Below, one piece after another: positions 1 through 27,050 of a stretch of 27,050 nt of DNA; position 1 is the first letter of the stretch; every line of letters starts with the position of its first letter. The position numbers and the translations under genes are program-made. The notes beneath the pieces are model-generated. The model was not told the origin of the DNA. It saw only the letters and a list, made by a program, of their open reading frames with translations, and did not search any database. Origin of the DNA: a virus; the IMG/VR virus record IMGVR_UViG_3300037849_000047, positions 1-27,050 of that record; one strand, given 5' to 3'.

Positions 1-276
1 GGCAAAAGTCCCATCATAGATGACCGGACCTCCGGCGGCCTGCCATTGGTTCCACTGGGTGATCCGGTTGAGCAGTCCGTTCACGTCCTGACCGAACGGC
101 GGGACGCCGCCAGCAGCGACGGGCTGGAAATTGAGCGGAGGAAATCCGTCGGTTAGCGATGCAAACCCCGGATTGATACCGATCTGTGAAGCTGTGGGAA
201 TCGATCGAATGAAGCCGCCGCCAGCCGAGTTACCAAATGGAATTGGAAACTTAGCCGGAATAGATGATGCGAGCAT
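1..276 (-). CDS. Tail fibre/collar-type tail protein, N-terminal 92 residues (runs off window)
   Basis: This gene continues past base 1, so only its first 92 residues are visible. The ATG at 276 follows a purine-rich AAGAAAGAAG, 13 nt after the DUF2612 stop codon. The visible part is proline- and glycine-rich and contains GVPPFGQDVNGLLNRIT (57-73) followed by WNQWQAAGGPVIYDGTFA (75-92). This signature opens many phage tail-fibre or collar proteins that attach to the baseplate. Its position after DUF2612 is the usual place for the first fibre gene. The inferred role is a fibre or fibre-adaptor protein for host contact. The receptor-binding part lies outside the window, so specificity cannot be judged. 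Confidence 0.75.
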   Translation of the reverse strand, partial: MLASSIPAKFPIPFGNSAGGGFIRSIPTASQIGINPGFASLTDGFPPLNFQPVAAGGVPPFGQDVNGLLNRITQWNQWQAAGGPVIYDGTFA

Positions 277-289
277 TTTGGCTTCTTTC

Positions 290-952
290 TTAGATCAACT
301 GCACGATGGTCGACGATACACCGGTCGGTTTCGGCAGGACCCCGGATTGCGACACGATCGCCAGTTCGACCGAACTCATTTTGAATGCGAACGTGTAAGT
401 CATCGTCATGTTCAGACCATCCGTGACGTAGCAGTTGCCGCGGTTGGGGAATAGGTTGAGCAGGATCTGGTTGATTGACTTGATCGACCCATCGGAGATG
501 TTCGCCAGAGCCTTCGCGAAGATCAGCGTTCGGAAGGCATTGTCCGAGAGGTTGAAATTGCTGGTCAGCACTGCACCAGAATAGAACGGAGATTGGTTGA
601 GCGGGTCGGCGCTGAGCGTCGTCGCCTCATCGAACCCGAAGTATTTCTGCGTCCCCACCAAATGCAGCGTGCGCGATACCCCCACGATCGCTCCCCACAC
701 GTCGAGCCCATAGCCCTGCGCGGTGGCGACGTTGAACATGTAGTCGTAGAACGCGTCGAGGTTCTGCGTCTGGTCGACGTAGGCCGAGAAGTTGGCGATC
801 AGCTGCGTGAGGATCGGCGAGTTCGCATATTGCGAGATGATCGTGAGCCAATAATCGAACGCCGGGATATCTCCGATCGGCGATATTCCGATCGTGAATT
901 GTCCAATGCTATTAGACCCAGGCCTCGGCCGGAAGATGTTCGGTCCTGTCAT
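290..952 (-). CDS. DUF2612 baseplate/tail protein (tail protein I-like)
   Basis: A 220-residue protein matching the DUF2612 pattern in length and layout. The N-terminus contains PAFDYWLTIISQYANSPIL; the middle has LDAFYDYMFNVATAQGYGLD, VWGAIVGVSR and a KYFGFDEA segment; the C-terminal half has the AKALANISDGSI block. In contractile-tailed phages this family follows the J-like wedge gene and is thought to link the baseplate periphery to the fibres. Its ATG at 952 overlaps the J gene stop by 4 nt (ATGA), indicating translational coupling. The fibre gene follows 13 nt downstream. Family assignment is from recalled sequence pattern; the structural role is inferred from gene order. Confidence 0.8.
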   Translation of the reverse strand: MTGPNIFRPRPGSNSIGQFTIGISPIGDIPAFDYWLTIISQYANSPILTQLIANFSAYVDQTQNLDAFYDYMFNVATAQGYGLDVWGAIVGVSRTLHLVGTQKYFGFDEATTLSADPLNQSPFYSGAVLTSNFNLSDNAFRTLIFAKALANISDGSIKSINQILLNLFPNRGNCYVTDGLNMTMTYTFAFKMSSVELAIVSQSGVLPKPTGVSSTIVQLI

Positions 953-2580
953 GTCACCGTGACCGCGATGTTCGCAGCGTTGACCGTCGGAGATTGGTTT
1001 ATGTTCGTGGTAACGGCGTTGAGCGTCGGCTTAGCCGCGGTGAAGGTCCGGTTCGCTAACGCCGAACCGTTGACAGTGGTCGCGTTGTTCGTGGTGTAGA
1101 CACCAGCGCCACCAGGTGTCCCGGATGTCTGGGTCAAGATCGTCGTATTCGCCGGAACACCAGTACCAGTCAATATCTCGCCTGATCCCGGTATAATGAG
1201 CCCGCTAGCCCCGGTTACCGTGAGATTGGTGCCGGAACCAACCGCCGCGAAGAACGCTCCCACTGTGAGGGAGTTGTTGGTCGTCCACGAAGTGCCACTG
1301 CCGGACAGGATAGTAGTGCCTGGGACCGTGATTCCTGCGTCGTCGCTCAAGGTCTGTCCGATGGCGATCGTCCCCGATATCAGCGACGTCACAGTCAAGG
1401 CGGTTCCGAGTAGAACTCCGACGAAGACCGCACTGGACGAGTTATTTGATCCAACGACGATCGAGATGATCTGAACCCACGACCCGAGCGCCACCAGGGG
1501 TGCATAGAACCTGCTCGCGTAGATCGTCGATCCGATGCGCGCGCGAGGGCCACCGTCGGCGCCCGCGAATGCCGAGATTATGGCGCCCTGTATCAGCGCC
1601 GCAGCATTCGACGGCACCAGTGAGTTGTTGGCGGTATTGACGGCGAACAGGATGGCGAGGGACGACGGGGTCTCGAACGTCACCTGATATGACGGCAGCG
1701 GCGGAGAATATCCCGAGTTGCTGTCGACAACGGTGACAGTCGTGTTTCCGTTATAGTTGCAGCCCGGCGCCTTCTTGGTCCAAATCGCGTTTGCGATGTT
1801 CTGCGCTGTCCCGCCGACGGCGGCCACGTACAGCGAGTTCGGAGCTAGAGTGACACCGCCGATCGTCGCTGGCGATGATGATGGGTTCTCGGTGACGTAG
1901 GCGTCGAGGATGCCTTGCACGTTGAGGACGGCGCCGAGGACTGACGGTACCGAGCCGATCGAGTTGAGCGCGACCGAGGCGGACCGACGCGCCTCGAACT
2001 GCGCCCTGGTCTCGGTGTTGCTGCCGAGAACACCATCGGCCAGATTGATGATCGTGTCCCACCCGGAAATATTCCGGTAGATGCTGTTGAGCGTTCCCTC
2101 CGGACAAGGGACCGGTCCCAGCACGATGCAGGCGAACGCTATCACCGCGCTTCCGAGCGCGGAGATCGTCCCGTCGTTGAGACTAGCGTAGATGTTCCCG
2201 TCTGCCGCGCGCGCCAACGATCCGGCGGGGATCACGACGCCAGCTCCGCCGGTGCATGTGGCCTGCACCACCGTCGCTGTCGATCCTTCGCGAAACAGGA
2301 AATAAAGCTCGGCTATCGCGTCCTGGAAACGCCCGTCGGCGAATGCAGGGTTCATCTGGTTGGTCAGATTGACGAACGAGTCGTTGCAGCTGCCGATGAT
2401 GGCCGCGATGCTGGTTGCGAGCTGCCCCTGAGGTGACGACAGCGACTGGTTCAGTCCGCCGCCGAAGGCCGCGTTGATGTCGGCCATCACGCCGGTCAGA
2501 ATGTCCTGTTCCGACGGCGCCTGGAATCCATTAGCCCCAAAAGTCACGGCCGGAACGTTGGTGCCGGGGATGTTCGCCAT
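949..2580 (-). CDS. Baseplate J-like protein (baseplate wedge) with C-terminal beta-repeat insertion
   Basis: A 543-residue baseplate J/gp47-like wedge protein. The N-terminus starts with a short beta segment and the helix PSEQDILTGVMADINAAFGG (22-41). A PAGSLARAADGNIYASLNDG segment (118-137) and TETRAQFEARRSAS (189-202) are typical of the family; the latter belongs to the conserved ETD.E.R.R core. Residues about 390-510 hold two glycine/threonine-rich repeats, including ILTGTGVPANTTILTQTSG (469-487). These are related to repeats in the cement, sheath and neck proteins, and family members do not normally carry them. The ATG lies 1 nt after the gp25-like stop codon, and the gene overlaps DUF2612 by 4 nt. 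The role is polymerising into the inner baseplate ring around the hub. Confidence 0.88.
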   Translation of the reverse strand: MANIPGTNVPAVTFGANGFQAPSEQDILTGVMADINAAFGGGLNQSLSSPQGQLATSIAAIIGSCNDSFVNLTNQMNPAFADGRFQDAIAELYFLFREGSTATVVQATCTGGAGVVIPAGSLARAADGNIYASLNDGTISALGSAVIAFACIVLGPVPCPEGTLNSIYRNISGWDTIINLADGVLGSNTETRAQFEARRSASVALNSIGSVPSVLGAVLNVQGILDAYVTENPSSSPATIGGVTLAPNSLYVAAVGGTAQNIANAIWTKKAPGCNYNGNTTVTVVDSNSGYSPPLPSYQVTFETPSSLAILFAVNTANNSLVPSNAAALIQGAIISAFAGADGGPRARIGSTIYASRFYAPLVALGSWVQIISIVVGSNNSSSAVFVGVLLGTALTVTSLISGTIAIGQTLSDDAGITVPGTTILSGSGTSWTTNNSLTVGAFFAAVGSGTNLTVTGASGLIIPGSGEILTGTGVPANTTILTQTSGTPGGAGVYTTNNATTVNGSALANRTFTAAKPTLNAVTTNINQSPTVNAANIAVTVT

Positions 2581-2581
2581 C

Positions 2582-2941
2582 TCAGAACGCCACCGCCGTC
2601 GGCGTGGTGGCGCCAGGAGGTGTCACCTGGACTTGACCGTTGGCCAGCCGATCGGGCTGTGAAATCGAGGTAATGAACACCGCGGCCTGCGCCCCATTGG
2701 GCAAAACTGACAACGCAGCTGTCGACATCAGGGCCTTCATCAACGGCACATTCGGCCTCTGCCCGATGATCACAGGATAGTTGACGCCGATCGTGGTGTC
2801 GTACCACTGCTCTCCGAGCACCAGCTTGATCGCGCTGCATGCGTCCTGCGCCATCGAATACGGGTCATCGGCCATAGCGATGTTGCCCGCGACATCCACC
2901 GCGAGATCCCATGTATCTGGCCGGAGAAACAACGTCTTCAT
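2582..2941 (-). CDS. gp25/gpW-like baseplate wedge protein
   Basis: A 119-residue protein of the length expected for T4 gp25/P2 gpW-like wedge components. Visible features are DTWDLAVDVAGNIAMADDPY near the N-terminus and a central helix followed by LGEQWYDTTIGVNYPVIIGQ, where the family carries its conserved E.W..p..Gv motif. The C-terminal strand region ends in VQVTPPGATTPTAVAF. It sits between the spike and J-like genes, as is usual for simple myovirus baseplates. It overlaps the spike gene by 4 nt and is followed 1 nt later by the J-like ATG. Gp25-like proteins initiate sheath polymerisation at the baseplate; that role is carried over from the family. Confidence 0.85.
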   Translation of the reverse strand: MKTLFLRPDTWDLAVDVAGNIAMADDPYSMAQDACSAIKLVLGEQWYDTTIGVNYPVIIGQRPNVPLMKALMSTAALSVLPNGAQAAVFITSISQPDRLANGQVQVTPPGATTPTAVAF

Positions 2942-3654
2942 ATTGGTGGCCCCGTGGTCCCGCCCTGCGGATCAGGATGCTCGTGTGTTGCGCCGCTTTT
3001 GCCTGCCGCGACGACATCGGTATCCGCGGTGAGGGTGCCGCCGATATGGACATTGCCGCCGTAGAGTCCGCCCGAGACGCTCTGGATCGCGCCACCGAGT
3101 TGCAGGTTGTTCTGCATGATGACATTGCCGGTGAACGTCCATCCTGCTGCACTCGACACCAATGAGTTGCCGTGCGCGGCCGTGATGTTGATCCCGTCGG
3201 CGGTCCACTTAATCCACTGCGTCGGCGCGGTGCCATTCAGTCCTGGAATCCCGAACAGGTAGATCCCGTCTGACGGGCTGAACTTGCGGTTCGACCCGGG
3301 GTTGGCGATCGCCTTCGCGGCCTTGACCGCCGAGATGTCCCGGTCGCAGACGCCCATTACTCCGAGATCCCCAACCGCGGGATCGATCTCGAATGCGTTG
3401 GTCCCACCCATCACCCACGCATACGGGATCCCATTGATGGTCCCGTGCGGCGACGAGTTGTCCTGGCCATCGAGCTGATTGACGGCGATCTGCACGTCGA
3501 CGGTGTGGGCGCTGGTGTCGACTGAGATCACCTTCACGACCTTGACCGTCGATATGCGCCCCAGGCGCTGCAGGATAGCGAAGTCGATCGGATTGAAGCT
3601 GCCGACCGCGTCGGAGGGATCCTGCTGGCCGGCGCCTGGTGTCTGGTCTGCCAT
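2938..3654 (-). CDS. Baseplate spike protein (Gp138/gpV-like) with HxH apex
   Basis: The start is the ATG at 3654, giving 238 residues, because it lies 1 nt after the hub stop codon and upstream codons are out of family. Residues about 33-150 form the OB-fold region of the Gp138-N type, with repeated hydrophobic strands and VGDLGVMGVCDRD at 94-106. Residues about 150-220 are short repetitive strands suited to a triple beta-helix needle. The C-terminus carries H224-E-H226-P-D followed by GGTTGPP, the apex motif by which P2/phi92-type spikes chelate iron with histidines. The protein should form the trimeric membrane-piercing tip under the hub. It lacks a lysozyme domain; that activity probably sits in the tape measure. 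Confidence 0.88.
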   Translation of the reverse strand: MADQTPGAGQQDPSDAVGSFNPIDFAILQRLGRISTVKVVKVISVDTSAHTVDVQIAVNQLDGQDNSSPHGTINGIPYAWVMGGTNAFEIDPAVGDLGVMGVCDRDISAVKAAKAIANPGSNRKFSPSDGIYLFGIPGLNGTAPTQWIKWTADGINITAAHGNSLVSSAAGWTFTGNVIMQNNLQLGGAIQSVSGGLYGGNVHIGGTLTADTDVVAAGKSGATHEHPDPQGGTTGPPI

Positions 3655-3655
3655 C

Positions 3656-4576
3656 TTATTGCACCGGGACCGGATACTTCGGGTTGTAGCAGAGGACGGT
3701 CGAGAACCATGGACCATCGGGCATCTCGCAGGACAGGCTGTGCGCGAGCCCGTAGACCGCCCACGTCCCGTTGGCCGGCTGGAGACTGCTCTGCACCTGC
3801 ACCTTGCCGCCGAACGGGATGGACGGGTCGTAGAGCGTCTCAACGCTGATCCCATAAGCGGTATAGGTCGGATATCCCTTCATGTTGCCGTTGGGCGGCG
3901 GGGCAATCAGCGGGACCTGGCCGTTGCGCGCGCCGTTGCGCGGCCAGATCGCGAGCACGCCGCCCTCGCCGTGGTTCCAGCTGATGCCAGCCGCCTCGGC
4001 GCAGTCTTGCGCCTGGTTCTTCACGGACCCGGAGAAATATGGATTCGACAGCTGGCCCTGCACGCCACTGTTCTCGAACTTCAACCCCATCTGCGTTGCA
4101 AAGCTGGACATGATCGTCGCCACATCGGTCGAGCCTTGATAGCTCGTTGGCTTGGTCGTCGTGACTGCCTGCGGCGCCAGTGTGTGCGCGGAGAGGTGGA
4201 AGCTGACGTCTGGCGATGCATTGAAGTCACCGTATGCGGCCAGGATGTATCCGGTGAACACCGTGCCTCCGTTTGTGAAGCCGCCTGATCCGTCGTCCTG
4301 GCCGGCCTCAAGCACGATCAAATTCTTTGGGACCAGGTTGACCTGCATGCCCAGCGTCGACAGCCGATTCATCGTCGACAATGACAGGCCGTAGACCGTG
4401 AGCTCCATCGTCCCGTCGGATGGGCCGCCAGCGTGCAGAATCTCTGCCGACATCCGCAGGTTCTCGATCACGACGGTGTCGGATCCGCCGCTGCTCGAGA
4501 ACGTCTGCGCCTGACCCTCGATCGTCGCGAGCGTGATCGTCGCCCGCAGTTTGCGGACGGTGATGGAGTCCGTCAT
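3656..4576 (-). CDS. Baseplate hub protein (gpD/gp27-like)
   Basis: A 306-residue hub protein. The N-terminal beta region (RKLRATITLAT, then VVIENLRMSAEI) and the central GYILAAYGDFNASPDVSFHL match the double tube-like fold of gp27/gpD hubs. The C-terminal part has the GKVQVQSSLQPANGTWAVYG segment and ends with a strand region. Hubs of this kind trimerise at the end of the tail tube and hold the spike. The ATG overlaps the preceding plug gene by 4 nt, and the spike ATG follows 1 nt after this stop, so the three are likely made in fixed ratio from one message. The assignment rests on sequence pattern and position between plug and spike genes. Confidence 0.82.
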   Translation of the reverse strand: MTDSITVRKLRATITLATIEGQAQTFSSSGGSDTVVIENLRMSAEILHAGGPSDGTMELTVYGLSLSTMNRLSTLGMQVNLVPKNLIVLEAGQDDGSGGFTNGGTVFTGYILAAYGDFNASPDVSFHLSAHTLAPQAVTTTKPTSYQGSTDVATIMSSFATQMGLKFENSGVQGQLSNPYFSGSVKNQAQDCAEAAGISWNHGEGGVLAIWPRNGARNGQVPLIAPPPNGNMKGYPTYTAYGISVETLYDPSIPFGGKVQVQSSLQPANGTWAVYGLAHSLSCEMPDGPWFSTVLCYNPKYPVPVQ

Positions 4577-4899
4577 GTTGGTACGAGATCCGAAGCTTCA
4601 AGGTATACCAGCTGGAAGCGTCCACCGAGCCCAGTGTAGTCCGGATCCGACGGCATCGCGGTGTTCAGCAAATCGAAGAACGAGAAGTCGCCGACGAAGC
4701 CAAGGTAAGCGTACCTTATGAGGCGGTTCGCGTTTCGGCAAACGATGCCGGCGACGATCGGGTCAGTCTGGATCGTCGGCACGGTGAGGTCGAAGTAGAG
4801 GCCGAACGCCTTCTGGTAGACATTGATCCTGCAGTTCTGGTTGCTGAGCAGCGACGTCAGTGTCTGGCTCGGTACCGGCTGCAGTGGGACAATGAGCAT
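4573..4899 (-). CDS. Baseplate plug protein (Pam3 gp18-like, DUF6983 type)
   Basis: A 108-residue, mostly beta protein. It begins with IVPLQPVPSQTLTSLLSNQ, continues with CRINVYQKAFGLYFDLTV, and ends with a TGLGGRFQLVYLEASD strand pair. This is the pattern of the short baseplate plug domain described for cyanophage Pam3. In these tails it sits between Dit-like and hub proteins and forms part of the central plug, which fits the gene order here. It starts 11 nt after the Dit-like stop and overlaps the hub gene by 4 nt. No enzymatic motif is visible. Confidence 0.75.
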   Translation of the reverse strand: MLIVPLQPVPSQTLTSLLSNQNCRINVYQKAFGLYFDLTVPTIQTDPIVAGIVCRNANRLIRYAYLGFVGDFSFFDLLNTAMPSDPDYTGLGGRFQLVYLEASDLVPT

Positions 4900-4910
4900 C
4901 GCGTGTCACC

Positions 4911-5582
4911 TCAGAAATCGAAGCCGGTCCCGCGCATGTCGGTAAAGGCTGTGCTCTGGGCCGGCGTGGGAGTGGCCGATTGAATATTGCCGTCGCTGAC
5001 CTGCGGCGAGGCACTCGGCGACTGCGGCTGCTTGATCGTCATCACCGTCGTCGTGGCCGCGCTGCCTTGCTGCTGCTGCGAGTTGACGAACTGCTGGGCC
5101 GCGGTGACCCGGATCTCTTCGCAATAGAGATCGATAACGACCAGGCCGACCCCATTGCGCGCGGTCCTCCGGAGTGACTGATGTACCGGGTTTATGCTCT
5201 GATACACCTTCTCGGGCGTCACGGCATCGAATAGATCCGTCGAGTCGATGATCGCGTCGACCGAGTCGATCAGCGCCTGCCGGTCCGCCACTGAGCCGCC
5301 CGTGGAGAATTGGAGTCGCACGTCGTAGGGAACCTGCACCTTGTTGTAGGTCGCGAAGGAGCCTTCCTCGACCGGGAAGTTCGAGATCCGCATATCTTGC
5401 TTGAACTCGAACGAAACGACATTGTCCGCGGTGACTACATTCTCGCCGTCGAGGAACAGGCCCCATTGGGGGGCGTCTGGCCCGCCGGCGCCCCCCAGGA
5501 GCGCCAGCACGTCCGAGGTGACCAGTTGGAGCGCCTCGACGACCACGTCGTCAGCGAGCGCCGGAAGCCCGGGAATCGCCAT
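4911..5582 (-). CDS. Dit-like distal tail/baseplate protein
   Basis: A 223-residue protein with a Dit-like N-terminal domain. Key segments are WGLFLDGENVV (about 40-50), VVSFEFKQDMRISNFPVEEG (55-74) and GSFATYNKVQVPYDVRLQ (74-91), the recurring E.GsF.sYNKV signature of this group. A helical ADRQALIDSVDAI stretch and YQSINPVHQSLRR follow. The last 60 residues are Gln/Ser/Pro/Thr-rich and probably disordered. Dit-like proteins form the hexameric ring joining tail tube to hub. The gene starts 1 nt after the tape measure stop codon and precedes the plug gene, the standard order. The long low-complexity tail is somewhat unusual. Confidence 0.78.
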   Translation of the reverse strand: MAIPGLPALADDVVVEALQLVTSDVLALLGGAGGPDAPQWGLFLDGENVVTADNVVSFEFKQDMRISNFPVEEGSFATYNKVQVPYDVRLQFSTGGSVADRQALIDSVDAIIDSTDLFDAVTPEKVYQSINPVHQSLRRTARNGVGLVVIDLYCEEIRVTAAQQFVNSQQQQGSAATTTVMTIKQPQSPSASPQVSDGNIQSATPTPAQSTAFTDMRGTGFDF

Positions 5583-5583
5583 T

Positions 5584-7050
5584 CTAGTTTTGTCCGCCGT
5601 TGGCCTGCGCGGCGAACGACTGCCCCTTCAGCGTCTGCACGAACTTGCCGGCGATCTTGGCGCCGTCGGCTCCCGACCCGGCGTTGATCGTCACCGGGCC
5701 ATTGACGTCTATCTTGGTCGTCGTCGTGGTGGTCGAGCCGCCGCCCGCGGCATCCCACGGTCTGGCGCCCTGATTGCCACCGATTCCCTCCCAGTTGCCG
5801 ATGCCGACCCTGGCAGCGCCGTGGAAGTCCGACCATCCGTGACGCTTCGCCCACTCCATCGCGAACATGATCGTCGCGCGCTCGTTCTTCGGGTCGCTCG
5901 GGTCGAGGCCCGTCAGCCGCTGGAACTCGTCGCCGACGGCGTGGCCGCGGCCGCCAGGCGTGACGTGCAGCTGGAAGGCGCCGAACGAGGTGTTGTTGTC
6001 GCCGTAGAACTGGCTGAACCCCTCGCTGCGCGCCACCTTCACGGCCTTGTCAGGGTCATTGCCGGCGGCGATCGCCGACTGCCGGATGAACTGCTCCTTC
6101 TCGACCGGCGACGCGAAGGCGCCCCCTTCGGTGGACGGAGACGCGCCAGGTGCGGCGCCCGGGAACAACGCCGGCTTGCCCGTGGCGTACTCGCCGGTCT
6201 GGAAGATGGCGTCCCACGGCTTGGCCTCGAGGAACGGCTTGCTGAGTTCGTCGGCGAGCGCGGTGATCCTCGACGCCCCCCCGTGCTCGCCGCCGAGAAC
6301 ATTTCGGGCAAGCGATTCCGCTTTGAGCCCCATCTGGCTCATCCGCTTCTCGAGCTCGCCGAAGGCGTCGACGTCCTCGTGGGTCGCCACGCCGATCTTG
6401 TTCACGTAGTCGAGGACCTGCTTGACGCCGCCCGGGCCCTTGATGAGCAGGTCGAATAGTGCCGGATCCAGGCCGAGCTTTCTCCCCAATAGGCCAGCCG
6501 TCGCCGGGTCGCGATCATGGATCGCCTTGAGGTTGGCGCTGAGGTCCAGAAAACTCTGCTCCACCCCCTTGTTGACATCGATTACCGTCCCGCCCGCGGT
6601 GCTGATCGCCCGGAAGTCTGCGACCATCGGCGAGATGATCCCGATCTTCCACCCGGCGAGTGCGTCCGACACCGCGGTGAATGACTGCGCCATGCTGGCA
6701 GCGTCACCGCCGAAGATCCGGGCGGCGCCCTGCCACTTCGAGATGGTCGACGCCGAGACCCCGATGTTGCGCTCGAGTCTTCCGAGCGACGCGTTGGAAT
6801 GGGTCAGCTGCGACGAGAAGTCGATCAGGCCCTTCCCGCCGGTGAAGATCGCGAACAGTTCGATCGCCTGCGTCTTGATCCCGCCGAGCGCGTCCATCGA
6901 GCGCTTGGCCTCGTGCTCCATGCCCTTGGCGTTGGCCTCGATCGACTCGAGCGCGTGGTTGGCGGCCTCGACGGCGTCCTGCTGTCCCTTCGTGAAGTTC
7001 TTGGCGTCGATTCCTATTTCGACGATCAGGCTGTCGATCAGCGTCGGCAT
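5584..7050 (-). CDS. Tape measure protein with embedded lysozyme-like domain
   Basis: A 488-residue tape measure protein, short for a myovirus. The N-terminal 60 residues (LIVEIGIDAKNFTKGQQDAV) are a typical tape measure opening with helical, coiled-coil-like sequence. A hydrophobic patch lies at 63-79. Residues about 316-425 look like a lysozyme/transglycosylase fold: ARSEGFSQFYGDNNTSFGAF at 340-359 offers E343 as the likely general acid, followed by FQLHVTPGG and MEWAKRHGWSDFHGAARVG. A polythreonine linker (440-445) leads to a C-terminal DVNGPVTINAG strand region common in P2-like tape measures. At about 0.15 nm per residue the tail would be near 73 nm. The ATG follows the frameshift product stop by 4 nt. 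Confidence 0.87.
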   Translation of the reverse strand: MPTLIDSLIVEIGIDAKNFTKGQQDAVEAANHALESIEANAKGMEHEAKRSMDALGGIKTQAIELFAIFTGGKGLIDFSSQLTHSNASLGRLERNIGVSASTISKWQGAARIFGGDAASMAQSFTAVSDALAGWKIGIISPMVADFRAISTAGGTVIDVNKGVEQSFLDLSANLKAIHDRDPATAGLLGRKLGLDPALFDLLIKGPGGVKQVLDYVNKIGVATHEDVDAFGELEKRMSQMGLKAESLARNVLGGEHGGASRITALADELSKPFLEAKPWDAIFQTGEYATGKPALFPGAAPGASPSTEGGAFASPVEKEQFIRQSAIAAGNDPDKAVKVARSEGFSQFYGDNNTSFGAFQLHVTPGGRGHAVGDEFQRLTGLDPSDPKNERATIMFAMEWAKRHGWSDFHGAARVGIGNWEGIGGNQGARPWDAAGGGSTTTTTTKIDVNGPVTINAGSGADGAKIAGKFVQTLKGQSFAAQANGGQN

Positions 7051-7054
7051 GCGA

Positions 7055-7677
7055 TCAGCCCTTCTTCCCGGCCATCACGCGCCTGTTGTGCGCGTCGACC
7101 GCAGCAATCTCGCGCATGTCATAGCAGTCTTCCAGCGAGTAGACGGTCGCGAGCTCGTGCAGCGTCGCCATCCTCATCGCCACCAAATCGCCGATCAGGG
7201 AGGTGACGTTTGCGTAGTCGACGAGTCCGGCTGTCTCGCTGAGACCGCTGCCGCCGCCAAAATCGACGCGAGCTCTTGAAAGGTAAAACCCATGTGAAGC
7301 TCTACAAGCTCCTTCCGGAGTCGGTAAAGCGTCGAGATTTCCCAGATGTCTCCGTCGCCGCCGAGCGGCCGAATGAAGTCCGGCGACTCCTGGATCTTGA
7401 TGCACGGTAGCATCTCGTCCATCAGCGCATCGACAGCTGGCATATCGCCACCAGCCAGCGCCTGCAGTCCGAGCAGATAAAGCCCGAGGAAACCCAATTT
7501 TCCGAACTCCTCGCGGACGTTGAGCTCCTGCCGGCTCATCGCGCCGATCGCGTGCCGGGCCCACCGCTCGGCTTTGAGCGCAGGCATCTCCTCGATATAG
7601 TAGCGCTTCCCCGCGTCGCGGTTCGGCGGTTCGCCTTCCTTCGGCTTCTCGATCTCGACGAACTTGTGCTTCAGCAC
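7055..7677 (-). CDS. Tail assembly chaperone, -1 frameshift product (GT-like)
   Basis: The extended chaperone is reached by a -1 slip from the 160-residue reading frame. Ribosomes would decode 131 residues to the TTT codon at 7287-7285, slip one base back and continue in the overlapping frame, which has no good start of its own. This adds 76 residues, from YLSRARVDFGGG to HNRRVMAGKKG, for a product of 207 residues. Short and extended chaperones from one gene, placed just before the tape measure, are the hallmark of the lambda G/GT system. The T part recruits tube subunits onto the tape measure. Relative frames, slippery heptamer and gene order all agree; no expression data are visible here. 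Confidence 0.8.
7195..7677 (-). CDS. Tail assembly chaperone, unshifted product (G-like)
   Basis: A 160-residue, mostly helical protein located between the tube and tape measure genes. It starts at a GTG at 7677, preceded by GGAGG with good spacing. Hydrophobic helices at about 60-90 (LGFLGLYLLGLQALAGG) and a YRLRKELVELHMGF helix near residue 118 fit a chaperone that coats the hydrophobic tape measure. The residues after 131 (TFQELASILAAAA onward) belong only to the unshifted form and end in a polar tail. It is the main product expected from this locus; the 207-residue form is the minor one. Confidence 0.8.
   Translation of the reverse strand: MLKHKFVEIEKPKEGEPPNRDAGKRYYIEEMPALKAERWARHAIGAMSRQELNVREEFGKLGFLGLYLLGLQALAGGDMPAVDALMDEMLPCIKIQESPDFIRPLGGDGDIWEISTLYRLRKELVELHMGFTFQELASILAAAAVSARQPDSSTTQTSPP
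7285..7291 (-). other. Slippery heptamer G GGT TTT for programmed -1 frameshift
   Basis: On the minus strand the heptamer GGGTTTT is read as (AT)G GGT TTT in the frame of the short chaperone. It fits the X XXY YYZ rule exactly: after a one-base back-slip both codons re-pair as GGG and TTT. The new frame then stays open to 7055. The site lies about 90 bases before the end of the short frame, as in lambda-like G/GT genes. No downstream pseudoknot was worked out by hand. Confidence 0.75.
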
Positions 7678-7738
7678 CCTGCCACCTCCGGCTTCGATGC
7701 AAGTGGATTACAGAAAACGCCGTCCTGGGTAAAGTGCC

Positions 7739-8170
7739 TCACGACGGCTGCGAGAACACGCGCGCCCACACTATTCCGAATTTGCGCGGCTGCAGGATCT
7801 TCTTCACGTTCGGCGCGGGCGAGTATTCCTTCAGGAACCCGTTGCTCCATGTCCACTTCGTACCGAGGCTCTTGAGCAGCATGTTGCCGTTCGCCGCGAA
7901 CGTGTCTTGCTGCGAATCCTGCGCCTGCTTCCACGTATCGAACATGAAGCACGATGGCGAGTTGGCCTGCAGCGTGTAGACATACTTCACGGCGTTGAAG
8001 ACGTAGCCGGCGCTGAGGTGTCCGTCGACGCCCATCAACTCCTCGCACAACGTCAGTGTATCGACGTCAGCGACGTCGTCCACGGAGAACTGCTGGAGCT
8101 GCTGCGGCTGGTTGAACACGCCCGGGATCGTGAGCGTGATGACTGCGTTGACCGCGGTGATCGTTGTCAT
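7739..8170 (-). CDS. Tail tube protein
   Basis: A 143-residue protein between sheath and chaperone genes, where the tube gene belongs. Visible blocks are LTIPGVFNQPQQLQQFSVDD near the N-terminus, CEELMGVDGHLSAGYVFNAV in the middle, then LQANSPSCFMFDTWKQAQDS and a C-terminal NVKKILQPRKFGIVWARV. This succession (GvDG.lsaG, LqA.SPS, vkKvLqP..F.I.W) recurs in small tube proteins of contractile-tailed phages that pair with DUF3383 sheaths. It would stack as hexameric rings forming the DNA conduit. A weak GGCAAC precedes the ATG at 8170. A 41-nt AT-rich gap separates it from the sheath gene. Confidence 0.75.
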   Translation of the reverse strand: MTTITAVNAVITLTIPGVFNQPQQLQQFSVDDVADVDTLTLCEELMGVDGHLSAGYVFNAVKYVYTLQANSPSCFMFDTWKQAQDSQQDTFAANGNMLLKSLGTKWTWSNGFLKEYSPAPNVKKILQPRKFGIVWARVFSQPS

Positions 8171-8211
8171 GGTGAGGTTGCCTTTTTGCGGGAATATTTT
8201 TCAGAAATATT

Positions 8212-10005
8212 TCAGATGAGCGTCACGACGCCGAGGTTGATGCTCTGCACCGACCCGCCGTCCGCATAATAGTAGGTGACCTGGCGCGGTCCGCGGCTCG
8301 CCCTCAGCGTGGGCGTAGCCGGGACGATCAGCAGGTACCAGCCCTGAGAGCTGATCGTGGGGGCGATGTTCTTGCCGGCAGCCGCATTGACCGCAGCGAT
8401 CTGGTTCGCCGCAAGAACCGTGCCGGGAACCACGGCTCCGAAGTTTATGGCCGCCGTGATCGGGTCTGCGAGCGATGCCTCGATCAGGGCATCACCTGAG
8501 GCCACAAATGGGATCGAATTGACGTTCGCCTGCAGGTTCATGAGCGCCGTCTGCAGCGCGCTCGTGAGCCATACTTCGTTTGCGAAGGTGTCGAGCCAGA
8601 GGTACGGCCCGGTGATCATGCCTCTCTGGAAGTCCTGGAAGCCCTGATTGGCCGTCGCGATCGCCGCGTAATAGTTGTAGCTGTTGCCGCGATCGCCGAG
8701 AACCTGCGGGTTGCCGCCGAGGTTGATGGCGGTCTGGTTGTCCATCGCCGTCGGCACCATGCCGGCCTGCGATTTGTAGGCGAACGACACACGGCCACCC
8801 AGCGCGGTGAAATTAATCGACGCGACGAAGCCGCAGGCCATGGGCCCGATATTGGTGCCGAGTGCGTTGAGGCTGGTCGGGTCGTAGAGCAGGCACGTCC
8901 CCGAGTAATTCGCCTGTGTCACCGCGTAACCGAAGCTGGAAGTCGCCGGCACCGCTCCGGCGCCGAGCGCCGCCGGGTCGGGCGCCATATAGATGAACCT
9001 GGCTCCGTTGTTCTGCGAGTTCGCCCACGCTGCGAAGGCGAGTTTCTGGGTGAAGCCTGACCCGTTGTCCGGGTCGAAGGTGGTGGTGAACGATGCCCAG
9101 TTGTTGGTGAGCGTGCGCACCGAGTTCATGAACGTCGCCGGCACGGCCGCTGCCGATCCCTGCGATATGACTGCGCCGGTCGCCTGGGTGAGCAGAAGCG
9201 AAGTGGCCATCGCCCCCGATCCGAAGGTGATCGCGGAGTTGACCCCGGTGGTGCCCGAATTGACGACGAACCCGCCGGACACACTGTCGAAATAGACCGC
9301 GGGGAGAAGCGAAGTCAGTGTCGTGGGCGACCCGATGGTCGACGACTGCGTGAGGTTGTACGTCCCCACGCCGCCGGTGCCGGTGCCGAATGACGCGACG
9401 AACGTGCTGGCCGTGACGCCGGCGCCGGTGATCTTGTCGCCCACGGCGATTGGCGTTCCGCCGGTCAGCACCGCGGACACGGTCATCACGGTCGTGGCTA
9501 CCGTCGCGGTGACGGTCCCCTGCGAGGCGCCGGATATTGCGAGATCGGTCTCGATCAGCTGCGCGGCACTCGTGAACGACGTGGCGCTGCTGAGGTTCAC
9601 CGACGCGGTCGCGAGCACCGAGTCGATCGTGACGCTCAGGGTCCCGCTGAGGGCTTGGAGCTGCGTCAGGGTGAGGGCGGAAATGTTGCCGCCCCTGAGG
9701 TAGGCCGAGACTGCGCTGAGGGGATACTGCACAACGAGCATAGCTGCCGGTTTGAGCGTCGACGAATCGAAGCCTCCGAAGTACCCGGTACCGAACCCCA
9801 CGCCCCCTCCCGCCACGCGCGCCATCACCGAGGTCGGGCCGAAGTAGCTGTTGACCGCAGTGGTTCCCCCGAACGACAGCGCGGTGCCGATCGGCACCCG
9901 CGTATCGGTGGTCAGTATGAGGCCGTTGAGGTTGATCGCCGAGCCGCCCGCGGCGAGGACGCCCGGGTTCGTTGCGACGAATAGGTCGGCGCTAATCGTG
10001 GTCAT
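8212..10005 (-). CDS. Tail sheath protein (DUF3383)
   Basis: A 597-residue DUF3383 protein, the sheath class in many simple myoviruses. The start is the ATG at 10005 preceded by AAGGA; the open frame extends upstream but overlaps the neck gene. The N-terminus (PGVLAAGGSAINLNGLILTT) and the C-terminal half (GNSYNYYAAIATANQGFQDF, WLDTFANEVWLTSALQTALM, QGWYLLIVPATPTLRASRGP) match the family. Residues about 164-232 are an inserted glycine/threonine repeat including ITGAGVTAS and GTGTGGVGTYNLTQSS. Related repeats occur in the neck, cement and J-like proteins. The sheath would contract on infection to drive the tube. A GAAATATTTC palindrome spans the stop codon. Confidence 0.87.
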   Translation of the reverse strand: MTTISADLFVATNPGVLAAGGSAINLNGLILTTDTRVPIGTALSFGGTTAVNSYFGPTSVMARVAGGGVGFGTGYFGGFDSSTLKPAAMLVVQYPLSAVSAYLRGGNISALTLTQLQALSGTLSVTIDSVLATASVNLSSATSFTSAAQLIETDLAISGASQGTVTATVATTVMTVSAVLTGGTPIAVGDKITGAGVTASTFVASFGTGTGGVGTYNLTQSSTIGSPTTLTSLLPAVYFDSVSGGFVVNSGTTGVNSAITFGSGAMATSLLLTQATGAVISQGSAAAVPATFMNSVRTLTNNWASFTTTFDPDNGSGFTQKLAFAAWANSQNNGARFIYMAPDPAALGAGAVPATSSFGYAVTQANYSGTCLLYDPTSLNALGTNIGPMACGFVASINFTALGGRVSFAYKSQAGMVPTAMDNQTAINLGGNPQVLGDRGNSYNYYAAIATANQGFQDFQRGMITGPYLWLDTFANEVWLTSALQTALMNLQANVNSIPFVASGDALIEASLADPITAAINFGAVVPGTVLAANQIAAVNAAAGKNIAPTISSQGWYLLIVPATPTLRASRGPRQVTYYYADGGSVQSINLGVVTLI

Positions 10006-10019
10006 GGGCTTTGCGTCCT

Positions 10020-10751
10020 TCAGTGCGGAGGTTGCGTGACGTCGACGTTCGCCACCGTGAGCACGATCCCGTCGGCGAACTGCATGGGTATGGAGACGAT
10101 CAGATTGACCTGCATGTGCAGGTCGACCGTCCACCGCGTCTCGTATTCCTTGGCCGCGGTAATGAATGGCACCTGCCGAGGGTCATCTGCATAGAACGGC
10201 GACACGCCGAGCGGCTCAAGCTGATCAGCAGCATAGCCGTCCCGGAAGAGGGCGTTCAGGATCGAGGCGTTCTCGGCCGAGTTAGGCCCGTGCACGTCGA
10301 CCTGCATCACGACCTCGACGTCCTCCTCGACCTGGATTGTTCCGGCCGCCATGGTCTGTGGCGCGCCGATCGACTGGGACGGACTGATGGTGTAGGTCCC
10401 GATCCCTCCCGTTCCCGTGCCAGGTGGCGCGACTACCACGGTGTTAACGGCCACACCTACGCCGAAGATGATGCTGCCGATCGAGATTGGCGCGTTGAGG
10501 TTCGGGTTGGGATCGAGGGCAGACACCGTCATCAGCGTCCCAGCGATCGCTGCGGTGAACTTCGAGTCCGCCGGCGTCTCGAGGTTGGTCGACAGGCGCG
10601 GCCGCGACAGCGGCCACATCTCGGCGAAGTCGCCAAGGAACGATGGGACGCGGTTGACCTGGCCGACTACTGCCGGGATGCCGGTGATCAATGTTATGAA
10701 GTCGCCGACCGCAGAGTTGATCTGCGCCTGCGTGATCGAGATGGATGACAT
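10020..10751 (-). CDS. Neck/tail terminator protein (gp12-like) with inserted beta repeat
   Basis: A 243-residue protein resembling the phage neck terminator gp12-like domain. The N-terminal ITQAQINSAVGDFITLI (6-22) and NRVPSFLGDFAEMWP, and the C-terminal VEEDVEVVMQVDVHGP (141-156) with NASILNALFRDGYA, are its recurring blocks. The usual members are shorter. Residues about 65-139 are an inserted glycine/threonine repeat (ISIGSIIFGVGV ... GTGTGGIGTYTIS) like those in the sheath and cement proteins. The protein should cap the tail tube and join it to the neck. Its ATG at 10751 is preceded by AGGGAAA; the sheath ATG follows 14 nt after its stop. Confidence 0.75.
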   Translation of the reverse strand: MSSISITQAQINSAVGDFITLITGIPAVVGQVNRVPSFLGDFAEMWPLSRPRLSTNLETPADSKFTAAIAGTLMTVSALDPNPNLNAPISIGSIIFGVGVAVNTVVVAPPGTGTGGIGTYTISPSQSIGAPQTMAAGTIQVEEDVEVVMQVDVHGPNSAENASILNALFRDGYAADQLEPLGVSPFYADDPRQVPFITAAKEYETRWTVDLHMQVNLIVSIPMQFADGIVLTVANVDVTQPPH

Positions 10752-10776
10752 CTATTTCCCTAGCGGCCTCGGATAT

Positions 10777-10796
10777 CCCGAACCATGTGGTACGGG
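10777..10796 (-). promoter_or_regulatory. Hairpin in leader of the neck terminator gene
   Basis: Inverted repeat CCCG-T-ACC / GGT-T-CGGG with one T-T mismatch and a four-base loop, in the 53-nt gap between the secreted esterase gene and the neck terminator gene. There is no U-tract, so it is not an intrinsic terminator. It may be an RNA-processing or stability element; function unknown. Confidence 0.35.
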
Positions 10797-10804
10797 CTGG
10801 AATG

Positions 10805-12919
10805 TCATGGGCTCAACGCATTCGCCGCAATAAGTGCGTTTACGATCGCGGTGCCGCCGGGTGCGTTCGTCGCGGTGCACGACTGGAGTTGGCAATAAAT
10901 GTGAGCACCGTCATGAGTATAACCGACGGCATCCCCAGATTTCCACAGATTGATATTAGGGATCGTAGTGTTTTCTACCTCTGTTCCGACCTCGGCAAAG
11001 CTAGTTTGGTTGAGGATAGTCCCCGCGCGAATGATCGTGTTCAAGGCTGCAACTTGTCCGCTTGAGTTATCGGTCTGATTGATGTCGCTCGGCGGTGTCG
11101 ACGTTAACGTAACTTGTGGCACCATGGTCGACTGGATGACGGTTGCTATCCGACCTCCAGTGCCACGAACGTAATTGCCGTTGGTTAATCCGATGTTGGT
11201 TGCGGCAACGGTCGATGATCCACCCGTGTTGACGTCGTTGTCACCGAGTTGATTCCAAAACACATTAATATTTCCACTGTTAGCAAAGTTGATACGATCA
11301 ACTATATTGACGGTGGTTTCAGTAGTCGCAGCTGCGAGGCCCGTGCGTCCCTGATGCAAGTACCCCCCGATCGTGCTCGGAGTAGTTCTGTTGCTCATCA
11401 CGGTGTCGAGATAACCGGCCATGTAGCCGATGCCACCGCCGCTTCCGTTGCCATCCACCAATTGGATGTAGCCGCCAACACCTTGGCCGTTACTGTCAGT
11501 CATAAGGGCGATGGACCGCTGTGTGTTTGGAACTTCGCAGATCAAGTTGCCGCTGACCATGAACGACATATTGGTGGTAATGGTCCCGCCTCCGGTGGCG
11601 TCCGACAAACCGTTCCCCTGCTGCGCCAGATCGCCAATCGCCGAATTTGGAGCGTAATCGGTCAGATATACCAGACCGCCGTTATTGATCGTGATGAAGC
11701 TCCTAATCCACACTTGGCCGGCCGGAATCGTGACACCGCTAGCAATGTCCGTCGCGTCGAACAGATCGCCGGCATTAACCGTCATCGTGTTCACGCCGCT
11801 CGCAGTGAGATTGACGAATGTCCCAGGTCCGTATTCGATTTGCGTGTGAACGGTGTAAGGATTGGCAAAATTAGCATCGCCGATCGAATAGCCCCAACCG
11901 GTATAAACAACACTTGGATTCGCGCATGGATGATTGAGGTACGTCATGCGCCGCGTGTTGAACGTGTTCGCGGTGGCAAACGCGACCGTTGTATTGATCG
12001 TCGGGAGATCGTTTCTTGATCCGGCTATTTGGCGGATCGTCGGATAATCAGACGTAATCCCGCTGCGGTAAGCCACAATGGCATTGTAGATGGCGAGATG
12101 CTGCGCTGCGGTCAAATGCCCGCAAATAAAACCAAATGCAATGCCGCCGAAAGACCATTCCTGAGATCCGTTGGCTCTGGCCAGGAAATTGATTGCCGCA
12201 TTGGCCAATGCCGTCGAGGTGGACGTGGTTGTTGCCCCGGCCACTCCCTGCGCGTAAGTCGTGAATCCGGTGGATAATGACCGGTCGAGAGCAAGCAATC
12301 CTGCACCGCTGCTCGTGCTCACGCCGGCTGACTGCGTCGTCGAATTCAGTGCGCCAGTCTGCACATTTCCGACCGTGTCGTTGGGTCGTATTTCGGCATA
12401 AGCATTGGTGGCATACCCCATGGCCGCACCATGGATGGCCGCTGCCGTGATCGACCATTCTGCGATCATCGCGCTGTTTTGCGTGTAATTGAGTCCAGAG
12501 GCGGTCGATGGATTGAGATTCGAACTGATTGATGTTCCGCCCGCAGGATCTCCCGTTATGCCGAGATCGGCGCTGAATATCGCCGGACCTGTTATGGTAG
12601 CCCCGTAGCTCGCCTGGATCAGATTGGTCAGCGCGGTCACCTGGTCGCGCGCCTGGAACGCATAGACCGCATCGCACTGCGAATAGATCCCGGCCGTATT
12701 CAGCGCCGCGAAGAATGTGTTGTATCTCGCCTTGCGGGCGGTGTTGGGCTGCGTTGCGAGGCGAGCGAAAAAGGCGGTTGCTTGTGGGTTATATACCGGT
12801 CCGGTGCTGGCAGCCTTGCCACCCATCCACAGCAGCCGATTGGCCGCCTCAACCGATCCGACGACCATCAGCGCGCATAGCGCCAGTACCACAGCAATGA
12901 AAGATCTGCGTCGCACCAC
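10805..12919 (-). CDS. Secreted SGNH-family hydrolase with lectin-like N-terminal half
   Basis: About 704 residues if started at the GTG at 12919, which has GAGGGG upstream. A TTG at 12934 overlapping the previous stop is an alternative. Residues 1-26 form a Sec signal peptide: arginines, a hydrophobic core, cleavage likely after SVEA. Residues about 45-290 begin with FFARLATQPNTARKARYNTF and resemble lectin-like domains of phage fibres. The C-terminal part is SGNH-like: MTDSNGQG gives Ser476 (block I), GDND at 559-562 gives the block III Asn, and DGAH at 670-673 gives the block V Asp and His. The likely activity is ester hydrolysis on a surface glycan. The DNA is visibly AT-richer than flanking tail genes. 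Whether it is a virion part or a host-modifying moron is open. Confidence 0.7.
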   Translation of the reverse strand: MVRRRSFIAVVLALCALMVVGSVEAANRLLWMGGKAASTGPVYNPQATAFFARLATQPNTARKARYNTFFAALNTAGIYSQCDAVYAFQARDQVTALTNLIQASYGATITGPAIFSADLGITGDPAGGTSISSNLNPSTASGLNYTQNSAMIAEWSITAAAIHGAAMGYATNAYAEIRPNDTVGNVQTGALNSTTQSAGVSTSSGAGLLALDRSLSTGFTTYAQGVAGATTTSTSTALANAAINFLARANGSQEWSFGGIAFGFICGHLTAAQHLAIYNAIVAYRSGITSDYPTIRQIAGSRNDLPTINTTVAFATANTFNTRRMTYLNHPCANPSVVYTGWGYSIGDANFANPYTVHTQIEYGPGTFVNLTASGVNTMTVNAGDLFDATDIASGVTIPAGQVWIRSFITINNGGLVYLTDYAPNSAIGDLAQQGNGLSDATGGGTITTNMSFMVSGNLICEVPNTQRSIALMTDSNGQGVGGYIQLVDGNGSGGGIGYMAGYLDTVMSNRTTPSTIGGYLHQGRTGLAAATTETTVNIVDRINFANSGNINVFWNQLGDNDVNTGGSSTVAATNIGLTNGNYVRGTGGRIATVIQSTMVPQVTLTSTPPSDINQTDNSSGQVAALNTIIRAGTILNQTSFAEVGTEVENTTIPNINLWKSGDAVGYTHDGAHIYCQLQSCTATNAPGGTAIVNALIAANALSP

Positions 12920-12930
12920 TTCTGCGCCCC

Positions 12931-13527
12931 TCAATTGTTGATGATCGTTCGCAGAAAGTATGAATGCTTCTCGTTGGCGATCGGCGTGTAGGCGCCGATC
13001 TCCTCAAGCGCGAATATCGTCATCTGCGAGGCCTGGGATGGAGCCGGCAGTACGGTGCTCAGCATCAGGTTAGATCCCGAGCACTCCGAGAAATATTGGG
13101 CCGTCCCGTCGTTGGTCACCTGCCACGCCGAGCACGTCAGGCTGCCGAGGTAGATGTTGGCCGCGAGGTCGGCCGCGTAAGGACCGACGTAGGCGCTGCC
13201 ATCGACGAGGCTGGTCGTGGTGGGCTTCTGGGAATAGAGCCACAGCGTCGAAGTCCCCGGCTTGTTCGTCCCGTTCGAGTAGATCAACGCCTTGATCACC
13301 ACGAGTTGGCCAGACTGGGTGCCGCCAAGGATGATCGGTGATGCTACCGCGCTGCCGCTGGTATTGGTCGCGAAAAGCTGGTTTCCCGTGTAGGGCGTCG
13401 CAGAGTTCGAGTGCGTGGTGCTGCCGGTCCCGTTATATGCGAGCTGCGCCGCAGAAGGCGCGACCGCACACAGCACCGCAAATGCGGCGACGAGCGCCGA
13501 GGCGATGATCTTCCTCATCTGGTCCAT
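12931..13527 (-). CDS. Secreted protein of unknown function with Sec signal peptide
   Basis: A 198-residue protein, not recognised. The N-terminus (MRKIIASALVAAFAVLCAVA from the second Met) is a clear signal peptide, with cleavage likely after APSAA. The mature part is Ser/Thr/Gly-rich with beta character, including GTQSGQLVVIKALIYSNGTN and FALEEIGAYTP. Two cysteines (in LTCSAW and SECSGS) could form a disulfide in the periplasm. Its stop overlaps the possible TTG start of the SGNH gene, so the two form a pair. The start could be the ATG at 13527 or at 13518; neither has a strong ribosome site. It may be a virion surface protein or a partner of the esterase. Confidence 0.65.
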   Translation of the reverse strand: MDQMRKIIASALVAAFAVLCAVAPSAAQLAYNGTGSTTHSNSATPYTGNQLFATNTSGSAVASPIILGGTQSGQLVVIKALIYSNGTNKPGTSTLWLYSQKPTTTSLVDGSAYVGPYAADLAANIYLGSLTCSAWQVTNDGTAQYFSECSGSNLMLSTVLPAPSQASQMTIFALEEIGAYTPIANEKHSYFLRTIINN

Positions 13528-13545
13528 GCAAGCATCCAGTTCATT

Positions 13546-13561
13546 TTAACGGAAACGTTAA
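13546..13561 (-). promoter_or_regulatory. Perfect dyad TTAACG-4-CGTTAA, possible operator of the secreted gene pair
   Basis: A perfect 6-bp inverted repeat with a four-base centre lies 18 bases before the first secreted gene. On the minus strand it falls between a possible -35 (TTGCCG) and a possible -10 (TAAAAT, overlapping its edge). The spacer is only about 15 nt, so the promoter is weak evidence. It could be a repressor-binding site or simply an RNA hairpin. Confidence 0.3.
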
Positions 13562-13577
13562 GGCGGCAACTTCCGCG

Positions 13578-13979
13578 CTACGGCAGGTCGTCGGTTAGGA
13601 CCACGGCGACCTTGCACCAAGTGTTGGCGCCCCACTGCTCGAGCGACGCCAGGATCTTCCAGGTATTGCCCTCGGGCAGCGTGTTGGCGGCGAACACCAC
13701 CAGGTCGCCGCCCGTCTGCTTCACGCGCAGGATCGCGTGCGCGGCTCCGTTCATGAAGATGACGCGTTCGGCGCCCTGGATGTTCAGCGCATCGAGCTGC
13801 CTGACGTCGCCGGTGGTCAGCGGCTGAACCTGGGCGATGATCGGCAGCGGCGCAGCATAGCTCGGGACCGGCACGTGGTTGACCATCGAGAACCCGGTGC
13901 TGACCAGAAGCGACGCCGGGAAGTTGGGGTTAACCCTCCGGGTCACGCTGTTGACGGCCGCGTTAAGGTTCAGTGGCAT
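13578..13979 (-). CDS. Probable head-tail joining/neck protein, unassigned
   Basis: A 133-residue beta-rich protein, family not recognised with certainty. Strand-like segments include PLPIIAQVQPLTTGDVRQLD, AHAILRVKQTGGDLVVFAA and NTWKILASLEQWGANTWCKV, ending VVLTDDLP. The pattern (small beta barrel, QPLT...D...L) resembles minor head-tail joining or collar proteins found between connectors and tail genes. Its ATG overlaps the previous stop by one base (TGATG), so it is coupled to the 140-residue gene. It is the last head/neck gene before the secreted pair interrupts the order. Confidence 0.55.
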   Translation of the reverse strand: MPLNLNAAVNSVTRRVNPNFPASLLVSTGFSMVNHVPVPSYAAPLPIIAQVQPLTTGDVRQLDALNIQGAERVIFMNGAAHAILRVKQTGGDLVVFAANTLPEGNTWKILASLEQWGANTWCKVAVVLTDDLP

Positions 13980-14401
13980 CAGCGGTAGAACCTCCTGGCC
14001 CGCCGCTCGGCAACGCGCTCGGCGCGCAGTACGCGCAGATCACGGGTCGTCCCCTGGCGCGGGATGATCGGCTTGACGCCGAGCAGCGCGTCAGCCTCGT
14101 CGCGGTCCTTCCGGATCGTCTTGGCGCTCTCAATCAGAATGCCGCGCGCCAAACTCTTGTCCAACTCCGGATTCAGCGGGTCGAAGTTGATGAAGGGCCT
14201 GATCTGTTCGGGGTACTTCTTGCGCTCGGCTTCCTCGGCCGACCTGAGGTCGGTCAGCACGGCCAGCGCCGACCAGCGGACCGGAGACTCATAGATGGCG
14301 AGGCGAACCAGCGGACCGAGCTGCTCAAGAGCCGCCATCTCGTCGTCCACCGTCCCGATCGCTGCTCGGACGACGTGTCCCCCGTCATTGGTGCTTCGCA
14401 T
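13979..14401 (-). CDS. Hypothetical helical phage protein
   Basis: A 140-residue charged, mainly helical protein, not recognised. The N-terminal half has DDEMAALEQLGPLVRLAIYE and a helical SALAVLTDLRSAEEAERKK. The middle has PFINFDPLNPELDKSLARG, and the C-terminus is arginine-rich (RAERVAERRARRFYR), which could contact nucleic acid. It lies between the fibre-like virion protein and the putative neck protein, overlapping the latter by one base. AGGAGG precedes its ATG. No catalytic motif is visible. It may be a small assembly factor. Confidence 0.6.
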   Translation of the reverse strand: MRSTNDGGHVVRAAIGTVDDEMAALEQLGPLVRLAIYESPVRWSALAVLTDLRSAEEAERKKYPEQIRPFINFDPLNPELDKSLARGILIESAKTIRKDRDEADALLGVKPIIPRQGTTRDLRVLRAERVAERRARRFYR

Positions 14402-14421
14402 GGCTGTATGGCCCTCCTGCT

Positions 14422-14446
14422 GGCGCGCGTCATAGCATCGCGCGCC
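14422..14446 (-). promoter_or_regulatory. Strong GC hairpin in 55-nt gap
   Basis: A perfect 8-bp stem, GGCGCGCG / CGCGCGCC, with a 9-base loop lies between the fibre-like gene and the 140-residue gene. There is no U-tract on the minus strand, so it is not a typical terminator. It ends a few bases before the AGGAGG of the next gene and could shield or stabilise the message. Confidence 0.5.
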
Positions 14447-14456
14447 GCATGGGTCA

Positions 14457-15257
14457 TCAATTCATCGCGTTGATTCCGAGGAAGTTCAAGACGATGTTGG
14501 CCGTCGCCGCTGCGTTGCCAGTGACCGCGATCAGGATCGCAGCGTTTTCCGGAGCGGTTAGGAGCGACGGCGCCGTCAGCGCGCCGACCACCGAACCGGA
14601 CTGAGCCACTTCATGGAGCGCGATCTGGGTGTTCGATGCAGCAGCGCCGTACTTGAAGACATTCGCGGCGAGCTGCCAACCTCCCAGAGAGTTCGCGGTG
14701 CTGTCGGTGAACGAGGCGATCGCCGTCCCGCCCGTGACCGTCGACCCGACGACGGCGGTCGTCGCGCCCCAGATCAGCTTCACCAATTTCGCCGTGGCAG
14801 CGTTCGTCATCGAACCCATGGCGGCGATGTTGATCCCACGCCCAAGGACATCAAAAGAACTGAGCTGCAGGGAGAAGACGGCCAGCACGCTGTCGACGCC
14901 GGTAGCGCCCGGGTTGATGCCGGCCGAGCTGACCTGTCGGTTGATGTTGCCCTCTGCCGCCATCAGGGCAGCGCCGAGGCCGAACTGCGTCACCTCGGTG
15001 GATGGGTTCGTCCCGCCCCCGGCGTAGTTCGCTCCGCTGAACACCCACGCCGCCGCGCCGGCCGCGTTCGAGACGCATTCCCATTCCCGCTTGAAGCCGG
15101 CCGCATTGTTGAACCAGATCGCGCCGACCGCGATTCCCTGCGTGATGTCGTCGGTCACAAGCGGATCTCGCGTCGCTACCAGAGTCGTACCGACCCCGCC
15201 GACCAGGAACGGAACCTTGACGTCGCCGATGCGGGTATCCCATAGCGTGTTGGCCAT
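14457..15257 (-). CDS. Fibre/decoration-like virion protein
   Basis: A 266-residue beta-rich, alanine- and glycine-rich protein. Residues about 29-75 (TRDPLVTDDITQGIAVGAIW and ECVSNAAGAAAWVFSG) match a small beta domain (D-D-x-x-x-G-x-x-x-G-x-x-W, then C...GAA.W) seen in many phage fibre and head-surface proteins. The remainder is a jelly-roll-like stretch of alternating hydrophobics. The ATG has AAGGAG upstream. It follows the gp10-like neck gene. Position and sequence suggest a head or neck fibre or decoration; there is no enzymatic motif and the exact location is inferred. Confidence 0.6.
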   Translation of the reverse strand: MANTLWDTRIGDVKVPFLVGGVGTTLVATRDPLVTDDITQGIAVGAIWFNNAAGFKREWECVSNAAGAAAWVFSGANYAGGGTNPSTEVTQFGLGAALMAAEGNINRQVSSAGINPGATGVDSVLAVFSLQLSSFDVLGRGINIAAMGSMTNAATAKLVKLIWGATTAVVGSTVTGGTAIASFTDSTANSLGGWQLAANVFKYGAAASNTQIALHEVAQSGSVVGALTAPSLLTAPENAAILIAVTGNAAATANIVLNFLGINAMN

Positions 15258-15283
15258 CTCGTAGAACTCCTTGTCCGGGGGGG

Positions 15284-15850
15284 TTAAACTCTCGGCGGAA
15301 GCGTGGTCTTGCCGCCGTCGATCTCATAGCCGACGCTGTTCACCAGATGGCCGCTCTCGATCAACACCTTGTCCGACGCGCCATAGTTGGTTTTGCCGGC
15401 CGCCACTCGCGCGCGCGCCTCTTCGACCGTCTTGCGGGTCACGACGAGGGACTGGTCGTGCGACTTCATCCCTCGAAGCATCACGGTGACCGGACTCAAG
15501 GCCGGGGCATTAGTGTCGATGATCGATTCCTGCAGCTGCCCACCGATGCCATTGCCGAGGCGGTTCAGCGTGCGCGGGATGTCGTAGTTCGTCTCGCGGA
15601 GCTGCGTCGCGATCGCCGCCGGCCACCCCGGGCTCTTGGCCGAGATCATCGTGCGGAAGTACGGCCGCGGCGGGATGCCGACACGTGGCGCGCCAAACTC
15701 CTGGATGGCCGCCACCATCGGCACGCTGGTCCCATCCGGATAGGTCGCGTTCTCCAGGAACCCGACCCGGACGGTGCCCGGTTGCGATAGCTTGGCCGCC
15801 ATCTTGGTGAGTACCGCCCGAAAGGTATAGCCGCCGCTCATCTTGGCCAT
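15284..15850 (-). CDS. HK97 gp10-like neck/head-tail connector protein
   Basis: A 188-residue protein with the gp10-like pattern: GTVRVGFLENATYPDGTSVP (25-44), VAAIQEFGAPRVGIPPRPYF (46-65) and a central helix. The IQEFG and IPPRPYFR motifs are diagnostic of the tail-completion/virion-morphogenesis family. A basic C-terminal half (MLRGMKSHDQSLVVTRKTVE, then GHLVNSVGYEIDGG) ends the protein. The SGHLVNSVGYEI segment is the usual family ending. The ATG lies 6 nt after the preceding stop. The role is connecting portal-side proteins to the tail. Confidence 0.78.
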   Translation of the reverse strand: MAKMSGGYTFRAVLTKMAAKLSQPGTVRVGFLENATYPDGTSVPMVAAIQEFGAPRVGIPPRPYFRTMISAKSPGWPAAIATQLRETNYDIPRTLNRLGNGIGGQLQESIIDTNAPALSPVTVMLRGMKSHDQSLVVTRKTVEEARARVAAGKTNYGASDKVLIESGHLVNSVGYEIDGGKTTLPPRV

Positions 15851-15856
15851 ATGGTC

Positions 15857-16282
15857 TCAGGCCGTCTGCGCGCCCTGGTGGTCGACCGCATTCCCCGGCC
15901 CCACTTCCGGGGCCCGTTCCTCGACATGCTCACCAGCGGCCACCGCTGCCTCACGGTTGGCCTTCCTGGCCTCTTCGGCCGCGATCTGGCTCTGGACCCA
16001 CGCGAAGGTCGGCTGAAACGCAGTGACGATCTGGTTGAACTCGGCCACGACGCCCTGGGCGTCCATGACGGCTTTGCGGATCAGCGGCAGCGTCTGCTCG
16101 ACCTCGGCCTTGAAAGCGAGGAGATCGCGGAAAACGTCCGGCTGATCCGCGGCGGCCGCGCTGGTGCTGGTTTCGTCCATCTTCGCCTCGCCGTCGGCAG
16201 CGGGAGAGAAGTCTTTGAAGACGAACTGCTCAAGGGCCGTGATCCGATTGTGGTATTTCTTTACGACTGCATCGAGGTCCAT
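15857..16282 (-). CDS. Hypothetical coiled-coil protein in head-completion cluster
   Basis: A 141-residue acidic, helical protein, not recognised. Heptad-like helices run through about residues 48-105 (DVFRDLLAFKAEVEQTLPLI, then AQSQIAAEEARKANREAAVA-type sequence). The region from about 30-45 is Ala/Ser/Thr-rich and likely flexible, as is the C-terminus. The ATG is 4 nt after the previous stop with GGAAGGGAA upstream. It lies between a small gene and the gp10-like gene. A chaperone-like or scaffolding role is possible but not shown. Confidence 0.6.
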   Translation of the reverse strand: MDLDAVVKKYHNRITALEQFVFKDFSPAADGEAKMDETSTSAAAADQPDVFRDLLAFKAEVEQTLPLIRKAVMDAQGVVAEFNQIVTAFQPTFAWVQSQIAAEEARKANREAAVAAGEHVEERAPEVGPGNAVDHQGAQTA

Positions 16283-16286
16283 CGCT

Positions 16287-16580
16287 TCAGTTCCCTTCCG
16301 TCTCGGGAGGCGATTCCTCGTCCTCCGCGGTTATGCCGAGGTTCTCGGCGAGTTGCTTGTTCTGTCCGACCCACATGGCGAAGAACGCCTTGTCGATGCC
16401 GGGGTTGTGGCCGGCCCGGAGCTCGACCGCGTCTGGCATGTCCTTCGAGGAGGCTGACCGCAGGCGGCCTTGGAAAGCGCGGCCGCCGCCATCATCGGGC
16501 ACGACCATGTGAAGGTGGAGCATCAGGGACCTCGCGGCCCCGTTGTAGACGTTGACTTTCGCCCGCTTCTCTTCAGCCAT
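16287..16580 (-). CDS. Hypothetical small head-cluster protein
   Basis: A 97-residue protein if started at the ATG at 16580, chosen because AGGAGG sits 8 nt upstream inside the end of the DUF4054 gene; a TTG two codons earlier is less likely. It is not recognised. The N-terminal half is beta-like (KVNVYNGAARSLMLHLHMVV), and DAVELRAGHNPGIDKAFFAM at about 50-70 is helical. The C-terminus is acidic (EDEESPPETEGN). It is translationally linked to its neighbours on both sides. Function unknown, presumably virion assembly. Confidence 0.6.
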   Translation of the reverse strand: MAEEKRAKVNVYNGAARSLMLHLHMVVPDDGGGRAFQGRLRSASSKDMPDAVELRAGHNPGIDKAFFAMWVGQNKQLAENLGITAEDEESPPETEGN

Positions 16581-16582
16581 GG

Positions 16583-17038
16583 TCAAAACCTCCTGAACGA
16601 TCCGAAGCCAGTGCCGATGCCATTGCCGAAGCGCGACCTGCTGCGAACATATTTCGGAAACGACCGGTAGGCCGCCGTAGCCTGCCAGAAGGCCGCGCCG
16701 TAGGGCGTCTGGTCAAACCACTGGCTGTTGTTCGTCGACGCATATTCGAGCGCCAGCGTGACCGAACCCTGCGTCGCGCTGCTGGCGCGACCTACAAGGC
16801 CATTGGGATCGTTGCCATCGGGCCCGCTGAACAGTTGGCAGAGGTGCGCCGTCAGCATGTACATAAGCTGCGTTTGCAGCCCGACGTCCTTGACGCGCCC
16901 GGTTCCGTCATTGCGCAGCCACACCTCGCCGGCGAGCGCGAAGTACGCCTGCACGGTGGCGTCCGGAGGCGCGGTGGCGAACGCCGCATACGCCGTCCGG
17001 AAGTCCGCCAGAACAAGCGTCGCAGTCGCGCCGCCCAT
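16583..17038 (-). CDS. DUF4054 head-completion/connector protein
   Basis: A 151-residue DUF4054-type adaptor. The N-terminus (LADFRTAYAAFATAPPDATV, about residues 10-29) is the family's F...YP.Fa...D..V pattern, followed by helices YFALAGEVWLRND and TQLMYMLTAHLCQLFSG. The C-terminal part carries YGAAFWQATAAYRSFPKYVR, where the family has the Y.T.YG..y......yr block. Such proteins bind under the portal like HK97 gp6. The ATG lies 1 nt after the previous stop; the last codons double as the ribosome site of the next gene. Confidence 0.8.
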   Translation of the reverse strand: MGGATATLVLADFRTAYAAFATAPPDATVQAYFALAGEVWLRNDGTGRVKDVGLQTQLMYMLTAHLCQLFSGPDGNDPNGLVGRASSATQGSVTLALEYASTNNSQWFDQTPYGAAFWQATAAYRSFPKYVRSRSRFGNGIGTGFGSFRRF

Positions 17039-17039
17039 C

Positions 17040-17606
17040 CTACGCGACCCTATCCTTCGACCGGTCGGTGTCCGGCTCGATGTCGGTCAGGTTCATGTGG
17101 TTCGGCTGCTCGGCCCGCACATCGCCATCCGGGTTCATCGGCTCGAGGCCGCACATCACCTTCTCGTGCTCGCGCGCCCGCGCGGCGGCGCTGGCCTGGT
17201 CGCTGTAGGCGAATATGAGCCCCTCGACCAACGGGGTAAACTGGCTGTTCTGGTCTTTCCACTTTTCCCAGAAACGTCGGTCGACCTCGGTCAGCCCGAA
17301 GTCCCCGATGATCGAATAGTTTGGCACCTTGCCGAACGGCACGGCGTAACCCTTGAGGCGCACCTGGCCACCCACCCGCATGTGCTGCTTCACCATGCGG
17401 ATGCCGCCGCCGAGAACCTTCTGTTCGGTTTCAATGCTCTCGGTCAACTGCATCACGATCCCCTTTGGCAGTTTGCACGCGACCCACACGGTCGATGACG
17501 TTTCCTTCGGGGTGTGCACCGCCGGCGAGGCCGGGTCGGTGGTGTGGTCGAGGTCGGCCGATACTTTCGCCGCGGCCCGGCGTGACTTGGCTACTTTGGT
17601 GGTCAT
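17040..17606 (-). CDS. Conserved phage protein of unknown function next to capsid gene
   Basis: A 188-residue protein, not recognised. The first 35 residues are basic and Ala/Thr-rich, probably disordered. The central part is beta-rich: STVWVACKLPKGIVMQLTES, VKQHMRVGGQVRLKGYAVPF and a FGLTEVDRRFWEKWKDQN helix. VEGLIFAYSDQASAAARARE follows. The tail is acidic. Proteins of this look commonly lie between capsid and DUF4054 genes. GACAGGA precedes the ATG. The role is presumably in head structure; no catalytic motif is seen. Confidence 0.6.
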   Translation of the reverse strand: MTTKVAKSRRAAAKVSADLDHTTDPASPAVHTPKETSSTVWVACKLPKGIVMQLTESIETEQKVLGGGIRMVKQHMRVGGQVRLKGYAVPFGKVPNYSIIGDFGLTEVDRRFWEKWKDQNSQFTPLVEGLIFAYSDQASAAARAREHEKVMCGLEPMNPDGDVRAEQPNHMNLTDIEPDTDRSKDRVA

Positions 17607-17632
17607 GGTGGTCCTGTCGTTTTGGGGTTGGC

Positions 17633-17660
17633 GCTGCGTGGTCTTACGCCCACCCGCAGC
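17633..17660 (-). promoter_or_regulatory. Hairpin after the capsid gene
   Basis: Inverted repeat GCTGCG ... CGCAGC with a further TGG/CCA inner pairing lies in the 76-nt gap after the major capsid gene. No U-tract follows on the minus strand. It could protect the 3' end of capsid mRNA or mark a processing site. Confidence 0.4.
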
Positions 17661-17682
17661 TTTTGGCGATGGCCTTGTCGGT

Positions 17683-18807
17683 CTAGATGCCGAGCATGCT
17701 CGCGACGGCGAAAGTCTGCCGAAGCACGGTCCCCATGCTGCCGCCGGTGATCTTCTGTTTCCAAGAAGACAGGTCGGGGATGAGGCGGTGGGTCCGCATC
17801 TTTTCGTTGAATGCGCAGAACCCGGTCTGCTGGCCGCGCACGCTGGTGCAGATCAGCTGCATGAAGTTGCCGCCGAGCACGCCCTGGGGGTTCGCGGTGG
17901 ACTGCGCCTGATACTGGATCGCGTCGACGATGCGAAGGTTCGGGATCTGCTTCAGCAGGTCGCTAACGTTCACGTCGAACGAGTTGGTCGCAGTGATCGC
18001 GAACTTCGATGTCGGCGCCAGTGCCAGGACGAACGGGGATTCCTGGTTGATGTTGCCGCCCGACTGCACGATCAACTGGATTACCAGCGACTGGATGTCC
18101 AGGTAGATCTCGTTCGGCGTCGCCGTGATGACGCCGTTCGTGATCCACAGGTTGTTGCCGAACGATTTCGGCCCTGGGATGAGCGATGCGGTCAGGTTCG
18201 GGTCGTTGAGAAGGCCGTAGTTCTGCAGCCCCTTGACGCCAAAGAAGTAGATCTGGTTCTGGTAGCGGTTGAGCGCCCACGCGGCCGCCGCGTTGAGCTC
18301 GCTGACCCAGTTGATCTTCGCCAGGCCGGCGACGGCCAGTTCCTTCTCGCCGTAGCCAAGGATGGTCTGGAACAGGTACGGCTGCCTCTGGGGAAATCCG
18401 ATGTTGGTGCTGACCATCCCGCTGGTCGAATAATCGTCGTAGCTCGAGACCTGGCCGGTATGCTCGGCGACCGGGAAGATGACGGTCGACAGCGTCCAGT
18501 CGCCCTTCTTGACCTCGCCGAGGATCTCCGCCGCTTTCAGGGGCGAGAACAGGATCTCGTAGATCGTCGGGTCGATCATGGTCGACAGCATTACGGGGAT
18601 GCCGGTGTTCTGCGTGGTGGTCAGCAGCGGCTGGGCGTCCTGCGCCATGTAGGGCGCCAGGCCCTGGTCCATGGCGAGGTCCCAGTCGTGCTTCCACCCC
18701 TCGGGGATGTACATGCGGGCGTTCTCGAACAACGCTCCGTTCTTCTCGTAGCGCGGCTTGTCGGCCATGAACTGAGAGCGCGCTTCCTGTACGTTCGTGC
18801 TGAACAT
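17683..18807 (-). CDS. Major capsid protein (DUF2184)
   Basis: A 374-residue major capsid protein of the DUF2184 class, HK97 fold. Typical segments are the N-terminal AQPLLTTTQNTGIPVMLSTM (about 58-77), the YDDYSTSGMVSTN E-loop-like stretch, LGYGEKELAVAGLAKINWVS and SELNAAAAWALNRYQNQIYF, and the C-terminal GGSMGTVLRQTFAVASMLGI. The family has no separate delta domain; scaffolding probably comes from the C-terminal part of the protease fusion. AAAGG precedes the ATG. Its leader contains two hairpins, one a full intrinsic terminator, which is unusual before such a highly expressed gene. A hairpin also follows the gene. Confidence 0.92.
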   Translation of the reverse strand: MFSTNVQEARSQFMADKPRYEKNGALFENARMYIPEGWKHDWDLAMDQGLAPYMAQDAQPLLTTTQNTGIPVMLSTMIDPTIYEILFSPLKAAEILGEVKKGDWTLSTVIFPVAEHTGQVSSYDDYSTSGMVSTNIGFPQRQPYLFQTILGYGEKELAVAGLAKINWVSELNAAAAWALNRYQNQIYFFGVKGLQNYGLLNDPNLTASLIPGPKSFGNNLWITNGVITATPNEIYLDIQSLVIQLIVQSGGNINQESPFVLALAPTSKFAITATNSFDVNVSDLLKQIPNLRIVDAIQYQAQSTANPQGVLGGNFMQLICTSVRGQQTGFCAFNEKMRTHRLIPDLSSWKQKITGGSMGTVLRQTFAVASMLGI

Positions 18808-18824
18808 CGGTGTGTGCCTTTCAA

Positions 18825-18856
18825 AACAAAAAAGGCGCTCACGAGGAGGCGCCCTT
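18825..18856 (-). terminator. Intrinsic terminator in the leader of the major capsid gene
   Basis: On the minus strand AAGGGCGC / GCGCCTTT forms an 8-bp stem (one G-T pair) around a 10-base loop, followed by TTTTTTGTTTT. This is a canonical intrinsic terminator. It ends only 17 nt before the capsid ATG, leaving no room for a new promoter, so capsid expression needs read-through, antitermination or use of the hairpin as a processing site. Confidence 0.7.
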
Positions 18857-18895
18857 GGGGGTTGGTGATGGGTGGTGGTGCTGGTGATCGCGGAA

Positions 18896-18916
18896 GTAGA
18901 GGCCGCGAGCCTCTAC
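18896..18916 (-). promoter_or_regulatory. Perfect hairpin directly after the cement gene
   Basis: A perfect 8-bp stem (GTAGAGGC / GCCTCTAC) with a 5-base loop starts 5 nt after the cement protein stop codon. No U-tract follows. Together with the terminator 43 nt downstream it forms a two-hairpin leader for the capsid gene. Confidence 0.55.
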
Positions 18917-18920
18917 GCCG

Positions 18921-19889
18921 TTACGGGATGTCGGTGATCTTGACGAGCTCGCCGACCGCGGCGGCGTTGCGCGCGGTCCACTTCGTGGCAAAGTTCGCAG
19001 CCGCGGTGATAGTCGTCGACGTGACCGTCTGGGTCGGATCGACGACATAGGTGCCCGCTCCACCAGTGGTGCCGGTGAGCTGCTGATAGAGGGTCGTGGT
19101 GACGGTGATGCCGGTGCCGGTCAGGGTCTGCCCCGCATTGAACGTGCCGGTGATGGTGCCGCCGGCTGTGAATACCCCATAGGTGCCGCTCACCGCAGTC
19201 GATGCGGCGGACTGCTCGGGAATGCTCAGCGTGTAACGGCCGAGGCCATTCAGCGCCTCGCCGGCCAAGAGCGGCGTGAGCTGGCTCACGATCTTGCTGC
19301 CGGTCGAGATGCCGGTGCCGCTGATCGTGGCGCCAGGATAGATGTTGCCGGTCAGGCCCGATGCGGCCGTAAGGATGTCGCCGGCGACCGAGCCGGTGAC
19401 CGAGAATGTGGCCGCAGCGATCGACGACGCCGTGCCGGAAGCAGTCAGAGCAGCGAACGAGACCGATCCATCGGCGAAGTTGGCGTAAGCCGTCTGACCG
19501 AATGCAACGGCAGCCGTCCCGTTGTTCTTCACCCAAAGATCTACCTTGTTGTAGACCGCGATCTGGAAGCCGCTCTGGATGTAGAACACGGACTCGGCGA
19601 GATACTGCGTGATGATGCCCTGCTGCTTGCGCGAGACCAGGCCGGCGGGCTGGCCGGAGCCGAACGTGTTGACGGTGCCAGGCGCGTTGACGTCGTCGGT
19701 CGACTGGTAGGTCACCCACGCGAAGCGGCCGACGACCGCGCCGGGGACAGAGACACCGGCGATTACGCCGGCGCCCGAGATCAGGGCGCCCTCGCCCGCC
19801 ATCACGGTGCCGCGCGGATTGTACGACGCGAAGTCGCCCTCGATGCCAGGCGCTTGCGTGGTGTTGACCTGGGACTGGATGTTCGTCAT
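18921..19889 (-). CDS. Capsid cement/decoration protein with inserted beta repeats
   Basis: A 322-residue structural cement protein. The N-terminal 150 residues (PGIEGDFASYNPRGTVMAGE, RFAWVTYQSTDDVN, GLVSRKQQGIITQYLAESVF, FQIAVYNKVDLWVKN) match the decoration-protein family found next to DUF2184 capsids. The expected C-terminal segment (FATKWTARNAAAVGELVKI, 300-318) is separated from it by two glycine/threonine-rich repeats at about 155-232 and 233-297. These carry ISGTGISTGSKI, LTGTGITVTTTL and GTTGGAGTYVVDPTQ. They look like surface-exposed domains spliced into a loop. AGGAGA precedes the ATG. It should trimerise on the capsid surface. Confidence 0.82.
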   Translation of the reverse strand: MTNIQSQVNTTQAPGIEGDFASYNPRGTVMAGEGALISGAGVIAGVSVPGAVVGRFAWVTYQSTDDVNAPGTVNTFGSGQPAGLVSRKQQGIITQYLAESVFYIQSGFQIAVYNKVDLWVKNNGTAAVAFGQTAYANFADGSVSFAALTASGTASSIAAATFSVTGSVAGDILTAASGLTGNIYPGATISGTGISTGSKIVSQLTPLLAGEALNGLGRYTLSIPEQSAASTAVSGTYGVFTAGGTITGTFNAGQTLTGTGITVTTTLYQQLTGTTGGAGTYVVDPTQTVTSTTITAAANFATKWTARNAAAVGELVKITDIP

Positions 19890-19918
19890 CTAAATTTCTC
19901 CTGTGGGTTGGTTTGCTA

Positions 19919-19945
19919 GGGAGGGGTTGCGCGAAGACCCCTCCC
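19919..19945 (-). promoter_or_regulatory. 9-bp hairpin between protease and cement genes
   Basis: A perfect 9-bp stem, GGGAGGGGT / ACCCCTCCC, with a 9-base loop lies in the 86-nt gap, 29 nt before the cement ATG. No U-tract follows on the minus strand. It could stabilise the downstream message or separate protease and cement expression. Confidence 0.55.
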
Positions 19946-19975
19946 CGCGTCGCGAGGAGGAGGCCGCCTTGATGT

Positions 19976-22549
19976 TTACGCGCTGCCGATGCGGTCGAGG
20001 TTCTTGGCGATGTTGGGAAGACGCTTGGCGAAGTCGGCCTTGCTGCCGGCGCCGCCGCTGCTATCCATCGCGATCGTGGTGTTGCGCTTGCCGCTGTCGG
20101 GGGACGACAGATTGTCGAACATGAACTTCAGCGCGTCGGCCTTCACGCCGGCGAGCGGCTTGGTGTCCTTGCCCGCTGCCTGGATGGCGTGGAGATAGAC
20201 GCCCTCGACGCTGTCGAATGCCATGCTTGAGAGTTCGCCCACTCGGGGTCGGACGTGATCCTTGGCAGCGTAGATCGCCTGCTGGAGCTCGCGCTCCTGC
20301 TTGATAGCTGCCTGCACCTTCTTGTCGGTCGCTGCGTCCATGGCCTTCTTGTCCTCCTTCTCAGCCTCATCCTTGGCCTTCTTGTCGCGCGCGCCGGCGC
20401 TGGGCTTCTCGTCCTTCGCCTTCTTGTCCTTGGCCTTCTTGTCTTTCGAGAATTCCAGCTTTTTCTTATCTTCGTCATCCGGATCGCCGTCTTCAGCGGT
20501 CTCCTCGACGTCCTCATCCTCGGCGGATTCGGACTCGTTGTCCTCGTCCTCTTCGTTCTTGTCCTCGTCCTCGGCCGTCTTCTCCTTGTCCTTCGGCGGC
20601 CATTCGTCTTCCGCCTTGGGCATTCCGCCTTCGATCATGTCGAGCACCGCGTCGAGGCCTGCCTTGATGCTGCCATCCTGGGCGAACTTCGGCTGCAGTT
20701 TGCCCTTGACGAGCTCCCGCACGTAAGCGGCCAGGACCGGCCGCTTCGCCTTCCAATTGCTCGCGCGGATGTTGCGCAGTCCCTTCGTCAGATCGATGCT
20801 CGCGTCCATCGCAAGCATGGGCTGCAGGTGCGCCATCAGCGCGCCATAGGCGATGCTGGCGGTAGAGGACATCAGAACTCTTTTGGTCATGGTAAAAGCC
20901 TCCTTCGGGATGAGTGGGTTTTTGGAATCGCCTACAACTACGTCCGGACCAGCCCTACCGTCGGAAACCAGGGCGACGTGATTTCCAACGATGTCTCGCA
21001 TCACTCCGTCATAGCGAGTGCCGTTATAGGAGCCTGGAGTCATGTCGGCGCGGTAGCGGTACGCGCTCGATAGCTCTTTCTTCTTCTCGCTCTTAACCGC
21101 CTTGATGCCTTTGTCGGCCCAAATGACGAGGCTGTTCTTCAGGTAGGTCCCGTCGAACTCTGCGTCCGTTCCGGTCGAGCCGATCACGTGCTCGGGCTTG
21201 TGGTCCGCAGCACTAACCGGGACGTGCTCATCGAGCACCGGTTTGTTGTTGAACGTGCTGGCCGCCTTCTTGAGCTCATCCGGGTCCCGAAACAGGTAGT
21301 AAATCTTGTCGGCCGTGAGCCCCAGCGTCTTCCACTGTGGGATCTCGTCGCCGCGGTACGGGTTGACCGCGGCCTTGCTGATATTGCTGACCTCGACGTG
21401 CAGGTGGCCGTCGGGGCTCTCGGTCCGGTTCCCCTTCGCAGGCGCAGCATAGTCGAACGCCAGGCCGTGCCGGTCGATCATCAGGCCGAACGGCGCCCGG
21501 TCGAGCGCCAGCAGCTCGTCCATAGCGCCCATCCCGGGCTTCATGGGCGCGTGCGTCATGGCGGCGACGCCCGAACCCCCACACGCCGAGCACATGTCAC
21601 CGTGGACGTTCCCAGCCCCGCCGCAGGCCCCACAGAGGCCGTCCTGGGCGTGCTTGAGCTTCTTGGCGCTCCCGACGATCGGCGGGAACCCGGAGTTGGC
21701 CGCGGTGGTAGCCTGGACCTGGTCCTGCGCGTGCCGAGGTTTCTTGCCGGTGCTCTTGATCCCGCGGATGCGAAATGCGCCGTCCCCGTCGATGAAGAAC
21801 TTCTTCTCGTGGTCTGAATCACCGGGGTCGACCACCACGTCGAATGAGTGCCCGATCGACGAGGTCTCCTGCAGGTGCGCCAGCAGGCGCTTGAGCTGGT
21901 TCTCGTCGTCGTCGAGGTCGATGACGATCTGCTCGTCCTTGGCGATCTCCTCGCCGCGCGCCCAGCCCGCGAAGTTCTTGTGCAGCGTCGCCCAGTCCTC
22001 TTCACTCATGTCGTCGGTGGCGCCGAGGTCCGTGCTCAGGCGCTCCTTGACCGCGGGGTGGATCGGCGACGGCAGTTCGTGCAGCCCGAACCAGCCGGCG
22101 CCGGTGTGCTCGTTGTTCAGCTTCGGCGAGAACTTCTCGGCGACCGGCTTCGCGAAGGTGTGGAACGTCTTGCCCGTGGGGGTCGACCGACGATCCATCA
22201 GCCGCTTCGGCCCCTGCGGCGAGGTGTTGCCGAGCTCCTCGGCGTTCTCCCGATCGGCCGCCTCCTCGGCGCTCTCGCCCGGATCCCCATTGCCGCCCGG
22301 GAGCGACCAGTGGCCCGCGAAGTTCTCCTCCTTGGCTGACCTGCGCAGCAGCAGGACGTGCCCGTCCGGGGCGACGTGCACCGTGCCGGCGACTATAGCT
22401 CCCTTGGGCAGCACTCGCGCGTCAGGCATCTCGCCGTTTTCGTCGGCCGCGACGAACTCCTCGCCCACGGCCTTCGGGATCCCTAGGCGCGACTTTCCCT
22501 CCGCGGCGGCATACATCGCGCGCTTTTGCCGTGGTGTTTTGGCTGGCAT
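19976..22549 (-). CDS. Nudix / zinc-ribbon / DUF2213 prohead protease / scaffold-like fusion
   Basis: The start is the ATG at 22549, 4 nt after the previous stop, giving 857 residues. Residues about 50-175 form a Nudix domain with a near-complete box at 86-107: G-x5-E-x7-RE-x2-EELG, in GESAEEAADRENAEELG. Residues 306-327 are a DnaJ-like zinc ribbon with two CxxCGGxG knuckles (C306, C309, C320, C323). Residues about 345-545 are DUF2213, the prohead protease family: ISKAAVNPYRGDEIP, TFNNKPVLDEHVPV and GNHVALVSDGRAGPDVV. Residues 645-745 are a highly charged Lys/Asp/Glu repeat, then helices suited to scaffolding. DUF2213 proteins usually lack the Nudix part. It likely templates and matures the capsid; the Nudix substrate is unknown. 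Confidence 0.85.
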   Translation of the reverse strand: MPAKTPRQKRAMYAAAEGKSRLGIPKAVGEEFVAADENGEMPDARVLPKGAIVAGTVHVAPDGHVLLLRRSAKEENFAGHWSLPGGNGDPGESAEEAADRENAEELGNTSPQGPKRLMDRRSTPTGKTFHTFAKPVAEKFSPKLNNEHTGAGWFGLHELPSPIHPAVKERLSTDLGATDDMSEEDWATLHKNFAGWARGEEIAKDEQIVIDLDDDENQLKRLLAHLQETSSIGHSFDVVVDPGDSDHEKKFFIDGDGAFRIRGIKSTGKKPRHAQDQVQATTAANSGFPPIVGSAKKLKHAQDGLCGACGGAGNVHGDMCSACGGSGVAAMTHAPMKPGMGAMDELLALDRAPFGLMIDRHGLAFDYAAPAKGNRTESPDGHLHVEVSNISKAAVNPYRGDEIPQWKTLGLTADKIYYLFRDPDELKKAASTFNNKPVLDEHVPVSAADHKPEHVIGSTGTDAEFDGTYLKNSLVIWADKGIKAVKSEKKKELSSAYRYRADMTPGSYNGTRYDGVMRDIVGNHVALVSDGRAGPDVVVGDSKNPLIPKEAFTMTKRVLMSSTASIAYGALMAHLQPMLAMDASIDLTKGLRNIRASNWKAKRPVLAAYVRELVKGKLQPKFAQDGSIKAGLDAVLDMIEGGMPKAEDEWPPKDKEKTAEDEDKNEEDEDNESESAEDEDVEETAEDGDPDDEDKKKLEFSKDKKAKDKKAKDEKPSAGARDKKAKDEAEKEDKKAMDAATDKKVQAAIKQERELQQAIYAAKDHVRPRVGELSSMAFDSVEGVYLHAIQAAGKDTKPLAGVKADALKFMFDNLSSPDSGKRNTTIAMDSSGGAGSKADFAKRLPNIAKNLDRIGSA
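20320..20620 (-). repeat. Low-complexity charged repeat inside the protease fusion
   Basis: DNA encoding residues about 645-745 of the fusion consists of degenerate repeats for KDKKAKD and DEDxxEEDE units (on the plus strand, recurring ttcttgtcctt and cctcgtcctc). This is coding low-complexity sequence, acidic first and then lysine-rich, and probably unstructured. Confidence 0.6.
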
Positions 22550-22553
22550 GGTG

Positions 22554-22859
22554 TCAGCGCATCTCGCCGCTGGTGATGAAACCATGCCAGAGGCCGCCGG
22601 CGCTCCCGTCGATCGACGGCATCACGGTCAGCGTCGCGAAATCCGCCGCTTCGATCCCGCCGGCGATCGACCACGCGATGCCGGGCTTGCAGCTCTGGAC
22701 GTGGTCGGTGTCGAATAGCTCCCACTGGTCCCGAGTCGACGGCGAGGGGATGGCGAAGCAGCTCTGGCGCCACTTCGGGTCAGCGGGGCTCACGAAGGTG
22801 AAGCCGACGCGCCGGCCGTCCTTCATGATCCACTTCGGGTCGAGGTCGAGAAGCTTCAT
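22554..22859 (-). CDS. DUF6527-like small protein (third copy)
   Basis: A 101-residue protein from the ATG at 22859, preceded by GAGAGG with 8-nt spacing. A GTG three codons earlier is possible but has a poorer site. The second half has ATLTVMPSIDGSAGGLWHGF (75-94) and ITSGEM, resembling the TFSPS...HGFI.dG core of DUF6527 proteins. Aromatic residues are frequent (DPKW twice). It has two cysteines (C34, C57) but no CxxC pair, unlike the other copies. It sits directly after the small RNA terminator and 4 nt before the protease fusion. Function unknown; the family is common in phages. Confidence 0.6.
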   Translation of the reverse strand: MKLLDLDPKWIMKDGRRVGFTFVSPADPKWRQSCFAIPSPSTRDQWELFDTDHVQSCKPGIAWSIAGGIEAADFATLTVMPSIDGSAGGLWHGFITSGEMR

Positions 22860-22873
22860 AAGGGCCACCTCTC

Positions 22874-22906
22874 AAAAGAAAAAGGCCCCAGTTTCCTGAG
22901 GCCTTT
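22874..22906 (-). terminator. Intrinsic terminator with GAAA tetraloop
   Basis: On the minus strand AAAGGCCTCAG, loop GAAA, CTGGGGCCTTT forms an 11-bp stem with one G-T pair, followed by a T-rich tract (TTCTTTT). It is one of the strongest intrinsic-terminator signatures in the window. It ends the proposed small RNA and lies just 15 nt before the ATG of the next gene. Confidence 0.8.
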
Positions 22907-23053
22907 CCTCGTCTGGCAGACTTTGTCGCCAGACCTTCATTGAGGGCATTCGCCCTCCTGAAAATGTACGCTCCCTCATTATCGCTCGCGAAGCGATGTC
23001 CCTGGAACGTTACTCGGCGGGACCGACGACCCAGGCTGCAGGCTCTGGTAGGG
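22874..23053 (-). ncRNA. Candidate free-standing structured small RNA, about 180 nt
   Basis: No coding frame spans this region, but it is dense in exact pairings. From the 5' end: CUCCCU (23055-23050) pairs with AGGGAG (22976-22971), closing a junction that holds CCUGG/CCAGG (23035-23031 with 23005-23001) capped by UCGG/CCGA, and AUCGCU/AGCGAU (22997-22981). Then come GAGGGC-GAAU-GCCCUC (22957-22942), GUCUGGC/GCCAGAC (22934-22911) and the terminator hairpin. A sigma70-like promoter lies just upstream. GGUCCC/GGGAC offers an alternative fold. It does not match tRNA, tmRNA, RNase P, SRP, 6S or riboswitch cores I can recall. Function unknown; roles in packaging, regulation or attenuation are all open. 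Confidence 0.6.
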
Positions 23054-23058
23054 AGAAT

Positions 23059-23087
23059 TCTATAGTTGGCGGATCCTGAGAAATCAA
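23059..23087 (-). promoter_or_regulatory. Sigma70-like promoter for the small RNA
   Basis: On the minus strand TTGATT (23087-23082) and TATAGA (23064-23059) are separated by exactly 17 nt; each matches four of six consensus bases. The predicted start, about 23053, coincides with the 5' strand of the closing stem of the structured region. The agreement of promoter, start and fold supports a separate transcription unit. Confidence 0.5.
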
Positions 23088-23212
23088 TCGTTGGCGTCAC
23101 GAACACCGAAGGCTACCCGCTTCAGGCAGGTCGACTGCCGATTTAACGACCACTCCGACCTCTGGATCCGGACCCTCTATGCCGTCTAGCCGGGCGTCCC
23201 CGGCCGCTCAAC
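23088..23212 (-). other. Gene-free stretch with two hairpins, upstream of the small RNA promoter
   Basis: About 125 bases after the 75-residue gene contain no credible gene. Two perfect hairpins are visible: GCCGGG-GACG-CCCGGC (23204-23189), directly after the stop codon and without a U-tract, and GGCAG-TCGAC-CTGCC (23139-23125). A competing GGTCG/CGACC pairing also exists. A CGGATCC hexamer-plus-one occurs twice in this neighbourhood. It may be the processed 3' end of the accessory message. Confidence 0.45.
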
Positions 23213-23440
23213 TTATCCCTTTGGCTGTGGAATATCTTCTTCAGGAACCGCTTCTTCCTTGACCTCGAACGACGCGATTGCCGGGTGGAAGAGGTGAAAC
23301 GAATATTCGCCGGACGGATTCGGCGATCCCTCATAATTGCCCTCGACGACGATGGTCTCCGACCTGTCGCCCTCGGCATCCACTTGCACGACTTTGGCGC
23401 GGTAGCGACCGTTGACATGGATCTTCACGGTGGTGGTCAT
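23213..23440 (-). CDS. Small beta-rich hypothetical protein
   Basis: A 75-residue protein, not recognised. It begins TTTVKIHVNGRYRAKVVQVD and alternates hydrophobic and polar residues through ETIVVEGNYEG and GEYSFHLFHP, consistent with a small beta sandwich or barrel. It ends in an acidic, proline-containing tail (EEAVPEEDIPQPKG). GGGGA lies upstream of the ATG, which is 25 nt after the preceding gene. It is the last gene of the accessory cassette. Function unknown. Confidence 0.65.
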   Translation of the reverse strand: MTTTVKIHVNGRYRAKVVQVDAEGDRSETIVVEGNYEGSPNPSGEYSFHLFHPAIASFEVKEEAVPEEDIPQPKG

Positions 23441-23465
23441 GGAAAGATTCCCCTTGGGTTGAGAG

Positions 23466-23663
23466 CTACGCGTCGCCGCGCTTCAGCATCTCGGCTACTT
23501 GGCCCACAGTGAGGTCCTCGTCAAGGGGTCCCACGCAGTCGTCGCATGGCTTCTGCGCCTTGCGATACTTGTTGCGCGCACAGCCCTTGCCCTCGCCCCT
23601 GCACGCCCAAAGCCGAAACTCGCCGCTGGTGTGCTTCGCCAGGACCAAGCTGAGATCAGCCAT
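23466..23663 (-). CDS. Four-cysteine, probably zinc-binding small protein
   Basis: A 65-residue protein that starts at the ATG overlapping the GNAT stop by one base (TGATG). Four cysteines in WACRGEGKGCARNK (C21, C28) and QKPCDDCVG (C40, C43) suggest a single zinc site. Basic residues between the pairs could contact nucleic acid. A short amphipathic C-terminal helix (VGQVAEMLKRGDA) follows. It is not recognised as a named family. It might be a small regulator or an assembly co-factor. Confidence 0.65.
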   Translation of the reverse strand: MADLSLVLAKHTSGEFRLWACRGEGKGCARNKYRKAQKPCDDCVGPLDEDLTVGQVAEMLKRGDA

Positions 23664-24097
23664 CACCCGACCTCGAACGTGACCGTGATGCAGGTCTCGC
23701 GCCCGCCGTGCTTCGCGGCGATCTCGCGCATCGCCGCATTCCGCGGATGCGTGCCGAGCATGATCCTCGGCGCCTTGATCTCCGCGGCCTTCTCGACCGC
23801 CGCGGCGAACAGCGCCGTGTATACGCCGCGCCCCCTGAACTCGGGGATGGTGTAGGCCTGCAGCAGGAACACGGTCTTGGTGTGCTCCAGGAAGTCGTAG
23901 GTCAGCACTCCGACCGGGATCTTCTCCTGGCCGTTCCGCGCGATCGCGATGAAGGCCTTGAAGTTCCACCCCATATTCAGTACGCCGCCGGGCTCCCCGA
24001 GCCCGCGTTCGTCGACGTCGAGCCATCCCATCACCGAGAGCCGTGCCGCGGGCGTGCCGTTCAACCCGTCGACGTGCTGGATCTCGATGTTCGTCAT
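23663..24097 (-). CDS. GNAT-family N-acetyltransferase
   Basis: A 144-residue GNAT enzyme. The acetyl-CoA site is visible in AYTIPEFRGRGVYTALFAAA (81-100), where RGRGV (88-92) is the Q/RxxGxG/A motif A loop. HPRNAAMREIAAKHGG (117-132) fits motif B. The N-terminal half provides IAIARNGQEKIPVGVLTYDF strands. Substrate cannot be read from sequence. The ATG overlaps the preceding stop by 4 nt, and the next gene overlaps its stop by one base. Phage GNATs can modify host proteins or toxins; here the role is unknown. Confidence 0.8.
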   Translation of the reverse strand: MTNIEIQHVDGLNGTPAARLSVMGWLDVDERGLGEPGGVLNMGWNFKAFIAIARNGQEKIPVGVLTYDFLEHTKTVFLLQAYTIPEFRGRGVYTALFAAAVEKAAEIKAPRIMLGTHPRNAAMREIAAKHGGRETCITVTFEVG

Positions 24098-24309
24098 AGT
24101 TGGTCACTCAAGAATACGGCCAGGACCGTCTCGCCGATACGATCCACCCGGCAATATCCCTCGCTCGCCAGTCGCTCGATCATTCTCGAGTCGACAGAAG
24201 AGAATGCAGAATGGCTGCTGTAGAGGCGACCGTCTTCGTGCCGCATCAACTCGCCGTACTTCTTGAGGATAGCGATCGCGTTTTTGTCCTGGCCGCTTAG
24301 CTTGCTCAC
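24094..24309 (-). CDS. Small winged-helix-like protein
   Basis: A 71-residue protein beginning at a GTG overlapping the XRE gene stop (GTGA). It is not recognised with certainty. KNAIAILKKYGELMRHEDGR, then SVDSRMIERLASEGYCRVDR and GETVLAVFLSD follow a helix, helix, recognition-helix, beta-wing succession, as in winged-helix DNA-binding domains. It is directly coupled to an XRE-type regulator, so the pair may act together. Function is inferred from secondary structure pattern only. Confidence 0.6.
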   Translation of the reverse strand: MSKLSGQDKNAIAILKKYGELMRHEDGRLYSSHSAFSSVDSRMIERLASEGYCRVDRIGETVLAVFLSDQL

Positions 24310-24527
24310 GGCTGCTTCGGCCGCAGCACGATCTCGTAGCCGAGCGTCTCGGCTAACCTCGCGAGCGTGCGAAGCGTCGGGCTTCGCTTGCCGAGCTCGA
24401 CGTCGATCAGGCTCGTTCTGCCGAGGCCGGAACGCCGTGACAACTCGTCGAGCGTGAAACCCCATGCCCTGCGAACGCTGCGCAGCTCGGTTACGACTTC
24501 GTGCGTGCCTTGCTCTGGTAGGAACAT
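24306..24527 (-). CDS. XRE-family helix-turn-helix regulator
   Basis: A 73-residue protein that is almost entirely one HTH domain: GFTLDELSRRSGLGRTSLID (23-42) followed by LGKRSPTLRTLARLAETLGY. The LDELSRRSGLGRTSLIDVE segment covers helices 2-3 of the Cro/C1 fold. Its ATG overlaps the preceding stop (ATGA), and its stop overlaps the winged-helix-like gene. Regulators of this sort are unusual inside a late structural operon. It could be an antitoxin-like or moron-linked repressor. Its operator is not known; the dyad at 13546-13561 and the small RNA promoter are candidates only. Confidence 0.8.
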   Translation of the reverse strand: MFLPEQGTHEVVTELRSVRRAWGFTLDELSRRSGLGRTSLIDVELGKRSPTLRTLARLAETLGYEIVLRPKQP

Positions 24528-24853
24528 CAGGTCCTCGTTCTGGCGACCTCAGGCTCGTCCGTCTTAGCCACCGTCACGCACCTACCACGCTCGATGTAAC
24601 CGTGCCAGCACCTGCCGCAGTTGACCGAGGGGCTGAAGGTCGGCGCATCCCTGTTGCCGTCCCAGTCCCATTGCGCGCTACCGCCGTTCTTGCCCTGCGG
24701 ATCCCTCGGCTGGCCGGTCTTGCCGGCGATGATCAGGTTGCCGCAGCGCCTATCGTGCATCGGGCAGTTGAAGCTGAACACCTCCTCCTTGCCCGGCTCC
24801 GCGTCCCTGTCGCCGACCTCGAGCAACTTGAAACGAACCTTCGCGTCGCTCAC
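24527..24853 (-). CDS. DUF6527-like protein (second copy)
   Basis: A 108-residue protein starting at a GTG at 24853 that overlaps the previous TGA by 4 nt. WDWDGNRDAPTFSPSVNC (62-79) and RCWHGYIERGRCV (81-93) match the TPTFSPS...H.fI.dG.I core of DUF6527 (sometimes mislabelled ammonia monooxygenase). Cysteines at 30, 37, 79, 82 and 92, with two histidines, suggest metal binding. It is distinct from the neighbouring copy at 25023 and from the one at 22554. Molecular function is unknown for the family. Confidence 0.68.
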   Translation of the reverse strand: MSDAKVRFKLLEVGDRDAEPGKEEVFSFNCPMHDRRCGNLIIAGKTGQPRDPQGKNGGSAQWDWDGNRDAPTFSPSVNCGRCWHGYIERGRCVTVAKTDEPEVARTRT

Positions 24854-25026
24854 TTACTCAGCTCCTTGGCGATCTGAGTGCAAGCTTCGCGCGCCCTTTT
24901 GGCGCGAGAATATGCCGCTCTCATCTCCTCGACGTCTGCGATCGCAGCGAGATGGGTGACCGCCTGCTTGAACGCCTCGTCGAACGCGTCGAGCGCGGTA
25001 TCGAGTTCGGTGGGGCGATCGCTCAC
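24850..25026 (-). CDS. 58-residue helical hypothetical protein
   Basis: A short gene starting at GTG 25026, which overlaps the preceding TGA by 4 nt (GTGA), and ending at 24850, overlapping the next GTG. The product, beginning MSDRPTELDTALDAFDEAFK, is highly helical and charged, with a likely coiled coil through EEMRAAYSRAKRAREACTQI. It has no homology that I recognise. The double overlap and codon usage like its neighbours support a real gene. Confidence 0.65.
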   Translation of the reverse strand: MSDRPTELDTALDAFDEAFKQAVTHLAAIADVEEMRAAYSRAKRAREACTQIAKELSK

Positions 25027-25334
25027 GAGAAGTCCTCGCCCTTGTCGACTGGTATCGGCGGCATGGCCACGATGTCCGATCGGCCATGCCAGCTGTCCGC
25101 GCAGAACTGGATCATGCCGTCGGTGATGAAGTAGTGGCAGACCACCTCAACACCAACCACTTCGGCCCCCATGGCGACGAACGTCTGCTTGAAGCTCGGC
25201 GTGAACAGCGGCCGCGCGAAGTTGCCGTTGAACTGCCAGCTGTCAGGCAGCGGGTGCAGGCGCTCGCACGCCGGGCACCAGTGATGCCAGCCGCCAACTG
25301 AAGCGCGAACGATGAGCGGATCGGCCTGTTTCAT
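25023..25334 (-). CDS. DUF6527-like protein (first copy)
   Basis: A 103-residue protein. The ATG at 25334 is preferred because it overlaps the GIY-YIG stop (ATGA) and follows GAAAGAAG; upstream in-frame ATGs lie inside the endonuclease gene. C20-x2-C23 (HHWCPACERLH) looks like half a zinc site. FTPSFKQTF (44-52) and CHYFITDGMIQF (66-77) are the DUF6527 core, followed by WHGRSDIVAMPPIP. The family is widespread in phages next to head genes but has no established role. Nearby paralogs lie at 24527 and 22554. Confidence 0.72.
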   Translation of the reverse strand: MKQADPLIVRASVGGWHHWCPACERLHPLPDSWQFNGNFARPLFTPSFKQTFVAMGAEVVGVEVVCHYFITDGMIQFCADSWHGRSDIVAMPPIPVDKGEDFS

Positions 25335-25993
25335 GACTTCTTTCTCGCCCATGTGGCAAGCTTGGCTTGTCGGATACGTTCGCAAGTTTCTGGCGATCGC
25401 TTCAATCCTCGGCCAGCAATTCCTATTTTTGCCCGGGTCTCTGCCGATAGCACTCTTTTAGGTCTGGCAGCAAGCGCCTCCGGCGAGAACTTAAATCCGG
25501 ACTTAGCGGTGCTGATCTTCAACCGCACCGATGGATGCTCCATTGCGGACTTCGTCGCTGCACTTATCCTAGACCGCCTCTCAGGAGAGATGGGCTTTCC
25601 TCTCAACGCAGCCGATCTCTTTGCATTGGATGCTGGCGTTCGCACCAGAGCGCGACTGGCATCAGCTATCTTAACCAAAGCTTCAGCACCATGGCGGTTT
25701 CCAAGCATCGGATTGAAGTCGCCTCCAAGACCGACGTTGTAGCCGAATCTTCGGTCAGTAGTTCGAAATGCAGCAATCGCCTTAATTTCCAGTTCGTGGA
25801 TGTAATCCATCGAACCGATGACAAGAGTTCGCATTCTAGCTTCGTTGTACTTAGCAATGGCTGCACAAATTGGCCGTTTTAATCTCTTCGCATCCGACAG
25901 ATGGTCGCGCCATCTAACTTCCGCCGTTCGGCCTGTGATACCGAAATAACGCTTACCATTTGGAAATTCGATGACGTAGAGCAGATAGGACAT
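25331..25993 (-). CDS. Free-standing GIY-YIG homing endonuclease with NUMOD3 motifs
   Basis: 220 residues from the ATG at 25993, 2 nt after the MuF stop. The GIY-YIG core reads LYVIEFPNGKRYFGITGR (5-22); R28 in RWRDHL, E67 in IHELEIKAI and N86 in GYNVGLGGD are the conserved Arg, catalytic Glu and Asn. The C-terminal half has NUMOD3-type DNA-binding repeats: GKPISPERRSRIS (132-144), GFKFSPEALAARP, LSAETRAKIGIAG and GLKRSPETCERIRQAK. The gene is visibly AT-richer than its neighbours, a sign of recent arrival. Seg/F-type freestanding endonucleases promote their own spread and that of flanking genes. Its last codons provide the ribosome site for the DUF6527 gene. Confidence 0.88.
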   Translation of the reverse strand: MSYLLYVIEFPNGKRYFGITGRTAEVRWRDHLSDAKRLKRPICAAIAKYNEARMRTLVIGSMDYIHELEIKAIAAFRTTDRRFGYNVGLGGDFNPMLGNRHGAEALVKIADASRALVRTPASNAKRSAALRGKPISPERRSRISAATKSAMEHPSVRLKISTAKSGFKFSPEALAARPKRVLSAETRAKIGIAGRGLKRSPETCERIRQAKLATWARKKS

Positions 25994-25995
25994 TG

Positions 25996-27003
25996 CTAGC
26001 TGAAACCTTTGATTACCGAGATGCTGACGCACCTACAATTAATCAAAGTTCCTGGCCAGATCCACTTCTTTTCATGTGGATCGAACCATCCTTTTTTCAC
26101 GTCAAAAAGCTTCCCGTTGTTCGCGAGGTGGGTCGGCCTAGGCACCTTGCCGCCGCCGCTGTGCCGCCACTTCGCCTGCGTGATGCCGAGCTCGACCTGG
26201 CGCACACGGTGCATATTCGCGGAAGCCTTGTTGTTCTGATCTCTGGCGATTAGCGCCGCCCGCCGCTTCGTGATCGGATACCGCGCTTCAAGCTCCTTCG
26301 CCAGCGTCCCCAGGTCTCGCCCCGCCGAGACCGACCGCATCACGAGGCCCTCGATGTCCGAGAAATACTCGCTGGCGATCGACCGGATCAGACCGACGTT
26401 CTCAGCGGTGGTCGCCTCGACCACATCCCTCATCGCCGGCGTCATCTGGAACTTCACCGAGAAGCCGCCCTGGCGCAGGATCGACCGCATTGACTTGTCC
26501 GTGCGCTGCGATACCGCCTTGGCGAAGTAATTTGCCAACTTCGGCGCCGCGGCGTCGATGTTCGCCGTCCACCGGTCCGCCATCTGCCTCACGGCCTTCG
26601 ACATCACGACCGCCGGCGAATGCCTCATGGCGATCTTGGCCACGTCCAGCGCTGCCTCGCGCGTCTTCCAGGTGCGCACGGCGCCGTCCGAGCGCCTCAG
26701 TACGATCCCGTCGACGTAGGCCCGCCATGTGCCGTTCTCCGTCAGCCTCGCGTCGGGCCCGCTCAGGCTCGGCTTTGGCGAGTATCGATCCGCTGGCGCA
26801 TCGTCCATCGCCATCGCTGGCGGGTTGTTGCGATAGGCAGACTTCAGCCAATAGACGGTCGAGTCGTTCATCTCCTCGATCAGGCGCAGCAGCCGAGCCC
26901 TGTACTCGACCTGGATCCCGAGATTGGGGTGCAGCGGACGGAGCTTGATCTCCTTGCCGCGCGAAGGAAGCACTTCGGTAGCTTGGAAAGGAGATCGTGC
27001 CAT
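25996..27003 (-). CDS. MuF-like minor head/head morphogenesis protein
   Basis: About 335 residues from the ATG at 27003; a GTG two codons earlier (27009) is an alternative. The middle (RQMADRWTANIDAAAPKLAN, then VEATTAENVGLIRSIASEYF) and the C-terminal part (RYPITKRRAALIARDQNNKA, TQAKWRHSGGGKVPRPTHLA, GTLINCRCVSISVIKG) are classic Mu gpF features, including the ARDQ...N and inCRC motifs. Residues about 85-125 hold a small insert (GTWRAYVDGIVLRRSDGAVR). MuF proteins bind at the portal inside the head and often travel with the DNA. A portal gene is expected just outside the window. This is the first gene of the window in transcription order. Confidence 0.88.
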   Translation of the reverse strand: MARSPFQATEVLPSRGKEIKLRPLHPNLGIQVEYRARLLRLIEEMNDSTVYWLKSAYRNNPPAMAMDDAPADRYSPKPSLSGPDARLTENGTWRAYVDGIVLRRSDGAVRTWKTREAALDVAKIAMRHSPAVVMSKAVRQMADRWTANIDAAAPKLANYFAKAVSQRTDKSMRSILRQGGFSVKFQMTPAMRDVVEATTAENVGLIRSIASEYFSDIEGLVMRSVSAGRDLGTLAKELEARYPITKRRAALIARDQNNKASANMHRVRQVELGITQAKWRHSGGGKVPRPTHLANNGKLFDVKKGWFDPHEKKWIWPGTLINCRCVSISVIKGFS

Positions 27004-27050
27004 GTACACCTGATTTCTCGATCTGGCGATAGAGCTTGATTAGATCCCTA
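27004..27050 (-). other. Edge segment upstream of the MuF-like gene
   Basis: Only 47 bases remain. A TAA occurs in one frame near the edge (within ATCTAATC) and may end the expected portal gene, but too little sequence is present to assign it. Confidence 0.3.

Follow-up and report, generated by a model that had tools for sequence, protein, structure and literature searches.

A putative terminator-gated leader and a neighbouring conserved RNA element among the head genes of a contractile-tailed phage

Our analysis points to a cis-acting, terminator-gated 5′ leader at positions 23087-22868 of the minus strand of a phage sequence, ahead of the transcription unit of p101 and the head protease (Table 1); we put the probability of this reading at roughly 0.55. 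The DNA analysed, hereafter the window, is the 27,050-base virus record IMGVR_UViG_3300037849_000047, and the same DNA is contained at 100% identity in the 74-kb IMG/VR record IMGVR_UViG_3300033547_000001. Promoter-like, hairpin, terminator and ribosome-binding elements were all observed, in the layout of an attenuator leader (promoter-like site, terminator, p101 ATG at 22859), and the motif that joins the U-tract to the Shine-Dalgarno sequence recurs in the phage. From these elements we infer a transcription start and read-through at the terminator, which would act as a gate that is either regulated or merely leaky. Adjoining this RNA immediately upstream lies a second structured element, R1, which was not among the features of an earlier, sequence-only reading of this DNA and probably represents a new RNA motif of phages.

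Table 1. Features of the leader region, the related capsid-gene leader and the members of the R1 element.
Feature	Position	Strand	Basis or remark
R1, conserved three-way-junction element	23090..23212	-	pattern scans, covariance model
Sigma70-like promoter candidate TTGATT-17-TATAGA	23059..23087	-	read directly; weight-matrix rank
Hairpin array of the leader	22908..23052	-	predicted fold
Intrinsic terminator, 11-12 bp stem, GAAA loop, U-tract TTTTTCTTTT	22874..22907	-	predicted fold
Shine-Dalgarno GAGAGG of p101	22868..22873	-	read directly; motif recurs in capsid leaders
p101, DUF6527-like protein (phrog_34484)	22554..22859	-	first gene behind the leader
NUDIX-DUF2213 head maturation protease	19976..22585	-	second gene behind the leader
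Capsid-gene leader, terminator/U-tract/SD arrangement	18807..18860	-	sequence comparison; module at 18833
R1 member, L104	148-260		
R1 member, L102	2388-2481	-	same record as L032
R1 member, L098	174-258	-	same element as in L105
R1 member, L244	5679-5767	-	
R1 member, L241	7770-7889		
R1 member, L108	11036-11150		
R1 member, L003	9116-9224		left out of model training

The minus-strand genes of the window are of the contractile-tailed phage type and include a tail sheath, a major capsid protein, a minor head protein, a NUDIX-DUF2213 head maturation protease and a Mu-F-like head morphogenesis protein; a TerL terminase further upstream is seen in the 74-kb record. The candidate stretch (22874-23087) lies among the capsid genes in a 353-base non-coding gap, bordered by the stop codon of p75 (23215-23213) and the ATG of p101 (22859-22857). 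Upstream of the gap is a cassette of a GNAT protein and p75 that this phage does not share with its relatives. The stretch had been described as free of genes, and this held: a 108-aa open reading frame that crosses it was rejected as coding because it has no relatives, with no PHROG match and no match better than E 0.8 in tblastn against phages. A tRNA or tmRNA was likewise rejected, as none was found. The protease carries its NUDIX domain fused at the N-terminus, and in several relatives NUDIX-like sequence adjoins the protease gene or lies inside it. Twelve other viral contigs carry p101 homologues, set in unrelated gene neighbourhoods as a moron gene would be. A GIY-YIG/NUMOD3 homing endonuclease-like gene (25331-26032, minus strand) is also found within the head cluster and has a relative in L032.

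The intrinsic terminator, proposed earlier as an 11-bp stem capped by GAAA, was confirmed. It consists of a G+C-rich hairpin (22907-22896 paired with 22891-22880) followed by a U-tract (22883-22874), and at -19.4 kcal/mol it outranks every other hairpin-plus-T site of the window on both strands. A simple scan overlooked it, probably because the extension of the stem consumes bases of the U-tract. The U-tract passes straight into the Shine-Dalgarno sequence of p101 (TTTTTCTTTTGAGAGG), 8 nt ahead of the ATG, which leaves no room for a promoter between the two.

The major capsid gene is preceded by the same arrangement. In this phage and its two closest relatives (L003 and L032) a terminator lies 18-28 nt ahead of the capsid start codon, and the motif TTTTTNTTTTGN{0,3}AGG occurs exactly four times in 13 phage records, namely in both leaders of this phage and in the capsid leaders of L003 and L032. 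The reversed pattern, used as a control, had zero occurrences in the 13 records. In the capsid leader the terminator is predicted to compete with a more stable hairpin (-14 to -21 kcal/mol) that covers the Shine-Dalgarno sequence; the alternative hairpins are conserved in the three phages (at about 18860-18807 on the minus strand of the window, about 7945-8001 in L003 and about 7955-8001 in L032), and by these predictions the capsid leader looks like a two-state switch. More terminators were seen just ahead of the minor head protein gene, at about -1137 in L003 and about -1107 in L032 relative to the capsid start; such placements suggest that the clade commonly puts terminators ahead of head genes. 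As the capsid genes must be expressed, terminators in front of them must be crossed and would be gates rather than walls.

Both hexamers of the sigma70-like promoter given in the sequence-only reading are present on the minus strand, TTGATT at 23087-23082 and TATAGA at 23064-23059 with a spacer of 17 nt, and the predicted start falls near 23052. A weight matrix ranked this site third among 135,090 minus-strand placements, the top one being the overlapping TTGATT-19-TAGAAT. The site is nonetheless weak: the hexamers agree with the consensus at only 8 of 12 positions and lack the final T of the -10 element, a simple consensus scan did not call the site, and 10% of shuffles of the surrounding 380 nt reached its score. 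Downstream of the terminator, as far as the end of the capsid gene, no other promoter-like site scored above 7.4, and the one with that score overlies the U-tract and the start codon of p101. These searches used sigma70-type scoring, which other types of host or phage promoter would escape.

To the RNA at 22870-23053 a fold of -83.4 kcal/mol is assigned (z = -4.9), and the z-score is still -3.7 when the terminator is removed. In a scan of 150 minus-strand segments (mean z -0.38, sd 1.29) this 180-nt stretch was the most structured, with z of about -5.2, the next independent segment reaching -3.6. The five exact helices reported earlier are all in the sequence, and the predicted hairpin array includes AUCGCUU/GAGCGAU, GAGGGC/GCCCUC and GUCUGGC/GCCAGAC. 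The three-way junction also reported stood in part. Its closing stem (CUCCCU/AGGGAG) is sub-optimal in the full RNA, where it has a probability of about 0.24 and costs +1.8 kcal/mol, but it belongs to the predicted optimum of the nascent RNA, as long as the 3′ arm of the terminator is absent. Among possible antiterminators that could form before this arm is made we found only a 4-bp GAGG/CCUC alternative; a strong competitor like that of the capsid leader is not seen here. The leader also contains a small open reading frame (MPSMKVWRQSLPDEERPQETGAFFF; 22949-22872, minus strand, 25 codons) with a good AGGAGG Shine-Dalgarno sequence, which passes through the terminator, stops at the p101 ribosome-binding site and has no homologue. 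As it ends in FFF and gave a weak match to the Rfam family Phe_leader (E 0.26), a Phe-type leader peptide was considered and rejected, because its Phe codons are simply the U-tract.

Searches for relatives gave nothing in support of conservation of the leader fold. No homologue of 22874-23087 was found beyond the same phage by blastn against phages, and blastn matches in plasmids cover the terminator and not the rest of the RNA. It was likewise absent from 80 capsid-related viral loci, from 16 whole records and from the DNA upstream of the 12 p101 homologues, which are preceded by other sequence. A search with exact sub-patterns showed that L096 and L097 have one hairpin string in common with it, and nothing more. 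The earlier remark that this layout is not known from any described class agrees with Rfam, where the stretch had no match at gathering scores; two sub-threshold matches, ctRNA_p42d (29.9 bits against a gathering score of 50) and BjrC68 (25.6 bits against 39), cover the 3′ hairpins and the terminator only, and what they share with the leader is a generic terminator shape. We found no description of the leader RNA or of R1 in a literature search.

In the scheme that we favour, RNA would start at the sigma70-like promoter and fold into the hairpin array, and most transcripts would stop at the terminator, leaving a stable attenuated RNA of ~175 nt as a by-product. The fraction that reads through would go directly into p101 and the head genes, since the U-tract continues into the ribosome-binding site of p101. 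The gate might be controlled by antitermination or, more speculatively, by translation of the 25-codon reading frame coupled to read-through. The sequence-only reading had instead proposed a separate transcript of about 180 nt. An RNA running from promoter to terminator is plausible. The observations of that reading were largely right and its interpretation partly so. Read as a stand-alone phage sRNA of ~175 nt acting in trans on host or phage targets by pairing, it would have its own promoter-like site, a structured body and a terminator within one intergenic stretch that holds no reading frame with relatives. Yet the fusion of the terminator to the ribosome-binding site of the next gene, together with the same motif before the capsid gene, makes a leader acting in cis more likely than an independent sRNA; moreover, the RNA is not conserved in relatives, and a terminator-gated leader would yield an identical short RNA. 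We therefore regard a trans-acting sRNA as unlikely.

The weakness of the promoter, whose score one local shuffle in ten attained, opens another reading, in which nothing starts locally: the terminator would end transcripts of the upstream GNAT/p75 cassette, or would be a hairpin that stabilises mRNA at a 3′ or 5′ end, and the other hairpins would have no role. That this cassette is peculiar to the phage among its relatives fits such a reading. Against it, the fold remains exceptionally stable when the terminator is left out, and no other promoter is visible for the head genes downstream; we give this reading about as little weight as the trans-acting sRNA. The same promoter scores count against the terminator-gated leader, as do a hairpin array without a homologue and the competing hairpin over the Shine-Dalgarno sequence by which the capsid leader differs, so that the two leaders need not work alike. 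Should the leader act in this way, the phage group would set the level of head-gene output through terminators fused directly to ribosome-binding sites; such a scheme is simple, can be tested and offers an alternative to separate late promoters.

The lead to R1 was a 30-base blastn match between 23217-23188 of the window and the sequence that immediately follows the capsid gene in L032. In the window, helix P1 (23212-23205 paired with 23096-23090) begins right behind the stop codon of p75 and is followed by P2 (23204-23189), and the candidate -35 hexamer begins two bases past the end of the element. Pattern scans and a covariance model together gave eight independent members (Table 1). The model was built from seven loci, and the L003 element, left out of training, was recovered at E 3e-11. 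P1 has 5-8 bp, is closed by ..GCG/CGC.. and contains one bulged base in several members; P2 is GCCGGG-GACG-CCCGGC and leads into a short linker; P3, of variable length, is opened by GACG/CGU, and GA and the returning strand of P1 follow. In the seven-row alignment 93.8% of the cells are paired, compared with 85.1% after shuffling and at most 47% after sliding, and five pairs are changed on both sides; in L003, P2 is replaced by a compensated GCCUC/GAGGC. R1 thus shows the compensatory changes of a conserved structured RNA. Its total length ranges from 85 to 140 nt in steps that are not multiples of three, which is evidence against a coding origin.

No similar family was found in Rfam, and R1 was not found in isolated phages. 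Candidate matches in plasmids were rejected by the covariance model. It was found in none of 385 genomes sampled from one bacterial class, although few candidates were scored per genome, which makes this weak evidence. The P2-core pattern matched at least 119 bacterial stretches, and among the matches listed none had, on inspection, the closing stem together with the GTGA that mark true members. A looser pattern returned 115 chance matches, mostly coding, in addition to L003, and a weak model match in L386 was rejected on inspection. Other capsid relatives lack R1, so its distribution is patchy. In L104, L241 and L108, R1 is followed by a long non-coding stretch; these stretches are less structured than the leader RNA, and the one in L104 showed no sequence in common with that RNA.

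All eight members lie within or beside packaging or head genes and on their strand, an orientation that lends indirect support to transcription of R1 as RNA. R1 is found ahead of TerS-TerL (L384, L385), between a weak TerL match and the portal gene (L381), upstream of TerL and portal (L382), upstream of an integrase and TerS (L383), directly behind the capsid gene (L032, L003) and, in the window, ahead of p101 and the protease; in L244 and L098 it resembles a 5′ leader preceding a gene. There is one copy per record, the exception being a borderline second match (E 0.09) in G004. R1 precedes a terminator in the window and in L104, and several members have no terminator close behind them. By sequence, this late-operon placement appears to fit an operon RNA with a role in antitermination, processing or translation more readily than an RNA for packaging. 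The wider idea that R1 is a new functional class of phage RNA, a compact three-way junction present once per genome in the packaging/head operon, and that the leader behind it belongs to the same device for late-gene control or packaging, we hold tentatively, at less than even odds. If functional, R1 would link a previously undescribed RNA motif to the genes of virion assembly.

The phi29 packaging RNA (pRNA) contains a three-way junction, and hardly any RNA is known to take part in packaging or head assembly outside the phi29 group. This pRNA is a phage RNA of 120-174 nt that is essential for packaging; it is located near the genome end and is an inherent and unique feature of phi29-like phages (PMC11476376). 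The loose likeness to it suggested in the sequence-only reading found no support as kinship. R1 shares with it the three-way junction, occurs in essentially one copy per record and always sits among terminase, portal or capsid genes on their strand. Unlike phi29, however, this phage and at least six other R1-bearing phages have TerL-type terminases, and instead of the phi29 packaging ATPase and its group we find here a sheathed tail and Mu-F-like head genes. With no pRNA match in Rfam, the leader-like position of R1 in two members, and nothing in favour of such a role for the leader RNA itself, a pRNA-like function in packaging or in the prohead is highly improbable for either element. The antitermination RNAs HK022 put and lambda nut, which precede terminators that transcription has to pass, resemble R1 as structured RNAs in a phage operon; they differ in that R1 has no sequence or Rfam match to them and that several of its members have no close terminator. 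The leader itself compares best with phage transcription attenuators and partial intergenic terminators, such as those between the structural genes of phiX174. In both cases a terminator stands in a structural-gene operon upstream of the next ribosome-binding site, and the downstream genes require read-through; the leader described here, read from its DNA, differs in that its U-tract is fused to the Shine-Dalgarno sequence and is preceded by its own promoter-like site and hairpin array.
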